Assembly (NCBI RefSeq): GCF_002234535.1
Contig: NZ_CP022521.1
Span: 1,736,001 to 1,800,000 of the forward strand
DNA length: 64,000 nucleotides
Direction: 5' to 3'
Source of the DNA: Actinoalloteichus hoggarensis
GTDB taxonomy: Bacteria > Actinomycetota > Actinomycetes > Mycobacteriales > Pseudonocardiaceae
Shown here: piece after piece, positions 1 through 64,000 of the stretch
How positions within the stretch are numbered: position 1 is the stretch's first letter
Layout of the letters: the number at the start of each line of letters is the position of its first letter
The notes under the pieces: generated by a model
What the model saw: the letters and a program-made list of their open reading frames with translations, nothing else
The model's database searches: none
What the model was told of the DNA's origin: nothing
Program-made: the position numbers and the translations under genes

Positions 1-1
1 G

Positions 2-1177
2 CGCGTGCCCGACGGCACGGTCGTCACCGACACCGACGGCAACGTGCTGGCCGATCTCACCGGTGACGGGACCCGTCTCGTCGCGGCGCAGGGCGGCCGG
101 GGCGGGCTGGGCAACGCCGCGCTGGCGTCCAAGGCTCGCAGGGCTCCGGGTTTCGCGCTGTTGGGCGAGCCCGGCGAGGAACGCGATCTCGTTCTCGAGC
201 TCAAGTCGGTGGCCGACGTCGGTCTGCTCGGCTTCCCCTCGGCGGGCAAGTCCTCCCTGATCGCCGTGCTCTCCGCCGCCCGTCCCAAGATCGCGGACTA
301 TCCGTTCACGACCCTGGTGCCGAACCTGGGGGTGATCACGGCGGGCGAGACCGTGTTCACCATGGCCGACGTGCCGGGGCTCATCCCGGGAGCCAGCCAG
401 GGCAAGGGGCTCGGGCTCGACTTCCTTCGGCACATCGAGCGGTGTGCGGTGCTGGTCCACGTGCTGGACTGTGCGACGGAGGAACCGGGTCGCGATCCGG
501 TCTCCGATCTGGAGGCGCTGGAGGAGGAGCTGGCCCGCTACACGCCCTCGCTCGGCGGGAATCTGGCGGACCGTCCCAGGATCGTCGTGCTCAACAAGAT
601 CGACGTCTTCGAGGCCCGGGAGCTGGCCGACATGGTCCGTCCCGACCTGGAGGAGCGGGGGCTTCGGGTGTTCCCGGTCTCCACCGCCACCCGAGAGGGA
701 CTTCGCGAGCTGACCTTCGCTCTCGGCACGATCGTGGCCGAATACCGGGCCGCCCAGCCCGTCCCGGAGGCGACCCGTCTCGTGCTGCGCCCCACCGCCG
801 TCGACGACAGCGGGTTCACGGTCACGCCGAATCCCGCCGAGCCGGGTGCCTTCGTGGTCCGCGGTGACCGTCCGGAGCGATGGGTGTTGCAGACCGATTT
901 CAACAACGACGAGGCCGTGGGGTATCTCGCCGACCGGCTGGCCCGCCTCGGCGTCGAGGACAAGCTCGCGGCACTGGGTGCCGAGCCCGGTGCGTCGGTG
1001 ACCATCGGCGGACTCACCTTCGACTGGGAGCCCAGCACTCCGGCGGGAGTGACGACGGCCATGACCGGCCGGGGAACCGACCGGCGGTTGGAACGCAACG
1101 ACCGAGTGCCCGCGAAGGAACGAAAGGCCGCCTCGCGGTTGCGGCGCGGGATCGACGTGGAGGACACGACGGGATGA
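2..1177 (+). CDS. obgE: GTPase ObgE/CgtA, 5'-truncated by window edge
   Basis: Large Obg-family GTPase that acts in 50S ribosome maturation and stress control. The reading frame is open from the first bases, so the glycine-rich Obg fold (roughly 90 residues) lies mostly before the window; the part seen begins near its end ([11 protein letters not shown]). The G domain follows with P-loop GFPSAGKSS (about residue 76 from the GTG at 5), switch region DYPFTT, DVPGL, and NKID. The C-terminal third is the OCT domain typical of Gram-positive Obg ([20 protein letters not shown], then GASVTIGG). Its stop overlaps the proB start as ATGA, so the two are translationally coupled. The obg-proB order is common in actinobacteria. 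Confidence 0.97.
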
Positions 1178-2304
1178 GCGGTGGCGCGGAGGAGCGGTCG
1201 GAGACTCGACGGCGAGTCGGTGCGGCGCGCAGACTCGTCGTCAAGGTCGGCTCCTCCTCGCTCACCACCGCCGCGGGCGGGTTGGACACGGCACGGCTGG
1301 ACGCGGTGGTCGACGCGGTCGCGGAGCGCTGCGCGCGCGGCGGTCAGCTGGTTCTGGTGTCCTCCGGCGCCATCGCGGCCGGGCTCGCGCCGCTCGCACT
1401 GGCGCGCAGACCCAAGGACCTGGCGACACAACAGGCGGCCGCGGGCGTGGGACAACTCGCGCTGGCCCACGCCTACGCCACGTCGTTCGGCCGCCATCAA
1501 CGGGTGGTGGGCCAGGTGCTTCTGACCGCGGACGACGTCGTCCGCCGGTCGCACTACCGCAACGCTCAACGCACGTTCGAACGGCTGCTGGCGCTCGGTG
1601 TGGTGCCGGTCGTCAACGAGAACGACACGGTCGCGACCGACGAGATCCGTTTCGGCGACAACGATCGGCTGGCCGCGCTGGCCGCACACCTCGTCGGTGC
1701 CGACGCGCTGGTGCTGCTCTCCGACGTGGACGCGTTGTACGACGGCGACCCCCGACGCGGCGGGGCTCGCCGGATCACCGAGGTCGCGGGGGCCGCGGAT
1801 CTGAACGAGGTGCGGGCCGGCGCGGGTCGGGTGGACGGACTGGGCACCGGCGGAATGGCGTCCAAGCTCGCCGCGGCACGTCTGGCGTCGTCCGCGGGCA
1901 TTCCGGTACTGCTGGCAGGCGCCGACGCGGCGGTGCGGGCACTGGGCCCCGCCGACGTGGGCACGGCCTTCGCCGTCACCGGTCCTCGACTGTCCGCCCG
2001 CCGTTTCTGGCTCGGCCATGCCGCCAGCGCGACCGGGCGACTGCGACTGGACGACGGCGCGGTGGAGGCGGTCACGCAGCGTCGCCGGTCGTTGCTCGCG
2101 GCAGGCATCACCGGGACGACGGACGAATTCCACGCAGGCGACGTCGTGGAGTTGGTGGACGCGACCGAGCGGGTCGTGGCCCGCGGGGTCGTCGCCTACG
2201 ACGCGGCTGAGCTTCCGGAGCTGATCGGCCGCTCGAGTCGTGATCTGCCCGCCGAGTTCCGCCGAGAGGTCGTGCATGCCGACGACCTCGTCGTCGTGCA
2301 CTGA
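1174..2304 (+). CDS. proB: Glutamate 5-kinase (gamma-glutamyl kinase)
   Basis: Phosphorylates L-glutamate to gamma-glutamyl phosphate, the first step of proline synthesis, in the cytosol. The 376-residue length fits the two-domain form. The amino-acid kinase domain shows KVGSSSLT (about 24-31), [18 protein letters not shown] and FGDNDRLAA, and the C-terminal PUA domain starts near residue 285. The ATG at 1174 overlaps the obgE stop (ATGA). The next proline enzyme, proA, lies 4.7 kb downstream on the same strand, separated by a membrane protein and an inverted helicase gene. Proline feedback through the kinase domain is usual for the family but cannot be seen here. Confidence 0.96.
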
Positions 2305-2571
2305 CCGCCGCCACCCCGGAACCGCACGGGCGGCTCCGAGGACTTCCGCCAGGCCGACGCCCTCGACGACATCGCTGCCGACCCCCGGCATGCGGTCGCC
2401 TCGGCCGTCGACCGCATCCTTGGTGATCCCGACGACGAGACGTCCGGTCGGCAGGGCCAGAATGGGCGGCGTCCGGTGACCGAGAGTGTCGGTGGACGAC
2501 ACGTCGACACCCGGAGGAGGCTCAGGGGCGGGCCTGCGCTCGCCCCGCGAACGAGCGGACAGGGGAAGACC

Positions 2572-4374
2572 GTGAACGTGTGTGACGGCTGTGGGCGGGC
2601 GACGGCAGGTGGGAGCCGCTGCGTCGACTGCGCGCGGGCTCGATCCGGCGGAGTGATCCCGCCGCCCGTCGCGGGACGGCCGCAGGCAGGCGACGCGCGG
2701 CGGGGGCTCGACACGAGCCGATCCGGTGTGCCTGTGACCTATCCTCGTATCCCGCTGTCGGACCGAGTCCGGGACGGCGTCGCGGTGGTCCTCATCCTCG
2801 TGTCGTTGGTTCTGCCGTGGGACGGGCACAGCCTGGCCGCGGAGCGGATCGACGTGGTGCTGGCCGCGATACTCGCGCTCTTCTCGCCCGCCGTGCCGTA
2901 CATCCTCCGTTCCGGAGCGTTGTCCGGGCGAGCCGACCTGCTGCGTACCTGGCTGTTGCGGGCGTCGTTCGCGCTGCCGTACCTGGCCGTGGTCGTGACG
3001 ACTCTGGTCGTCGACATCGTGGTGGGCCGAGTCCCTGAAAGTCTTGTCTCGATCGACGGGCTGGTGCTCGGTTCAGGCACGGCGGGCGGGTTCGGCGCGG
3101 GACTGGGCGTCGGTCTGGCCGGTGTGCTGCTGGCCGCGGCCCCTCGCGTCGCGGAGCTGTCCAGGGTGCCGCGCGGTGTGGACGAGGCGTGGCGGATCGC
3201 CGCGGTCGCGGTCGCGACGCTGATCGTCCTGTGCCTGCTGCTGAGCACCGTGCTCGGATTGATCGATGTGTCGAGTGGGGTGCCGACGGCGACGATGACC
3301 GGCCTGGCGTCGCTGCTGGTGGTCATGATCGTGTTCACGGTGCCGCCGTTCGCCGGGATGGTCATGGGCGACCTCGGATGGCGCCGCGTCGTGATGTGGC
3401 TGGGTGCGACGGTGGCGGCGGCGATGCTGTTCGCTCCAGCCGTCGAGTCGATCTACCGCCCGCTGAGCGGTCTGGTCTTCTGGCCCGCGGCCGCCGCGCT
3501 CGCCGCCGCGCCGGGGGTGGTCAGGACCATGAACCAGACCGCGCCCGACGCCCTGCGGCTCGGCGTGGCGTCGCGAGCGTTGGAGCTGATCGCCGTCACC
3601 GGCGTGGCCGGATTCACCTACGGCGTCATCGTCTTCCTCGACGTCGAGTCCCAGCGTGGCGCACAGGTGCTGAGCCTGATCACGACGATGACCCTGATCG
3701 TCTGGTCGTTGACGGCCCACGCCGTCCTGCGCCGGGACCCTCACCGAGGTCGTGTCACCGCGTTGATCGCCGCCGTGGTGTTCCTGATGATCGGACTGGT
3801 CGAGCTCGTCGTCTGGGTCGTCATCCTCGATGCGGCGCCTGTCGACCCGGTGTCGCTCGGCGTGAGCTTCGCCCTGCCCGCCGTCGTGCTCGCGGCCCTC
3901 GCCTTCCCGTCGGGACTGCAAGGTCGGATCACGCTGCGTCGCTTCGACGGTCCCCCCGGGCAGCCTCGCGGATTCGCCGTCCCGAGGGGGACGGAGGAGG
4001 CGACCCCGACAACCGGACCGATCCGGGTGTTCGACGCGGCGAGCGTCGGCGCCGGCACGGCGGCGGCCGCTCGGTCTCCGGAGTCGGTGCGGGCCGACAT
4101 GGCTGGATCGACCGGATCGACGACGTCCGTCACCGCCGCGGAGCCTGGTCGGGCCGCCGACGCGGCCGGGGGCCGGGACGCGGAATCGACGGGTGTGCCG
4201 CCGCGCGAGGTCGTGAGTCAGCATGTTCCGGCCGAGCCGCGGGCGGACGCGGAGCCAGGCGCCACACCAGTCGTGCAGAGCCTTGACAGCGTGCCGAGTC
4301 GTGCCGCCGCGGCCGCGACGAAGAGCGAGTCCACGCCCGACACCGCCCGAGCGGCGACGGCCGAGGCCGAGTGA
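2572..4374 (+). CDS. Zinc-ribbon, multi-span membrane protein of unknown function
   Basis: 600 residues and not assigned to a characterised family. The N-terminus carries CDGCGRA followed by CVDC, a four-cysteine zinc-ribbon-like knuckle. About twelve hydrophobic segments follow from residue 65 to 470 (for example VAVVLILVSLVLPW, FALPYLAVVVTTLVVDIVV, MIGLVELVVWVVI). The last 130 residues are a low-complexity Ala/Glu/Pro tail that should be disordered. I chose GTG 2572 because AGGGGAAG sits just upstream and the cysteine knuckle follows at once; a GTG at 2476 is also open but has no ribosome site. It sits alone between proB and the convergent helicase. Role unknown; the layout (metal knuckle, membrane, tail) suggests a cell-envelope or signalling protein, which is only inference. 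Confidence 0.7.
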   Translation: MNVCDGCGRATAGGSRCVDCARARSGGVIPPPVAGRPQAGDARRGLDTSRSGVPVTYPRIPLSDRVRDGVAVVLILVSLVLPWDGHSLAAERIDVVLAAILALFSPAVPYILRSGALSGRADLLRTWLLRASFALPYLAVVVTTLVVDIVVGRVPESLVSIDGLVLGSGTAGGFGAGLGVGLAGVLLAAAPRVAELSRVPRGVDEAWRIAAVAVATLIVLCLLLSTVLGLIDVSSGVPTATMTGLASLLVVMIVFTVPPFAGMVMGDLGWRRVVMWLGATVAAAMLFAPAVESIYRPLSGLVFWPAAAALAAAPGVVRTMNQTAPDALRLGVASRALELIAVTGVAGFTYGVIVFLDVESQRGAQVLSLITTMTLIVWSLTAHAVLRRDPHRGRVTALIAAVVFLMIGLVELVVWVVILDAAPVDPVSLGVSFALPAVVLAALAFPSGLQGRITLRRFDGPPGQPRGFAVPRGTEEATPTTGPIRVFDAASVGAGTAAAARSPESVRADMAGSTGSTTSVTAAEPGRAADAAGGRDAESTGVPPREVVSQHVPAEPRADAEPGATPVVQSLDSVPSRAAAAATKSESTPDTARAATAEAE

Positions 4375-4760
4375 TCGACCGGACTGCCGAACCTAACGGG
4401 AGACCGCCTCGCGTCGCGGACCTTCTGCGCGCGGAGGCCGCCGGGATTCGCCAGGGGCGGTGTGCGCCTCGGCGCGGGCACACCCCTCGGTGCGCCGGAG
4501 CCTGAAGCCGGGCACCGCGCTCGGAGGGCCGGTACCGGACCCGGGTAGCACAGTCCTGCCGCGGTCCTGGACGTAGGCCCGGGCCTGCCCCGCGCGGGCG
4601 CGACGGGTGGGGGCGCACCGACTGCGGCGCACTACCGGCGACGTCCGCCGGAGCGCCCTGCCGCGTCCGCCCGCGGGCTCGACCCGAGCCGACGGTGCGA
4701 GCAGGATGCCGCGCGACGCGGGCCGTGGACGACGATCCACCGCCTGACCGGGTCTGCCCT
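4375..4760. other. Convergent intergenic region, no gene recognised
   Basis: 386 bases between the ends of the membrane protein gene and the helicase gene. The reading frames here are only high-GC open frames without recognisable motifs. No convincing terminator hairpin with a T tract is seen. Confidence 0.5.
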
Positions 4761-6884
4761 TCAGTTCGTGACGGCGAGGGCGAAGGGCAGGACGGCGGGC
4801 GCTCCCGCCTGTCGGAGCAGCCGCGCGGTGATCGTCATGGTCCAGCCGGTGTCGACCCGGTCGTCGATCAGCAGCACGGGACCGTCGACGGCGGCGAGCC
4901 TGGCCGCCAGGGGTTCTCGCACCGCGAAGGCGTCCCACAGACCGGCGACCCGCTGTGCGCTGTTGGCTCGACGCGGAGCCTCTCCGACCGCGGAGACCTC
5001 TCCGAGGATGGGCAGTCTGCCGAGTGCGCCGATGCGCTCGGCGAGGCCGCGGATGAGCCGAGTCCGTGTGCGGGAGCCCACGGCGACGATCCCCACCGGT
5101 CGCCGTGCCCAGTCCCAGGACGCCAGCACCGAGACACAGGCCGCGACGATGTCCTCGGGCACCGGTCGATCGTCCCTGACACCCGGCGCGAGCAGTTCAC
5201 GCAGCCGCGTTCCCCAGCCGATGTCGGTGAGCCTGCCCAGGGCCCGTCCCGGCTCGGCGGCCTGTCCCGCGTCGATCCTGCCGACGGCCTCGACGCCCAA
5301 CGAGGGCATCCCGGCGGGCCACTGCCTGCGCGTGCCGATCTCCACACCGGGCCTGCGCAGGCGTTCGCCCGCCGCGCTCTCCTCGGCGGCCGACACCGCG
5401 CCCGACCAGCGTGTGCCGGTGCAGTTGTCACACCGGCCGCAGGGCGCCGCGGCCGGATCGTCGAGCTGGACGCGGAGGAACTCCATCCGACACCTCGTCG
5501 AGTCGAGGTAGTCGAGCATCGCCTGCTGCTCGGCCTGTCGGGCCTGCTCGATGCGCTGGTATCGCGTGGCATCATAGGTCCAGGACTCGCCCGTCCCCTC
5601 CCAGCCGCCGCGTACCCGCCGTACCGCGCCGTCGACGTCGAGGACCTTGAGCACGACCTCCAGCCGGTTCCTGGACAGCTCGACCCTGGGCTCCAGGGCC
5701 GAGGTCGACAGCGGGCGCTCCGCGGCGTTCAGCACGGCGAGCACCTCGGTGACGACCGATTCGGGCGGGAATGCCAGTGAGGCGAAGTAGCGCCAGATCT
5801 CGGCGTCCTCCCGTCCGGGCAGCAGCAGCACGTCGGCGCGGGCCACGCCACGGCCGGCCCGGCCGATCTGCTGGTAGTACGAGATGGGGGATGCGGGTGC
5901 ACCCAGATGGAGGACGAAGCCGAGGTCGGACTTGTCGAACCCCATGCCCAGAGCGGACGTCGCGATCACCGCCTTGACCCGGTTGGCCAGCAGGTCCGAC
6001 TCGATCTGCTCCCGTTCGGTCGCTTCGGTGCGCCCGGTGTAGGCGACGACCTCGTGTCCGCGTTCACGCAGATAGGCGGCCACCTCGTCGGCGGTGGCGA
6101 CGGTCAGCGTGTAGACGATCCCCGAGCCGGTGAGCCGCGGTAGGTTCTCGGCGAGCCAGCCGAGCCGGGCCTCGGCGCTCGGCAGCCGCAGCACACCCAG
6201 GTGCAGGCTCTCCCGGTCCAGCGGACCCCGCAGCACGAGCGTCTGCGCGTCGGCCTGCCCCATTCCGAGCTGCTCGGTGACGTCGTGCACGACCCGATCG
6301 TTGGCCGTCGCCGTCGTCGCCAGCACCGGGACTCCCTCGGGGAGTTCCGTGAGCAGTGTCCGCAGCCTGCGGTAGTCCGGCCGGAAGTCGTGACCCCAGT
6401 CCGAGACGCAGTGTGCCTCGTCGACGACGAGCAGGCCCGCGCTCTCGGTCAGAGCAGGCAGCACGGTGTCGCGGAAGTCGGGGTTGTTCAGGCGCTCGGG
6501 ACTGACCAGCAGCACGTCGACCTCGCCTGCGGCGACCGAGTCCTGCACGGCCTCCCACTCGGTGACGTTGGCCGAGTTGATCGTCGCGGCGTGCACGCCC
6601 GCGCGGGCGGCGGCCTCCACCTGATTGCGCATCAACGCCAGCAGCGGCGACACGATGATCGTCGGGCCTTCGCCGAGTTCGCGGAGCAGCGAGGTCGCCA
6701 CGAAGTAGACGGCCGACTTCCCCCATCCGGTGCGCTGCACGACCAGCGCCCGCCTGCGGTCCACCACCAGCGCACTGATCGCGGCCCACTGGTCTTCGCG
6801 CAATCGTGCGTGCGGGCCCGCCAACGCGCGCAACCGCTCCTCGGCCAGTTCTCGCAACCCCTGCTCGTCCACGGTGTCAGGCAT
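4761..6884 (-). CDS. recQ: RecQ-family ATP-dependent DNA helicase with phosphoribosyltransferase-like C-terminus
   Basis: 707-residue superfamily-2 helicase. Visible motifs are [12 protein letters not shown] (Walker A, about 52-60), [31 protein letters not shown] (DEAH and the RecQ aromatic loop), TATAN, and QQIGRAGRG (motif VI). A RecQ zinc-binding cluster follows ([12 protein letters not shown] then CGRCDNC). After about residue 520 comes an unrelated domain ending in [15 protein letters not shown], which resembles the PRPP-binding loop of type I phosphoribosyltransferases (ComF-like). The start at 6884 follows the conserved length. It is divergent from proA with 81 bases between starts. 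It probably acts in DNA recombination or repair; the role of the tail is unknown. Confidence 0.9.
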
Positions 6885-6953
6885 ACCGCAGCCCGCCGTC
6901 GCGCCTTCGACCGGGCGTCGAGAAGTCACTCGATGCCGGTGATGCGAAGGCTC

Positions 6954-6959
6954 TACGCT
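6954..6959 (+). promoter_or_regulatory. -10 element of proA, leaderless
   Basis: TACGCT followed by exactly six bases and then the proA ATG, with no ribosome-binding site. This spacing puts the transcript start on or next to the ATG. See the finding on the repeated TANNNT-N6-start pattern. Confidence 0.6.
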
Positions 6960-6965
6960 GGGCAG

Positions 6966-8351
6966 ATGACCAGCACGACGATGGGTGAGCGGTTCTCCGA
7001 GGACGCCGCCGCGAACGCCGCCGCAGCTCGCTCCTCCGCCGAGCAGTCGGCGAGCGGCCCGGCCCCGGCCGCCGACGCGGACACGGATGAGGCGCTGCGT
7101 GCCGAGGTTCTGGACGCGGCCCGGCGAGCCAGGGCGGCAGCCGTCGACATGGGCCTGGTGGCGAGCGCGGAGAAGGACACCGTGCTCGTGGCGATGGCGC
7201 AGGCTCTGGCGGACCATGCCCCGGAGGTTCTCGCCGCGAACGAGGTGGATCAGGCGGCCGCCCGGGAGAACGACATGTCCGCGAACCTCGTGGACCGGCT
7301 GACGCTGACCGAGGAGCGACTGGCGACGGTAGCCCAGGGTCTTCGGGACATCGCCGAGCTGCCCGACCCGGTGGGCGAGGTGGTGCGTGGCGGCGTGCTG
7401 CCCAACGGCCTGGAACTGCGTCAGCTTCGCGTTCCGCTCGGCGTGCTGGGCATGGTGTACGAGGGCAGGCCGAACGTGACGGTGGACGCCGCCGGGCTCG
7501 CTGTGAAGTCGGGTAACGCGGTCCTGTTGCGTGGATCGTCCTCCGCCGAGCGGTCCAACGCCGCGCTCGTCGCGATCCTGCGTGACGTGCTCGACGCCGC
7601 CGGCCTGCCCGCGGACGCCGTCCAGCTTCTGCCGTGCCACGATCGGGCGTCGGTCCGCCACCTGATCACCGCTCGCGGCCTGGTGGACCTGGTCATCCCA
7701 CGCGGTGGGGCGGGTCTCATCGCCGCCGTGGTGGAACAGGCCACCGTGCCGACCGTCGAGACGGGGGTCGGGAACTGCCACGTCTACGTGGACGCCGCGG
7801 CCGACCTCGATCAGGCGGTCCGGATAGTGCTGAACTCCAAGACGCGCCGCCCCAGCGTCTGCAACGCGGCGGAGACGCTGCTGGTGCACCGGGAGGTCGC
7901 CCAGGCGTTCCTGCCGATGGTGGGTGCGAAGCTGCGTGCCGCCGAGGTCGTCCTGCACGCCGACACCGTCGCGGCCGGTCTGCTCTCGGAGTCGGTGCCC
8001 GCCGTCGAGGCGGACTGGGACACCGAGTACCTCTCGATGGACCTGGCGGTGAAGGTCGTCGACTCCTTGGACGAGGCGGTCGAGCACATCGCCCGGCACG
8101 GCTCGGGTCACACCGAGGCCGTCGTCACGACCGATCTCCGTGCCGCTCGCCGGTTCGTCGCCAGGGTCGACGCCGCGGCGGTGGTGGTCAACGCCTCCAC
8201 GGGGTTCACCGACGGCGCGGAGCTGGGCATGGGGGCCGAGATCGGCATCTCCACCCAGAAACTGCACGCCAGGGGACCGATGGGGCTCCCGGAGCTGACC
8301 TCGACGAAGTGGGTGGTCTGGGGCGACGGGCAGGTCCGGCCCAGGTCCTGA
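6966..8351 (+). CDS. proA: Glutamate-5-semialdehyde dehydrogenase (gamma-glutamyl phosphate reductase)
   Basis: NADPH-dependent reduction of gamma-glutamyl phosphate to glutamate semialdehyde, second step of proline synthesis. The 461-residue protein carries an extra N-terminal stretch of about 45 Ala/Ser-rich residues compared with the usual 415-420. The ALDH-fold core shows [47 protein letters not shown] and the active-site region [19 protein letters not shown] containing the catalytic cysteine; AVVTTD and [12 protein letters not shown] end it. ATG 6966 is chosen because a -10 element lies six bases upstream; ATG 6981 and ATG 7150 are alternatives. Works with ProB, which in many bacteria is its direct partner so that the labile acyl phosphate is channelled. 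Confidence 0.95.
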
Positions 8352-8474
8352 GGCGACGGCGGGGACCGTCGCGCCGGGCGGTCCGCCCGAAGGAGCGTAT
8401 TCACCGAGTCGTCTTGCTGCTCTCGGTGCTGTCCGGGGGTGGACAGACACCGTGAGTGGCGAATTCGGCGAACG

Positions 8475-9634
8475 ATGACCCCACGAGGTCAGGTCTTGCC
8501 CTCCGAGGAGAGTCGACGGCTGGTGCTCGACCCGGTCCACGCGGTGCTGTGCACCACCGAACCCCTCCCTGGTGAGCCTGCCGTTCGGCGAGGACGGCCG
8601 GCTCGCGACGGCACGACGACGCGAGGACGGTCCTGGCCGGGCCCCGGTTCAGTCGTGCCGCCGCCGTGGGCCGTGACCATCCGAGGCTCGGCAGACATCG
8701 GAACGACGTGGGCATCATGGCCCTGGACCCGCCCCACCGCACCCGGGTGCGTGCGCTGGCGGGCGAGGCACTCACCAGCAGGCGTGTTCGACAGCTGCGG
8801 CTCGTGCGCAGGAGACCGCCGAGCGGCTCATCGGGGAGATGCCGCGGCGTGATCCGCTTGTCCACCTGGCCGAACACTTCTCCCTGCCGGTTCCGATCGC
8901 CGTGATCCGTGAGCTGACGGGCGGGCCGGTCGAGGATCGGGGTCTGTTGACGACCTGGGTGCCCACGTCGCCGGCCACCACTGGAGCCCCTGTCGAGGAG
9001 GTGCGACGGCAGCGGATCTCCATGCAGAACGATCCGACGGAGTCGGTCGCTCGCCGTCGTCGCGATCCGACCGACGACCTGTTGGGGTCGACGGTCCGGT
9101 CAAGGGACGGCGACGGCCCGTTCATCGACGACGAGACGGTGCTGTGGGGGGCCTCCTCACGGCGGGACACGAGACCGTCGCCACCCCGATTCCCGGTTTC
9201 CTGTGTCTGCTGTTCCCGAAGCCGGGGCTGCCGGAGCGGCTGCGTGCCGAGCCGTCTCTGATCGGCGTCGACCGTCGAAGAGCCGTTGTGGTGTCCCCTC
9301 CACCGTGCCCGCCGCCCGTTACGCACGGGAGGACGTCCAGCTCGGCGCGGGGGCGGCCGTCCTGATGGCGCTGTCCTCGGCGAACATGGAGGAGCCGCCG
9401 TCGCGGATGCGATGACATGGACGTGGCTCGTGAGTCGAACCCGCATCTCGGCTGCGGGTGCGGCAGCCATCACTGGCCCGGTTCGCAGTTGGCGAGAATG
9501 GGGCTTCAGGTCGCGCTGGAGACGATGCCGCGGAGGATGCCGGGGCTTCTCGATTCGGCGTCGAGGAGGATGCTCTCCAATGGAAGAGCGGGATGCTGAT
9601 CCGGGGGCTTCGCGGCCTGCCGATCGGTTGGTAG
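8475..9634 (+). pseudogene. Cytochrome P450 pseudogene, multiple frameshifts, haem cysteine lost
   Basis: Pieces of one bacterial P450 occur in order but in changing frames: an N-terminal stretch (LVLDPVHAVLCTTEPL, from ATG 8475), the C-helix/B' signature LDPPHRTRVRALAGEALTSR (near 8718-8780), ETAERLIGEM to RDPTDDLLG (8810-9090), the I-helix LLTAGHETVAT (near 9150), ARYAREDVQLG (near 9310), the haem-loop remnant HLGCGCGSHHWPGSQLARMG (near 9440-9500), and the C-terminus WKSGMLIRG...PIGW with stop at 9632-9634. In the haem loop the conserved Phe reads Cys and the iron-ligand Cys reads Trp. At least six frame changes are needed, so no P450 can be made. The stop overlaps the ribosome site of the ferredoxin gene, the normal arrangement of a P450-ferredoxin operon. 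Confidence 0.9.
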
Positions 9635-9647
9635 GGAGGATCACGTC

Positions 9648-9872
9648 ATGAGTCGCTGGAAGATCGACGTCAACCAGGGTGTGTGCGTCGGTTCGGGAAT
9701 GTGCACGGGCACCGCGCCGGACCACTTCCGGCTGGAGGGCGCGGCGGCCAGTGCCGTCGCCGAGGAGATCGATGCCCACGACGAGGTGATCGACGCGGCG
9801 GAGAGCTGCCCCGTCGAGGCGATCCTGGTACGTGAGGTTGTGGGCGGGAAGGTCCTCGCGCCGACGGACTGA
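9648..9872 (+). CDS. Small [3Fe-4S]-type ferredoxin of the P450 partner class
   Basis: 74 residues, cytosolic electron carrier. The cluster ligands are CVGSGMC near the N-terminus and the later CP (AAESCPVEAI), giving three cysteines as in [3Fe-4S] ferredoxins that reduce actinobacterial P450s; the middle ligand position of a [4Fe-4S] site is Ser/Gly. ATG 9648 is preceded by a strong AGGGAGGA at 9633-9640. The upstream partner P450 is decayed, yet this frame is intact and well supplied with a ribosome site, so it may serve another P450 elsewhere or simply has not yet decayed. Confidence 0.93.
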   Translation: MSRWKIDVNQGVCVGSGMCTGTAPDHFRLEGAAASAVAEEIDAHDEVIDAAESCPVEAILVREVVGGKVLAPTD

Positions 9873-9906
9873 GTCGGATACGGCCGCTGCCCGTCACACC
9901 GACCGG

Positions 9907-9912
9907 TAAGCT
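9907..9912 (+). promoter_or_regulatory. Probable -10 element of nadD
   Basis: TAAGCT followed by eight bases and then GTG 9921, with no ribosome-binding site, consistent with a leaderless or nearly leaderless message. Confidence 0.5.
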
Positions 9913-9920
9913 GCCCGCTC

Positions 9921-10544
9921 GTGGCCGAAACGACGGCGGTGAGCTCGGCAGTGCGTCCTGTGCGTCGACGTGTCGGTGTGATGGGCGGCACCTTCGATCC
10001 CATTCATCACGGCCACCTGGTGGTCGCCAGCGAGGTGCAGGCGCGCTTCCAGCTGGACGAGGTGGTGTTCGTCCCCACCGGGAGACCGTGGCAGAAGGAT
10101 GACCAGACCATCAGCGCGGCCGAGGACCGTTATCTGATGACGGTCATCGCGACGGCGTCGAATCCGCGTTTCTCGGTGAGCCGCGTCGACATCGACCGCA
10201 GCGGGCCGACCTTCACCGTCGACACCCTCAAGGACCTCCAGCACCGGCACCCGGACGCCGAGCTGTTCTTCATCACCGGCGCCGACGCTCTGGAACAGAT
10301 CCTGTCGTGGCGTCGTGTCGAGGAGTTGTTCGCCCTCGCTCACTTCGTCGGCGTCACCCGGCCCGGTTACCAGTTGGTGGACCACCACCTGCCTGCGGGA
10401 TCGGTCACGCTCATCGAGGTCCCCGCGATGGCGATCTCCTCCACGGACTGCCGCACACGCGTGGCGGACGGCATGCCGGTCTGGTACCTCGTACCCGACG
10501 GAGTCGTTCAGTACATCTCCAAACGGAGCCTGTACCAGGGCTGA
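9921..10544 (+). CDS. nadD: Nicotinate-nucleotide adenylyltransferase
   Basis: Transfers AMP from ATP to nicotinate mononucleotide, the step before NAD synthetase. 207 residues, normal for the family. The nucleotidyltransferase signature [13 protein letters not shown] with its HxGH pocket is at about residues 20-32, and the second adenylate motif ISSTDCR lies near the C-terminus. The GTG at 9921 gives a short 18-residue lead before the fold; an ATG at 9981 would start directly at the motif. It opens the nadD-rsfS-gpgP-octT-degV run seen in mycobacteria. Confidence 0.95.
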
Positions 10545-10675
10545 TCCCGCCATCGTGATCCGCCGAGGGCCGGGGCACGTCGGCGGGCCTTCTCGGCGCG
10601 TCGGCGCGGCGTGCCACACCGGTACGCTCAGGCATTCGAGCGGGCGACGAGTGTGCCCGCCGCGGAGGGAGAACT

Positions 10676-11107
10676 GTGGTTGCGACCGACGAGGCGCGCG
10701 AGACGGCGCTCGTCGCCGCCCGTGCGGCGGCGGACAAGAAGGCCCACGAGATCGTGGTGCTGGACGTGTCCGATCAGCTTGTCATCACCGATTGCTTCGT
10801 GATCGCCTCGGCGCCCAACGAGCGCCAGGTGTCGGCCATCGTCGACGGCATCGAGGAGAAGCTCCGGGCCGTGGGCGTGAAGCCGGTGCGCCGGGAGGGC
10901 GCCCGCGAAGGACGCTGGGTGCTGTTGGACTTCGTCGATGTCGTCGTGCACGTCCAGCACGCGGAGGAGCGCGCCTTCTACGGGCTGGAACGGTTGTGGA
11001 AGGACTGCCCTCGGGTGCCGTTCGACGACGGGCCCGCCGGTGAGGCGGCGGACTCGACGACGCGGGACGCCGAGTCGACGGCCGACACCGGGGAAGACCG
11101 GGCGTGA
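10676..11107 (+). CDS. rsfS: Ribosomal silencing factor RsfS
   Basis: 143 residues. Binds uL14 on the large subunit and blocks subunit joining in nutrient limitation. The conserved core reads HEIVVLDVSDQLVITDCFVIASAPNERQV and GRWVLLDFVDVVVHV, then ERAFYGLERLWKDCPRV, which is the signature end of this family; a short acidic tail follows. GTG 10676 has GGAGGGAGAA upstream. A TACGCT box about 50 bases further up could be its own -10, giving a short leader, unlike the leaderless neighbours. The stop overlaps the next start as GTGA. Confidence 0.95.
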   Translation: MVATDEARETALVAARAAADKKAHEIVVLDVSDQLVITDCFVIASAPNERQVSAIVDGIEEKLRAVGVKPVRREGAREGRWVLLDFVDVVVHVQHAEERAFYGLERLWKDCPRVPFDDGPAGEAADSTTRDAESTADTGEDRA

Positions 11108-11718
11108 CGCTGTCACGACTCGTGCTCTGGCGGCATGGCGAGACCGACCACAACGCCTCGGGAAGGCTGCAGGGACATCTCGACACCCGGCTCACCGAGA
11201 CGGGGCGTGCCCAGGCCCGCCGGGCGGCGCCTGCGCTGGTTCGTTTCGAGCCCGCGATCGTGGTGACCTCCGATCTGCGGCGCGCCGCGGACACGGCCGC
11301 GGCGTTCCACGCCATCACCGGCATCGACATGCGGGTCGACATCAGGTTGCGCGAGACGCACCTGGGTGACTGGCAGGGCTTGAGCGGCATCGAGGTGGAG
11401 GAGGGCTGGCCCGGCGCCCTGACGCGCTGGCGTGAGGACCCCCGGTGGCGCCCGCCGGGCGGCGAGAGCCGAGTCGAGGTCGCCGACCGGGCCGAGATCG
11501 TCGTGGCGGAACTCGACGCGGAACACGACGGGACCGCCATGCTGTGTGCCCACGGCGGCCTGATCGTCGCGCTCACCGGCAGGTTGCTGGGCCTGAACCC
11601 GGCCGAGTGGCGGCTGCTCGTCGGCGTCGGCAACTGTCACTGGACGGTGCTGGAACGACGGCTGAGCGACGGCATGCAGTGGCGGCTGCGCCAGTACAAC
11701 ACGGGTGTCGTCGAGTGA
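11104..11718 (+). CDS. gpgP: Histidine-phosphatase family enzyme, GpgP-like (glucosyl-3-phosphoglycerate phosphatase)
   Basis: 204-residue member of the phosphoglycerate-mutase fold. The catalytic motif LWRHGETDHN is at about 8-17, the second arm VTSDLRRAADTA, the acid region LRETHLGDWQG and the second histidine CAHGG. Gene order with rsfS before and an SGNH hydrolase after is that of Mycobacterium Rv2420c-Rv2419c-Rv2418c, where Rv2419c is GpgP, which dephosphorylates glucosyl-3-phosphoglycerate. That link is from gene order and family, not from a specific residue, so a broader phosphatase role is possible. GTG 11104 overlaps the rsfS stop; GTG 11715 of the next gene overlaps its stop. Confidence 0.85.
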   Translation: MTLSRLVLWRHGETDHNASGRLQGHLDTRLTETGRAQARRAAPALVRFEPAIVVTSDLRRAADTAAAFHAITGIDMRVDIRLRETHLGDWQGLSGIEVEEGWPGALTRWREDPRWRPPGGESRVEVADRAEIVVAELDAEHDGTAMLCAHGGLIVALTGRLLGLNPAEWRLLVGVGNCHWTVLERRLSDGMQWRLRQYNTGVVE

Positions 11719-12554
11719 GTCGGGTGGAGCCGGCGAGGGGAACTCTGCTGGTGCTGGGTGACTCCCTCGCCTTCCACGGACCACGCGGGCCGCATCCGTC
11801 CGACGAGGCGAGGCTGTGGCCGAACGTCGCCGCTGCGCGTTTCGGGGCGACCACCGAGCTGATCGCGGGACTCGGGTGGACGGCACGGGACGCCTGGTGG
11901 GCACTGACCCGCGACCCGAGGTGCTGGGCGGCGCTCCCGCGGACGCGGGCGGTGATCCTCGCCGTGGGCAGCATGGACACTCTCCCCTCACCACTGCCGA
12001 CCGCGCTGCGGGAGGCGATGCGGTATCTGCGCCCCGACGGCCTGCGACGTCGAGTCCGTGCGGGCTACCGGCGGCTGCAGCCGAGCCTGGTCCGGATGCT
12101 GGACGGCAGACCGGTGGCGCTTCCGCCGCGATTGACGGTGCGCTACCTGGAGGACTGCCGGGCGGCGATCGCCGCGCTGCGTCCGGACCTGCCGGTGATC
12201 GCGATGCTCCCCTCGGTGCATCGGGCGGCCGAGTACGCCCTGGTCCACACCGGGCATGCGCGGGCGGTCGCGGCGGTCCGGAGCTGGGGGGCACGCACCG
12301 ACACCCCGCTGATCGACCTCCCCACGCTGGTGCGAGGCCACCTCGACGCAGGATCGGGCAACCCCGACGGGCTGCACTGGGGTTGGCAGGCCCACCAGGA
12401 CGTGGGTGTCGCCGTGGCGGAGCTGCTGACCGCGACCGCCGGTCGTGACCGTGCCGTCCGGCTGGACGACGCCGTCGGCGCGCGGCCGATCGACGTCGCG
12501 TGCGCGCCTGATCACGGCGGCAGCCCGCCGACTGCTCAGCGAGCCCTGGGATAG
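11715..12554 (+). CDS. octT: SGNH/GDSL hydrolase, OctT-like (diglucosylglycerate octanoyltransferase)
   Basis: 279 residues. The catalytic Ser block LLVLGDSLAFHG is at about 11-22, the oxyanion Gly/Asn region AVGSMDT follows, and the Asp-His pair is in NPDGLHWGWQAHQ. Position directly after the GpgP-like gene is that of mycobacterial Rv2418c (OctT), which adds octanoate to diglucosylglycerate early in methylglucose lipopolysaccharide synthesis. Same-operon logic (GTGA overlap) supports a role on the product of the preceding phosphatase. I am sure of the fold, less so of the acyl acceptor. Confidence 0.82.
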   Translation: MSRVEPARGTLLVLGDSLAFHGPRGPHPSDEARLWPNVAAARFGATTELIAGLGWTARDAWWALTRDPRCWAALPRTRAVILAVGSMDTLPSPLPTALREAMRYLRPDGLRRRVRAGYRRLQPSLVRMLDGRPVALPPRLTVRYLEDCRAAIAALRPDLPVIAMLPSVHRAAEYALVHTGHARAVAAVRSWGARTDTPLIDLPTLVRGHLDAGSGNPDGLHWGWQAHQDVGVAVAELLTATAGRDRAVRLDDAVGARPIDVACAPDHGGSPPTAQRALG

Positions 12555-12562
12555 GCCGCACC

Positions 12563-13423
12563 GTGACCGTGGCCGTCGTGACCGATTCCACCGCCTACCT
12601 GCCCGAGGGTTTCGCGGAGCGCAGGGGTGTGCGGGTGGTGCCGCTGCACGTGCTGGTGGATGGTCGATCGCTGCGGGACGGCGTGGACATGGGCGCGGCC
12701 GAGCTCGCCGCCGACCTGCGAGCACATCGCCAGGTGACGACCTCCCGCGCAACTCCCGTCGAGTTCGCCGCCGTCTATCGCGAACTGCTGCGCGACGGGG
12801 CGAAGGAGATCGTCTCCATCCATCTGTCCTCAGAACTCTCCGGAACCTGGGACGCGGCCTGGTTCGCGGCCGAGGAGGTCGGTTCCGATCGCGTGCAGGT
12901 GATCGACTCTCGGTCCACCGGGATGGGCCTCGGCTTCGCCGTCCTCGTGGCGGCCGACGCGGCACGGTCGGGCGCGACGGGCGGCGAGGTGGCACGCGTC
13001 GCCGAACGGACGGCCGCCCGCACGAGGACGTTCTTCTGCCTGGACACTCTGGAACACCTGCGGCGTGGTGGCCGCATCGGCACGGCCGCGGCGTTCGTGG
13101 GCACCGCGCTGGCCGTGCGTCCCCTGCTGCACGTCGACGACGGGCGGATCGTGCCGCTGGAGAAGGTTCGCACCTCGACGCGGGCGCTGAGCCGACTGGT
13201 CGATCACGTCGCCGAGGCGGCGGGGCCGGGGCAGACGGGTGTCGCCGTTCACCATCTCGACGCTCCGGAACGTGCCGTGGAGCTGGCGGCGAGGATCGAG
13301 GAACGGGTGCCCGGCTGTCGTGCGTGTCTGATCTCGGAACTCGGCGCGGTGGTGGGTGCGCATACCGGGCCGGGCGTGCTCGGCGCCGTCGTCCTCCCCG
13401 GTGGCCCCGACGGCGCGGGCTGA
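12563..13423 (+). CDS. DegV family fatty-acid-binding protein
   Basis: 286 residues with the DegV opening VAVVTDSTAYLPEG and VVPLHVLVDG, TSRATPVEFAAVYRELL (the lipid-head threonine/serine region), SIHLSSELSGTWDAA and the RTRTFFCLDTLEHLRRGGRI block. Proteins of this family (FakB in Gram-positives) bind fatty acids and hand them to the kinase FakA; no FakA is in this window. It lies eight bases after octT, matching Rv2417c, so a link between lipid carriage and octanoylation is plausible but unproven. Start GTG 12563. Confidence 0.92.
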   Translation: MTVAVVTDSTAYLPEGFAERRGVRVVPLHVLVDGRSLRDGVDMGAAELAADLRAHRQVTTSRATPVEFAAVYRELLRDGAKEIVSIHLSSELSGTWDAAWFAAEEVGSDRVQVIDSRSTGMGLGFAVLVAADAARSGATGGEVARVAERTAARTRTFFCLDTLEHLRRGGRIGTAAAFVGTALAVRPLLHVDDGRIVPLEKVRTSTRALSRLVDHVAEAAGPGQTGVAVHHLDAPERAVELAARIEERVPGCRACLISELGAVVGAHTGPGVLGAVVLPGGPDGAG

Positions 13424-13557
13424 TCCCAAGCCTTCGACATTACGCCCCGATCCCGCCGGCCTGACCGTGTGTGCGTGTCGCCCCGGCGAGTTGTCCACAT
13501 CGCCTCGTCCATCCACATCTTGATCTTGTCGCCACTCCTGTCCGCCCCTCTGCTCCA

Positions 13558-13563
13558 TACGGT
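13558..13563 (+). promoter_or_regulatory. Probable -10 element of comEA, leaderless
   Basis: TACGGT followed by six bases and the ATG at 13570; no ribosome-binding site is present. Confidence 0.5.
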
Positions 13564-13569
13564 GCGTCC

Positions 13570-14544
13570 ATGGCTGTGACGACGATGGCACGCAGGCCGA
13601 CCAGTGCCGCACCTCGACGACGACTCGATGTCATCGTCACGGGCGAAGACTGTGCGGACACCCCGGCGGACGGAGCGGCGGAGGGCCGGCCGGGTTCTTC
13701 CCGACCCGACGCGGCGCGACTCGGTGTGGTGCCGGCCCGCAGGCCGGTCACGGGCGGCAGACACCGCAGCGGCGCGGGCCCGCCGGGATTCGGCCCGGTC
13801 GCCCCGGTCGAGTCCCCTGCCGCACCGTCGAGACCGGGCAGGCTCGTCCGACGCTGGGTGCCCGCGGCCATCGGATCCGCCAGGCTCGACCCGGGCCGTT
13901 CGGGTGCGCTCGCGGTGGGGCTCGTCGCGGTGATCGCCGTGGCCGTCGTCCTGGTCGGGCTGTTGTGGCGGCCCACGTCGTCGGAGGAACGGCTGCCCGC
14001 CCTGCCCTTGGCCTCGGTCGACGACGCGACCGACGGCGGTGCCTCGCCGCAGGCGGCCGCGATCTCGACGAGCGCCACACCGGAGCCCGCCGAGCTCGTG
14101 GTGAGCGTGGTCGGCCGGGTGGGCGTTCCGGGGCTCGTCACGTTGACCGCGCCTGCCCGGGTGGCCGACGCGATCGAGGCGGCGGGCGGCGCACATCCCG
14201 ATGCCGATCTCGACACGGTGAATCTCGCGCGCTCTCTGGCCGACGGCGAGCAGATCCATGTCGACGCGCCCCTACCGCCCGGAGCCGGAGCCGACGGCGG
14301 GGTGATCGGGGGTGCGGTGAGCGGCGGGGCCGCCCAGGTGTCGGCGGGGGCCGCCCCGCTCGATCTGAACACCGCATCGGCAGCTCAGCTCGACACGCTT
14401 CCCGGTGTTGGTCCCGTCACCGCACAGGCCATCATCGATTGGCGAGCCGCACACGGGGGCTTCTCCTCGGTGGAGGACCTCCGGGACGTCGACGGGATCG
14501 GTCCGACGCGCTATGAGCGACTCAAAGACCTGGTGCGGTCATGA
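13570..14544 (+). CDS. comEA: ComEA family helix-hairpin-helix DNA-binding membrane protein
   Basis: 324 residues. A Ser/Arg/Pro-rich cytosolic head (about 1-112) leads into one membrane helix (GALAVGLVAVIAVAVVLVGLLW, about 114-135). Outside lie a linker and an SLBB-type domain (VVSVVGRVGVPGLVTL to GEQIHVDAP) and a pair of helix-hairpin-helix motifs at the C-terminus (LNTASAAQLDTLPGVGPVTA and VEDLRDVDGIGPTRYERL). ComEA binds incoming double-stranded DNA outside the membrane. Its stop overlaps the comEC start (ATGA), so the uptake pair is coupled. Type IV pilus genes needed for classical competence are not in this window. Confidence 0.93.
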   Translation: MAVTTMARRPTSAAPRRRLDVIVTGEDCADTPADGAAEGRPGSSRPDAARLGVVPARRPVTGGRHRSGAGPPGFGPVAPVESPAAPSRPGRLVRRWVPAAIGSARLDPGRSGALAVGLVAVIAVAVVLVGLLWRPTSSEERLPALPLASVDDATDGGASPQAAAISTSATPEPAELVVSVVGRVGVPGLVTLTAPARVADAIEAAGGAHPDADLDTVNLARSLADGEQIHVDAPLPPGAGADGGVIGGAVSGGAAQVSAGAAPLDLNTASAAQLDTLPGVGPVTAQAIIDWRAAHGGFSSVEDLRDVDGIGPTRYERLKDLVRS

Positions 14545-16910
14545 CGAAGTCGACTATGCGTCGGGATCTCCGCCTGGTGCCCTCTGCCGTAGCGGTCTGG
14601 GCAGTGACTCTGATCGGCGTGCACGTCGGCCATGCGGCTGCGTTCTGCTGTGGTGCTCTGGCTGTGCTGCTGATGCTCGGCAGTCTGCTGTGCGCGCGAC
14701 GCGGGGTGCGGCTCGCAAGACGTATGACGGCGGGTGTCCTCGCGGCGGGTCTGCTCGCCGCCGCGGCGGCGACGGGTGTAGGAGTACGAGAGCGTCACGC
14801 GAGCACGCACCCGTTGCGGGAGGCGGCTGAGCATGGCGACGAGGCACGGGTTCGGATACGGCTCACCGATGACCCGGCACGGCTGGCGACCGCGGGCTAC
14901 GGGAGCGACCCGGGCGACGGGAGACTGCTGCTGCGGGCTCGGCTGACGTCGATGGACGTCGACGGACAGCGGGACGAGACGAGTGGACGGCTGATCGCTC
15001 TCGCCGACGAGGCCGGTTGGTCCGAGCTTCTGCCGGGGCAGCGGGCGACGGCCGAGGGGACGTTGTCGCCGCCCCGTCCCGGTGACCTGACGGTGGCGGT
15101 GCTTCGGGTGCGTGGCCCGCCGCTCGACGTCGGGCCCGTCTCATGGTGGCAGCGTGCGGCCGACACGGTGCGAGACGGCCTGCGAACGGCGTCGGAGGTT
15201 CTGCATCCCGATCCGGCGGGCCTGCTGCCCGCCTTGGTGGTCGGTGACACCACGCGGCAGTCGCCTCAGGTGGAGGAGGAGTTCCAGGCGGCGGGGCTGA
15301 CACATCTGACCGCCGTGTCCGGCGCCAACCTGGCGATCCTGTGCGGAGCGGTGCTGCTGGTCTGCCGGGCGGCGAGCCTGGGCCCGTTTCCGTCCACGGT
15401 GGCTGCGGCGGTGGCACTGGTCGGGTTCGTCATCCTCGCTCGTCCGGAGCCGAGCGTGCTCAGGGCGGCGGCGATGGGATCGGTGACCCTGCTCGCGCTG
15501 GTGCTGGGCAGGCAGCGTTGTGCGCTGCCCGCGTTGGCGGGCGCGGTGATCGGGCTCCTGCTGGTGTTGCCCGAGCTGGCGACACATCCGGGTTTCGCGC
15601 TGTCGGTCGCGGCGACGACGGGCCTGGTGCTGTTGGCGCCCGGGATGGCGGGGGCGATGCGCGATCGGGGTGTGCCGATCGGCATCGCCGAGGCGCTCGC
15701 GGTCGCGGTGGCGGCGCAGGTGGCCACGGCACCGCTGATCGCCGGGCTGTCCGGGGAGGTCAGTCTGATCTCGATCCTGGCGAATCTGTTGGCCGGGCCC
15801 GTGGTCGCGCCCGCGACGCTGTTGGGGGTGTTGGCTGCGCTGGCCTCGCCGTTTCACCTGGGCACCGCTGAGATGCTCGTGCGTCTGGCGGGGCCTGCGG
15901 TGTGGTGGCTCGTCGCGGTCGGCAGGCATGCCGCTGCCGTTCCCGCGGCACGGCTCGACTGGCCTGCCGGTGTGACAGGCGGGGTACTGCTCACGGTGGT
16001 CCTGCTGGCCCTGGTGGTGGCCGTGCGCTTCCGGCGGCTTCGTGTGCTGCTGGTGGCGACGGTGCTGTTGGCGGTCTTGTTCCTGTTGCCGGGCAGGTTC
16101 GTCTATTCGGGTTGGCCTCCGAAGGAGTGGACGGTGGTGGCCTGCGACGTCGGGCAGGGCGACGCCGTGGTGTTGGCCACGGGGGAACCCGGTCGTGCGG
16201 TGGTGGTGGATGTCGGACCGGACACCGGGGCGGTGCACGCTTGTCTTCGCGATCTGGGGGTGCGGTCCATCGCTCTGATCGTCCTGAGTCATCTCCATGC
16301 CGACCATGTGGGCGGGCTCACGTCGGCGTTGACCGGTCGGGACGTCGAGGCGATCGCGGTGGGCCCGGTCCGGGTGCCCGAATGGGCCCACGCGAAGGTG
16401 CTGGAGTCCGCCGCAGCGGCGGACGTGCCCGTCGTCGCGCTTGATGTCGGACGACGGCTGGCCTGGCCAGAGCTGCGGTTGGAGGTGCTGGGGCCGGTGA
16501 ACCCCTCGTCGAGGGTCGATGAGGATTCGGGAACGGAGGTCAACGACCACTCTGTGGTGTTGCGGGCGACGACCCGGGCGGGCCGGGTGCTTCTGACGGG
16601 CGACATAGAGCTGGCCGGACAGGCGGAGCTGCTGCGATCGGGGGTGGATCTCGAGGCCGAGGTGCTCAAGGTTCCGCATCACGGATCGCGGTACACCGCT
16701 CCGAGATTTCTCGCGGCGGTTCGTCCGCGAACGGCGTTGATCAGTGTGGGAGGTGACAATCGCTACGGGCATCCGAGCACGATGGTGGTGGAGGAGCTGT
16801 CCGCGTTGGGCTCCGTGGTACTGCGTACCGATCAAGGCGGCGACGTCGCGGTGGCCGCTCGCGGCGGCGATCCGGTCGTCGTCCGACGGTCTCCGGGGAG
16901 CACGTCGTAG
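14541..16910 (+). CDS. comEC: ComEC/Rec2 DNA-uptake channel with metallo-beta-lactamase domain
   Basis: 789 residues. An N-terminal membrane pair and soluble OB-like region (DUF4131, about 10-215) precede the competence membrane domain (HLTAVSGANLAIL near 255, then roughly eight helices). The C-terminal third is a metallo-beta-lactamase-like domain with CDVGQGDAVVL, the metal site LSHLHADHVGG and LKVPHHGSRYT. The domain order is the full-length bacterial form. ComEC moves one DNA strand across the membrane, and the C-terminal domain is thought to degrade the other. In mycobacteria holA follows directly; here a 3-kb stretch with thrC and repeats lies between. Confidence 0.95.
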   Translation: MTKSTMRRDLRLVPSAVAVWAVTLIGVHVGHAAAFCCGALAVLLMLGSLLCARRGVRLARRMTAGVLAAGLLAAAAATGVGVRERHASTHPLREAAEHGDEARVRIRLTDDPARLATAGYGSDPGDGRLLLRARLTSMDVDGQRDETSGRLIALADEAGWSELLPGQRATAEGTLSPPRPGDLTVAVLRVRGPPLDVGPVSWWQRAADTVRDGLRTASEVLHPDPAGLLPALVVGDTTRQSPQVEEEFQAAGLTHLTAVSGANLAILCGAVLLVCRAASLGPFPSTVAAAVALVGFVILARPEPSVLRAAAMGSVTLLALVLGRQRCALPALAGAVIGLLLVLPELATHPGFALSVAATTGLVLLAPGMAGAMRDRGVPIGIAEALAVAVAAQVATAPLIAGLSGEVSLISILANLLAGPVVAPATLLGVLAALASPFHLGTAEMLVRLAGPAVWWLVAVGRHAAAVPAARLDWPAGVTGGVLLTVVLLALVVAVRFRRLRVLLVATVLLAVLFLLPGRFVYSGWPPKEWTVVACDVGQGDAVVLATGEPGRAVVVDVGPDTGAVHACLRDLGVRSIALIVLSHLHADHVGGLTSALTGRDVEAIAVGPVRVPEWAHAKVLESAAAADVPVVALDVGRRLAWPELRLEVLGPVNPSSRVDEDSGTEVNDHSVVLRATTRAGRVLLTGDIELAGQAELLRSGVDLEAEVLKVPHHGSRYTAPRFLAAVRPRTALISVGGDNRYGHPSTMVVEELSALGSVVLRTDQGGDVAVAARGGDPVVVRRSPGSTS

Positions 16911-17536
16911 CTCGCCGGGCGCGGGCGCGGCGATCGGTGACCACTGGCGAGGCGAGCCTGTCGCGTCCTCTCCTGCCTGCGCGGACGGGCTGCGTCGGGC
17001 GGCGCCCCCGGCGTGGCCGGGGGGACGGCGCGCGGTCGCGGCCATACCGGCCACGACCGGGGGCCTCGATGCCCGTTCTCGGGGAGATCGGATGCTGCTC
17101 CTGCTCTGAGGAGCGGACCGGCCCTGGCGAGTCCCTCTGCGTTCGTGTGGCGAGAACGGATGACGTTCGTGGGTCGATGCTCGCGTGCCGAGGGGCGCAG
17201 GGACGGGCAGGCGCCGACGTTCGTGTCCGCCGCCCTCGGTCCACGGCTGTTCGGGCAGTCCTGCGTCCGCGTGCTTCGACGCCGAGCGACCCCGGCGACT
17301 CGGTGATCTCGAGGACGGACACGAGGCCGTGAGTCAGGTCAGGGCCGTCGGCGGCGCTGAAGCCGTCAGGAACAGCTGAGTCCGTGGGAGGGGCGCCACC
17401 CTGCGGCTGCTGTTCGACTTCGGCCGCCGGATCGACCGGGGTGCCGCACCGCTGTGGCGTGGCATCACGGTGTCTGCGCACGAGACCGCCCGCGCCTTGC
17501 AGCAAGCCGGGGGCATGGCCGCCGCCGACATCACTC

Positions 17537-17577
17537 GTCGGCAAGCCGATGTCGGAAGTCGGCAAGCCGATGTCGGA
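17537..17577 (+). repeat. Two tandem copies of a 21-bp unit
   Basis: GTCGGCAAGCCGATGTCGGA occurs at 17537-17556 and again, identical, at 17558-17577 with one A between. It lies about 80 bases before the hexamer array. Confidence 0.85.
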
Positions 17578-17654
17578 AAAGGAGACAGCCGAGTAGGCGG
17601 GGCGGGAGGGGAGGGGGAGGGGAGGGGAGGACAGCAGCGACACCCGATCATCCT

Positions 17655-17746
17655 GGCGTGGGCGTGGGCGTGGGCGTGGGCGTGGGCGTGGGCGTGGGCG
17701 TGGGCGTGGGCGTGGGCGTGGGCGTGGGCGTGGGCGTGGGCGTGGG
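17655..17746 (+). repeat. Perfect GGCGTG hexamer array, about 15 units, G-quadruplex-type
   Basis: An uninterrupted run of the hexamer GGCGTG (read as GGGCGT) over about 92 bases. Every unit holds a GGG run separated by the three-base spacer CGT, so the plus strand fits the G3-N3-G3-N3-G3-N3-G3 quadruplex rule several times over. It is preceded by another G-rich stretch (17598-17630, GGGAGGGGAGGGGGAGGGG type). It sits in the gene-poor interval downstream of comEC and thrC. Confidence 0.9.
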
Positions 17747-17956
17747 CCTTCGATCACGCTCAATGGCCCGAAGTCTGTCGCCCGGGCCGCCCGCCGTCGG
17801 CCCTGACACGTCGTCTGTCCTGCGGCAGGGTTCGTCGTCGGAAGCGATCGAGTCGTGGCCGCGGAAGACCGCGTGCCACGTCGTCTGCCGCAGGCGGCGT
17901 CCCTCACCCGACCGAGTCGTCGCACCGAGCGACTTGCCGCGCCGGATCAACTGACT

Positions 17957-17999
17957 CGCCAGCTCGCTGCTGACCCGCCAGCTCGCTGCTGACCCGCCA
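17957..17999 (+). repeat. 19-bp tandem repeat, about 2.2 copies
   Basis: CGCCAGCTCGCTGCTGACC-type unit appears twice in direct succession, with a partial third (CCGCCA) at the end. Confidence 0.75.
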
Positions 18000-18158
18000 A
18001 TTGGAGCGTGACCGCTGACGTACCCAGATCGCCGGTGCCCTACGCCCTGTTCCTTGCCAACTGCCTGCGCCCTCTGCCCGCCTGCGCCGCCACGAGCCCT
18101 GCCCCGCATCCGACGCCCCGCGAGTGCTGGTAAGGCGGTGGAACGGCGTGTGCCTCGG

Positions 18159-19415
18159 TCAGTATCCGAGCGCCTCGTGCACTGCCTTCGAGGAGGGCGG
18201 CACCGTGGCCTTGGGGCCGACATGGTCCGCGACCGCGTCGAGTGTCTTGAGCCCGTCGCCGGTGATCAGGAGGACTGTCTCGGCCTCCGGGTCGAGCTTG
18301 CCCGCCTCGACGAGCTTCTTCGTCGTGGCCACGGTCACGCCGCCCGCGGTCTCGGTGAAGACGCCCTCGGTCCGGGCCAACAGGCGAATGCCTGCCACCA
18401 CCTCGTCATCACTGACGTCGTCGATCGCTCCGCCCGTTCGTCGCACCGCGTCCAGTACGTACGGGCCGTCAGCAGGCGCCCCGATCGCCAACGAGCGAGC
18501 GATCGTGTCCGGCCGCACGGGGTGCACCACATCGCCGCCCGATCGAAACGCGGTCGACACGGGGGAGCAGCCGGTCGCCTGAGCACCGAAGACGCGGTAT
18601 GGCGTCGGCTCGACCAGACCCAGCGTGCCCAGTTCCTGGAAGCCCTTGTCGACCTTGGTGAGCTGCGCCCCTGAGGCGATCGGCACGACGATCTGTTCGG
18701 GCAGGCGCCAACCGAGCTGCTCGGCGACCTCGAAGGCGAGTGTCTTCGACCCCTCGGCGTAATACGGCCGCACGTTGACGTTGACGAACGCCCAGTCCTC
18801 GTGTTCGGCGGCCAGCTCGGTGGCCAGGCGGTTCACGTCATCGTAGTTGCCGTCCACGGCGATGAGCGCCCCGTCGTAGACGGCGGTGGTCAGCACCTTC
18901 GCCCGTTCCAGCGAGGAGGGGATCAGCACGACCGAGCGCCAGCCGGCTCGGGCCGCCGCCGCGGCGACGGCGTTGGCGAGGTTGCCGGTGGAGGGGCAGG
19001 CCAACACCGTGAAGCCCAGCTGCCGGGCGGCCGCCAGGGCCACGGCGACCACACGGTCCTTGAACGAATGGGTGGGGTTGCCGGTGTCGTCCTTGACCCA
19101 CAGGTTCTTCAGCCCCAGTTCGGCACCGAGGCGGTCCGCGCGAATCAGGCGGGTCAGGCCGGGCTGGGTGTTGGCATGGTCGTCGACGTCGGCGGGGACG
19201 GGAAGCAGTCCGCGATACCGCCAGATGGAACGAGGACCGGCCTCGATGTCCTCACGGCGAATCGTGCCGAACTCATAGGCCACCTCCAGCGGACCGAAGC
19301 ACTCGGCGCAGGCGAACTCGGCGGCCAACGGAGTCCGATTGCCGCATTCCCGACAGGACAGGGCGGCGGCGGGACCGAGATCCAGCGTGGCATTCGTGCG
19401 CAGGGTCGTCGTCAT
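18159..19415 (-). CDS. thrC: Threonine synthase (PLP-dependent)
   Basis: 418 residues. Converts O-phosphohomoserine to threonine. The N-terminal region has a zinc-ribbon-like pair (CRECGN and CAECFGPLEV), as in the longer threonine synthases, then the fold-type II PLP core with the lysine in THSFKDRVV, the phosphate-binding CPSTGNLANA, and IASGAQLTKV. ATG 19415 is chosen because AGGAGAGG lies 10 bases upstream; an ATG six codons earlier would have that ribosome site inside it. It is inverted relative to both neighbours (comEC and holA), and the usual partners hom and thrB are not near. Confidence 0.95.
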   Translation of the reverse strand: MTTTLRTNATLDLGPAAALSCRECGNRTPLAAEFACAECFGPLEVAYEFGTIRREDIEAGPRSIWRYRGLLPVPADVDDHANTQPGLTRLIRADRLGAELGLKNLWVKDDTGNPTHSFKDRVVAVALAAARQLGFTVLACPSTGNLANAVAAAAARAGWRSVVLIPSSLERAKVLTTAVYDGALIAVDGNYDDVNRLATELAAEHEDWAFVNVNVRPYYAEGSKTLAFEVAEQLGWRLPEQIVVPIASGAQLTKVDKGFQELGTLGLVEPTPYRVFGAQATGCSPVSTAFRSGGDVVHPVRPDTIARSLAIGAPADGPYVLDAVRRTGGAIDDVSDDEVVAGIRLLARTEGVFTETAGGVTVATTKKLVEAGKLDPEAETVLLITGDGLKTLDAVADHVGPKATVPPSSKAVHEALGY

Positions 19416-19968
19416 GGCGAGGCCTCTCCTCATCTTTCCCGCGGTGCGGGCCGGAATTGGCACCGTGATCGTCGAATGCCACAGGACGTGGTCGCGCTTC
19501 GACGCCGGTTGCCGGGGTTTCGCAGGGCCGGACCCTCTACCCCTCTGGATGAAGTGTTCAGTTGTGTCGCCAACCCTAGGGCATCGAAACGGGTCCGAAC
19601 CAGCCTCGGTCCGAGGAGTGGGACCGGTCAGGGCGGCGACTCGGTGCCCCCGGTGTGGAACCGTGGCGACGTGCGCGGAGAAGGACGCCGTGCACTGCGG
19701 CGACGGGCACACGAGCCGGTCCAGGCGGACTGCTCGCGGGCGAGCTCCGGGCGAGGACGGCCGTGATCAGCGATCCCGGGTTCGTCGGCCGGGGAGCGGA
19801 CGCCCGGGAGAACGGACACACGGCGAAAGGCGTGGATGGCCGTTCCGCCTGCTCGGGTTCTTGCCGCAGGCTCGAGACCGGTCCGGCGAATCCACAGCCT
19901 GTGAGCCTCAGCAGCGGCTGGATGCGGCTCCGGGAGGGTCGGTCGGTGACCCGTGCCAGGATGAACGG
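19416..19968. other. Divergent intergenic region thrC/holA
   Basis: 553 bases. The plus-strand frame is open through to holA but no start with a ribosome site or recognisable domain is visible; a short Cys/His string near 19650-19720 (RCPRCGTVATC) is reminiscent of a zinc ribbon but is not supported by anything else. It must hold the thrC promoter; I see no riboswitch or leader peptide. Confidence 0.4.
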
Positions 19969-20949
19969 GTGAACACGCGAGTCGCCCAGCCTGCTCCGGT
20001 TCAGCTCGTCCTCGGCGAGGAGGAGCTGCTCGTCGAGCGTGCGGTGCGGGCGGCGTCCGAGGCAGCCAAGCAGACCGATCCGATGACCGAGACGGTGCGG
20101 GTCAAGGCTGCCGAGCTGACCCTTCCCCGGTTCACGGAGCTGGTGAGCCCGTCGCTGTTCGGGGAGGGTCGGGTGGTCGTCGTGGACGCGGCACAGGACA
20201 CCGGCCAGGAGCTCGCGGAGGCGATGATCGCGTATCGCCCGCAGCCCGAGGACGGGATCGTGCTGGTGATCGTCCATTCAGGCGGCGGCCGCGCCAAGGC
20301 GGCGAAGCAGCTTCCTGCCACCCTGCGGAAGGCGGGCGTGGCCGTCCAGGAGTGCGGCAAGATCACCAGGGCGGCCGAGCGGGAGGGTTTCGTCCGCAAC
20401 GAGGTCCGTCAGGCAGGCGGGCGTATCGATCCCGGCGGCGTCTCCGCGCTGGTCGAGACGATCGGATCCGATCTTCGGGAGCTTGCCGCGGCCGCCACCC
20501 AGCTCGTCGCCGACACCGAGGGACCGATCGATGAGGCGACGGTGCGTCGGTACCACCGTGGCCGGGCCGAGGTGACGGGGTTCGCGGTGGCGGAGAAGGC
20601 CGTGACCGGGGATCGAGCAGGTGCGCTGGAAGCACTGCGGTGGGCGTTGGCGCTGGGCGTGCCCGCCGTCCTCGTCGCCGACGCCTTGGCCGACGCCGTG
20701 CGCAGCATCGCGTTGGTACGCGGAGCCCGCAACGGAGACCCGTTCCAACTCGCGGGGGAGCTGGGCATGCCTCCGTGGAAGATCAAGAAGGTGCGTACCC
20801 AGGTTCGCGGCTGGGAGGAGTCCGGGCTCGCCGAGGCGATGCGCCTGGTCGCTCGGCTCAACGGGGAGGTCAAAGGGCAGGCGGCCGACGCGAGCTATGC
20901 ACTGGAGCGTGCGGTGTTCGGCATCATCGAGGCGCGGGCCCGCCACTGA
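19969..20949 (+). CDS. holA: DNA polymerase III subunit delta
   Basis: 326 residues; opens the beta clamp as part of the clamp-loader complex. The start VQLVLGEEELLVERAV, LFGEGRVVVVDAAQD, KAVTGDRAGALEALRWAL and the C-terminal LAGELGMPPWKIKKVRTQ are typical of actinobacterial HolA. GTG 19969 gives the family's normal N-terminus; CAGGAT six bases upstream may be a weak -10, with no ribosome site. It keeps the mycobacterial position before rpsT, though rpsT is here convergent with 0.9 kb between. Confidence 0.94.
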   Translation: MNTRVAQPAPVQLVLGEEELLVERAVRAASEAAKQTDPMTETVRVKAAELTLPRFTELVSPSLFGEGRVVVVDAAQDTGQELAEAMIAYRPQPEDGIVLVIVHSGGGRAKAAKQLPATLRKAGVAVQECGKITRAAEREGFVRNEVRQAGGRIDPGGVSALVETIGSDLRELAAAATQLVADTEGPIDEATVRRYHRGRAEVTGFAVAEKAVTGDRAGALEALRWALALGVPAVLVADALADAVRSIALVRGARNGDPFQLAGELGMPPWKIKKVRTQVRGWEESGLAEAMRLVARLNGEVKGQAADASYALERAVFGIIEARARH

Positions 20950-21844
20950 CCTGCCAGGCTGGGCGCCGCCATCGGCGAGTGGGCCGGAGTCGGAGGGCGT
21001 GCCGATGCCGTGCGGCGACGGGACCCGCGTGGCCGCTTGCACGGACCCGGCGGTTCTTCATCAGGGCAGGCAGGTCGCCGGAAGCGATCGCCGGATCGGG
21101 ATGGCACCGCTGATCAAGGTGATTACGCGGTGCCCGACCTGCGGTGGTGTCGTGAGGAGATGCGCTGCCGGGTGCGAGCGGCCTCGGCCGAACCGGCGGT
21201 GCGGCGGGAGGGTGCGGTGCCGTCGTTCCTGTCGCGCCCCAGCCGGCGGCGACCCGTCCGGTCAGCGCTGTCGGACGGACTCGGCGGACGTCGGCCACCA
21301 CGAACGCGGGCGTGACCGACCTGTCATCGCGAGACGCTTCCGGACTCGGGCTGTGGCCCTCGGCGGATACCGCCGGGACCGTGCGCCGCGGGATGGGGCC
21401 CGTGGATGCCCGCATTCGTGATCTTCTTCGCGAGATCGGCGGCAGCTCGTTCAGCGGCGCTCGGGACGACTCTCCTCCGAACGCATGACGGGTGTCCCGT
21501 CCGGGTGAGCTGTGGCACGGCTTCGGCGCCGACTCGCCGAGGACATGGGAGGGAGCGGCTGGCATCTCGGCGTCGCACGGGATCATGCGAGCCAGCCGAC
21601 GAGGCGCGGATCGCCCGGGCGGGAACCTGTTCGTGGTCGAGGGCGGACCGTGCATGGTAAGCCAGGCCGGATGCGAAAAGGGCGTCTCGGCTATCCCGAG
21701 ACGCCCTTTCCGCTGATGCGTGACACCGCTCCGTGTCGGTTCCGGAGGGCCACGATGGCTCGTCACATCGGCTGCTCACCGTGACAGCTCGTCGGGTCGT
21801 CGATCATCCGGACACCGTGCGGGCCGAGGCCCTTTCGGGTCGGC
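20950..21844. other. Convergent interval holA/rpsT without recognisable gene
   Basis: 895 bases. Long overlapping frames exist on both strands but none shows a family motif, a ribosome site and a sensible start together. It contains the terminator hairpin at 21677-21709. A degraded gene cannot be excluded. Confidence 0.4.
21677..21709 (-). terminator. Rho-independent terminator, 14-bp stem
   Basis: AAAGGGCGTCTCGG (21677-21690) pairs with CCGAGACGCCCTTT (21696-21709) around a five-base loop. Read on the minus strand the stem ends in a TTTT run, so it suits rpsT transcripts, about 135 bases past its stop, and can also stop readthrough from holA. Confidence 0.85.
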
Positions 21845-22105
21845 TCAGAGCTTGTTCGCGCGCTGCGCGATGGCCGACTTCTTGTTCGCGGCCTGGTTGG
21901 CGTGGATGACGCCCTTGCTGGCAGCCTTGTCCAGCTTGCGGCAGGCCTCGCGGCTCAGCGCGATGGCCTTGTCCTTCTCACCGGCGTCGGCGGCCTCGCG
22001 GAACTTGCGGATCGCGGTCTTGACCGAGGACTTCACCGACTTGTTCCGCAGCCGGGCCTTCTCGTTGGTCCTGATCCGCTTGACCTGTGACTTGATGTTC
22101 GCCAC
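21845..22105 (-). CDS. rpsT: 30S ribosomal protein bS20
   Basis: 86 residues, Lys/Arg/Ala-rich, starting [18 protein letters not shown] and ending [16 protein letters not shown] as expected for bS20, which binds 16S rRNA early in small-subunit assembly. GTG 22105 is preceded by GAGGGG at a good distance. The gene is single, divergent from the TSUP permease, with a leader of unknown length (about 250 bases between starts). Confidence 0.97.
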
Positions 22106-22344
22106 GCGACAACCCCTCGGTCTCGATGTGTGTTCTGTCGTGCCGCGTTCTCTGTGGCGCCGCCTGCCGGATCGACGAGCGACGAGGCTCGACGGGCGAG
22201 GGCGGCCTTCCTCCCTTGCGGAATGCCACACGGCACGACGGCGAAGTCTAACAGCACGCGGAACAGGGCTTTTGCGCCCGTCGACGCGGTAGGGCTGTGA
22301 CGATTCTCGCCGCGCACGACCCTCTGGGCGAGGGCGACGCTCCG

Positions 22345-22350
22345 TAGGCT
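22345..22350 (+). promoter_or_regulatory. -10 element of the TSUP gene, leaderless
   Basis: TAGGCT, six bases, then GTG 22357; no ribosome-binding site. Confidence 0.55.
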
Positions 22351-22356
22351 CGTCAG

Positions 22357-23163
22357 GTGTTCACCCCCCTCGACTGGCCTGGCTTCGCCGACGTGTCGCC
22401 GGCCGCGCTGCTGTTCCTCTGCGTCGCCGCGTTCGCGGCGGGTGCCGTCGATGCCATCGTGGGCGGTGGGGGGCTCATTCAGCTGCCCGCCCTGCTGTTG
22501 GTCATGCCGGGCGGGGACACCCTCTTCAGCCTTGCTACGAGCAAGGTCGCGGCGTTCGCGGGCACGGCGTCCGCGGTGCCGACCTATGCCCGGCGGACCC
22601 GTATCGACTGGTGGATCGCCGTGCCGATGGCCTTGATCGCCTTCGTCGGTGCGGTCGGGGGCGCCGTCTTCGCCAATCTGCTGCCCGGTCGAATGCTGAA
22701 CGGGGTGGTGCTGTTCGCCCTGGTCGTGGTCGGGATCTACACCTGGCGCAAGCCGTCGCTCGGATCGGTGGAGACGCCCCGCTTCGGCCGGCGCGCGCAG
22801 ATCGTGCTGGCGGGCCTCGGCGGGTTGGCGATCGGTTTCTGGGATGGGCTGGCCGGCCCCGGCACCGGCTCCTTTCTGGTGTTCCTGCTGGTCGGCCTGC
22901 TCGGCTTCGCGTTCTTACACGCCTCGGCGACGGCCAAACTGGTCAACACCGCCACCAATGTGGGCGCACTCTGTTACTTCATCCCGGCGGGCAAGGTCCT
23001 GTGGGGCCTGGGGCTCGTGATGGCGGTGTGCAACGTCGCGGGCAGCGTCGCGGGCGCACTGCTGGCGACCAGCAGGGGTTCGGTGTTCGTCCGGAAGGTC
23101 TTCCTGTCCGTGGTCGCCGCGATGGCGGTGACCCTCGGCGCACGCCTGTTTCTCGGTACCTGA
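22357..23163 (+). CDS. TSUP (TauE/SafE) family membrane permease
   Basis: 268 residues with about eight membrane helices in two repeats. The first repeat shows [21 protein letters not shown] and the second [17 protein letters not shown], the glycine-rich pore motifs of the family that exports or imports sulfite, sulfoacetate or related anions. Substrate is not readable from sequence and no sulfur genes are nearby. GTG 22357 begins right after the -10 element. Confidence 0.92.
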
Positions 23164-23264
23164 TCTTGATGTCTCGACGGATAGGACGACCGCGACCGCA
23201 TAGGTCCGGTATCGGTTCTCGTCGGGAGGTCGACAAGTGGTGTCCGCCGCCAGAGGATGTCCGC

Positions 23265-23735
23265 GTGCAGCCTCGGCCAGACACGTCTTATACCCCGCGT
23301 CCGGTTCGCTTCCTCGGCATCGAGGAGGCGGGCGGCTGGCGGATCAAGTGCTACGGGATCGCGGAGGGCTCGCGATATCCGAGAGCGGAGCTGGTCGATG
23401 CGGGCGTCACACGTGCGGTGGAGGTCCTCACGGCGGTCCGGGCCGATCAGGGGGCACACGGCGTCGCCTATCTGATGGCTCATGACTCTCGGGATCAGTG
23501 TGTCGTGTCCGTGGACTGGTGGATGCGCTCCCACGAACTGTGGCAGCGTTCGTTCCGCTCGTCGGTGGAGCGCCCGGAGGCCTTCTCCGAGATCCGGGAG
23601 GTGCTGGTGGCGAACGTGTGGGAGCTCGCCGTCATCGGCTACGAGCGTGCGGCGTGGATGCGGCACGTACTCGGGAACCGGAGCGGTCCCGACTTCGGGG
23701 CCTATCTCGATGATGCCTTCGAAGGTCTCGTCTGA
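23265..23735 (+). CDS. Conserved actinobacterial protein of unknown function
   Basis: 156 residues. Core reads RFLGIEEAGGWRIKCYGIA, GVAYLMAHDSRDQCVVSVDW and NVWELAVIGYERAAWMRHVL, a family I recognise as widespread in actinomycetes and unstudied as far as I know. No membrane segment or signal peptide. GTG 23265 follows GAGGA at seven bases; an ATG at 23169 in the same frame would add 32 Arg-rich residues. Downstream, after the stop, a 15-bp tandem repeat begins. It may be transcribed with the TSUP gene (about 100 bases between). Confidence 0.7.
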   Translation: MQPRPDTSYTPRPVRFLGIEEAGGWRIKCYGIAEGSRYPRAELVDAGVTRAVEVLTAVRADQGAHGVAYLMAHDSRDQCVVSVDWWMRSHELWQRSFRSSVERPEAFSEIREVLVANVWELAVIGYERAAWMRHVLGNRSGPDFGAYLDDAFEGLV

Positions 23736-23764
23736 TCACTGACGGTGACGGCCGGGTGGGTTAC

Positions 23765-23824
23765 CGACTGAGCAGGCGACGACTGAGCAGGCGACGACTG
23801 AGCAGGCGACGGCTGAGCAGGCGA
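23765..23824 (+). repeat. Four tandem copies of a 15-bp unit
   Basis: CGACTGAGCAGGCGA repeats four times; the fourth has A to G at position 3. It lies just after the stop of the unknown protein and before the convergent DAHP synthase gene. The unit is a multiple of three and would read LSRRR in one frame, but no gene start supports translation. Confidence 0.9.
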
Positions 23825-23988
23825 CGGCGGGCCGGCCGGCGGACACGACGGCGCGGCTGCGAGGAGAAGAGGAGGCAGCCGACGAGACCCGAGTACGCGA
23901 GGTCGAACACCGACCCTCCGCCCACCGCATCGGCCGCTGTCTCACTCTCCCCGTGCCGTCCTGCCGGGCCTGGCTCGTTCGGCCTCGG

Positions 23989-25077
23989 CTACCCGCGTCG
24001 GTCCGACCGGCGTTCGGCGATGGCAGCGGCGAGCCCCCGGAGCGTCGACTCGGTCGTCTCCCAGTCCATGCAGGCGTCGGTGATGCTCTGACCGTATTCC
24101 AGTTCCCGCCCTGGGCTGAGGTCCTGCCGCCCGGCCAGCAGGAAGCTCTCCAGCATCACGCCGACGACCCCGCTCTCACCCGCCGCGAGGCGCGAGGCCA
24201 CCTCTGCCGCGACCACCGGCTGCCTGCGGTGGTCCTTCCCACTGTTGCCGTGGCTGGCGTCGATGACGGTGCGAGCGGGCAGGCCTGCCTTGTCCAGCAG
24301 CGCCATCGTGGCGGCGACGGACTCCGCGTCGTGATTGGGCCCCGCGGAGCTGCCGCGCAGCACCACGTGGCAGTCGGGGTTGCCCGTGGTGCGGAGGATG
24401 GCGGCCAGGCCGCCGTCGGTGATGCCGGTGAAGACGTGGCTGGATGCGGCCGCTCGGATGGCGTCGACCGCGACCTGGACGTCCCCGTCGGTGGCGTTCT
24501 TGATCCCGATGGGCATCGACAGGCCGCTGGAGAGCTGGCGATGCACCTGGCTCTGCGCGGTTCGCGCGCCGATCGAACCCCAGCTCACGGTGTCGGCGAT
24601 GTACTGCGGAGTGATCGGGTCGAGGAACTCGCAGCCGACGGGCAGCCCGAGTTCGAGGATGTCCAGCAGTAGGCGGCGGGCCAGCCGCAGCCCCTTGTTC
24701 ACCTGGAAGCTGCCGTCCAGGTCGGGGTCGTTGATCAGACCCTTCCATCCCAGGGTGGTTCGTGGCTTCTCGAAGTAGACCCGCATCACGATGCGCAGGT
24801 CCGCACGCACCGACTCTGCGAGCGTCGCGAGTCGACGTGCGTAGGTCAGCGCCGCGTCGGGGTCGTGTACCGAGCACGGCCCTACGACGACGAGGAGACG
24901 GTCGTCGCGGCCGGTGAGGACGTCGATCACCTCGTCACGGCCTGTGGTGACCACCTGGGCGGCTCGCTCGCTCAGCGGCAGTTCGTCGCGCAGCAGTGCG
25001 GGGGAGACCAGCGGCCGGACCTCGGCGATGTGGCGATCTCGAATGAGGTCGGAGTCGGAAGGAAGAGTGAGGGTCAC
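23989..25077 (-). CDS. aroG: Class I 3-deoxy-7-phosphoheptulonate synthase (AroFGH type)
   Basis: 362 residues. Joins phosphoenolpyruvate and erythrose 4-phosphate, the entry step to the shikimate pathway. Conserved blocks VVVGPCSVHDPDAAL, KPRTTLGWKGLINDP, IGARTAQSQVHRQLSSGLSM, LRGSSAGPNHD and DASHGNSGKDHRRQ place it with the E. coli AroF/G/H type. Actinomycetes usually rely on a class II enzyme, so this is probably an additional, separately controlled isozyme. GTG 25077 has GGAAAGG upstream. The 190-base leader carries an aromatic-rich leader peptide and alternative hairpins, so control by attenuation is likely. Confidence 0.95.
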   Translation of the reverse strand: MTLTLPSDSDLIRDRHIAEVRPLVSPALLRDELPLSERAAQVVTTGRDEVIDVLTGRDDRLLVVVGPCSVHDPDAALTYARRLATLAESVRADLRIVMRVYFEKPRTTLGWKGLINDPDLDGSFQVNKGLRLARRLLLDILELGLPVGCEFLDPITPQYIADTVSWGSIGARTAQSQVHRQLSSGLSMPIGIKNATDGDVQVAVDAIRAAASSHVFTGITDGGLAAILRTTGNPDCHVVLRGSSAGPNHDAESVAATMALLDKAGLPARTVIDASHGNSGKDHRRQPVVAAEVASRLAAGESGVVGVMLESFLLAGRQDLSPGRELEYGQSITDACMDWETTESTLRGLAAAIAERRSDRRG

Positions 25078-25114
25078 GATCGGCGCCTTTCCGCAGACCG
25101 CGCCCTTGCTACGA

Positions 25115-25184
25115 CAGAGCCGGCCTGCCGTCAGTGGGCAGTGCACGCGAGAACAGGGTGGAAGAACCCTGTTCGCCGGCTCTG
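25115..25184 (-). promoter_or_regulatory. Attenuator-like hairpins upstream of aroG
   Basis: On the minus strand, GAACAGGGT (25174-25166) pairs with ACCCTGTTC (25159-25151), enclosed by a second stem CAGAGCCGGC (25184-25175) with GCCGGCTCTG (25124-25115). The GAGCCGGC inside the leader peptide gene (25239-25232) can also pair with GCCGGCTC, so two foldings exclude each other. No clear T tract follows, so it may act on transcription or translation. Confidence 0.6.
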
Positions 25185-25197
25185 GATGGGATTGCGG

Positions 25198-25263
25198 TCA
25201 GCGGGTGGTCTCGCCGCCCGGCCCATCCAGGGCCGGCTCGGTAAACCACCAATAGCGCTGCAC
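25198..25263 (-). CDS. Leader peptide with Tyr-Trp-Trp-Phe run (attenuation)
   Basis: A 21-codon frame upstream of aroG, starting GTG 25263 and reading MQRYWWFTEP..., ending ETTR. Four adjacent aromatic codons (TAT TGG TGG TTT) near the start followed by alternative hairpins is the classic layout of an amino-acid attenuator, here tuned to tryptophan and possibly tyrosine and phenylalanine, the end products of the pathway. A TAGCAT box (25276-25271) lies seven bases upstream, so the leader peptide itself may be leaderless. Tryptophan leaders of this kind are known before trp genes in actinobacteria. Confidence 0.75.
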   Translation of the reverse strand: MQRYWWFTEPALDGPGGETTR

Positions 25264-25440
25264 GGCGATGATGCTACCCGAGGTGTACGGCCGCCTCCGC
25301 GTCCGGTCGACCGTCGCGGCGTCGCGGTCTCGTCTTTCCTGGTCGACGCGAGTTCATCACCGCCGGTCGGTGGCGCTGTCGGCTCCTGGCGGGGGCGCCC
25401 CCATACCGGATCGAGCCCGGCGGCCGGCGTGCCGCCGGGC

Positions 25441-25683
25441 TCAGTCCTCCGGTTCCTGTTCGGAATTCGTGCTCGGGGGTGGGTCGGTCTGTTTCTTCGG
25501 CGGCCTGCCGCGTCGGGCGGGTTTGCCTGCGTCCTTGGGCAGCCGACCGGCCGTGGTCAGTGATCGGCGGAGGAGGAACTCGATCTGTGCGTTGGTGCTG
25601 CGCAGATCGTCGTTCGCCCACCGCGTCAGCGCGTCGTACACCGCCGGGTCCAGGCGCAGCAGGAAGCTCTTGCGGTCCGCCAC
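25441..25683 (-). CDS. Small ribbon-helix-helix (CopG/Arc-like) DNA-binding protein
   Basis: 80 residues. The first 50 (MADRKSFLLRLDPAVYDALT and RSTNAQIEFLLRRSL) match the ribbon-helix-helix fold of Arc/CopG-type repressors; the rest is a Lys/Pro/Arg tail with an AT-hook-like RRGRPPKK. GTG 25683 lies four bases after the SPFH stop, so the two form an operon. No toxin gene is adjacent. The pairing of this protein with an SPFH gene recurs in actinomycetes; it likely represses its own operon through the palindrome at 26649-26658 (inference). Confidence 0.85.
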   Translation of the reverse strand: MADRKSFLLRLDPAVYDALTRWANDDLRSTNAQIEFLLRRSLTTAGRLPKDAGKPARRGRPPKKQTDPPPSTNSEQEPED

Positions 25684-25687
25684 GGCG

Positions 25688-26605
25688 TCAGTGGTAGAGC
25701 GAGCCCGTGTTGACCACCGGTTGGGTGGACCGGTCGCCGCACAGGACCACGAGGAGATTGCTGACCATGGCTGCCTTCCGTTCCTCGTCGAGTTCGACGA
25801 CTCCCTGCTCGGCGATCTTGTCCAACGCCATCTCCACCATGCCGACGGCGCCTTCGACGATGCGAGTGCGTGCGGCCACCACGGCGCCTGCCTGCTGGCG
25901 CTGCAGCATGGCCTGCGCGATCTCCGGGGCGTAGGCGAGATGGGTGAGGCGGGATTCGATCACGCGGACACCTGCCGACTCGACACGGACGCCGATCTCG
26001 GTCGACAGCTGCTCGGTGATGTCCTCGGCGTTCTCCCGCAGCGACGTGCTGGTCGGGTCGTCGCTGTCGTAGGGGTAGCTGGTCGCGATGTGTCGAACGG
26101 CGGTCTCGGTCTGGGTCTGAACGAAGCGGACGAAGCTGTCGACCTCGAACATGGCCCGCGCCGAGTCCTCCACGTGCCAGACGACCACGGCGGCGATCTC
26201 GATGGGGCTGCCGCCGGCGTCGTTGACCTTGAGGACCGTGGTCTCGTGGTTGCGGATCCGGGTCGAGACCTTGGTGCGGCTGGTGAGAGGGTTGACCCAG
26301 CGCAGCCCGTCCTGGCGGACGGTCCCGGTGTAGCGGCCGAGGAACTGGATCACTCTCGCTTCACGCGGCTGCACCATGATCAGCCCGGCGAGTACGAAGA
26401 ACCCGATGAGCAGCAGCCCGACGGCGGTTCCGATGAACAGGCCGTTCTGGTCGCCGATGCCCGCGAGGCCCACGGCGACGCCTCCGCCGAGGAGGATGAT
26501 GCCGAGCAGTGCCATGAGTCCGCCCGGCAGCACGAAGGCACGTTGCTCGCGAACCGACGGTGCGGGCATGGCCACCTGATCGACGGCCGAGGTCGTGTTG
26601 GTCAT
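25688..26605 (-). CDS. SPFH (stomatin/prohibitin/flotillin) domain membrane protein
   Basis: 305 residues. Two N-terminal membrane helices (about 27-50 and 55-78) are followed by an SPFH/band-7 domain ([20 protein letters not shown] at about 79-98 to [17 protein letters not shown]). Such proteins form membrane-bound rings or rafts that scaffold other proteins. ATG 26605 has AGGAGT upstream. First gene of a two-gene operon with the ribbon-helix-helix protein. Its partner in the membrane is not evident from neighbours. Confidence 0.92.
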
Positions 26606-26637
26606 TGGTGTACTCCTGTTGTCCTTGACTGCCCGCG

Positions 26638-26668
26638 ACTATAGCAAACTGATATCAGATTTCCAGTC
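26638..26668 (-). promoter_or_regulatory. SPFH operon promoter with internal palindrome
   Basis: On the minus strand TATAGT (26643-26638) is a good -10, with a poor -35 (TGGAAA-like) about 16 bases further up. The perfect palindrome CTGATATCAG (26649-26658) sits inside the spacer, where a bound repressor would block polymerase. The local A+T content is unusually high for this genome. Confidence 0.6.
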
Positions 26669-26783
26669 GGGCGAGGTTCCGTGTCCCCGCGCTGGTCGTG
26701 GCGGCCTGATCATGCGACGCTGGACGTCCGATCGGCAGGCGGCGTGTGCGAGGCCGAGGGCACGGAGACGGGGAGCGGGACTG

Positions 26784-27179
26784 ATGGAGGTCTTGAGCGG
26801 TCGAGTCCTGGTGCGGCCGGTGGACCGCGTCCGCACCGTCGCCTTCTACCGCGACACTCTCGGACTGGCGGTCCATCGCGAGTTCGCCGTGGGCACCGTC
26901 TTCTTCCTCGGCTCCGGCTTCCTCGAGGTCTCGGGAGAGGGCGGTGGGGGCGCGAGCCCCGATCAGTCGTTGTGGTTGCAGGTCCGGGACCTCGCGGCGA
27001 CGCTGCGGGAACTGCGCGGCGCCGGACTGGAGATCAAGCGGGATGCTCGCCGTGAGCCGTGGGGTCTTGACGAAGCCTGGATCGAGGACCCGGACGGGAT
27101 GCGGATCGTCTTGGTCGAGATCCCGGCCGATCATCCGCTGCGTCGGGATGTCCGGACGTCGGAGCAGCTTCGAGGCTGA
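26784..27179 (+). CDS. VOC (glyoxalase/bleomycin-resistance) superfamily protein
   Basis: 131 residues, a single VOC module (two beta-alpha-beta-beta-beta units). RVRTVAFYRDTLGLAVHREF opens it and WIEDPDGMRIVLVEIP closes it. The final metal-ligand glutamate (VLVE) is present; an N-terminal His is not obvious, so it may bind ligand without catalysis. ATG 26784 has GGGAGCGGG upstream. Single gene, no substrate clue from neighbours. Confidence 0.88.
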   Translation: MEVLSGRVLVRPVDRVRTVAFYRDTLGLAVHREFAVGTVFFLGSGFLEVSGEGGGGASPDQSLWLQVRDLAATLRELRGAGLEIKRDARREPWGLDEAWIEDPDGMRIVLVEIPADHPLRRDVRTSEQLRG

Positions 27180-27294
27180 GGGCGCTGCCACGGTGTCGGA
27201 CGCCGCCTCCGGATCGCCGAACCTCCTGACGTAACGAACGGATAACTGCCGCATTCGGAGCAACCGACGATCCGAGCTGGTCCGTCCTAGTGGC

Positions 27295-27774
27295 ATGAGA
27301 CGCCTGATGAATGCAGTGAGTGCGGGCGTCCTGCTTCTGGCAGTCTCCGCGTGCGCCGATACTGGAGACGATGTCGGATACGGCGGGACGCCCTCGGTAG
27401 AGCCGACCGAGACGACCGAGTCCAACAGCCGGGACATGTCCTCCCCGCCGATCCCGCCGATCGACGAGGCTCCGGAGGACGCCGCGCCGGTGGCGACGAA
27501 CCAGGTGGACAGCTCCGCGCTGCCGGACGACTACCCGGTGGAGGTGTGGACGAGCGAGGACGGCACCGTGGTCGGTGCCAACGGCCAGGAGGGCGGCTGC
27601 ACCGTCGTCAGCGCCGAACTCGTGGAGGAGACCGCGGAGTCGGTCACCGTCGCCCTCGTCGAGACCGGACCGGGTGACGAGGCGGTGTGCACCATGGACA
27701 TCCGGATCCGACCGGTGAGCGTCGAGCTCGCCGAGCCGATCGGCGAGCGCACGGTGATCCTCGAGACGAGCTGA
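27295..27774 (+). CDS. Secreted lipoprotein of unknown function
   Basis: 159 residues. Signal peptide MRRLMNAVSAGVLLLAVSAC ends in a lipobox (AVSAC) at about residue 20. A Pro/Glu/Thr-rich linker to residue 70 leads to a small globular domain with two cysteines (GGCTVV and AVCTMD) that could form a disulfide. No family recognised. ATG 27295 or 27307 are both possible. A hairpin terminator follows 44 bases after the stop. Confidence 0.8.
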   Translation: MRRLMNAVSAGVLLLAVSACADTGDDVGYGGTPSVEPTETTESNSRDMSSPPIPPIDEAPEDAAPVATNQVDSSALPDDYPVEVWTSEDGTVVGANGQEGGCTVVSAELVEETAESVTVALVETGPGDEAVCTMDIRIRPVSVELAEPIGERTVILETS

Positions 27775-27817
27775 GATCGAACGGATCCGAATCGACCTGC
27801 TGGCCAGCCCCCCAGCC

Positions 27818-27852
27818 GATGCCCGGTCCCGCGTACCGCGGGGCCGGGCATC
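27818..27852 (+). terminator. 16-bp hairpin after the lipoprotein gene
   Basis: GATGCCCGGTCCCGCG (27818-27833) pairs with 27837-27852 around TAC, with one G-T wobble. No T tract, as is common in high-GC actinobacteria. Confidence 0.7.
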
Positions 27853-28397
27853 GTGCTGCGTCGGGCGACTGCGCCGGAGCGACGGGATGACGCGGTGGCG
27901 GATCGAAGGAGACGGAGGTCGACGGGGCTCATCGTCATGTTCGAGGGCGTGGGCGCTCGTCAGGACGAGTCCCGGCCTCGCCATCGAACCTGAGGCCGTC
28001 CCCACGGTGGCGAAGGCGGGGTCGGCCGCGAGAGCCGCGGGTGACGAGGTGTTCGCCGCCGTCGGCCTCGCGCCGATGAGGTGGTCGGCCTGCGTCGTGC
28101 GCGACCGCGGCGGGTGGCGCCCCGACTTCTCGCGTCGAGGAGGTCGACCACGGATCGCCCTCGGGCGACGCGAGCCGGGTGGTGGCAGGACATGACCGGG
28201 CGGGGCTGCGCTCGGCAGTCCGGCCGGGCCTGCGGGCGGTTTCGTGTGAAGGACCCGGCGAGTCAGGCGGAATCCCCCGTGCTCGGCGAAGGACTGCTCG
28301 ATGCGGGCTGTGAGCATCCGCGCGCGCCTTAGCCCAGAGCGAACGCCAGGGCACGCAGAAGCGCGCACGGCGCCTGCCTCGGGCGCGGTCACGTGGA

Positions 28398-28466
28398 CGG
28401 GAGGTCGGACCCGCCCCCGACGAGTCCGACCTCCCGGAAGGATGCGGCAGCGGACGGCATCCTTCC
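28398..28466 (-). terminator. Two adjacent hairpins downstream of the group-2 sigma gene
   Basis: A perfect 13-bp stem (28398-28410 with 28424-28436) abuts a second stem GGAAGGATGC/GCATCCTTCC (28436-28445 with 28457-28466). They lie 90-160 bases past the sigma gene stop. Confidence 0.65.
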
Positions 28467-28554
28467 GCCCGCCCCCGCTTCACGCTGTCGTACCACACAG
28501 TGCCGTGATGTGCATCACAAGTCAACGCGGCTGTTCGGGTGATGCGGCTGAGGA

Positions 28555-29529
28555 TCAGCTCGCGTAGGCGCGCAGCCGCTCAGCTCGGTCGCCCTGACGA
28601 AGCTTGGCCATCACCTCGCGCTCGATCTGGCGAACCCGCTCCCTCGAGAGGCCGAAACTGCGGCCGATCTGGTCGAGCGTGCGCGGCTGACCGTCATCGA
28701 GCCCGTAGCGGAGCCGGATCACGTGCTGTTCACGGTCGTCCAGGGTGCTCAGGACCCGGCGGAGGTCGTCCTGAAGAAGCCCGGAGATGACCGAGTTCTC
28801 CGCGTCGGTGGCCTCCGAGTCCTCGATGAAGTCGCCGAGCGGCGCGTCCTCCTCGGCTCCGACCGGCATGTCGAGGCTCACCGGATCGCGCGAGTGGTCG
28901 AGCAGGTCGCCGACCTTGTGCGCGGGGATGCCGGACTCCTCGCTCAGCTCCTCGTGCGTAGCCTCGCGCCCGAGACGTTGATGCAGGTCGCGCTTGATCC
29001 TCGCCAGCTTGTTCACCTGTTCGACGAGGTGGACCGGGAGTCGGATCGTGCGGCCCTGGTCGGCCATGCCTCGCGTGATCGCCTGTCGAATCCACCAGGT
29101 CGCGTACGTGGAGAACTTGAAGCCCTTGGTGTAGTCGAACTTCTCGACGGCGCGGATCAGGCCGAGGTTGCCCTCCTGGATGAGATCGAGCAGCGGCATG
29201 CCTCGGCCGGTGTAGCGCTTGGCGAGGCTGACGACCAGCCGGAGGTTGGCCTCCAACAGGTGATTCTTCGCCCGGTGACCGTCTCGCACCAGCGCCCGCA
29301 GGTCGGTCCGCCGCGCAGGTGAGAGGCGCTTCGCGGTGTCCAGCATGTGCTGGGCGAAGACGCCCGCCTCGATGCGCTTGGCGAGATCGACCTCCTGCTG
29401 AGCGGTGAGCAGCGCAGTTCTGCCGATCCCGTTGAGGTAGACCCGTACGAGGTCGGCGGCAGGGCCCTGTGCGTCGAGGTCGGCCTCGGCGTAGGCTTCG
29501 GCGGTAGGGATGGTCTGCGGGATGGTCAT
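28555..29529 (-). CDS. sigB: Group-2 sigma-70 factor (SigB/HrdB-like)
   Basis: 324 residues, much shorter than the SigA in this window because region 1.1 is missing. Regions 1.2-2 ([57 protein letters not shown]), 3 and 4 ([20 protein letters not shown]) are complete. Nearly identical core to SigA means it reads similar promoters; mycobacterial SigB is the general stress and stationary-phase counterpart. ATG 29529 has GGGAGGGAAG upstream. An ECF-type promoter lies about 130 bases up. Confidence 0.95.
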
Positions 29530-29659
29530 GGACTTCCCTCCCTGTCACGGGATGTCGGCAAACTGTGGCAGGACGCCGCAGCGTTGCCAGCGCTGCGGAG
29601 CGCCGTGCCAGGGCGCGCCGTTGATCGGGTCGTGGATTCGGAACGTCGGCTATATGGCA

Positions 29660-29686
29660 AACGTGCTCGGGGCTGGATTCGTTCCC
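29660..29686 (-). promoter_or_regulatory. ECF-type (SigE/SigH/SigR-like) promoter for sigB
   Basis: On the minus strand GGGAAC (29686-29681), a 17-base spacer and CGTT (29663-29660). This matches the GGAAY...GTT stress promoters that drive sigB in mycobacteria. A transcript from here would have a 5' leader of about 120 bases. Confidence 0.5.
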
Positions 29687-29797
29687 GAGCCGCTCAGTCA
29701 GAAGACGTCGTCGTCATCACAGCGGTTGCTCCGGCGTGCCTGAGGATCGCCTGAGAGAAGTTCCGACGGGCGCCGACGACGCGGGCCGCCCCGACGC

Positions 29798-30223
29798 CTA
29801 GAGCTCGACGACGACCGTGAACGGGCCGTCGTTCACGCTCTCCACGGACATGGCCGCCCCGAACCGGCCCGTCTCCACCCGGGCGCCTCGTCGTCGCAGT
29901 TCAGCGACGACCTCGTCGACCAGCGGCCGGGCCCGCTCCGGCCGGGCCGCGGCGCTCCACGAGGGCCTGCGGCCCTTCCTCGCGTCCCCGTAGAGGGTGA
30001 ACTGGCTGACCACCAGCAGCGGGGCTCCAGCCTGAGCACAGGACCGCTCGCCGTGCAGGATTCGAAGCTCATGAAGCTTCGCGGCCATCGCGACCGCCCG
30101 CGAAATCTCATCCGTGTGGGTGACACCGAGGAGCACGAGCAGGCCGGGCTCGCTGAGGTCTCCCACGATCTCGTCGTCCACCCGAACCGTCGCTCGGGTG
30201 ACTCGCGACACCACCGCGCGCAC
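29798..30223 (-). CDS. dtd: D-aminoacyl-tRNA deacylase
   Basis: 141 residues. Removes D-amino acids (and glycine from tRNA-Ala) from mischarged tRNA. The active-site motif SQFTLYGD and the cross-subunit motif NDGPFTV at the C-terminus are both present (canonical Gly-Pro in the latter). GTG 30223 has GGAGGTG upstream. 57 bases separate it from the acyltransferase gene on the same strand. Confidence 0.96.
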   Translation of the reverse strand: MRAVVSRVTRATVRVDDEIVGDLSEPGLLVLLGVTHTDEISRAVAMAAKLHELRILHGERSCAQAGAPLLVVSQFTLYGDARKGRRPSWSAAARPERARPLVDEVVAELRRRGARVETGRFGAAMSVESVNDGPFTVVVEL

Positions 30224-30280
30224 CGAACACCTCCGTCACTCGCGGAACCCGGCCGATGCACGGTCGGGTTCCGAGCCGCG

Positions 30281-30949
30281 TCAGGCCGCATCGGCCTGCC
30301 GGTGATAGCTGTCCACGTACTCCTGCCCGGACAGCTCGATGATCCGGTAGACGACCTCGTCGGTCACCGAGCGTTGAATCGGCACCGATGTCGCCATCCC
30401 GTCGTAGCGGGAGAAGTCCAGCGCGGGGCCGAACCGCACGGTGACGGGACGGATCCTCGGCAGCCGCCTGCCGATGGGCTGCATCTGATCGGTGCCGCTC
30501 AGCGCGACGGGGACGACTGGGGCTCCCGTGCTCAGGGCCAGACGTCCCACCCCGGTGCGACCGCGATACATCCTGCCGTCACTCGACCGGGTGCCCTCGG
30601 GGTAGATCGCGAAGGCGCCGCCGTCGCGGAGCACCTGTTCGGCCTGATCCAGGGCGTTGCGGGCGGCCCGTCCGTCGCCGCGTCGCACCGGGATGTGGCC
30701 GAGGCTGCCGAGGAACCACTTGCGCAGCCTGCCGCCCACGCTCGTCGCCTCGAAGTACTCGGCCTTGGCCAGGATCGAGACGCGACGCGGGACCACCAGG
30801 GGGATGATCAGACTGTCGATGACCGAGAGGTGATTGCTGGCCAGGATGACGCGCCCGGTCGCCGGGATGTTCTCCAGACCTTCGACGCGGGGACGGAACA
30901 CGCACCGCAGCAGCGGTGCGAGCACCTTCTTCGTCAGCCCGTAGAGCAC
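30281..30949 (-). CDS. 1-acylglycerol-3-phosphate acyltransferase (PlsC-like)
   Basis: 222 residues. Motif I NHLSVID (39-45, NHx4D), motif III PEGTRS (117-122) and a short N-terminal hydrophobic stretch mark the PlsC/LPLAT family that makes phosphatidic acid at the membrane. GTG 30949 follows AAGGGAAG; longer frames upstream lack a ribosome site. Several such paralogues are usual in actinomycetes, so the exact acyl acceptor is open. Confidence 0.92.
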   Translation of the reverse strand: MLYGLTKKVLAPLLRCVFRPRVEGLENIPATGRVILASNHLSVIDSLIIPLVVPRRVSILAKAEYFEATSVGGRLRKWFLGSLGHIPVRRGDGRAARNALDQAEQVLRDGGAFAIYPEGTRSSDGRMYRGRTGVGRLALSTGAPVVPVALSGTDQMQPIGRRLPRIRPVTVRFGPALDFSRYDGMATSVPIQRSVTDEVVYRIIELSGQEYVDSYHRQADAA

Positions 30950-31134
30950 GGCGGTCTTCCCTTCAGCGCTGGTCTTCGACGGTGCTCCCGCGCCGCCGGT
31001 GAGGATCGACTCACGATCTTGACCCGACGAGTGCCTCCTCGGTGTGCTCGTGACCCGTGATTCGCACCACCGTACGGGCCGTCCGCCCGCGAGCCCGGGC
31101 GGCAGTGGCACGATGGCGTCCGGAGGCAGGGGTG

Positions 31135-31461
31135 ATGACCGTGAGCGGATCCGACCAGGACGACGGCCCGATTCTGATCACCGAGGCGGCGCCGTCGCAC
31201 GAGGTCGAGCATGCCAGGAGGCGGCGGAAGTACTCGATCATGATGTCGGTCCGGCTCGGCTGCGTGATCGCCGCGGCGCTGAGTTACCAGATCTGGTGGC
31301 TCGCGTTGGGGTTCCTGCTGCTGTCCATTCCGCTGCCGTGGATGGCGGTGCTGGTCGCCAATGACGCCCCGCCGCGCAAACGCGAGGACGTCAACCGCTT
31401 CCGCCGGGAGGCCCGGGCGGTGGAGCGCACGAGCCATCCGGTGATCGACTCCGCCGAGTGA
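31135..31461 (+). CDS. DUF3099 two-helix membrane protein
   Basis: 108 residues. A basic stretch (ARRRRKYSIMMSVRLG) leads into two membrane helices (about 42-58 and 62-84, WWLALGFLLLSIPLPWMAVL) and the family ending ANDAPPRKRED. Function unknown; conserved in actinobacteria. ATG 31135 (or GTG 31132) follows GGAGGCAGGGG. Divergent from the acyltransferase. Confidence 0.88.
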   Translation: MTVSGSDQDDGPILITEAAPSHEVEHARRRRKYSIMMSVRLGCVIAAALSYQIWWLALGFLLLSIPLPWMAVLVANDAPPRKREDVNRFRREARAVERTSHPVIDSAE

Positions 31462-31596
31462 GCCGCCGCCTGCTCGCTCGCTCTCGTGGCGGGCGCCCGA
31501 CACGGGCAGGCCGTCCCGGGCAGACGGCGGGACCTGGAGGGCACCCGCCGACACCCGGTGTGACGGCATCGGCGCGGTGTCCGTTCGTCGACGAGG

Positions 31597-32418
31597 TCAG
31601 CCGAGGATCGCGGGGGTCCGAGCCACGTTCGTGAGCCACGACTGGAGCCGGTCCTCCCAGTCGACCGTGTCGAAGTCGTCGTGGCTCAGGGAGAAGTCGC
31701 CCATGGTCGTCTCGCCGCGGGCGGAGGAGTCCTCGCTCTTGATCACCCTGACGCGCTTGTCGACCTCGAGCACCACCTGAAGATCCGTCGCGTTGGCGAT
31801 GAAGGTCAACTCGACATCGTGCACGTGCTCCGCGAACTCCGTCGGCGGCTCGTACTCGATCTCCTGGATGAACGGGAGCTGCTGATCCACACCGCGCAGG
31901 GAGGTGTACTCGAGGTCGGCCGCCTTGGGCGTGAAGCCGATGTTGGTCATCGCGTCGAGAATGCGCTGCTGAGAGGGCAGCGGAGTCACCACGATCGGCG
32001 CGATCGCCACCGCGTCGACGATCGTCCGCAGCAGGTCGGCCTCCGCGCGGATTCCCACGGCCATCCCGCTGAGATAGCCGGTCCGACTGATCGTGATCGG
32101 CGTCTCCCAGGGGATGGAGAGCTCGAAGGGCACCATGACCGACTCGCCGGGGGCGATCATGCGCCGATTGCCCAGCTCGATCTGCGTGAACGGCAGCGTG
32201 ACGGTCGGGTGCGCCGCCGGAGCGAGCGTGCTGTTCTCCGCCATGTGGACCTCGGCGACCAGGTCGATCGACAGCGAGCCCAGCTCCTGCTCGGTCTGAC
32301 CGCCCAGCAGCAGTACTCCGCCCTGCACGGTCTCGCCCGGAGCGATCTCCGGCACCGACGGCAGCACTTCGACAGTCGCACCACCGTGTCCGAACGTGGC
32401 CAGCACCTTCTTGAGCAT
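31597..32418 (-). CDS. Spo0M family arrestin-like protein
   Basis: 273 residues, two beta-sandwich arrestin-like halves. MLKKVLATFGHGGATVEVL and PWETPITISRTGYLSGM are typical. In Bacillus Spo0M affects sporulation control; in actinomycetes its role is unsettled. ATG 32418 has a strong GGAGGAGA. Monocistronic; it follows the convergent DUF3099 gene and precedes the pseudouridine kinase gene on the same strand. Confidence 0.9.
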   Translation of the reverse strand: MLKKVLATFGHGGATVEVLPSVPEIAPGETVQGGVLLLGGQTEQELGSLSIDLVAEVHMAENSTLAPAAHPTVTLPFTQIELGNRRMIAPGESVMVPFELSIPWETPITISRTGYLSGMAVGIRAEADLLRTIVDAVAIAPIVVTPLPSQQRILDAMTNIGFTPKAADLEYTSLRGVDQQLPFIQEIEYEPPTEFAEHVHDVELTFIANATDLQVVLEVDKRVRVIKSEDSSARGETTMGDFSLSHDDFDTVDWEDRLQSWLTNVARTPAILG

Positions 32419-32582
32419 GGATTCTCCTCCGCATGCGCGGGCCGCCCCGACCTTGCCGTCGGCCCCTGCCGGGCGCGATCTTCTCATCCCCCGATCGGAT
32501 GAGGGGAGCCGAACTGCGAGATCGTCGCGCGAACGAGGGGCGGCAGGCGCCGTGGTCGGGGCGGCGTCGGCGGACTCCGGCG

Positions 32583-33506
32583 TCAGATCGGTGCGTGGGC
32601 AGCGGCCGCCGGCTGAGCGCCGACGTGTCGGACCGCGCTGCTGCCCATGGAGACGCCCGCCCGTAAGGCCTCGACCGGGTCGGCGCCGCGCAGCCTGCTG
32701 CCGAGAAGTCCCGCGTTGAAGGCGTCGCCCGCCCCGGTGGAGTCCACGCACTCGACGGCCGGTGCCTCGACGGAGACCTGCCGTCGCGCGTCGATCCACG
32801 TCGCCCCGTCAGCCCCGGTCGTGACCACGACGGCACGGACGTGGTCCAGCAGCGCCCGGGCCGACTCCGGCTCGGCGGAGCCGGTCAACGCCGCCAGTTC
32901 GTCGGTGTTGGGCAGCAGAAGGTCGACGTCCGCGACGGCGGCGAGGAAGTCCTCGGTGCCCTGGGCCCGCAGCAGTGCCGCGGCCTGCGGGTCCACCGAG
33001 GTGGTCAGTCCCGCCGCCCTGGCAGCCTGGAGCGCGGCCACCCCTGCCGGCCGAGAGGTGCGATCGAGCAGCAGGTATCCCGAAAGGTGCAGGTGGACGG
33101 GCTTCGGGCCCGCGGTGCCGTCGAGCAGCCCCGGATCGAGGTCGTCCGGCGAGATCCGGGCGCTGGCCCCTCGGTCGGGCAACATCGTGCGTTGACCGGT
33201 GGCGTCGACCAGCACCACCACGCAGCAGGTCGCCGCGTCGGGGTCCACGGTGAAGGCACACCGCACGCCTGCCGAGGTCAGCTCGGCGGCGGCCTGTCTG
33301 CCCGCCGAGTCGTCGCCGACCCTGGCGACCAGTAGCGGTTCCACCCCGCCGCGGGCCAGCCACACCGCGGTGTTGGCGCCCGCCCCGCCTGCCGTGAGCC
33401 TGACCTTCGACCTCGTGTCGCCGCCCATGGCCAGCGGCTGGCGGTGCGAGGCGACGACGTCCAGGCCGGTGTCGCCGACGACGACCACGCGCGGCCGAAT
33501 CGTCAT
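32583..33506 (-). CDS. psuK: PfkB-family sugar kinase, probable pseudouridine kinase
   Basis: 307 residues. Ribokinase fold with TAGGAGANTAVWLARGG (substrate Gly-Gly motif) and the catalytic signature DSTGAGDAFNAGLL near residue 262. Its ATG overlaps the psuG stop (ATGA), and PfkB kinases coupled to PsuG phosphorylate pseudouridine to pseudouridine 5'-phosphate. The substrate is inferred from that coupling. Confidence 0.88.
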   Translation of the reverse strand: MTIRPRVVVVGDTGLDVVASHRQPLAMGGDTRSKVRLTAGGAGANTAVWLARGGVEPLLVARVGDDSAGRQAAAELTSAGVRCAFTVDPDAATCCVVVLVDATGQRTMLPDRGASARISPDDLDPGLLDGTAGPKPVHLHLSGYLLLDRTSRPAGVAALQAARAAGLTTSVDPQAAALLRAQGTEDFLAAVADVDLLLPNTDELAALTGSAEPESARALLDHVRAVVVTTGADGATWIDARRQVSVEAPAVECVDSTGAGDAFNAGLLGSRLRGADPVEALRAGVSMGSSAVRHVGAQPAAAAHAPI

Positions 33507-34426
33507 GGTGACTCCGTGAGCGCCACGGCCACGGCCGCCGCGAGTTCGGCGTTGGAGACCACCAGCTCCTCGTTGGCATCGAGACTGACGCCCCCGCTCG
33601 CGTGATGAAAGTGCTCCAGGAGCATCGGCGTGACGTCCTTGCCGTGCACACCCCGCGCAGCGAGGAGCTCCAGGCCGCTGCGCAACAGTTCGTCGTGCAG
33701 GTCTCGGGGCATCTCGTGCACGGCGGGGATCGGATTGGCCAGCACCACGCCGGAGCTGCCGGGGACCGATGATCCATGAGCGGCGACGACGGCTGCCGCG
33801 GCCTCGGGACTGTCCACCCTCCATGGCGAGGGCAGACCGGAATCACGCAGGTAGAAGGCGGGGAAGTCGTCCGTACGGTAGGACAGGACCGGTACGGAGC
33901 GGCTCTCCAGCACTTCCAGCGTCGCGGGGATGTCCAGGATCGACTTCACCCCGGAACAGACCACCGTCACCGGGGTGGATGCCAGCACGTCCAGGTCGGC
34001 CGAGACGTCCCAACTCGTCTCCGCACCGCGATGCACCCCGCCCATTCCGCCGGTGGCGAACAGCGTGATGCCCGCCGAGTGGGCCAGGGCCGCGGTGCTG
34101 GCCACCGTCGTCGCGCCGCTGCCGCGCAGGCCCAGGGCCGGACCCAGGTCGCGGCGGGACAGTTTGACCAGGTCGGCGGTGGGATCGCAGACGCGGTCCA
34201 GCTCTAAGTCGGACAGCCCGATCCTGGCCACACCGTCGAGCACCGCGATCGTCGCGGGGGCGGCGCCTGCGGTGCGGATCACCGACTCCAGTCGGGCGGC
34301 CACCTCCCGGTTGCGCCCGGCGGGCAGGCCGTGCGCCAGCAGAGTGCTCTCCAACGCCACCACGCCCCGTCCCTGCGCGAGAGCGTCGGCGACCTCCTCG
34401 TTCACGAGCAGTTGCCGTGCTGTCAC
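33503..34426 (-). CDS. psuG: Pseudouridine-5'-phosphate glycosidase
   Basis: 307 residues. Cleaves the C-C glycosidic bond of pseudouridine 5'-phosphate to uracil and ribose 5-phosphate. Conserved parts are VALESTLLAHGLPAGRN, the lysine/Asp area DLVKLSRRDLG, ATGGMGGVHRGAE, VCSGVKSILDIPATLE and PRDLHDELL. GTG 34426 has AGGAGG upstream. With the kinase it forms a two-step salvage route for pseudouridine from turned-over RNA. Divergent from DUF3039 with 39 bases between starts. Confidence 0.96.
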   Translation of the reverse strand: MTARQLLVNEEVADALAQGRGVVALESTLLAHGLPAGRNREVAARLESVIRTAGAAPATIAVLDGVARIGLSDLELDRVCDPTADLVKLSRRDLGPALGLRGSGATTVASTAALAHSAGITLFATGGMGGVHRGAETSWDVSADLDVLASTPVTVVCSGVKSILDIPATLEVLESRSVPVLSYRTDDFPAFYLRDSGLPSPWRVDSPEAAAAVVAAHGSSVPGSSGVVLANPIPAVHEMPRDLHDELLRSGLELLAARGVHGKDVTPMLLEHFHHASGGVSLDANEELVVSNAELAAAVAVALTESP

Positions 34427-34465
34427 AACGCCTCCTGTAGTCCATGGCCGATTGCCTGGGGCATC

Positions 34466-34729
34466 ATGGACGATGTGAGTACTCCGACGCAGACGCTCCC
34501 CGATGTCGACACGCGCCCGGAGGGCGTCGACACGACCAGCGACGACACGCCGAAGATGTTCCACTACGTGCGCAAAGCCAAGATCACCGAGAGCGCGGTG
34601 ACGGGTTCGCAGGTGGTGGCGCTGTGCGGTGAGGTGTTTCCCGTCACGCGGTCGCCGAAGCCCGGTTCGCCGGTGTGCCCGGACTGCAAGAAGATCTTCG
34701 AGTCGTTGCCGCCCGGCGGCAAGGACTGA
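34466..34729 (+). CDS. DUF3039 zinc-ribbon-like protein
   Basis: 87 residues. After a disordered acidic head, the core HYVRKAKITESAVTGSQVVA, CGEVFPV and CPDCKKIF has three cysteines plus His that could hold zinc. Conserved single-copy in actinobacteria, unknown function, often near the DEAD/DEAH helicase found 2 kb downstream. ATG 34466 or GTG 34475; no clear ribosome site. Confidence 0.85.
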   Translation: MDDVSTPTQTLPDVDTRPEGVDTTSDDTPKMFHYVRKAKITESAVTGSQVVALCGEVFPVTRSPKPGSPVCPDCKKIFESLPPGGKD

Positions 34730-34999
34730 CCACGGTCCCGGCTCCGTCGGCGCACGACTGCTTCCGTGATGCTCATCCGAGCTGGTCAGCTGCTGTGCCG
34801 TCGGTCCTGGCGACGCCGAGACGGGCCCAGGTCCGGCAGCGTCAGGGTATGAACCGGTAGCCGGTCCTTCGCGTGTTCGGCCCGGCCGGTGTCATCGCGC
34901 GCCTGGCTGACCGCGCGCTCGGCCCCCGTGCCGCCTCTTCTCGGCTGGGCCCTCGGGTCCGTGCCGCTTCTCGCGTGACGAGCGGCGGTGTCGGACGCC

Positions 35000-36460
35000 T
35001 CAGGACTGAGACTCCTCCGGCCCGGTCGTCGGATCGTCGGGCCCTGCCTCGATCTCGCCGTTCCTGCCTGCGGCGTCGGTGCCGATGCCTCCGGCGTCGA
35101 CGGGCCGTGCGGTCGGCCGCGCCGCCGGGTCGATCCGCGGAGTCCCCGGCGGGGGATCGGGCTCGGCGGGCCGCCGCCGCGTGGATGCGGCCGAGTCTGG
35201 TGCTGCCCCGCTGCTCGACGCGGCCTCCACCGCATCGCCCGGCACCGCGTTCGTCCCCGGCCCCCTGAGGTCCGTCGGCCCCTCGAAGTCCGTCGGTCCG
35301 CCGGGTGCGGGCAGCTGGTTCGTCGCCGCGACCTCGGGCGACGCCGCCCGCTCCGCCCGTCGCGCCGTCGCGGACCGGCCTGGGGCGTCCTCGGCGTCGT
35401 CCGCCCCGGCAGCGCGCGACGTCGGTGCCGTGTCCCCGCCTGCTCCTGGCACGCGATGGCGTCGGCGCCAGGCCTGTCGGCCGCGTTCGAGTCGCAGCCG
35501 GGCCGTGACCCGATCGAACTGCTCGCGTCGCCTGCGCTGCTTCTCCCGGTGAGTGGGCGGCGGCGGCCACATCTCGTCGATGCCCGCGTTGAGGTGTGCG
35601 CCGAGGACGATGGCGAAGCCGAGGAAGAAGGTGAACAGCAGGAAGGCGATGGGCGTGCTCAACGCGCCGTAGCTGTAGCCGTTGTCGGAGACCCAGGCGA
35701 TGTAGCGCCGAAGCACGACTCCGGCCACGAGGAACACCACCACGGCGAGCACGGCGCCGGGCAGCCCTCGGTGCCATGGCGGCTTGCGGGGCAGCGCGAC
35801 CTTGTACAACGTCGTGATGGTGATCGTGAGCAGCAACCCGGCGATCGGGTAGTACATCCAGTCGCCGAGCCGGTTGACACCCGGCTGCCATTCCTCCGGC
35901 AGGAGTGAGATCAGCAGATCGGGTCCGAGCGCCAACACCGGCAGCGTGATCATCGCCATGATCAGCCCGGCCACGTAGAGCAGGAGCGCGACCACCCGCT
36001 GCCAGACGGGGTTGCGGACGTCGTACTGCTGGTAGGCGACGGTGATGGCGTCGACGTAGGAGGCCATCGCCGAGGAGCCTGCCCACAGCGAGGTCAGGAA
36101 GCCGAGGGAGACGATCCCGCCTCGCCCCTGGGTCAGGATGTCCGTGACGGTGGGAGCGATGATCTCGTCGACGAGCGTCGGGCTGAAGACATGGGCGCAG
36201 AACTCGAGGATCTGGGCCTGGACCTCGGCGACGACGTCGGGGCCGAACCAGCTCCCGACGAATCCGATGCTGCCGAGCAGGCCGAGCAGCAGCGGCGGCA
36301 GCGACAAGGTCGACCAGAACGCGGCCTCCGCGGCCTCCGCACCGATATCGTCCTCCCAGGCGCGGCGCAGTGTCCGTCGGGTCAACGCGGCAGCCCCGGG
36401 GTGTGTTCGCGAGGACTCGTCGCGTCGCTGCTCGGCGTCGGTGTCGTCGACCTGGTCCAT
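35000..36460 (-). CDS. YihY/BrkB family membrane protein with long C-terminal tail
   Basis: 486 residues. About six membrane helices between residues 45 and 285 (AFWSTLSLPPLLLGLLGSIG, VALLLYVAGLIMAMITLPVL, GAVLAVVVFLVAGVVLRRYI, AFLLFTFFLGFAIVLGAHLN) match the family. The last 180 residues are Pro/Ala/Arg/Glu-rich and disordered, beginning with a basic coiled stretch after EMWPPPPTHREKQRRR. Function of the family is unresolved (not RNase BN). ATG 36460 lacks a strong ribosome site. Confidence 0.88.
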   Translation of the reverse strand: MDQVDDTDAEQRRDESSRTHPGAAALTRRTLRRAWEDDIGAEAAEAAFWSTLSLPPLLLGLLGSIGFVGSWFGPDVVAEVQAQILEFCAHVFSPTLVDEIIAPTVTDILTQGRGGIVSLGFLTSLWAGSSAMASYVDAITVAYQQYDVRNPVWQRVVALLLYVAGLIMAMITLPVLALGPDLLISLLPEEWQPGVNRLGDWMYYPIAGLLLTITITTLYKVALPRKPPWHRGLPGAVLAVVVFLVAGVVLRRYIAWVSDNGYSYGALSTPIAFLLFTFFLGFAIVLGAHLNAGIDEMWPPPPTHREKQRRRREQFDRVTARLRLERGRQAWRRRHRVPGAGGDTAPTSRAAGADDAEDAPGRSATARRAERAASPEVAATNQLPAPGGPTDFEGPTDLRGPGTNAVPGDAVEAASSSGAAPDSAASTRRRPAEPDPPPGTPRIDPAARPTARPVDAGGIGTDAAGRNGEIEAGPDDPTTGPEESQS

Positions 36461-36712
36461 GGTGATGTCCAGGATGGTTCATGGGCCGTCTGCGCCGATC
36501 ACCGGCCGTCCACACGGCGTGCCGCGGTGCCATGGGGACCGGGCGAAGGCTGTGGGCCGGGCGTGCGTGGTGGCGGCCGGACGACACCTTCGGCGGGTAA
36601 GCTGCCTGCTGCCCTCACCGAGGCCCCGACGCCGTCGCGGGAGTCTCCGTCACGAGGGCCTTCGTCTGTCCGCAGCCGGACACGCCCGCCCAGCAAGGAG
36701 GTGCAGCACCTC

Positions 36713-38512
36713 GTGGTTCACTCGCCGTCGGACGGCCACGCCGCCTCCCCGACCATGGACCCTCCGGTGGCGGCCGATCAACGTGAGCGGCCCTTGCGGG
36801 CCTGGCAGCGCCGGGCGCTCACGAAATACCTTCGGGACTCGCCGCAGGACTACACCGTGGTGGCGACACCGGGTGCGGGGAAGACCACCTTCGGTCTCCG
36901 CATCGCCGCCGAACTGCTCGCCGACCGGGTGATCGAGCGGGTCACCGTGGTGACCCCGACAGAGCACCTGAAGCATCAGTGGGCTCAGTCCGCCGCCGGG
37001 GCCGGAATCGCGATGGACTCCTCGTTCCGCAACGCGGCGGGCGCCAGCTCTGCCGATCTGGACGGCGTCGCGGTCACCTACGCGCAGGTCGCGGCGCACC
37101 CGACGTTGCACCGGGTGCGCACCGAGCGGCGCAAGACGCTGGTGATCCTCGACGAGATCCACCACGCGGGCGACGCCAAGTCGTGGGGCGACGCCGTGCG
37201 AGAGGCCTTCGCCCCCGCCACCCGGCGACTCGCGCTGACCGGAACCCCGTTCCGTAGCGACGACACGCCGATCCCGTTCATCACGTACGAGCCGGATGGC
37301 GAAGGTTCGCCACGCAGCCGCGCCGATCACTCCTACGGGTACGCCGAGGCGCTGCGGGACGGGGTGGTCCGACCCGTGCTCTTCCTGGCGTACTCCGGGG
37401 AGGCTCGCTGGCGGACCAGCGCGGGGGACGAGTACGTCGCTCGGCTGGGCGAGCCGCTGAGCGCGGAGGAGACCGCCCGTGCCTGGCGCACCGCCCTCGA
37501 TCCGGCAGGGGAGTGGATTCCCGCCGTGTTGCAGGCGGCGGACACCCGGCTCTCCCAGCTCAGGTCGGGCGGGATGCCCGACGCGGGCGCCTTGGTGATC
37601 GCCTCGGACCACGTCTCGGCGAAGGCCTACGCGAAGATCCTGGCCACCATGACCGGCGTCGAGCCGGTGGTGGTGCTGTCCGACGATCCACAGGCCTCCA
37701 GCCGCATCGGCGAGTTCTCGCTCTCCGACGACCGGTGGATGGTCGCGGTGCGCATGGTCAGCGAGGGCGTCGACGTACCTCGCCTCGCGGTGGGCGTGTA
37801 CGCCACCAGCGCCTCGACGCCGTTGTTCTTCGCGCAGGCCATCGGTCGTTTCGTCCGAGCCCGCAAGCCCGCGGCGGGTCCGCCGGGAGCTCGGGAGACC
37901 GCCAGCGTGTTCCTGCCCAGCGTCCCGGTGCTGCTGGACCTGGCCAGCGAGCTGGAGGCGCAGCGGGATCACGTCATCGGCAAGCCGCATCGTGAGAAGA
38001 ACGGCTGGGACGACGAGCTGCTCGCCGAGGCGAACCGGCAGCGGGACGAGCCCGGCGAGGAGGAGAAGGCGTTCACTTCGCTCGGTGCCGAGGCCGAGCT
38101 GGACCAGCTGATCTATGACGGCTCGTCGTTCGGCACGGCGGCCTTCGCCGCGACCTCCGACGAAGAGGACTACCTCGGGCTGCCGGGGCTGCTCGAACCG
38201 GATCAGGTCCGGGCGCTGCTGCGGCAGCGGCAGGAACAGCAGCTCGACGCGGCGGCCGCCCGCCAGGCCCAGGCCCAGCAGGCGGCGGCGAAGGCCCCTG
38301 CGGCGGTGCCCGCGCGCAGCCGGAACAAGACCGAACGGCTGGCGGAGCTGCGCAAGGAGCTGAACACCCTGGTCGGCCTCTACCACCATCGAACGAAGAA
38401 GCCGCACGGGGCGATTCACAATCAGCTGCGCAAGTACTGCGGTGGTCCGCCGACCGCGATGGCCACCATCGATCAGCTCGAGGAGCGCATCGCGACGTTG
38501 CGGTCCTGGTGA
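36713..38512 (+). CDS. DEAD/DEAH-box (superfamily 2) helicase
   Basis: 599 residues. Q-motif-like PLRAWQRRAL, Walker A ATPGAGKTTF (51-60), DEIHH (147-151), TGTPF (176-180), SEGVDVPRLAVG and the arginine-finger motif QAIGRFVRARK. The C-terminus is Gln/Ala-rich coiled (RQRQEQQLDAAAARQAQAQ) with a small conserved end (HGAIHNQLRKYCGG). GTG 36713 lies 10 bases after a perfect AAGGAGGT; an in-frame GTG at 36701 overlaps that site and is rejected. It resembles helicases near DUF3039 in other actinobacteria; the nucleic-acid target is unknown. Confidence 0.9.
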   Translation: MVHSPSDGHAASPTMDPPVAADQRERPLRAWQRRALTKYLRDSPQDYTVVATPGAGKTTFGLRIAAELLADRVIERVTVVTPTEHLKHQWAQSAAGAGIAMDSSFRNAAGASSADLDGVAVTYAQVAAHPTLHRVRTERRKTLVILDEIHHAGDAKSWGDAVREAFAPATRRLALTGTPFRSDDTPIPFITYEPDGEGSPRSRADHSYGYAEALRDGVVRPVLFLAYSGEARWRTSAGDEYVARLGEPLSAEETARAWRTALDPAGEWIPAVLQAADTRLSQLRSGGMPDAGALVIASDHVSAKAYAKILATMTGVEPVVVLSDDPQASSRIGEFSLSDDRWMVAVRMVSEGVDVPRLAVGVYATSASTPLFFAQAIGRFVRARKPAAGPPGARETASVFLPSVPVLLDLASELEAQRDHVIGKPHREKNGWDDELLAEANRQRDEPGEEEKAFTSLGAEAELDQLIYDGSSFGTAAFAATSDEEDYLGLPGLLEPDQVRALLRQRQEQQLDAAAARQAQAQQAAAKAPAAVPARSRNKTERLAELRKELNTLVGLYHHRTKKPHGAIHNQLRKYCGGPPTAMATIDQLEERIATLRSW

Positions 38513-38706
38513 CAAGAGACCGCGCGGACCGTCACCCTGTTCGACGGCCTGCGCGGGCCTCGGCGTGGTCCGCGCCGCGAGACGCCGGACGGGTGTCTCG
38601 GGGATCGCGGCGAGCCCGAGGGCCGCGACGAACCCACGGCGCGAGGCATCCTGATCTACCCCGGGAACCCGGTGTGGCCGGACGCATCGGAGTGCGGGGC
38701 CGTCGC

Positions 38707-39450
38707 TCAGCGGGCGGCGATGGGACGGACGCTGAACAGGTAGTTGCGATGCCGCTCCGTGACCCGGTCGGTCTTCCGCCAGCCGCTCTCCCACACGTAG
38801 GGGACGTAGTCGAGTCCCGCGAGCCGGGCAAGGAGGTCTTCCGAGCGATGCTCGAACTTCGCCAGGTGCCGGTCCTCGATCTCGAGCAGCAGCGCGGGGC
38901 GGTTCTCCTTGAGCACCCGGGCGGCGCCGTCCAGCAACGCGAGTTCCGCGCCTTCGACGTCGGCCTTGATGAAGTGGATCTCGGCCAGGCCCTCGTTCGC
39001 GCACAGTTCGTCGACAGTGGTCACCGGGACACGGATCGGCCGGTTGGAGGCGAACTCCGTGTTCGGGCCGTGGTTCTTCGCTCCGGTGGTGAGGAAGGCC
39101 CGGCCGTGCACCGGCAGGCCGTTGCGGCGCGGCAGGCTGAGCACGCCCGCGCCGGAGTCGGCGCCCACGGCCGTCGCGTGGACCTGCACGTTGTTCGCGC
39201 CGAGCCCGCGTAGGGCGAGCCGCAGTGCCTTGACCAGGCTCGGCTGCGGCTCGACGGTGTGCACCGCCCCCTGCGCGCCCACGAGTCGCATCAGCTGGTA
39301 GGTGTAGAGGCCGTATTCGGCGCCGATGTCCAGACAGACGTCTCCCGGGCGGACGACCGCGTCGAGACCGAGGATCTCCGTCTCCACGAAGGAGGTCCGG
39401 CCTGCGAGCCACCGCAGCACTCTGACGAGGTTTCTCGTCCGTCCGTTCAC
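38707..39450 (-). CDS. FkbM family SAM-dependent methyltransferase
   Basis: About 247 residues from GTG 39450. SAM-binding motif VCLDIGAEYGLYTY, acidic post-I VEPQPSL, and the FkbM signature IHFIKADVEGAELALLDGA. Members O-methylate sugars or polyketides. The frame is open further up to 39729; a TTG at about 39513 or other upstream starts are possible, and no start has a good ribosome site. Stands between the helicase and the divergent transporter operon; the substrate is unknown. Confidence 0.85.
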   Translation of the reverse strand: MNGRTRNLVRVLRWLAGRTSFVETEILGLDAVVRPGDVCLDIGAEYGLYTYQLMRLVGAQGAVHTVEPQPSLVKALRLALRGLGANNVQVHATAVGADSGAGVLSLPRRNGLPVHGRAFLTTGAKNHGPNTEFASNRPIRVPVTTVDELCANEGLAEIHFIKADVEGAELALLDGAARVLKENRPALLLEIEDRHLAKFEHRSEDLLARLAGLDYVPYVWESGWRKTDRVTERHRNYLFSVRPIAAR

Positions 39451-39740
39451 GAAGGGGCCGGAGTTCTCCGGCAGGGGCGGGACCGGCCGCAGGCGGGGCG
39501 CTGGGTCACTCAATCTGGTCTCCGGAGTCTGGCTGCCGAATGCGTCTGGCAGAGGCAGGGGCGGGTTCGCGCACAGAGGACCGTCGGCGAACCGTAGGGA
39601 GAGCGTAGGCGACCTGCGTGTGGAACAGGGGCGCCCCGAACCAACTGTCGTGTCCTGCTTGCGTGGTTCTTGCTCACATGGGTGAGTCGTGTCCGTCGAT
39701 CGCGGCGAGTTTTGCCAGATCGTGACCAAAGTTCGTCAAA

Positions 39741-39798
39741 TTGCCGGCACTTACGTGTTCCCTATCACTCATTCGGGGGTTACGTTGTGGCGCACAAC
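39741..39798 (+). promoter_or_regulatory. Promoter and operator-like palindrome of the xyl operon
   Basis: TTGCCG (39741-39746), 16 bases, TATCAC (39763-39768) form a plausible promoter. Just downstream, GTTGTG-GCG-CACAAC (39784-39798) is a perfect inverted repeat in the early transcribed region, a sensible site for the ROK repressor encoded at the end of the operon. Confidence 0.55.
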
Positions 39799-39860
39799 AT
39801 TTCCCCACCCTCAGTGCAGAAGCTGCTGCGCTCGGTGCTCGACGAAGAGAAGGGGAGGCC

Positions 39861-40982
39861 ATGCGCGTCAGGAGCATGTTGGCCTTGACCAGCGGATTGG
39901 TTCTCGTCCTCGCAGGATGCGGGGCAAACCAGGCCGCCGACACGCCCGAGGACACCGGTTCGACCGGGGGTGGCGCGGCGGACACCGGCCTGGTGGTCGG
40001 CGTCATCCTCCCCGACACGGAGAGTTCCGCTCGCTGGGAGGGCTTCGACAAGCCGTACCTGGAGAACGCCTTCGCCGAAGCAGGCGTCGAGGCCGACGTC
40101 CAGAACGCACAGGGCGACATCCAGCGGTTCTCCACGATCGCCGACCAGATGATCCAACGCGGTGTCGACGTCCTCGCACTCACCAACCTGAGCAACGAGA
40201 GCGGTGCGGCCGTCCAGCAGCGGGCCGAGGCGGCGGGCATCCCGACCATCGACTACGACCGGCTCACCCTCGGCGGCAACGCGCAGTACTACGTGTCCTT
40301 CGACAACACCCAGGTCGGCAGGTTGCAGGGTGAGGGCCTCGTCGGCTGTCTCGGCGATCAGCCCGGCGCTCAGATCATCGAGATCCAGGGTTCGCCGACC
40401 GACAGCAACGCGACCCTCTTCCAGGAGGGGCAGCGCGAGATCCTCCAGCCGCTCTACGACTCGGGCGAGTACGAACTGGTCCAGAGCCAGCCCATCGACC
40501 AGTGGGAGAACCAGGTCGGCGGCCGGACCTTCCAGCAGATCCTCACCCGCAACGGCGGCGAGGTCGACGGGGTCGTCGCCGCCAACGACGGCCTGGCGGG
40601 CGCCGTGATCACCGTTCTGCAGCAGGCGGGCCTCGCGGGCGAGGTCCCGGTCACCGGACAGGACGCCTCGCCGGAGGGGCTGCGGTCCATCCTGCTCGGC
40701 GACCAGTGCATGACCGTCTACAAGCCGGTGTTCACCGAGGCGCAGGCACTGGTCGATCTGGCCGTCCCGCTCGCCCAGGGCGACACCGAGGCCGCGGACG
40801 CGCTGGCCTCCGACGTCAGTGTGGACACCGAGGGCGATCGTGAGGTCGCCTCCGTGCTGCTCGAACCGGTGCTCATCACCACCGACAACGTCCAGACGGT
40901 CGTCGACGACGAATGGGTGTCGGTCGAGGACCTGTGCGCGGGCGAGGTGGCCGACGCCTGCACCGAGTACGGCATCTCCTGA
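39861..40982 (+). CDS. xylF: Xylose-type sugar ABC transporter, substrate-binding lipoprotein
   Basis: 373 residues. Lipobox LVLAGC at about 15-20, then a type I periplasmic-binding fold: VVGVILPDTESSARWEGFDK, NLSNESGAAVQQRAEAAGIP, YDRLTLGGNAQYYVSFDN, VTGQDASPEGLRSI and DQCMTVYKP. These match D-xylose-binding XylF. Captures the sugar outside the membrane and hands it to XylH. ATG 39861 follows AGGGGAGG. First gene of xylF-xylG-xylH-ROK. Confidence 0.92.
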   Translation: MRVRSMLALTSGLVLVLAGCGANQAADTPEDTGSTGGGAADTGLVVGVILPDTESSARWEGFDKPYLENAFAEAGVEADVQNAQGDIQRFSTIADQMIQRGVDVLALTNLSNESGAAVQQRAEAAGIPTIDYDRLTLGGNAQYYVSFDNTQVGRLQGEGLVGCLGDQPGAQIIEIQGSPTDSNATLFQEGQREILQPLYDSGEYELVQSQPIDQWENQVGGRTFQQILTRNGGEVDGVVAANDGLAGAVITVLQQAGLAGEVPVTGQDASPEGLRSILLGDQCMTVYKPVFTEAQALVDLAVPLAQGDTEAADALASDVSVDTEGDREVASVLLEPVLITTDNVQTVVDDEWVSVEDLCAGEVADACTEYGIS

Positions 40983-40997
40983 TTCCTCGTCAGTCCT

Positions 40998-41028
40998 CGT
41001 CGGGGGCCGCCGCGTGCGGTCCCCGACG
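40998..41028 (+). promoter_or_regulatory. Intercistronic hairpin xylF/xylG
   Basis: CGTCGGGG (40998-41005) pairs with CCCCGACG (41021-41028), extended inward by five more pairs (one wobble) around a five-base loop. Between a binding protein and its ATPase, such a stem can protect upstream message or partly terminate, giving more XylF than XylG. Confidence 0.65.
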
Positions 41029-41059
41029 GCCTGCCCCCACTGCTCGAAAGGTGTGTCCC

Positions 41060-41839
41060 GTGTCCGAAGACAGCCCGATCCTGGAACTTCGCGCGGTCAA
41101 CAAGAGCTTCGGACCGGTGCACGTCCTGCACGACGTGGACTTCTCCGTCCGGCCCGGCCAGGTCACGGCGCTGGTCGGTGACAACGGCGCGGGGAAGTCG
41201 ACCCTGATCAAATCCATCGCCGGCATCCATCCCATCGACTCCGGAGAGATCCTCTTCGACGGCAGGCCCGTGCGGATCAACGATCCGAAGGACGCCGCCG
41301 GACTCGGTATCGAGGTCGTCTATCAGGACCTCGCTCTCGCCGACAATCTCGACATCGTGCAGAACATGTTCCTCGGCCGCGAACGGCTGCGCGGCGGGCT
41401 GCTCGACGAGGCGGACATGGAGAAGGCGGCCCGCAGCACGCTGTCCTCCCTGTCCGTGCGCACCGTCTCCTCGGTCCGCACCTCGGTCGCCGCGCTGTCC
41501 GGCGGGCAGCGCCAGACCGTCGCCATCGCCAAGGCGGTGCTCTGGGAGAGCCGGGTCGTGCTGCTCGACGAGCCGACCGCCGCACTGGGCGTCGCTCAGA
41601 CCCGACAGGTGCTGGACCTGGTGCGCAGGCTCGCCGAACAGGGTCTCGGCGTGGTCTTGATCAGCCACAACCTCAACGACGTCTTCGAGGTCGCCGACCG
41701 AGTGGCGACCCTCTACCTCGGCAGGCTCGTCGCGGAGCTGCCGGTCAAGGAGACGAACAACAGTCAGGTGGTCGAGCTGATCACCGCAGGACGATCGGGC
41801 GACATCGGGCTCCGCCGTTCGGAGAACGTCGCGCTCTGA
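41060..41839 (+). CDS. xylG: Xylose-type ABC transporter ATPase, single-domain
   Basis: 259 residues with one ATPase module: Walker A GDNGAGKST, signature LSGGQRQ, Walker B VVLLDEPTAAL and switch His ISHNLND. Enterobacterial XylG is about 500 residues with two fused modules, so this is the half-size form that works as a homodimer, as in several actinobacterial sugar systems. GTG 41060 has GAAAGG upstream. Energises XylH. Confidence 0.92.
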   Translation: MSEDSPILELRAVNKSFGPVHVLHDVDFSVRPGQVTALVGDNGAGKSTLIKSIAGIHPIDSGEILFDGRPVRINDPKDAAGLGIEVVYQDLALADNLDIVQNMFLGRERLRGGLLDEADMEKAARSTLSSLSVRTVSSVRTSVAALSGGQRQTVAIAKAVLWESRVVLLDEPTAALGVAQTRQVLDLVRRLAEQGLGVVLISHNLNDVFEVADRVATLYLGRLVAELPVKETNNSQVVELITAGRSGDIGLRRSENVAL

Positions 41840-41878
41840 CCCGCAGCCGCCTGCGGGCCGGACCGGGCGATCCGGTCC
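41840..41878 (+). promoter_or_regulatory. Two small hairpins between xylG and xylH
   Basis: CCCGCAG/CTGCGGG (41840-41846 with 41851-41857) and GGACCGG/CCGGTCC (41860-41866 with 41872-41878, then TT). Possible RNA-stability or attenuating elements inside the operon. Confidence 0.5.
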
Positions 41879-41942
41879 TTCTCGCCACTCGGACCATGGC
41901 AGCGCCGCCTGAGCGCCGCCCTCATCGCACAAGGATGACGAC

Positions 41943-43382
41943 ATGACAGAGGGTCCAGCCGCCTCGTCCAGCACATCGGCCTCCACCACGACCGATCCGC
42001 CCGCGGAGGGCTTCGGCATCGACACCACCCGACGGGACACCGCCGGGGCGCTGCGCGACTACGTCTCCCGCCTGCGCGGCGGACAGCTCGGCGCGCTGCC
42101 CGCGTTACTCGGACTGGCCACGCTCTTCGTCGTCTTCACCCTGCTCTCGGACCGTTTCCTGACCCTGGGCAACCTCGCCAACCTGCTCAGTCAGGGCGCG
42201 GGCACCGCGGTGATCGCGATGGGCCTCGTCTTCGTCCTGCTGATGGGCGACATCGACCTGTCGGCGGGCACCGCGTCCGGGGTGGCGGCCTCCGTGATGG
42301 CCCTGCACCTCGTCGAGGGCGGCAACCTGTTGGGCGCCATGGGCAGCACCGTGTTCATCGTCTTCTGCGGCGGGCTGGTCGTCGCCGCCACCCTCGCCCT
42401 GGTGATGCGGGTGTGGGCGGGCGCGGGCCTGGCGATTCTCGGGCTGCTGCTCGTCCTGCTCGGTGTGCCCGCCAACCCGTGGCTGGAGATGCTGCTGGCC
42501 GTCTGCGTCGGTGCGGCCATCGGCTGCATCACCGGCTTTCTCGTCGCCCGCGTCGGCATCCCGGCCTTCGTCGTGACGCTGGCGCTGTTCCTCGCCTGGG
42601 GCGGCGTGGTGCTTCAGCTCATCGGCCAGGGCGGCACGCTGGGGCTGCGCAACGAGGTGATGTTCTCGGTGGCCAACGGCAACCTGCCCGTCTGGGGCAG
42701 CTGGCTGTTCTTCGTCATCGCGGCGGGCGGCTACGCGACGCTGCTGCTCGTCCGCCACTTCAACCGACTGCGTCACGATCTGGTCGCCCAGCCGACCCCG
42801 CTGGTGTTGGTGCGGGTCGGCGCCGTCCTCGTGCTCGGCGCGCTGGCCACCTGGCTGCTGACCACGAACCGGTCCAACAGCGACACCATCGTGATCGCGG
42901 GCGTGCCCTATGTCGTGCCGATCGTGCTGGTGCTGCTCGTCCTGGGTACGTTCGTCCTGGACCGTACGCGGTACGGCAGGCATCTCTACGCCATCGGCGG
43001 CAATCGGGAGGCCGCTCGGCGCGCGGGCATCGACGTCGCGAAGCTGCGGATGAGTGTGTTCGTGGTGTGCTCCACCGTCGCGGCCGTCGGCGCGATCATC
43101 TACTCCTCGAAGGTCGGCTCCGTCGACCCGCAGGCGGGCGGCGGGAACACGCTGCTCTTCGCGGTCGGCGCCGCGGTGATCGGTGGTACCTCGTTGTTCG
43201 GCGGCAAGGGCCGGGTCCGCGACGCGGTCATCGGCGGTGCCGTCATCGCCACCATCGACAACGGTCTCGGTCTTCTCGGCCAGTCCGCGGCCGTGGTCTC
43301 CATCGTGACCGGCCTGGTCCTGCTGCTCGCCGCCAGCGTCGACGCCGTCTCCCGTCGACGAGCCGCCGCGCTCGGCCGGTAG
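41943..43382 (+). CDS. xylH: Xylose-type ABC transporter permease
   Basis: 479 residues with about ten to twelve membrane helices after a 55-residue cytosolic lead. TLGNLANLLSQGAGTAVIAM, LMGDIDLSAGTASGVAASV, ARVGIPAFVVTLALFLAWGG and GRHLYAIGGNREAARRAGI are family markers of the ribose/xylose permease class. ATG 41943 is three bases after GATGACGAC and lacks a strong site. Eight bases separate its stop from the ROK gene. Confidence 0.92.
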   Translation: MTEGPAASSSTSASTTTDPPAEGFGIDTTRRDTAGALRDYVSRLRGGQLGALPALLGLATLFVVFTLLSDRFLTLGNLANLLSQGAGTAVIAMGLVFVLLMGDIDLSAGTASGVAASVMALHLVEGGNLLGAMGSTVFIVFCGGLVVAATLALVMRVWAGAGLAILGLLLVLLGVPANPWLEMLLAVCVGAAIGCITGFLVARVGIPAFVVTLALFLAWGGVVLQLIGQGGTLGLRNEVMFSVANGNLPVWGSWLFFVIAAGGYATLLLVRHFNRLRHDLVAQPTPLVLVRVGAVLVLGALATWLLTTNRSNSDTIVIAGVPYVVPIVLVLLVLGTFVLDRTRYGRHLYAIGGNREAARRAGIDVAKLRMSVFVVCSTVAAVGAIIYSSKVGSVDPQAGGGNTLLFAVGAAVIGGTSLFGGKGRVRDAVIGGAVIATIDNGLGLLGQSAAVVSIVTGLVLLLAASVDAVSRRRAAALGR

Positions 43383-43390
43383 TCGCTCCC

Positions 43391-44551
43391 ATGGCACTCG
43401 GAGCCCGGCCGGATGGTGTGCGCAGGCACAATCGCAGCGCCCTGTTGCGGAGACTGCACACCCTCGGTCCCGGCAGCCGCACCGAGTTGGCCGCCGAACT
43501 GGGTCTCAATCGCAGCACCATCAAGGCGCTGGTGGACGGGCTGACCGAGGCGGGACTGGTCACCGAGCGTGCGGTGGCGCCCGACGGCACGGCGGGTCGC
43601 CCCTCGCTGCTGGTCTCGCCCCGCCCGGAGTCACTGTGCGTGCTGGCGGTGGACGTCGCGGTGGAGCGGATCACCGTCGCGGTCGTCGGCTTCGGCGGTC
43701 GAATCCTGGTCGGCAGGCATCGTCGTGCCCAGCGCGGGGACACCGAACCGGGAGCGGTCGTCGACCTGGTGGCCGCCGTGGCGGGGGCTCTCAGCCTCGG
43801 CGGGCTGCGACCGGCCGAGGCGGCGGTGTCCGTGCCGGGCATCGTGCGTGGTGCGGACGGCCTCGTGCACGAAGCTCCGAACCTGCGCTGGAGCGAGGTG
43901 CCCATCGGCGCGCGGCTCGGTGCGGCGCTGGGTCTCCCGGTGGCGGTCGGCAACGACGCAGATCTCGGCGCGCTCGCCGAGCACCGCCGCGGCGTGGCGC
44001 GGGGAGTCGGCGACGTGGTCTATCTGTCCGCCGACGTCGGCGTCGGCGGCGGAGTGATCACCGGCGGACTTCCGCTGCGAGGTTCGACGGGCCACGTCGG
44101 CGAGGTGGGTCACATGGTCCTGCGTCCCGGCGGGCGCCTCTGCTACTGCGGCTGCCGAGGCTGTTGGGAGACCGAGGTGGGGGAGCAGGCCCTTGCTCGG
44201 GCGCTCGGACTGCCCTCGGACGCCTCGCGTCGTCGCCTTGTCACGGAACTCCGCGCGATCGCGGAGGGAGAGGACACGGACCGGAGACTCGGCGAGTACG
44301 CGAACTGGCTCGGCGTCGGGGTCGTCAACCTCGTGAACCTGTTGGCGCCGGAACTCGTCGTGCTCGGCGGCCTGCTCGCCGAACTGCCTCCCGATCTCGT
44401 GACGAACGTGGAATCGCGGGCTCGAGACCGGAGCCTGGTCGGTCGAGCCGCCGCCAGGTCGGTGCGTATTCGCCCGGCTCAGCTGGGTGGCCAGGCCAGC
44501 CTGCTGGGCGCCGCCGAACTCGCCTTCGAACGGGTCATCGCGGCAGGCTGA
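43391..44551 (+). CDS. ROK family transcriptional regulator (XylR-like)
   Basis: 386 residues. N-terminal winged helix (SRTELAAELGLNRSTIKALV at about 30-49) and a sugar-kinase-like ROK domain with ADVGVGGGVITGG, the EVGHMVL block and the zinc site CYCGCRGCWE. Sugar binding to the ROK domain typically releases DNA. As the last gene of the transporter operon it is the obvious candidate to repress it through the palindrome at 39784-39798. ATG 43391. Confidence 0.93.
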   Translation: MALGARPDGVRRHNRSALLRRLHTLGPGSRTELAAELGLNRSTIKALVDGLTEAGLVTERAVAPDGTAGRPSLLVSPRPESLCVLAVDVAVERITVAVVGFGGRILVGRHRRAQRGDTEPGAVVDLVAAVAGALSLGGLRPAEAAVSVPGIVRGADGLVHEAPNLRWSEVPIGARLGAALGLPVAVGNDADLGALAEHRRGVARGVGDVVYLSADVGVGGGVITGGLPLRGSTGHVGEVGHMVLRPGGRLCYCGCRGCWETEVGEQALARALGLPSDASRRRLVTELRAIAEGEDTDRRLGEYANWLGVGVVNLVNLLAPELVVLGGLLAELPPDLVTNVESRARDRSLVGRAAARSVRIRPAQLGGQASLLGAAELAFERVIAAG

Positions 44552-44624
44552 GATCGCGCGGCGCGCGGTCTTTCGAGGCCCTCGACCGGTCCGGGCCGCT
44601 GAGCGAAAGGGTCCGAACAGAGGT

Positions 44625-44656
44625 CCGGGCGGGACCCGTCGTGGGTGCCCGCCCGG
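44625..44656. terminator. Hairpin between convergent ROK and DUF7455 genes
   Basis: CCGGGCGGG (44625-44633) pairs with CCCGCCCGG (44648-44656), extended by ACCC/GGGT inside with one bulged base. Placed to stop both genes. Confidence 0.65.
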
Positions 44657-44680
44657 AGCGTTCGAGTCCGACAGTGAGTA

Positions 44681-44860
44681 TCAGCCGTCCTGGATGTCGG
44701 CTGCCAGCTCACGAAGACGCGTTTCATGCTCCCTCGCGTGGTGGCCGCAGAAGAGCAGCTCGCCACCCGAGGGGAGGACGGCGCGAACTTGGGCTGCCGC
44801 CCCGCAGCGGTCGCAGCGGTCTGCAGCGGTGAGCTCGGGGCGGGTGAGCGTTCCTGTCAT
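44681..44860 (-). CDS. DUF7455 small Cys-rich protein
   Basis: 59 residues: LTAADRCDRCGAAAQVRAVL then LLFCGHHARE. The CxxC...CxxH set is a compact zinc knuckle. Conserved in actinobacteria close to the principal sigma gene, function unknown. ATG 44860 has GGGAGAGGC upstream. Confidence 0.88.
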   Translation of the reverse strand: MTGTLTRPELTAADRCDRCGAAAQVRAVLPSGGELLFCGHHAREHETRLRELAADIQDG

Positions 44861-45499
44861 GTTGCCTCTCCCTCCGTCCCGGGTCGGGGATTCCGACGCC
44901 GTCGGGCCTGCCGCGTCCACCGCGGGCTCGTCGTGGACGAGCCGTGGTGTTCGCTGCCACCCACTCTTACAGACGCTCGGCGTCTCGTCAGTGTTCCCGC
45001 GCGTCGCGGCGAGCCGGATCACGTCTTAACACCCGGTTGCAGCAGTCGCCACTTCCCGGATGGCCTAGCGCCTGTACGGTTCATCACCGTGAGTGACCTA
45101 ATCGTCACCCTCGGTCGATTTGTGGTGCCTGGTGGCGTCCTCATCCCCGATTCGAGATCAAGACCGGCAGGTCAGAACAGGTTACAGCCGGCACCGGCGG
45201 ATCCTCGATCGGACGCCGACGGCAGGGGCGTCCGCTCGCCGATCACAGGCCCGCCCGCCGCCCGCGGTGCCCTGCTGCTCATCGCCGCACTCCGCACGGC
45301 AGCCTTCATGGGCTGCCTGGCGTACGGCGGGACACGGCTGGCCACGCTGGGGCTCCAGCGTGGCGTGCACGGGGCCGACGAGCGGAGCCCGCAGTGCTCG
45401 TCGACGAAGTCGCAGACGTCGGCGGCCCCGTGGACGAGATGCGACCGTATCCGGCGGCCACCTGTGGGCCGCCGGGTTCGGCGGCCTGGCGGACACCCG
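44861..45499. other. Interval before the SDR remnant, no intact gene
   Basis: 640 bases with motif-free frames on both strands. It could include the decayed end of the dehydrogenase or another remnant, but nothing can be named. Confidence 0.4.
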
Positions 45500-46144
45500 C
45501 GGAACGGCGCCTGTGACGTAGGAGGCGCCTGCTGTGAACAGCCGTTCGACGGTGGCGGCCAGGATCTCGGTGCCCACGATCCCGGGAGCCACCGCGTTGA
45601 CCCGCCCTCCCGCCGTCGCCGTGGTGAGGCAGGTCCGCCATGAAGGAGTCCACGGCGGCCTCGGCCGCGGCGTAGTGGACGTACTCGCCGGGGCTGCCGA
45701 GTGCGGCAGCCGCCGAGGATGTTCACGGTCGCCCCGCCGCTCCCTCCGGACGCGGTGACATGTCACGCACGGCCCGACGTGCGCACAGCACTACCCCACG
45801 ACGTTGACGTCGAGCACCCCGTCGCAGGGCTGCGGCCTCCAGCTCGGCGAGCGGCCCGGCGACACCGGCTACCCCTGCGTCGTCGACGAGGCCGGTGACG
45901 GGGCCCAGCATCGCCGTGGCGTCGTCGGAGAGCCGTTCGACGTCGTTCTCGGCCGAGGTGTCCACGCGGACCACACGCGCGGCCTGACCGTGTCGCTTGA
46001 TATCGGCCACCACGCCGAGGGCGCCGCGCTCGTCGCGGTGGTTGGTGACAACGCAGACGTGGTGATCGGCAGGCCCCCGAATCCGGTGGCGATCGCCTCG
46101 CCGATGCGCCGCCCGCCGCCGGTGACGACGGCGACCTGCCGCAT
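45500..46144 (-). pseudogene. Short-chain dehydrogenase/reductase pseudogene
   Basis: Starts well, with GGAGGAGA before ATG 46144 and the Rossmann motif VAVVTGGGRRIGEAIATGFG. The match then moves to another frame (HGQAARVVRVDTSAENDVER, GLVDDAGVAG where NNAG is usual), then another (EYVHYAAAEAAVDSF, GRVNAVAPGIVGTEI, ASYVTGAV at the end). At least two frameshifts and an internal loss of some 35 codons are needed, and the active-site YxxxK reads YAAAE, so the catalytic lysine is gone. End coordinate is approximate. Confidence 0.85.
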
Positions 46145-46300
46145 CCGGCTCTCCTCCGCACGAAACCCGATTGTCGTCGTCCCACGGCAGAGGGGCCGTT
46201 TCCCGCCGCGCTTCCCGCCAAGCCCGGAGTCGACGCGGCACCGACGGGGAGGCAGCTGGTCGGCGAGCGGGCGCTGACGACGGAGGCGGCCGCGAACGCG

Positions 46301-46340
46301 ACGCGGCTCCGAGTCGAGAGCCGACTCGGAGCCGCGTTTT
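46301..46340. terminator. Strong 15-bp terminator with TTTT
   Basis: CGCGGCTCCGAGTCG (46302-46316) pairs with 46322-46336 around AGAGC, flanked by A and TTTT. The T run is on the plus strand; in the minus direction the stem still follows the sigA stop by about 40 bases, so it should serve sigA too. Confidence 0.85.
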
Positions 46341-46376
46341 CGCCCTGCCCGGTGGTTCCGGGACGGTGCCGTCCGA

Positions 46377-47780
46377 TCAGTCCAGGTAGTCGCGAAGCAC
46401 CTGCGACCGGGACGGGTGTCGAAGCTTCGACATCGTCTTCGACTCGATCTGCCGGATGCGTTCCCGGGTGACGCCGTATACCTGGCCGATCTCGTCCAGG
46501 GTGCGGGGCTGACCGTCGGTCAGGCCGAACCGCAGGCGCACCACGCCTGCCTCCCGCTCGGACAGCGTGGCCAGCACGGACTGGAGCTGATCCTGCAACA
46601 GGGTGAACGAGACCGCGTCGACCGCGACCACGGCCTCGGAGTCCTCGATGAAGTCACCGAGCTGCGAGTCGCCCTCGTCGCCGATGGTCTGGTCCAGCGA
46701 GATCGGCTCCCGAGCGTACTGCTGGATCTCCAGCACCTTCTCGGGCGTGATGTCCATCTCCTTGGCGAGCTCCTCGGGCGTGGGCTCGCGGCCCAGGTCC
46801 TGAAGCAGCTCCCGCTGGATGCGACCCAGCTTGTTGATGACCTCGACCATGTGCACCGGGATGCGGATGGTGCGAGCCTGGTCGGCCATCGCCCGCGTGA
46901 TCGCCTGTCGAATCCACCAGGTGGCGTACGTGGAGAACTTGTAGCCCTTGGTGTAGTCGAACTTCTCGACGGCGCGGATCAGCCCGAGGTTGCCCTCCTG
47001 GATGAGGTCGAGGAATGCCATGCCTCGGCCGGTGTAGCGCTTGGCGAGGCTGACGACCAGCCGGAGGTTGGCCTCCAACAGATGGCTTTTCGCCCGCTCG
47101 CCGTCCCGGACGATCCAACGCAGGTCGCGTCGCATCTGGGGGGAGAGCTTCTCGTCCTCCTCCTCGGCCTTGCGCAGCCGCTCGGCGCCGTAGAGACCGG
47201 CCTCGATCCGCTTGGCGAGTTCGACCTCCTCTTCGGCGTTGAGCAGCGCCACCTTGCCGATCTGCTTCAGATAGGCACGGACCGAGTCGGCCGAGGCGGT
47301 GAGCTCCGCGTCCTTGCGTGCCTGACGCAGGGCCTCGGACTCCTCCTCGTCCCAGACGAAGTCACCGCTGTTGGCCTTGGCCACCTCTTCGCTGGTGGCC
47401 TCGACCTCGGTGATGTCGTCGGTGAGATCCGCCGCGACCTCGGCCAGGTCGTCGCTGCCGGGCGCCGGGTCGAGCTCGACTGCCTCGTCGAGCTCCATGC
47501 CCTCGTTCGGCTCCTCGCTCTTGGCGGAGCCCTTCTTGGCCCGAGTGGTGGTGGTCCTTGCGGGTGACTTCTTCGTCCCCGGCGCTGCCTTCTTCGCCGG
47601 GGTCTTCGAAGTCCCGCCCGCCGACTTGGTCGTCGAGGTCCTCCTGACTGGGGTCGGCTTCTTCGCGACCGAGTCGGCGTCAAGTTTCGCGGCCGCCTGC
47701 GCCGGCGTGGCCGTCGTCGACTTGGCGCCGCCTGCGGCGGCGGAGCTGGAGCGTCGGGTTGCGGTTTCTGCGGCTGCCAC
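46377..47780 (-). CDS. sigA: Principal sigma-70 factor RpoD/SigA
   Basis: 467 residues. A long Lys/Ala/Ser/Thr-rich, then acidic N-terminus (about 1-150) precedes region 1.2 ([20 protein letters not shown]), region 2 ([40 protein letters not shown]), region 3 and region 4 ([20 protein letters not shown], ending SQVLRDYLD). This is the essential housekeeping sigma. GTG 47780 follows GAAAGGG; a longer frame to 47858 has no such site. Neighbour ppgK is as in Mycobacterium tuberculosis. Confidence 0.97.
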
Positions 47781-47976
47781 GTACGCCCTTTCGCGACGAT
47801 CGATCACGGCAGGCCGCAGGTCGCGAACCTCGGCCGCCAGATGTTCGGGGGGAATCACCCGTTCTGCCAGCTCACTGGAGGCAACTGGCCGGGCACGTGT
47901 TCCATTGTAACGACATCTCCGGCTTGGGGAACTCGGCGCGAGCCCCCGAGCGGACGCATAGTGCGTCGTAGGCCGC

Positions 47977-48738
47977 CTAGACGTCGCCGTTGCAGGCTGC
48001 CGAAGCGGCGCCGACGATGCCCGCGTCGTTCTTCAGATGGGCCGCCACGATCGGCGTGCGCGCGTCCAGAAGCGGCAGCCAACGCGCCGCCTTCTTGCTG
48101 ACTCCCCCGCCCGCGATGATCAGATCCGGCCAGATCACCTTCTCCAGGGCCTGGATGTAGCGGTCGACGCGCTTGGCCCATTCCTCGTAGGTGAGGTCCT
48201 CGTCGTCCTTGATCGACGCCGCGGCCCGCTTCTCCGCGTCGAACCCGTCGACCTCCAGGTGACCGAACTCCGTGTTCGGCACGAGCCTGCCGTCGAGGAA
48301 CATGGCGCTGCCGATGCCCGTGCCGAAGGTCAACACGACCACGAGACCGCGTTGGCCGACCCCCGCGCCGGTCGCCATCTCCGCGGTTCCCGCCGCGTCC
48401 GCGTCGTTGAGCACCACGACCTCGTCGACGGACCGGCCGAGCCGCTGCGCGAACAGCGCTCTCGCGTCGGTGCCGATCCAGCCCTCGTCGACGTTGGCCG
48501 CACTGCGTGCGATGCCGTCGGAGATGACGCAGGGCAGTGTGACGCCGACGGGCCCGTCCCACGTGAAGGCCGTGGTGATCTCCGCGACCACATCGGCCAC
48601 CGCCTCGGGCCGGGACGGCTGTGGAGTGGGGATACGCAGCCGTTCCCCCTCGAGAGACCCCGCCTCCAGGTCGACCAGACATCCCTTGATCCCGGAACCG
48701 CCGATGTCAATGCCGAAACCGCGGGTAGCGCCGCCCAT
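47977..48738 (-). CDS. ppgK: Polyphosphate glucokinase
   Basis: 253 residues. ROK-fold kinase using polyphosphate (or ATP) to make glucose 6-phosphate. Phosphate-binding [10 protein letters not shown] (10-19), catalytic LNDADAAG, second phosphate loop [12 protein letters not shown] and EFGHLEV are present; unlike most ROK proteins it lacks the zinc cysteines, as expected for PPGK. ATG 48738. Upstream of and co-directional with sigA, divergent from the monophosphatase. Confidence 0.95.
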
Positions 48739-48852
48739 CCCGAGGTCCTTCCTTCTCGATTCAGTAATGGTGGGGAGACCTTAGGACATATTCCCTGAGG
48801 ATGGTGAGTCCGTGGTGAGCCAGTTGGCGCAGGCCGACCGCCTGCCTCTGCC

Positions 48853-49749
48853 GTGCCCGGCGCCGTCGTCGCCGCGGTGTGGTCGGATGAGCGGGTGGCA
48901 CATCAAGGAGAAGACGAACATCGGATTCCATCGGCGAGCCCGGCTGAGCTGCGTCGCATCGCGATCGAGGTGGCGGGCAGCGCCGCCGAGTTGGCGCGGA
49001 GTCTGCGCGGCGGTCCGAGCGTCTACTCGGGCGGGGTGGAGACCAAGAGCACCAGCACCGACGTCGTCACCGAGGCCGACCGGGCGGCCGAGCGACTGCT
49101 GCGGGACGAGCTCGGTAGACGCAGGCCCGCCGACGCGATCCTCGGAGAGGAGGAGGGCGGCGACGCTCCCGAGCCCGATCGGCTGTGCTGGGTCCTCGAT
49201 CCCATCGACGGCACGGTGAACTACCTCTACGGCTATCCCTGGTTCGGGGTCTCCGTCGCGGCTCAGCTGGACGGGCGGTCGGTGGCGGGCGCGGTCGTCG
49301 AGCCCATGACCGGTCGGGTCTGGAGCGCCGCACTGGGGGAGGGCGCCGAGCTGGACGGCGTCGAGCTGCACGTGTCGGCGGCGACGCGGATCGAGCTGTC
49401 GCTGGTGGCCACGGGCTTCGCGTACTCCGTGCGACGACGGGAACGGCAGGCGCGGGCGGTCGCCGCGCTGTTGCCGAGGGTTCGGGACATCCGGCGTGCG
49501 GGCGCCGCGTCGCTGGATCTGTGTGCCGTCGCGGCGGGCTGGGTGGACGGATACGTCGAGCACGGGCTGAACCGGTGGGACTGGGCGGCGGGCGCGTTGA
49601 TAGCGGAGGAGGCGGGCGCGGTCGTCCGGCTGCCGGTGGAGCAGGCGACGTCGGACGGGATGCCCGCCGATCTCATGTTCGCCGCCGCGCCCGGCATCGG
49701 CGACCAGCTGTGGCGGGCCGTCGGCGAGGCGGGCTTCGCCGAGGTCTGA
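48853..49749 (+). CDS. suhB: Inositol monophosphatase family protein (SuhB-like)
   Basis: 298 residues. The metal-dependent sugar-phosphatase motifs are TKSTSTDVVTEADRAAE, GEEEG, WVLDPIDGTVNYLYGYPWFG and the late WDWAAGALIAEEAG. Likely substrate is inositol 1-phosphate, needed for phosphatidylinositol lipids, by analogy with mycobacterial SuhB in the same place. GTG 48853 is the longest reasonable start; GTG 48895 (VAHQGEDE) is as likely. Confidence 0.92.
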   Translation: MPGAVVAAVWSDERVAHQGEDEHRIPSASPAELRRIAIEVAGSAAELARSLRGGPSVYSGGVETKSTSTDVVTEADRAAERLLRDELGRRRPADAILGEEEGGDAPEPDRLCWVLDPIDGTVNYLYGYPWFGVSVAAQLDGRSVAGAVVEPMTGRVWSAALGEGAELDGVELHVSAATRIELSLVATGFAYSVRRRERQARAVAALLPRVRDIRRAGAASLDLCAVAAGWVDGYVEHGLNRWDWAAGALIAEEAGAVVRLPVEQATSDGMPADLMFAAAPGIGDQLWRAVGEAGFAEV

Positions 49750-50090
49750 GCGTCCGAACAGCGGCTTCCGTCGACTCCGGGGATGGGCGCGACGCCTGCC
49801 GCCGCGGGCGGGCCGGACGCGGACACGGTGTGTCCGGCGAGTGTGCCGCTCGACGCTCAGCCGACGCACCCCGCGGCTGCCGCGGCTCCGCGACGGTGCG
49901 GCCCGCCCGTCGGAACCGGCGGTCGGTCGCCCGTCCGCGTTGGGCGACCGACCGCGTTCGGCAGTACGGCGGCGCGCGGTCCGATACGGGGGCGCGCGGG
50001 TTCGCGACCGTGCCGGCGGGACCTGCGGCACGGCCCTGACCGTGAGCCCGGAAGACGCGTGCTCACGTCCGGATCGCGCGGTATCCGCGT
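49750..50090. other. Convergent interval suhB/cei
   Basis: 341 bases. Contains the hairpin at 49919-49955 and no recognisable gene. Confidence 0.5.
49919..49955. terminator. 14-bp hairpin between convergent genes
   Basis: GCGGTCGGTCGCCC (49919-49932) pairs with 49942-49955 around a nine-base loop. No T tract. Confidence 0.6.
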
Positions 50091-50795
50091 CTAGCAGTGC
50101 ACGTCGCGCGCGGCGGTGAGGAGTTCCTCGGAGATCTCGACCGTCTCGCCGTCGCCCTGGCGCTGCTCGCCCCCGTCGCCGGTCTGCTCCATCTGGGCGC
50201 TCGCGAGGGCGTCGAAGATCTCTCGGGTGTGGGTGTTCGGGCTGACCTCGGTGAAGCGGTCCCCGACCGCCAGGTCCACATGCGTGCCTTCGCGGCCGTC
50301 GTTGATCAACTCGGCGCAGGGCACCGCGAGGCTGAGGGTGCGCGCCATGCCCATGCTGTTCTGGCCGTAGCGGATCTGGCCGTAGCAGGCCATGTCCTCC
50401 GCGGGGTAGACCGGGTCGTTCGCGGGCGTGCTCTCCTGCGCGAAGCCGAAGTCGGCCAGCTCCGTCGCCACGAGTGTCGCCTGATTGCGCGCGCCGCTGG
50501 CGTTGAGGACGGTGACGCGCACCTGCTCCGGTGGCAGCGGGTCCGTCTGGTCCAGTGCCTCCCTGGGACGTGCCTCGCCGAGTTCCGGTGCGGGCTCCGC
50601 GTCGTCCTCGGCGGCCTGTTCCCCAGGCGGATTGCACCGGGTGGCCGCCTCGATGTCGTCGGCCTGGGCGAGGACCTGGGTCCAGACATAGCCTGCCAGG
50701 ACGCCCAGGACCGCGAGAAGGATCAAGGCGGGAAGCGGCCTCCGTCGCCGGTACTTGGGCACCCGTCCACCAGAACCAGCGCTGCCCTCAGCCAC
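50091..50795 (-). CDS. cei: Cei-like envelope integrity protein (LytR C-terminal domain)
   Basis: 234 residues. Basic N-terminus KYRRRRP, one membrane helix (about 21-41, LPALILLAVLGVLAGYVW), then an outside LytR_C-type domain (QVRVTVLNASGARNQATLVA, DLAVGDRFTEV) with cysteine pairs (CNPPG, ACYG, PCAE and a terminal DVHC). Order suhB-cei-DUF4193 equals Rv2701c-Rv2700-Rv2699c; Rv2700 (Cei) supports the cell envelope. GTG 50795 has GGGAG upstream. Confidence 0.88.
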   Translation of the reverse strand: MAEGSAGSGGRVPKYRRRRPLPALILLAVLGVLAGYVWTQVLAQADDIEAATRCNPPGEQAAEDDAEPAPELGEARPREALDQTDPLPPEQVRVTVLNASGARNQATLVATELADFGFAQESTPANDPVYPAEDMACYGQIRYGQNSMGMARTLSLAVPCAELINDGREGTHVDLAVGDRFTEVSPNTHTREIFDALASAQMEQTGDGGEQRQGDGETVEISEELLTAARDVHC

Positions 50796-51340
50796 GGTCT
50801 CCCGGCCTCCCCGTTCAGGCGAGCCCGCCGCAGGGGCGGGCGGGCTTCGGAATGTCCTAAGCCTATGTCCTGTCGAATGCGCGCGCCCTGCGGCGGGGCT
50901 GTTCGTGTCGACCTTGAGCTCACATCGTGTCCTGGGTCCGCGGGGGTGTCGGGAATGCGCGACTCCCTCACGTTGTTGAGGTCGGCATCATGCGGGAACG
51001 CGCTGGTAGAGGACGTGCACGGTGCTCCGCGACGCTCTCCGCCTCGATCGTCCGCGGCCCGTCGGGTGACCCGGTGCGCGGTCCGCCTCACCGTGGGCTA
51101 CCCTCGCCCCGCCGCAGGGGCAGCGACGTCCCGGTATGACGAGCTCGATGACAACGAGTGGCGAGGCGATTCCGCAGCGTGGGATCGTCGCGGTGGTTCG
51201 GGAGTGGTTCCGGCCGCCATGTCGCCCGTATCGGGTGGATCGAGACCTCCGTCACTGACGAAGGTGGGCACGAATTGGGGAGCTGGGACGTTCTCCAGCG
51301 ACATGAAACATGTCTCCGTTGATCGCAGGGGTGAAACACG
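50796..51340. other. Divergent interval cei/DUF4193
   Basis: 545 bases holding both promoters. Near the DUF4193 end is the palindrome GACATG-AAA-CATGTC (51300-51314), 26 bases before the ATG. No gene is evident. Confidence 0.5.
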
Positions 51341-51643
51341 ATGGCGACCGACTACGACGCTCCACGACGTAGTGAGGCCGATGAGCTCGCCGAGGACTCG
51401 CTCGAAGAGCTGAAGCAGCGGCGTAACGAAGCGCAGTCCGCAGTAGTCGACGTCGACGAGTCGGACAGCGCCGAGAACTTCGAGCTGCCAGGCGCGGACC
51501 TGTCCGGTGAAGAGCTCACGGTGAAGGTGCTGCCGAAGCAGGCGGACGAGTTCACCTGTTCACGGTGCTTCCTCGTACACCACCGCAGCAGGCTCGCCGA
51601 CCAGCGGGACGGCCAGTACGTCTGCCGAGACTGCGCGTTCTGA
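51341..51643 (+). CDS. DUF4193 zinc-finger-like protein
   Basis: 100 residues. Acidic, Glu-rich first half; the C-terminal half carries CSRCFLVHHRSRL and CRDC, a four-cysteine zinc knuckle. The family is conserved across actinobacteria (Rv2699c) and small size with an acidic helix suggests an RNA-polymerase- or ribosome-associated role, which is only inference. ATG 51341 has GCAGGGGTG upstream. Confidence 0.92.
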   Translation: MATDYDAPRRSEADELAEDSLEELKQRRNEAQSAVVDVDESDSAENFELPGADLSGEELTVKVLPKQADEFTCSRCFLVHHRSRLADQRDGQYVCRDCAF

Positions 51644-51805
51644 GCGCGATCGTCCCAGGTGAGTGCGGGACGGCTGCTGCCACAGAGGAAGAGAAGCACG
51701 GAAGAAGAGAAGATCGGGACGGCGGCGGCACCGGGGCAGGACTCCGGTGCCGTATTCGTCTGCCCGAGGCCGTGGTCGGCTGCTCCCGCCGGTGCCCTCG
51801 GGTCT

Positions 51806-52420
51806 CTAAGCCGAGGGCGACTCGCCCGACCGTGGCTCATCCGACTCGCCCGACCGAGGTGACGCGGGCACGGCGGCGGCATGCGGGGTGTCCTCCTCCG
51901 CCCCGACCTTCGCCTGCTGGGCCAGCAGCAGCGTCCGCAGCCGCTCCGGGTTCCGCACGCTGAACATCCAGTACGGCGTCGGATCGTCGGGATCGGTCAG
52001 CTCGATCCAGAGCATCGGGCCGACCCAGCCGCGGTGCATGACGAACGCCGCCGGGTCGAGCTCCGGGCCCAGCGCCTTGCGCTTCTGCTCCTTGGTGACG
52101 ATCTCGACCTCGCCGATGAAGCGCAGCGGCAGATGCGCGCGCCCGACTCGGAGCGTCCGCTCGTCCAGCCCGACGCGGACGCGGCCCAGCCAGACCATGC
52201 CGAGCACGGCCAGCGGGACGAGGATCGCGTACGGCAGCCAGGCTCGGACCCCCGGATGGCCCATGTGCACCTGCATCGCGAGCAGCGCCGCTCCGAGCAG
52301 CGGTAGCGGCCACCCCCACCAGCTCACGTTCAGCCGCTCCTGGAAGAGCGTCTTCGTCGTGTCGTGGGGGTCGCGTGTCGCCGCGACCTCGGAGAGGGCC
52401 GTACCCGCGCTGTCCGTCAC
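51806..52420 (-). CDS. DUF3093 membrane protein
   Basis: 204 residues. Two membrane helices (about 37-56 and 66-82) then a soluble domain ([50 protein letters not shown]). Rv2698 counterpart, function unknown; the soluble part looks like a PH-like fold. GTG 52420 has a -10 element six bases upstream and no ribosome site, so it is probably leaderless. Divergent from dut by 24 bases. Confidence 0.9.
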
Positions 52421-52426
52421 GCGGCC

Positions 52427-52436
52427 AGAGTAGTCT
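52427..52436. promoter_or_regulatory. Overlapping divergent -10 elements, dut and DUF3093
   Basis: Plus strand TAGTCT (52431-52436) is eight bases before the dut GTG; minus strand TACTCT (52432-52427) is six bases before the DUF3093 GTG. They share the two bases 52431-52432, so both genes should start at or next to the codon and cannot be opened at once. Confidence 0.6.
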
Positions 52437-52444
52437 CGCCGCTC

Positions 52445-52948
52445 GTGGCTGCCGTCGAGGTGTTGTTGGCCAGACTCGATCCCGAGGTGCCCGTCCCCCG
52501 ATACGCGCAACCCGGCGATGCCGGGGTCGACCTGGTGACGACCAGCGACGTGTCGTTGGCGCCGGGCGAGCGGATCGTGGTCGGCACCGGAGTCTCCATC
52601 GCCCTGCCTGTCGGTTTCGTCGGATTCGTTCATCCCCGTTCCGGGCTCGCCGCTCGTGTCGGGCTCAGCGTGGTCAACACTCCTGGCACCATTGACTCCG
52701 GGTATCGAGGTGAGGTCAGGGTGTGCCTGATCAATCACGACCCACGGCATCCGATCCGGCTGCAGCGGCTGGATCGGATCGCGCAACTGGTGGTGCAGCG
52801 AGTGGAGCACGCGGTGTTCCGTGAGGTCGCCGACGTGGCCGAACTGCCTGTCTCGGAACGAGGCGCCGGCGGTTACGGCTCGACGGGCGGGCATGCACTG
52901 CTCGACGTGTCGGGGCCTGCCGGCATCCGACCAGAGACGGAGGTTTGA
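52445..52948 (+). CDS. dut: dUTP diphosphatase
   Basis: 167 residues. All five trimeric dUTPase motifs are present: [40 protein letters not shown] and the P-loop-like tail [12 protein letters not shown]. Hydrolyses dUTP to dUMP, keeping uracil out of DNA and feeding thymidylate synthesis. Three bases precede the DUF3710 start. GTG 52445, leaderless as described. Confidence 0.97.
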
Positions 52949-52951
52949 CAC

Positions 52952-53647
52952 ATGTTCGGTTGGGGCCGCCGTCGAGAGTCCAGACAGGGGCGAGGCGCGG
53001 AGGAGACGGCGGAGGAGGATCTCGACGTCGTCGAGTCCGGTCCCTTCGACGAGCACGAGGCGCCGAACGACAAGTTGAGCAGGCTGGATCTCGGATCGGT
53101 GCGGATTCCGGTACCCAGCGGGGCGCAGCTCCAGGTGGAGCTCGATCCGTCCGGGCCGGTGCGTGCGGTGCATCTGGTCACGGGGGTCGGCAGACTCACG
53201 GTGAGCGCGTTCGCCGCGCCGCGAAGCTCTGGTCTGTGGGGCGAGGTGAAGAACGAACTGGCCGAGCAGCTGGGCAAGGACGGCACGCGGGTCCGCAAGG
53301 AACAGGGCGAGTGGTCCACCGAGCTGATCGCGGCCTCGCCGAAGATGACTCTGCGCTTCATCGGCGTCGACGGACCTCGCTGGCTGCTGCGCGGCGTCGC
53401 CACCGGCCCGAGCGATCACGCTCCGCAGTTGGCACGGGTCTTGTACGACGTGGTCCGTGACACGATCGTGGTGCGCGGAACCAACCCCATGCCCGTGCGG
53501 ACGCCCTTGCCGATCACGCTGCCTGAGCAGCTCTCTCGCCATCTCGAACAGGCCAAGGCCCAGCAGGAGGCGGCGGCGCGCAGTCAGCAGACTCAGATCA
53601 GCCAGCAACAGTCCGGAATCGCACAACGTAGGCAGGCGGGACGCTGA
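52952..53647 (+). CDS. DUF3710 protein
   Basis: 231 residues. Acidic head, then DLGSVRIPVPSGAQLQVELD, SGLWGEVKNELAEQL, LRFIGVDGPRWLLRGVATG and a Gln/Ala-rich tail. Family unknown in function, fixed next to dut in actinobacteria (Rv2696c or Rv2695c counterpart). No membrane segment. Cotranscribed with dut. Confidence 0.92.
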   Translation: MFGWGRRRESRQGRGAEETAEEDLDVVESGPFDEHEAPNDKLSRLDLGSVRIPVPSGAQLQVELDPSGPVRAVHLVTGVGRLTVSAFAAPRSSGLWGEVKNELAEQLGKDGTRVRKEQGEWSTELIAASPKMTLRFIGVDGPRWLLRGVATGPSDHAPQLARVLYDVVRDTIVVRGTNPMPVRTPLPITLPEQLSRHLEQAKAQQEAAARSQQTQISQQQSGIAQRRQAGR

Positions 53648-53770
53648 TCGCACTGGATGGTTGGTTTTATCCGTCAGGATGAGTCACGCTGGTCTTTTCC
53701 ACACCGGTTCGTGGTTACGCTGAGAAGCGGACCGGGACGCCGGTCCGCTTCTACTGGCCTGGAGCGTGCG

Positions 53771-54151
53771 ATGACTCGCAGTCGGGACGACGGCTATTGG
53801 CGTCGTCTGATTCGGCGTCTCACCTCCGATGAGGAGCAGCTCGACGCGGACGAGCTCGCTCGTCGGTCGGCGGCGTCCGGTTGTCGTAAGGTCGGCGACT
53901 GCGCCTCGGGAGAGAAGGCTGCCGTCCTCGGCAGGCTCAGGTCGGTGGCGCTCTGTCCCGCGGCCACGACTCCCACGGTGGAGGCCGAACTGTTCGACGG
54001 GACGGAGGGCATGACGCTGATCTGGCTGGGTCGACGCCGTATTCCGGGCATCCAACCAGGTCGGACCCTGCGCGCCTGGGGACGGATCTCGGAGCGAGAC
54101 GGGCGGAAGGTCCTCTACAACCCCTACTACGAGTTGCAGACGAGCGGATGA
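53771..54151 (+). CDS. OB-fold nucleic-acid-binding-like protein
   Basis: 126 residues. After a charged head, CRKVGDCASGEKAAVLGRLR to TLRAWGRISERDGRKVLYNP forms a small OB-type beta barrel like those of RecG wedge or tRNA anticodon-binding modules. Mycobacterial counterpart is in the same place. Stop overlaps the DUF3159 start (ATGA). Confidence 0.85.
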   Translation: MTRSRDDGYWRRLIRRLTSDEEQLDADELARRSAASGCRKVGDCASGEKAAVLGRLRSVALCPAATTPTVEAELFDGTEGMTLIWLGRRRIPGIQPGRTLRAWGRISERDGRKVLYNPYYELQTSG

Positions 54152-54957
54152 CGGAACCCGGAACTCAGACCACGCACGGCGACGACGGCCGGGCACGCAG
54201 GACGTACGCGAGCGGCGAGCAGGGCGAGGAGCCGCCCGCCCCGACGATGCTGGAGCAGATGGGCGGGATTCCCGGCCTGCTGGCCTCCGTCATCCCGGTC
54301 ATCGTCTTCGTGTTGATCAACTCACTCACCAGTCTGACCCCTGCGATCTGGGCGGCGGTCGGCTCGGCGGTGGCGATCGGAGTCTGGCGGGCCGTCCGCA
54401 AGCAGACGATCCAACCCGCGGTGTCGGCGGTCTTCGGTGTGGCGATCTGCGCCTTCATCGCGTACCGCACGGGCGAGGCGCGTGGATTCTTCCTCTTCGG
54501 CATCTGGGCGAGCCTGATCTACGGCGGTGCGTTCCTCATCTCCCTCCTGGTGCGGTGGCCGTTGGTGGGCGTGGTCTGGTCCGCGCTCAACGGCTCCGGC
54601 TTCGCCTGGCGGAAGGTGCCGAAGGCCCGGTTGCCCTACGACATCGCCACGATCGTCTGGACGGTCTTCTTCATCGCGCGGTACCTCGTGCAGAACCAGC
54701 TTTACGACGCGGACGAGACGGGCTGGCTCGGCGTCGCCCGTATCGCGATGGGGACGCCGCTCACCGCGATCGCGGTCCTGGTCACCATCTGGGCCGTGCG
54801 GCGCTCCGGTCGTGTCCTGGAGGCCGCGGCCGCCCAGCAGACCACGGTCACGCAGCAGGCGACGGACCACCGGACACCCGCCGCTACCGACGACGGTCCG
54901 GCTGCGACGCAGGGCCCCGGCGATGACGCAGGCCGTCGGGGAGCCGCGGAGCGGTAG
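54148..54957 (+). CDS. DUF3159 membrane protein
   Basis: 269 residues. Five or six membrane helices (LLASVIPVIVFVLINSLTSL, AVSAVFGVAICAFIAYR, GFFLFGIWASLIYGGAFLIS, ATIVWTVFFIARYLVQ, GMTPL-type last one), similar in layout to intracellular septation protein A-type proteins, and a short polar tail. Role unknown; conserved beside the Trk proteins (Rv2693c). Confidence 0.9.
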   Translation: MTEPGTQTTHGDDGRARRTYASGEQGEEPPAPTMLEQMGGIPGLLASVIPVIVFVLINSLTSLTPAIWAAVGSAVAIGVWRAVRKQTIQPAVSAVFGVAICAFIAYRTGEARGFFLFGIWASLIYGGAFLISLLVRWPLVGVVWSALNGSGFAWRKVPKARLPYDIATIVWTVFFIARYLVQNQLYDADETGWLGVARIAMGTPLTAIAVLVTIWAVRRSGRVLEAAAAQQTTVTQQATDHRTPAATDDGPAATQGPGDDAGRRGAAER

Positions 54958-55082
54958 CCACCTCGGCGACGGCCTGCCGCGCTGTCGCGTGCGGCGGGTC
55001 GGGTGGTTCCGGTGGGGGCCGGCGTCCTCGGCATGGGTCCACCCCCCGGGGAGACAGGCGATGGCCGCCGGCGGGGCGGTCC

Positions 55083-55766
55083 TCAGTGGCCGGTGTCCTG
55101 CGCCGGCGGTGTGAGCCGCAGAGCCTCCTGGAGCCGCGTCTCGACGTCCACGGTCGACACGAACAGCAGCTCGTCGCCGGGTTCGAGGGGGTCGTCCTGT
55201 CGCGGGGCGATGACTCGGCCGCCCCGCAGTATGGCGACCAGCGCGGCATCGGCGGGCAGCCGCAGCGTGCGCACCGGCCTGCCTGCCAACGTGGTCTCGC
55301 CCGGCAGTGTCACGCCCACCAGGTTCGTCTGACCCGTGCGCAGCGTGAGCAGGCGGACCAGGTCGCCGACGCCGACGGCCTCCTCCACCATCGCGGCCAT
55401 GATGCGCGGCGTGGAGACCGCGCGGTCCACGCCCCAGCCCGTGTCGAAGAGCCATTCGTTGCGTGGATCGTTGACCCTTGCGACGACCCGCCCGACGGCG
55501 AACTCGGTCTTGGCGAGCAACGACACGACCAGGTTGGCCTTGTCGTCGCCGGTCGCGGCGATGACCACCTGGTAGTCCTGCAGTCGTGCCTCCTCCAGCG
55601 AGGCCAGCTCGCAGGCGTCGGCGATGAGCCAGTTCGCCCGTTCGAGACCGGTCCGCAGCACGTTCCCCGCGTCCCGCTCGATGAGCAGCACCTCATGGCC
55701 TGCCTCGACGAGCTCGGCCGCGGTGGAACGGCCGACCGCCCCCGCCCCTGCGATGGCGACTCGCAT
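55083..55766 (-). CDS. trkA: TrkA/RCK potassium-transport regulatory protein (CeoC-like)
   Basis: 227 residues. RCK_N Rossmann motif VAIAGAGAVGRSTAAELVEA (GxGxxG at 7-12) with the acid IERDAGN, then an RCK_C domain from about residue 140. Binds NAD(H)/nucleotides and gates K+ transporters. Its ATG overlaps the stop of the second TrkA gene (TGATG), so the two are made together, like CeoB and CeoC in mycobacteria. Confidence 0.92.
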   Translation of the reverse strand: MRVAIAGAGAVGRSTAAELVEAGHEVLLIERDAGNVLRTGLERANWLIADACELASLEEARLQDYQVVIAATGDDKANLVVSLLAKTEFAVGRVVARVNDPRNEWLFDTGWGVDRAVSTPRIMAAMVEEAVGVGDLVRLLTLRTGQTNLVGVTLPGETTLAGRPVRTLRLPADAALVAILRGGRVIAPRQDDPLEPGDELLFVSTVDVETRLQEALRLTPPAQDTGH

Positions 55767-56431
55767 CAGTCGTTCTCCTCCGGTGGCGCCGCGGCGGCTT
55801 GGGCGACCTCGGTGACGGTGCCGGACAGCGCCGCCACGTAGACCTGATCGTCCGCCTGCACGACGGTCTGCGAGTCGGGGAGCACCCCGGTGCCGAAGCG
55901 CATGACGAAGGCGACGCGGGCGCCGACCGCGCGCTCCAGTACGGCGATCGGCGTGCCGATCCACCCCTCGTGCACCGGCAACGCCACCACGGCCACCGTC
56001 CCGGACGGATCACGCCAGGCCGTGGCGATGCCGTCGGGCAGCAGCATGCGCAGGAAGCGGTCGATGGTCCACGGCACCACGGCCACCGTGGGCACGCCCA
56101 TCCGCTCGAAGACGGCCGCGCGTTTGGCGTCGTAGACTCGCGCGACGACGTGTTCGACGCCGAAGGTCTCCTTGGCCACCCGAGCCGAGATGATGTTCGA
56201 GTTGTCGCCGCTGGAGACGGCGGCGAAGGCGGCAGCGTGTTCGACGCCTGCCTCGCTGAGCACGGAGCGGTCGAAGCCGACCCCGACGACCCGACTGCCG
56301 CCGAAGCCGCTGCCCAGCCTGCGGAAGGCCCGGCCGTCCTGATCGATCACCGCGACCGTATGACCCATCCGGTCGAGTGCGGTGGCCAGCGAGGCGCCGA
56401 CCCGTCCGCATCCCATGATCACGACATGCAC
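55766..56431 (-). CDS. trkA: TrkA/RCK potassium-transport regulatory protein (CeoB-like)
   Basis: 221 residues. VVIMGCGRVGASLATALDRM (GxGxxG at 7-12), VIDQDGRAF, AAVSSGDNSNIISARVAK and a C-terminal RCK_C domain. Upstream member of the pair. GTG 56431. Divergent from the KimA-like permease, which may be the channel it controls. Confidence 0.92.
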   Translation of the reverse strand: MHVVIMGCGRVGASLATALDRMGHTVAVIDQDGRAFRRLGSGFGGSRVVGVGFDRSVLSEAGVEHAAAFAAVSSGDNSNIISARVAKETFGVEHVVARVYDAKRAAVFERMGVPTVAVVPWTIDRFLRMLLPDGIATAWRDPSGTVAVVALPVHEGWIGTPIAVLERAVGARVAFVMRFGTGVLPDSQTVVQADDQVYVAALSGTVTEVAQAAAAPPEEND

Positions 56432-56731
56432 CGCTGCCCCCTTGCGATCTCGATCTGGAACGCTACCGCCGGCTAGGTCGCGCTCCCAGCCGAGCGGGTC
56501 TTCGTGGTCGTCACCGGAATGTTTCGGCGCCGAACGGTCGCCGCTCGATCGGCCGGGCTGGTCGACGCGGTCGCCGAGCCGAGGATCTGTTCAGGTCACG
56601 TCGCCGAGGAGGTGAAGTCGCCGTGAACGCGAACACCCCGTCCGACCTGCGTGCCAGCCTCTCGGCGCATGATCTCGTCGTCTCGTCCCTGTGGCGGGCC
56701 GTCTCGTTCGCCTCCGGCCTACGCTCAGCCC
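56432..56731. other. Divergent interval between trkA pair and KimA-like permease
   Basis: 300 bases; must carry both promoters. Only the permease -10 (56720-56725) is clear. No c-di-AMP (ydaO-type) riboswitch fold was recognised. Confidence 0.45.
56720..56725 (+). promoter_or_regulatory. -10 element of the KimA-like gene, leaderless
   Basis: TACGCT, six bases, then GTG 56732; no ribosome-binding site. Identical box and spacing to proA. Confidence 0.6.
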
Positions 56732-58744
56732 GTGCCCAAGCTCGCGACCGCGGCGAAACGGCTCCTGCTCGGCCGCCCGTTCCGCAGTGACCGGATCTCC
56801 CGCACTCTGCTGCCCAAGCGGATCGCTCTCCCGGTCTTCGCCTCCGACCCGATGTCGAGTGTGGCGTACGCGCCGGAGGAGATCCTGCTCATGCTGTCGG
56901 TGGCCGGGCTCTCGGCCTATGCCTTCACACCGTGGATCGGTCTGGCCGTCGTCGTGGTGATGGCGGCGGTGATCGCCGGCAGCAGGCAGAACATCTACGC
57001 GTATCCGTCAGGCGGCGGAGACTACGTCGTCACCGCCGTGAACCACGGCAGGCGCTGGGGCCTGGTCGTGGCGAGCGCCCTGATGGTCGACTACGTCCTC
57101 ACGGTGGCGGTGTCCATCTCCGCCGCCGCCGCCAACATCGGGTCGGCGGTGCCGTTCGTCGCCGCCCACAAGGTCGAGTTCGCCGTCGTGGCGATCGTCG
57201 TGCTCACGGCGTTGAACCTGCGCGGCATCCGGGAGACCGGCGTGCTCTTCGCGATCCCGACCTACGCCTTCGTCGTCGCCGTCCTGGGCATGGTGCTCAT
57301 CGGCCTGTTTCGGGCACTCCGAGGCGACGACATCCGGGCCGAGAGCGCGGGCTTCGATCTCGCCGAGCCCGCGGCGCCGCTCTCCGCCGCCGCGATGCTG
57401 CTGATCGTGCTGCGGGCATTCTCCTCCGGCAGCGCCGCTCTCACCGGGGTCGAGGCGATCAGCAACGGGGTGCCCGCCTTCCGGAGACCCAAGAGCCGCA
57501 ACGCGGCATTGACGCTGATCATGATGGGGGCGCTGGCGGTCAGCATGTTCATGGGCCTGCTGCTGCTGGCCGGGCTGACCGACGTCAAGGTCGCGGAGAA
57601 TCCCGCGACGCAGCTCATCGGGGCACCGGAGGGCTACGAACAGCGGACGATGGTGGCGCAGATCGCCGCGGCCGTCTTCGACGGTTTCACGCCCGCCTTC
57701 TACTTCCTGCTCGCCGTCACCGGCTTGATCCTCGTGCTGGCGGCGAACACCGCCTTCAACGGCTTCCCGGTACTCGGATCGATCCTCGCGCAGGAACGCT
57801 ATCTGCCGAGGCAGTTCCACACCCGAGGTGATCGACTCGCGTTCAGCAACGGCATCATCTTCCTGGCCTTGGCGGCGATCCTGCTGGTCATCGTCTTCGA
57901 CGCCGAGGTCACCGACCTGATCCACCTCTACATCGTGGGCGTCTTCGTGGCCTTCGTGCTCAGCCAGAGCGGCATGATCCTGCACTGGCGAGGTCTGCTG
58001 CGCACCGAGACCGACCCGGCGGCACGGCGGCGGATGCGGCGTTCGCAGGCGGTGAACATGCTGGGCCTGATCACCACGTCGATCGTGCTGATCCTGGTGG
58101 TCGTGACCAAGTTCCTGCGCGGCGCCTGGATCGCCATCGCCGCCATGGCGGTGCTGTGCCTGTTGATGACGGCCATCCGCAGGCACTACGACCGGGTGGC
58201 CGCCGAGCTGGCCGAACATGAGGGCGACACGGTGCTGCCATCGCGTAATCACGCGATCGTGCTGGTCTCGCAACTGCATCGGCCGACGTTGCGTGCCCTC
58301 GCCTATGCACGGGCCACCCGTCCCGACGTGCTGGAGGCGGTTACCGTCAATGTCGACGAGGCCAATACCCTCGTCGTGACTCGCCGTTGGCAAGAGGAGA
58401 ACTTCCAGGTGCCGTTGAAAGTCGTCGAGTCCCCCTACCGAGAGATCACGAAACCGGTGCTCGACTACGTGAAACGAATTCGAACCGACAACCCTCGCAA
58501 CGTCGTCACGGTGTTCATCCCCGAGTACGTCGTCGGACACTGGTGGGAGAACCTCCTGCACAATCAGAGCGCTCTGCGGCTGAAGGGCAGGCTCCTGTTC
58601 GAGCCGGGCGTCATGGTGACCAGCGTCCCGTGGCAGCTCGCCTCGTCGCAGCGCATCGCCGAGCAGAAGACGTCCGCCGCGGGTGCGGCCCGGCGAGGCC
58701 TGGACGTGTCCGAGGCCGATCACGATCGGCGGGACGCCCGATGA
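56732..58744 (+). CDS. KimA-like APC superfamily potassium permease
   Basis: 670 residues. The opening (LLLGRPFRSDRISRTLLPKR, ASDPMSSVAYAPEEIL) and the core blocks IYAYPSGGGDYVVTA, SSGSAALTGVEAISNGVPAF, NTAFNGFPVLGSILAQERYL and FHTRGDRLAFSNGIIFLALA closely follow Bacillus KimA (YdaO), a high-affinity K+ importer, with about twelve helices. The last 180 residues are a cytosolic domain with a USP-like beta-alpha pattern. Next to the RCK pair, K+ transport is the best guess. GTG 56732 after the -10. Stop overlaps the next start (ATGA). Confidence 0.88.
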   Translation: MPKLATAAKRLLLGRPFRSDRISRTLLPKRIALPVFASDPMSSVAYAPEEILLMLSVAGLSAYAFTPWIGLAVVVVMAAVIAGSRQNIYAYPSGGGDYVVTAVNHGRRWGLVVASALMVDYVLTVAVSISAAAANIGSAVPFVAAHKVEFAVVAIVVLTALNLRGIRETGVLFAIPTYAFVVAVLGMVLIGLFRALRGDDIRAESAGFDLAEPAAPLSAAAMLLIVLRAFSSGSAALTGVEAISNGVPAFRRPKSRNAALTLIMMGALAVSMFMGLLLLAGLTDVKVAENPATQLIGAPEGYEQRTMVAQIAAAVFDGFTPAFYFLLAVTGLILVLAANTAFNGFPVLGSILAQERYLPRQFHTRGDRLAFSNGIIFLALAAILLVIVFDAEVTDLIHLYIVGVFVAFVLSQSGMILHWRGLLRTETDPAARRRMRRSQAVNMLGLITTSIVLILVVVTKFLRGAWIAIAAMAVLCLLMTAIRRHYDRVAAELAEHEGDTVLPSRNHAIVLVSQLHRPTLRALAYARATRPDVLEAVTVNVDEANTLVVTRRWQEENFQVPLKVVESPYREITKPVLDYVKRIRTDNPRNVVTVFIPEYVVGHWWENLLHNQSALRLKGRLLFEPGVMVTSVPWQLASSQRIAEQKTSAAGAARRGLDVSEADHDRRDAR

Positions 58745-60186
58745 CGCTCTCCGCCGAGTCGCCTGGCGCCGCGACCCCGTCCTCCTCCGTTCCCGAGCAC
58801 CGTGCGGGCGCCACGAGCGGCACGGAGACCGGGGCCGCGACGTCTCCCGAGGTCACCGGGAGGCGTCCCGCGGGTCCGGACGGCCTCGGCTCGCGCGGTG
58901 CGCGGGACGAACGGGAGTCCGAGGATGCCGCCGTGAAGGTCGACTGGACCGGCCGCCGCTTCGAGGTCGAGGTCGGCAATCCGGGTCACGGGGGCTTCTG
59001 CGTCGCTCGGCACGAGGGCCGGGTGGTCTTCGTGCGACACGCACTGCCGGGTGAGAAGGTCGTGGTGGTGGTCACCGAGGACAACGGCGGCAGCTTCTGC
59101 CGGGCCGATGCGGTCGAGGTCCGACAGCCCTCGGTCGACCGCGTCGAGCCGCCCTGCCCCGCGGCGCGTCCCGGCGGCTGCGGGGGTTGCGACTGGCAGC
59201 ATGTCGACCCTGCGGCCCAACGTGAACTGAAGGCGCGGATCGTCGCCGAACAGCTTCGGCGTATCGCCGCCGTCGACCTGGCGGTGACCGTGGAGGAACT
59301 GCCCGGCGGTCCGCTCGGCTGGCGTAGTCGCGTCCGGCTGGCCGTCGACGATCGCGGCCGACCGGGGCTGCGGGCGCATCGCAGTCACCGCGTGGTGCCG
59401 CTGGAGGACTGCCCGATATCCGTTCCCGGCTCACTCGACGACGTGCTGAACCGGCGATGGCGGGCACGGTCGGAGCTGGAGGTCACCAGCGACTCGCTGG
59501 GCCGGGTTCATCTGGCCGAGCCGGGTCCCGGCTCGCCGGGCCGACGTGGAGCCGGCCGCCAGCTCATCGGCGGCACGGCGGTACAACGGGCGGCGGGGCG
59601 CGAATGGCGGATCGCGGCGCACGGCTTCTGGCAGGTCCATCCTGCGGCGGCCGATGCCTTCGCGGCTGTCGTGCGTGAGTGGGCCGACGCTCCGACGGGC
59701 GGCACCGCGTGGGATCTCTACGGCGGGGCCGGGCTGTTCGCCTCGGTGCTCGCCGAGCAGGTGGGGCCCACCGGCGTGGTGGAGGCGGTGGAGTCGTCCC
59801 GCCGGGCGGTGCGTGACGGAATGCACGCCTTGGCCGATCTGCCGCAGGTGCGGTTCCACGCAGGCCGGGTGGAGAAGCTGGTGTCCGAGCTGGCGGGTCC
59901 GGTCGAATCCTCGGGGGCGGGCGGCATCGGTCGGCGGCCGGACGTCGTGGTGCTCGACCCGCCGCGCAAGGGAGCGGGGCGCGCGGTGATCAGCGCGATC
60001 ACCGATGCCCGGCCCGACCGGGTGATCCTCGTGGCCTGTGATCCGGCGGCCATGGCCAGGGACGTGGGCCTGTTCGCCGAGGCGGATTATCGGCTGCGGC
60101 GGCTGCGGGCGTTCGACGCCTTCCCCATGACGCACCATGTCGAGTGCATCGTGCTGTTGGAGCCGGGGCAGGCGCAGGCAGGCTGA
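58741..60186 (+). CDS. TRAM-domain class I RNA (uracil-5-)methyltransferase, RumA/TrmA-like
   Basis: 481 residues. A disordered head (1-62), TRAM domain (VDWTGRRFEVEVGNPGHGGF onward), an iron-sulfur cysteine cluster (CPAARPGGCGGCDWQH), and the Rossmann methyltransferase with AWDLYGGAGLFASVL, LDPPRKGAG, the catalytic cysteine in VACDPAAMARDV and the base Glu in THHVECIVLLE. Makes 5-methyluridine in rRNA or tRNA. Rv2689c counterpart, coupled to the permease gene by ATGA. Confidence 0.92.
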   Translation: MTLSAESPGAATPSSSVPEHRAGATSGTETGAATSPEVTGRRPAGPDGLGSRGARDERESEDAAVKVDWTGRRFEVEVGNPGHGGFCVARHEGRVVFVRHALPGEKVVVVVTEDNGGSFCRADAVEVRQPSVDRVEPPCPAARPGGCGGCDWQHVDPAAQRELKARIVAEQLRRIAAVDLAVTVEELPGGPLGWRSRVRLAVDDRGRPGLRAHRSHRVVPLEDCPISVPGSLDDVLNRRWRARSELEVTSDSLGRVHLAEPGPGSPGRRGAGRQLIGGTAVQRAAGREWRIAAHGFWQVHPAAADAFAAVVREWADAPTGGTAWDLYGGAGLFASVLAEQVGPTGVVEAVESSRRAVRDGMHALADLPQVRFHAGRVEKLVSELAGPVESSGAGGIGRRPDVVVLDPPRKGAGRAVISAITDARPDRVILVACDPAAMARDVGLFAEADYRLRRLRAFDAFPMTHHVECIVLLEPGQAQAG

Positions 60187-60599
60187 GTGGAGGGCAGGCC
60201 CTGTCGGCGTGCCGAACCGTCGGGGGGGCGTTCGATCGTCAACGGTCCGAACCGGTCCGGCACCGGACCGCGGCCGTCGAGAGGAGTCGGGTCTCGGCCC
60301 GGCTCCTCGGTGCTCCGCCGTCTGCTCGGCCGCCGTGGGCGGGGACGCGGACAGCGACGCCTGAGTGATCGAGAACGCCGACATTCGTGGATGGACTCCA
60401 CGATCAGGGCAACCTTGGCGCGTGTGAAGACGTCTTTTATCGCGACGGAGTGCGACCCGTCGAGCCCATTGGGTGAACGGCCGTGAGAGCCGGGATAGTT
60501 ACCGGTCCGTAGACTGTCCCGCGCCGCATGGTCACAGAGCGGACCTGAGGACGCGGCTGCCCGCACCGTGGGCGACCGGTATCGAAGCGAGGTGGAGTG
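60187..60599. other. Upstream region of dxs
   Basis: 413 bases. TAGACT (60510-60515) is a plausible -10, giving a leader of about 80 bases for dxs. No TPP riboswitch or gene seen. Confidence 0.45.
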
Positions 60600-62591
60600 G
60601 TGACACTGCTGGAGTCCGTGCACGGCCCGGCCGACCTCAAACGAATGGAACTCGGCGAGCTGCAGCAGCTGGCCGAGGAGATTCGGAACTTCCTCGTGAC
60701 CAAGGTGTCTCGCACCGGTGGTCACCTGGGGCCGAACCTGGGCGTGGTCGAACTGACGATGTCGGTGCACCGCGTCTTCGATTCGCCGCACGACAAGGTG
60801 GTGTTCGACACCGGTCATCAGGCGTACGTGCACAAGATCCTCACCGGTAGACAGGCGGGCTTCGATCGACTTCGACTTCGCGACGGGCTCTCCGGCTATC
60901 CCTCCAGGGCCGAGAGCGAACACGACCTGGTCGAGAACAGCCACGCCTCCACGGCGCTGTCCTACGCCGACGGACTCGCGAAGGCGTTCCAACTCGGCGG
61001 CGCTCGGCGGCACGTCGTCGCCGTGGTCGGCGACGGCGCGCTGACCGGCGGGATGTGCTGGGAGGCGTTGAACAACATCGCGGCGGGTCAGCGGCGTTCG
61101 CTCGTCATCGTCGTCAACGACAACGGCCGGTCCTACTCGCCGACCATCGGCGGATTCGCCGAGCATCTCTCGTCGTTGCGGCTTCGACCCGGCTACGAGC
61201 GGGCCCTGGAGAGCGGCAGACGCACCCTGCAGAGCATCCCGATGGTGGGCGGACCGCTGTACGCGGGGCTGCACGCCGCGAAGCGCGGACTCAAGGACGC
61301 CATCAGCCCCCAGGTGATGTTCGAGGACCTCGGGTTGAAGTACCTCGGGCCCGTGGACGGGCATGATCTGGGCGCCATGGACGCCGCGCTGCGGCGGGCC
61401 AAGGCCTTCGGCGGGCCGGTGATCGTGCACGCGGTCACGCGCAAGGGCAACGGGTTCGCGCCTGCCGAGAACGACGAGGCCGACCAGATGCACTCCACGG
61501 GTGCGATCGACCCGGTCACCGGCGAGCCGACGTCCACCTCCGCGGGCACCAGCTGGACCTCTGTCTTCGCCGACGAGCTGGTGAAGATCGGCGGTCGACG
61601 GTCCGACATCGTCGCGATCACCGCGGCGATGCTCGGTCCGACAGGCCTGGATCGGTTCGCCGCCGCCTTCCCGCAGCGCTGCTTCGACGTCGGCATCGCC
61701 GAGCAGCACGCGCTGACCTCGGCGGCAGGTCTCGCGATGGGCGGGCAGCATCCCGTGGTCGCCGTGTATGCCACGTTCCTCAACCGAGCCTTCGATCAGC
61801 TGCTGATGGACGTGGCGCTGCACCGCCAGCCGGTGACGGTGGTGCTCGACCGGGCCGGGGTCACCGGCAGCGACGGTGCGAGCCACAACGGGATGTGGGA
61901 CATGTCGATGCTCGGCATGATCCCCGGCATTCGGGTCGCCGCTCCCCGAGACGCCGTGACCCTGCGTGAGGAGCTCAACGAGGCCGTCGAGGTCTCCGAC
62001 GGGCCCACGGTGGTCCGCTACTCCAAGGGCGCGGTGATCGACGAGGTGGCGGCGCTGCGGCGGCACGGCTCGGTGGACGTGCTCTACGAGCCTGTTGCCG
62101 ACGACGCGGCCGAATCCGCTTCCGTCGACGAGGCACCCGTCGACGAGCCCGCCACCGCGAGCACGCCCCGCTCGGACGTGCTGCTCGTCGCGGTGGGCGC
62201 CTTCGGGACGCTGGGTGTCGACGTGGCTCGCAGGCTGGCCGATCAGGGCATCGGCGTCACGGTGGTGGACCCGAGGTGGGTGACGCCGATACCGCCGGAG
62301 CTGGTCGAGTTGTCGCGCGGGCACCGGCTCGTCGTGACGGTCGAGGACGGTGGGCGACACGGAGGTGTGGGATGGGCGCTCGCCGCGGCGCTGCGCGACG
62401 CGGACCTCGACGTTCCGCTCCGCGACCTCGGCATCCCACAGCGGTTCCTCGATCATGGATCGCGCTCGGAGGTCTTGGCGGAACTGGGTCTGACCGCTCA
62501 GGACATCGCTCGTCGGATCACCGAGTGGGCCGCCGACCGGATCGGTGCCGCCGACGCCGCGGTGTCCCCGGTCGCCACCCGCGAACTCTGA
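60600..62591 (+). CDS. dxs: 1-deoxy-D-xylulose-5-phosphate synthase
   Basis: 663 residues. Thiamine-diphosphate enzyme joining pyruvate and glyceraldehyde 3-phosphate, first step of the MEP isoprenoid route. [15 protein letters not shown], the TPP motif [47 protein letters not shown] and [19 protein letters not shown] are all present. There is a short acidic insert (about 505-525) before the last domain. GTG 60600 (or 60597) follows GAGGTGG. A strong hairpin closes the unit. Confidence 0.96.
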
Positions 62592-62951
62592 GCCCGCGGA
62601 CTGCCGCGGCTCACCGCTGAGGCCGCACCACCGACCGCAGGTGGTGCGGCCTCAGCGGCCGTGGCGGGAAGACGTGCCGTGCGGGAGCACGCCGTCCCAG
62701 CCCTCGGCCTCGGTGACCTACCCCCGTTCACAGCGGGTGAGCGCCCTCGGAGGGCGCGTGACCGTCGGGCGCCGGGCGGATCGCAGCCGTCGATCGATCT
62801 CGAGTCGTGGCAGGTTCCACGGTCACCACGGCCTCGGGGCCTCGCGGAGCACCCGCGTCGGCGCGGGCCGAGGTCGTCATGATCGCCGCCTGGGTCCACG
62901 TCATCGCGGGATCGACAGCTCTTTCTCAGGTTCGTATGGCACGGTTGGACC
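62592..62951. other. Interval dxs/response regulator
   Basis: 360 bases. Contains the dxs terminator; the remainder shows no gene. TATGGC near 62934 could be part of the regulator's promoter but spacing is poor. Confidence 0.45.
62614..62658 (+). terminator. Perfect 17- to 19-bp hairpin after dxs
   Basis: 62614-62632 pairs with 62640-62658 (CCGCTGAGGCCGCACCA with its complement plus CC/GG) around a seven-base loop, 23 bases after the dxs stop. No T tract. Confidence 0.85.
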
Positions 62952-63671
62952 GTGCGGATTCTGGTCGTTGAGGACGAACAGCCACTGGCCGACGCGATCG
63001 CCAGGGGTTTACGGAGAGAAGGAATGGCGGTGGACACCGCCTACGACGGCGAGTCGGGCCATGAGAAGGCCGCCATCACTCGTTATGACGTCGTGGTCCT
63101 CGATCGAGACCTGCCGGGCATGTCCGGCGATGCCTTGTGCCGCGAGATCCTGCAATCCGGCGCGATCACTCGAGTGATCATGCTCACCGCCAGTGGCGCG
63201 GTGGAGGACCGTGTCGCAGGGCTGTCGCTGGGTGCCGACGACTATCTGGCCAAGCCTTTCGCCTTCGCCGAGCTCGTGGCGCGAATCCGCGCCCTCGGCC
63301 GTCGGTCGACGCCCGCCGCGCCGCCGGTGCTCGTCGCCGAAGACCTGGAACTGGACCCGTCCTCGCGCAACGTCACCCGTTCGGGAAGACAGATCGAGCT
63401 CACCCGCAAGGAGTTCGGCGTCCTCGAGGTCCTGCTGTCGGCGGGCGGCTCGGTGGTCAGCAGCGAGGAGCTGCTGGAACGGGTGTGGGACGAGAACGCC
63501 GACCCGTTCACCACCACCGTGCGCGTGACGGTGATGACCCTGCGAAAGAAGCTCGGCGATCCCGGCGTGATCGAGACGGTGGTGGGCTCGGGATATCGGG
63601 TGCCCAGTGCCGCCGGTGAGAAGAGCGCCGGGCCGGACACGCCGGCGGATCCCGGGCCGCTGCGGCGGTGA
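62952..63671 (+). CDS. OmpR-family two-component response regulator
   Basis: 239 residues. Receiver domain with acid pocket E7/D8, phospho-acceptor D51 (VVLDRDLPG), T79 and K101; then an OmpR/PhoB winged helix (LTRKEFGVLEVLLSAGG, VWDENADPFTTTVRVTVMTL, VVGSGYRV). GTG 62952. Its stop overlaps the kinase start (GTGA). No target clue in the window. Confidence 0.94.
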   Translation: MRILVVEDEQPLADAIARGLRREGMAVDTAYDGESGHEKAAITRYDVVVLDRDLPGMSGDALCREILQSGAITRVIMLTASGAVEDRVAGLSLGADDYLAKPFAFAELVARIRALGRRSTPAAPPVLVAEDLELDPSSRNVTRSGRQIELTRKEFGVLEVLLSAGGSVVSSEELLERVWDENADPFTTTVRVTVMTLRKKLGDPGVIETVVGSGYRVPSAAGEKSAGPDTPADPGPLRR

Positions 63672-64000
63672 GGCGCGCGGTCCGGAGGCGGGGACTCGGA
63701 CTTCGCACGCGCATCACCCTGCTGGCGACCGGGCTCGTCGCGGCGGTCAGCGGCATCCTGCTCTGGCTGGGCTGGCTGCTGGTCGGCGAGGTGCTCGCCG
63801 AGGTGCCGCAGTTCCCTCCCGGCACCTTCGTCCTGGTCGACGGCGTCGACGTCGAGGCGACGAGGCTGGCCGCGATCCTGCGGGACAACGCCAGAGCTCA
63901 GGTTCTCGAGATCGGTGCGGTGGCTTTCCTGTGCGTCGTCCTGGCGGTGCTGATCCTGGCCTGGTCGATCACGGGACGGGTGCTGTCGCCGTTGCATCGC
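63668..64000 (+). CDS. Sensor histidine kinase, truncated by window end
   Basis: First 111 residues seen. Arg-rich start, membrane helix 1 (about 17-39, LLATGLVAAVSGILLWLGWL), a short outside loop of about 40 residues (EVPQFPPGTFVLVDG), helix 2 (about 82-101, IGAVAFLCVVLAVLILAW) and the beginning of a HAMP linker (GRVLSPLHR). HAMP, dimerisation and ATPase domains lie beyond the window. Coupled to the response regulator by GTGA. Confidence 0.9.
   Translation, partial: MRRAVRRRGLGLRTRITLLATGLVAAVSGILLWLGWLLVGEVLAEVPQFPPGTFVLVDGVDVEATRLAAILRDNARAQVLEIGAVAFLCVVLAVLILAWSITGRVLSPLHR

Follow-up and report, generated by a model that had tools for sequence, protein, structure and literature searches.

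A conserved aromatic leader peptide and a putative chain of exclusive RNA helices upstream of the class I DAHP synthase gene of Actinoalloteichus hoggarensis and other Actinobacteria

Neshat et al. in 2014 are said to have described the aroR/aroF attenuator of Corynebacterium glutamicum. The proteobacterial trp and phe leaders each sense one amino acid: their stall codons directly precede an RNA segment able to pair with the segment that follows, and the alternative pairing turns expression off. In translational attenuators of the ermC type, a drug causes the stall and the stalled ribosome covers segment 1. According to passages of PMC11802643, aroF of C. glutamicum is attenuated at the level of transcription through the leader AroR with Phe-Tyr-Phe, with induction under limitation of Phe and with Tyr having no effect; a passage of PMC7356990 calls the control translational, and the leader is also noted in a passage of PMC4046766. 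The trp attenuators of Corynebacterium and Streptomyces have terminators followed by poly-U (PMC1262725), and an upstream ORF, uORFC-13-1, with at least one Phe codon precedes aroF in Acholeplasma (PMC8632094, in part). Among the matches listed in our literature search, the aroF leader was not found outside Corynebacterium, most subscription papers being beyond the scope of the search. The literature found describes control of DAHP synthase of this kind in Actinobacteria for C. glutamicum only, and we here extend it to many actinobacterial families. The carriers include genera known for natural products derived from aromatic precursors.

The window, i.e., the whole stretch of DNA analysed, is 64 kb of the 6.6-Mb genome of Actinoalloteichus hoggarensis (NZ_CP022521.1). 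The leader element and the gene downstream are both on the minus strand, with the following features.

25276-25271, minus strand: -10 box TAGCAT, 7 nt ahead of the leader GTG (sequence)
25198..25263, minus strand: leader ORF of 21 codons, VQRYWWFTEPALDGPGGETTR, GTG at 25263-25261, TGA at 25200-25198 (sequence)
25254-25243, minus strand: putative stall codons TAT-TGG-TGG-TTT (Tyr4, Trp5, Trp6, Phe7), Tyr and Phe as rare U-ending codons
25239-25232 and 25182-25175, minus strand: copies 1 and 2 of GAGCCGGC (sequence)
25222..25237, minus strand: segment A, GCCGGCCCTGGATGGG, in the leader codons directly past the aromatic run (A:B covariation, 80 representatives)
25175..25190, minus strand: segment B, CCCATCCAGAGCCGGC, 3′ of the leader stop, predicted partner A or C (covariation and folds)
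25174-25151, minus strand: predicted hairpin GAACAGGGTTCTTCCACCCTGTTC, arms GAACAGGGT and ACCCTGTTC, at the position of the relatives’ terminator-like hairpin, without a U tract
25124-25117: copy 3 of GAGCCGGC, as reverse complement (sequence)
25115..25128, minus strand: segment C, GCAGGCCGGCTCTG, predicted partner B (via GAGCCGGC) or D (C:D covariation; B:C fixed by selection)
25070..25106, minus strand: predicted hairpin at the ribosome binding site (RBS), its loop holding most of the Shine-Dalgarno sequence, the GTG start paired (minimum-free-energy fold)
25093..25105, minus strand: segment D, GGGCGCGGTCTGC, abutting the Shine-Dalgarno sequence, predicted partner C or the 5′ arm of the RBS hairpin (C:D covariation in 71 relatives; opening energy)
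25092-25086, minus strand: Shine-Dalgarno sequence GGAAAGG of the DAHP synthase gene (sequence)
23989..25077, minus strand: class I DAHP synthase (3-deoxy-7-phosphoheptulonate synthase), start GTG at 25077 (TIGR00034 aroFGH, E 8.6e-149)

A first-pass annotation, made from the letters of the window, had pointed to the 21-codon frame with four aromatic codons in a row, its own -10 box seven bases before the GTG, three copies of one segment, an internal hairpin lacking a T tract and a class I DAHP synthase gene downstream; each of these is found at the coordinates given above. The segment GAGCCGGC has seven copies in the 64-kb window (shuffle mean, 12.2), three of which, one inverted, fall within 123 bases at the leader. 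The DAHP synthase is the sole PF00793 match in the 6.6-Mb genome, and a class II enzyme (PF01474) is encoded elsewhere in the same genome.

As the best explanation of this arrangement we propose that ribosome stalling attenuates the class I DAHP synthase gene through an element homologous to aroR/aroF of C. glutamicum that has lost its terminator and acts on translation, a reading that we consider probable. Transcription would start at the leader GTG and give a leaderless transcript. Upon shortage of charged tRNA-Tyr, tRNA-Trp or tRNA-Phe, the ribosome would stall in YWWF and leave A free to pair with B once B is transcribed; with B occupied, C:D could form, by which D would be kept out of the RBS hairpin and the gene would be translated. 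When aromatic amino acids are sufficient, the ribosome would reach the leader stop, its footprint lying over the 5′ half of B and blocking A:B, upon which B:C would form and D would fold over the ribosome binding site. The leader would probably turn the gene on when Tyr, Trp and Phe are scarce. The sensing of tRNA, the direction of the response, the translational output and the homology with aroR are what we infer. Attenuation as such has good support. That the output is translational is predicted from models, and several folding tests did not show it.

Set against the described systems, the window resembles aroR/aroF in that a leader peptide with aromatic codons precedes a DAHP synthase gene, but has extra Trp codons in the run and no U tract: the leader-controlled intrinsic terminator is absent, a hairpin being followed by TCGCGTGC, and the path through C:D and the RBS hairpin ends at the ribosome binding site. 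The putative homology of the two leaders is drawn via L301 (family f8, probably Corynebacterium), whose leader MRMWRFYFSKAPEAETS has Phe-Tyr-Phe, A, B and a hairpin with TTTTGTCGT, and via the descriptions of C. glutamicum aroR. As in the trp and phe leaders, the stall codons are just ahead of a segment that pairs with the next one, but those leaders sense one amino acid each, whereas the run in the window holds Tyr, Trp and Phe. Judged as a classical transcription attenuator, the window lacks the U-rich terminator and has an antiterminator-like, covarying helix (A:B), with competition modelled only for stalls at Tyr4 and Trp5. The window would have in common with the ermC type a series of mutually exclusive helices of which the last, by prediction, covers the ribosome binding site; in that type the stalled ribosome covers segment 1, while the scheme proposed here leaves A free. 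The actinobacterial cys leaders (PMC1262725) resemble the window in having stall codons and no terminator, unlike it in having the Cys codons near the stop. The Acholeplasma uORFC-13-1 is likewise an upstream ORF before a DAHP synthase gene, but in another phylum, with its own terminator and another structure.

Class I DAHP synthase loci were collected from the best 80 of 587 relatives and from 249 genomes at family level, 249 at order level and 296 at class level (genomes partly shared), and upstream regions were read for a fetched subset (30 loci, 100 regions, 60 regions and further loci). The first-pass annotation had made its reading depend on conservation of the leader frame and stems in close relatives. 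Among the 130 family copies fetched from the matches listed, the leader with GAGCC behind it occurs in 93 of 99 with at least 64% identity and in three of 31 below 64%. The six close copies without a leader are L119, L167, L132, L136, L143 and L168, of which L119 and L167 keep the aromatic run with no ATG or GTG nearby. A loose ORF finder yielded 216 nonredundant loci: 93 in a short-loop group picked by the motif GAGCCG, 4-22 nt, CCGGCTC; 97 other loci with GAGCC, the second group, which includes the window; and 26 without GAGCC (class “other”), mostly proteobacterial and some not credible as leaders. The proteobacterial L058 stands in the second group through its GAGCC; it is excluded from the leader and codon counts, the second-group A:B fold and the tree, and included in the own-versus-other fit, unpairedness, opening energy, TANNNT, hairpin and T-tail, and shuffled-upstream counts.

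Two alignments, A1 (80 representatives of the 190 loci with GAGCC) and A2 (71 of the 93 short-loop loci), omit near-copies and length outliers. All 80 rows of A1, including L301, have GGC in the leader and GAGCC after it, GAGCC having been a selection criterion and GGC not. A covariance model built from 80 sequences (R1) has one site in the window’s genome, and across 150 genomes of the order it matched 49, some of the matched loci belonging to the model’s own alignment; 48 of the matches are found 84-203 nt ahead of a class I DAHP synthase, and the 49th is weak and elsewhere in the genome. It also recovered loci overlooked by the ORF finder; strong matches came from eight of 66 sources searched, three of these (L023, L026, L070) being members of the second group already. 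No R1 match was obtained at some actinobacterial class I DAHP synthase genes, those of L305-L311, L260, L263, L013 and L072 (L013 and L072 are Nocardiopsis). Four of the close copies without a leader, L132, L136, L143 and L168, belong to one genus of the family; in them B, C and D are preserved, the leader is degenerate, and the R1 score is 13.8-25.9 bits.

Tyr, Trp and Phe codons occur together in the run of 172 of 189 leaders, the exceptions being 12 without Trp, four without Tyr and one without Phe; sensing of all three end products would fit these 172. Codon choice is strongly biased: Phe is TTT in 192 of 277 leader codons and Tyr is TAT in 179 of 215, against 0/525 and 3/406, respectively, in 83 DAHP synthase genes (340 codons counted from the match start; the set may include L058), while five ORFs of the window have TTT in 2/41 and TAT in 1/20. 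In 183 of 188 leaders TTT is the final Phe codon, and an A comes next in 150 of these 183, which may reflect codon choice or a constraint on the RNA. With a bias this strong, the part that codon choice plays in stalling can be tested directly. Phe is the final aromatic codon before segment A in 175 of 189 leaders.

A TANNNT box is present 4-12 nt, mostly 7 nt, ahead of the leader start in 92 of 93 short-loop and 76 of 97 second-group loci, where about 0.8 per set would be expected by chance as judged from windows further upstream. The spacing suggests a leaderless transcript starting at or beside the leader GTG; such a transcript is reported for trpL of S. lividans (in a passage of PMC8079986). 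On both strands of the window there are five mini-ORFs with an aromatic cluster, one of them also with TANNNT 6-8 nt before its start. The combination is found in 188 of 190 upstream regions of relatives (selected for the leader ORF, not for the box) and in 0 of 1900 shuffled ones. That the stems serve a protein or a ligand rather than a stalling ribosome, the aromatic codons being incidental, would agree with the fact that no Rfam family lies at the locus (none reached the gathering level in the stretch searched there, which gave two chance-level matches with E 5 and 8, and the covariance models of the Trp and Phe leader families did not match at the window leader). Aromatic codons kept together with a fixed frame and a choice of rare codons, TANNNT at a near-fixed distance and a gene for the entry enzyme of the pathway all speak against this idea, which we regard as highly improbable.

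Segments A and B pair over the palindrome GCCGGC plus CTGGATGGG/CCCATCCAG, copy 1 with copy 2, and in the window A:B has 15 bp including one C.A mismatch. In the 80 representatives, 81.9% of A:B cells are paired, as compared to 71.5% when shuffled and 31-44% when slid, with 99 double changes versus 31.7 in shuffles. For C:D in 71 relatives, the corresponding values are 89.9%, 84.6% and 26-47%, with 67 double changes versus 30.7. Both helices exceed 500 of 500 column shuffles in the share of paired cells, in cells altered on both sides and in covariation score; no excess is seen in how many pairs show a double change (203/500 shuffles as high for A:B and 328/500 for C:D), and the shuffle tests and z values are inflated by relatedness. 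A and B fit better within a species than between species (z 7.0 and 16.9 in the two groups), and C and D from one locus outscore permuted pairs (z 8.5). In the short-loop group, B:C is 98.4% paired with z 0.4; it is fixed and cannot be tested there by comparison because the group was picked by that motif. In the second group, a locus’ own B suits its downstream region better than the B of others (z 7.7). A:C, a candidate with a duplex energy of -19.5 kcal/mol in the window, is absent from the window folds examined.

Compensatory changes support the A:B and C:D helices. The covariation of the stems that the first-pass annotation had anticipated is borne out on three measures, and the compact attenuator that it had proposed gains support from the conserved leader and the covarying stems. 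It had one segment pairing in two exclusive ways: exclusive helices there seem to be, but the scheme is a different one, the covarying helices being A:B and C:D, besides B:C. As far as comparison of the relatives’ sequences can carry it, the leader, its aromatic codons, the promoter spacing, A:B together with C:D, and the link to the gene appear established.

Which stall yields which fold was addressed by modelling only. Before C is made, A:B (at least six pairs) is predicted in all 93 short-loop relatives for a stall at the first aromatic codon, in 70 for a stall at the last and in two for a ribosome standing at the leader stop. B:C is predicted for the window and for 83 of the 93 when no ribosome is present, and for 88 of them when one has reached the stop. 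In the model of the window with the full leader, a stall at Tyr4 or Trp5 gives A:B and no B:C, B:C stays with a stall at Trp6 or Phe7, and with the ribosome at the leader stop there is B:C only; this footprint model favours Tyr4 and Trp5 over Trp6 and Phe7 as the sensing stalls. With C present and the folds at equilibrium, only 15 of the 93 short-loop relatives have A:B alone when the ribosome stalls at the first aromatic codon; in this group the switch must therefore be kinetic, with the order of transcription mattering. In the second group, A:B is predicted in 85 of 96 even with the ribosome at the stop, and falls from 13.7 pairs at the first aromatic stall to 8.0 at the last. A competitor of the terminator-like hairpin was sought by eye and in folds, where the hairpin has a probability of 0.88 with A free and 0.89 with A blocked. 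Since A:B forms in this group regardless of the stop and the hairpin regardless of A, the stall scheme does not explain the second group, nor, as a consequence, how the C. glutamicum attenuator, reported as transcriptional, uses these parts.

At the other end of the chain, the Shine-Dalgarno sequence showed no difference in unpairedness between stalled and free states, and after this null result we adopted as read-out the modelled energy of opening the region from the Shine-Dalgarno sequence through the first 16 nt of the gene. In the short-loop group, opening costs on average 7.2 kcal/mol with C free and 15.1 kcal/mol with C blocked, blocked C being dearer by more than 1 kcal/mol in 89 of 92 and cheaper in one; in the window the costs are 7.8 and 17.3 kcal/mol. 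With C shuffled, the mean is 12.5 kcal/mol, and in only 42 of 92 relatives does the real C do better than every one of its 30 shuffles. The difference in the second group is 2.0 kcal/mol (61/97 for, 22 against). A last helix covering the ribosome binding site is thus predicted by opening energy and not by plain unpairedness. Every state tested for the window has a paired start codon (unpaired 0.00-0.02) and a weak C:D. Start codon pairing in all modelled window states and the fixing of short-loop B:C by selection slightly lower our confidence in the best explanation and in the evolutionary history put forward below.

These models also bear on a reverse, ermC-like logic, in which the stalled ribosome covers A and B:C is the active state. 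It would account for the response of C. glutamicum to limitation of Phe and not Tyr (passage of PMC11802643), with Phe last before A in 175/189 leaders, and for the loss of A:B pairs between the first and the last stall in the second group. B:C is, however, already the default in the window and most of the short-loop group without a ribosome or with one at the stop, so that a stall would change nothing, and opening the binding site becomes dearer, not cheaper, with C taken; we judge the reverse logic improbable.

Under the preferred reading, in which the stall frees C for D, the lineage would have lost its terminator. About half of the relatives have a hairpin between B and C, often T-tailed, and the short-loop group has none. 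In the second group, a permissive search predicts a hairpin after B in 97 of 97, with at least four T in the 8 nt past it in 56 of 97 (2.6 expected); past B:C, at least four T in 8 nt occur in one of 93 short-loop relatives. The hairpin of the window, 25174-25151, is followed by TCGCGTGC. Transcription attenuation without a U tract would have B:C or the GAACAGGG hairpin terminate, alone or with Rho, and A:B prevent this upon a stall. It shares the modelled A:B/B:C logic, it agrees with the 56 T-tailed hairpins and with the C. glutamicum relative as reported in PMC11802643 (passages of PMC7356990 say otherwise), and Rho has been suggested for terminator-less actinobacterial cys leaders (Seliverstov et al., PMC1262725, in part). 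The single T-tailed case past B:C among the 93 and the TCGCGTGC behind the window’s hairpin argue against it, and it leaves unexplained the covarying C:D at the Shine-Dalgarno sequence and its effect on opening energy, so that we take it to be rather unlikely. Translational control is likely because the hairpin at the terminator site has no U tract and what is left of the conserved switch runs to the ribosome binding site.

In a phylogeny of 82 DAHP synthases, with states assigned from simple patterns and the root placed at the midpoint only, the short-loop state takes one change (support 96/99) and the state of a hairpin without U tract two, one for the window and two congeners and one for L099. 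The trio of the window is inside a larger clade of 54 rows, among lineages with a T-rich tail. We read the change as loss of the terminator rather than gain elsewhere, a direction that depends on the midpoint root. On this reading, a general sensor of aromatic starvation (Tyr, Trp and Phe codons, with Tyr and Phe mostly rare) would have lost the terminator in one lineage, control passing to a series of five RNA segments that runs to the ribosome binding site (A, B, C, D and the 3′ arm of the RBS hairpin), with the window’s genus midway, the hairpin kept and the U tract gone; we put this history forward tentatively, at close to even chances. With one change on the tree and an intermediate form present, it is a candidate case of a switch from transcriptional to translational control. 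For strain engineering, removal or recoding of the leader is an obvious route to try for a higher shikimate flux.

Aromatic-rich mini-ORFs, e.g., FYFYFFWHLRPLADREG, FYFWYYGFPMPLAEEG and FYWYFSYDSSLAVGG, also occur ahead of class I DAHP synthase in Proteobacteria; in seven such proteobacterial loci searched, no Rfam family was found. The loci with aromatic mini-ORFs are L036, L047, L048, L054 and L057 (presumably Burkholderiales), L037, L039 and L042 (presumably Xanthomonadales), L049, L071, L073 and L076 (presumably Rhizobiales), and L063, L064 and L077.

Elsewhere in the window, on the same strand ahead of the leader (25410-26605, minus), are a band-7/SPFH-like ORF (25688-26605), for which an NCBIfam search gave no match, and a small ribbon-helix-helix-like ORF, both named by eye; an inverted repeat, GAGCCCGGCGG and CCGCCGGGCTC, is near the end of the latter. 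A SAM riboswitch (RF00162, 76.9 bits) at 19427-19555, minus strand, overlaps the 5′ part of ORF 18159-19712, which by eye resembles threonine synthase.
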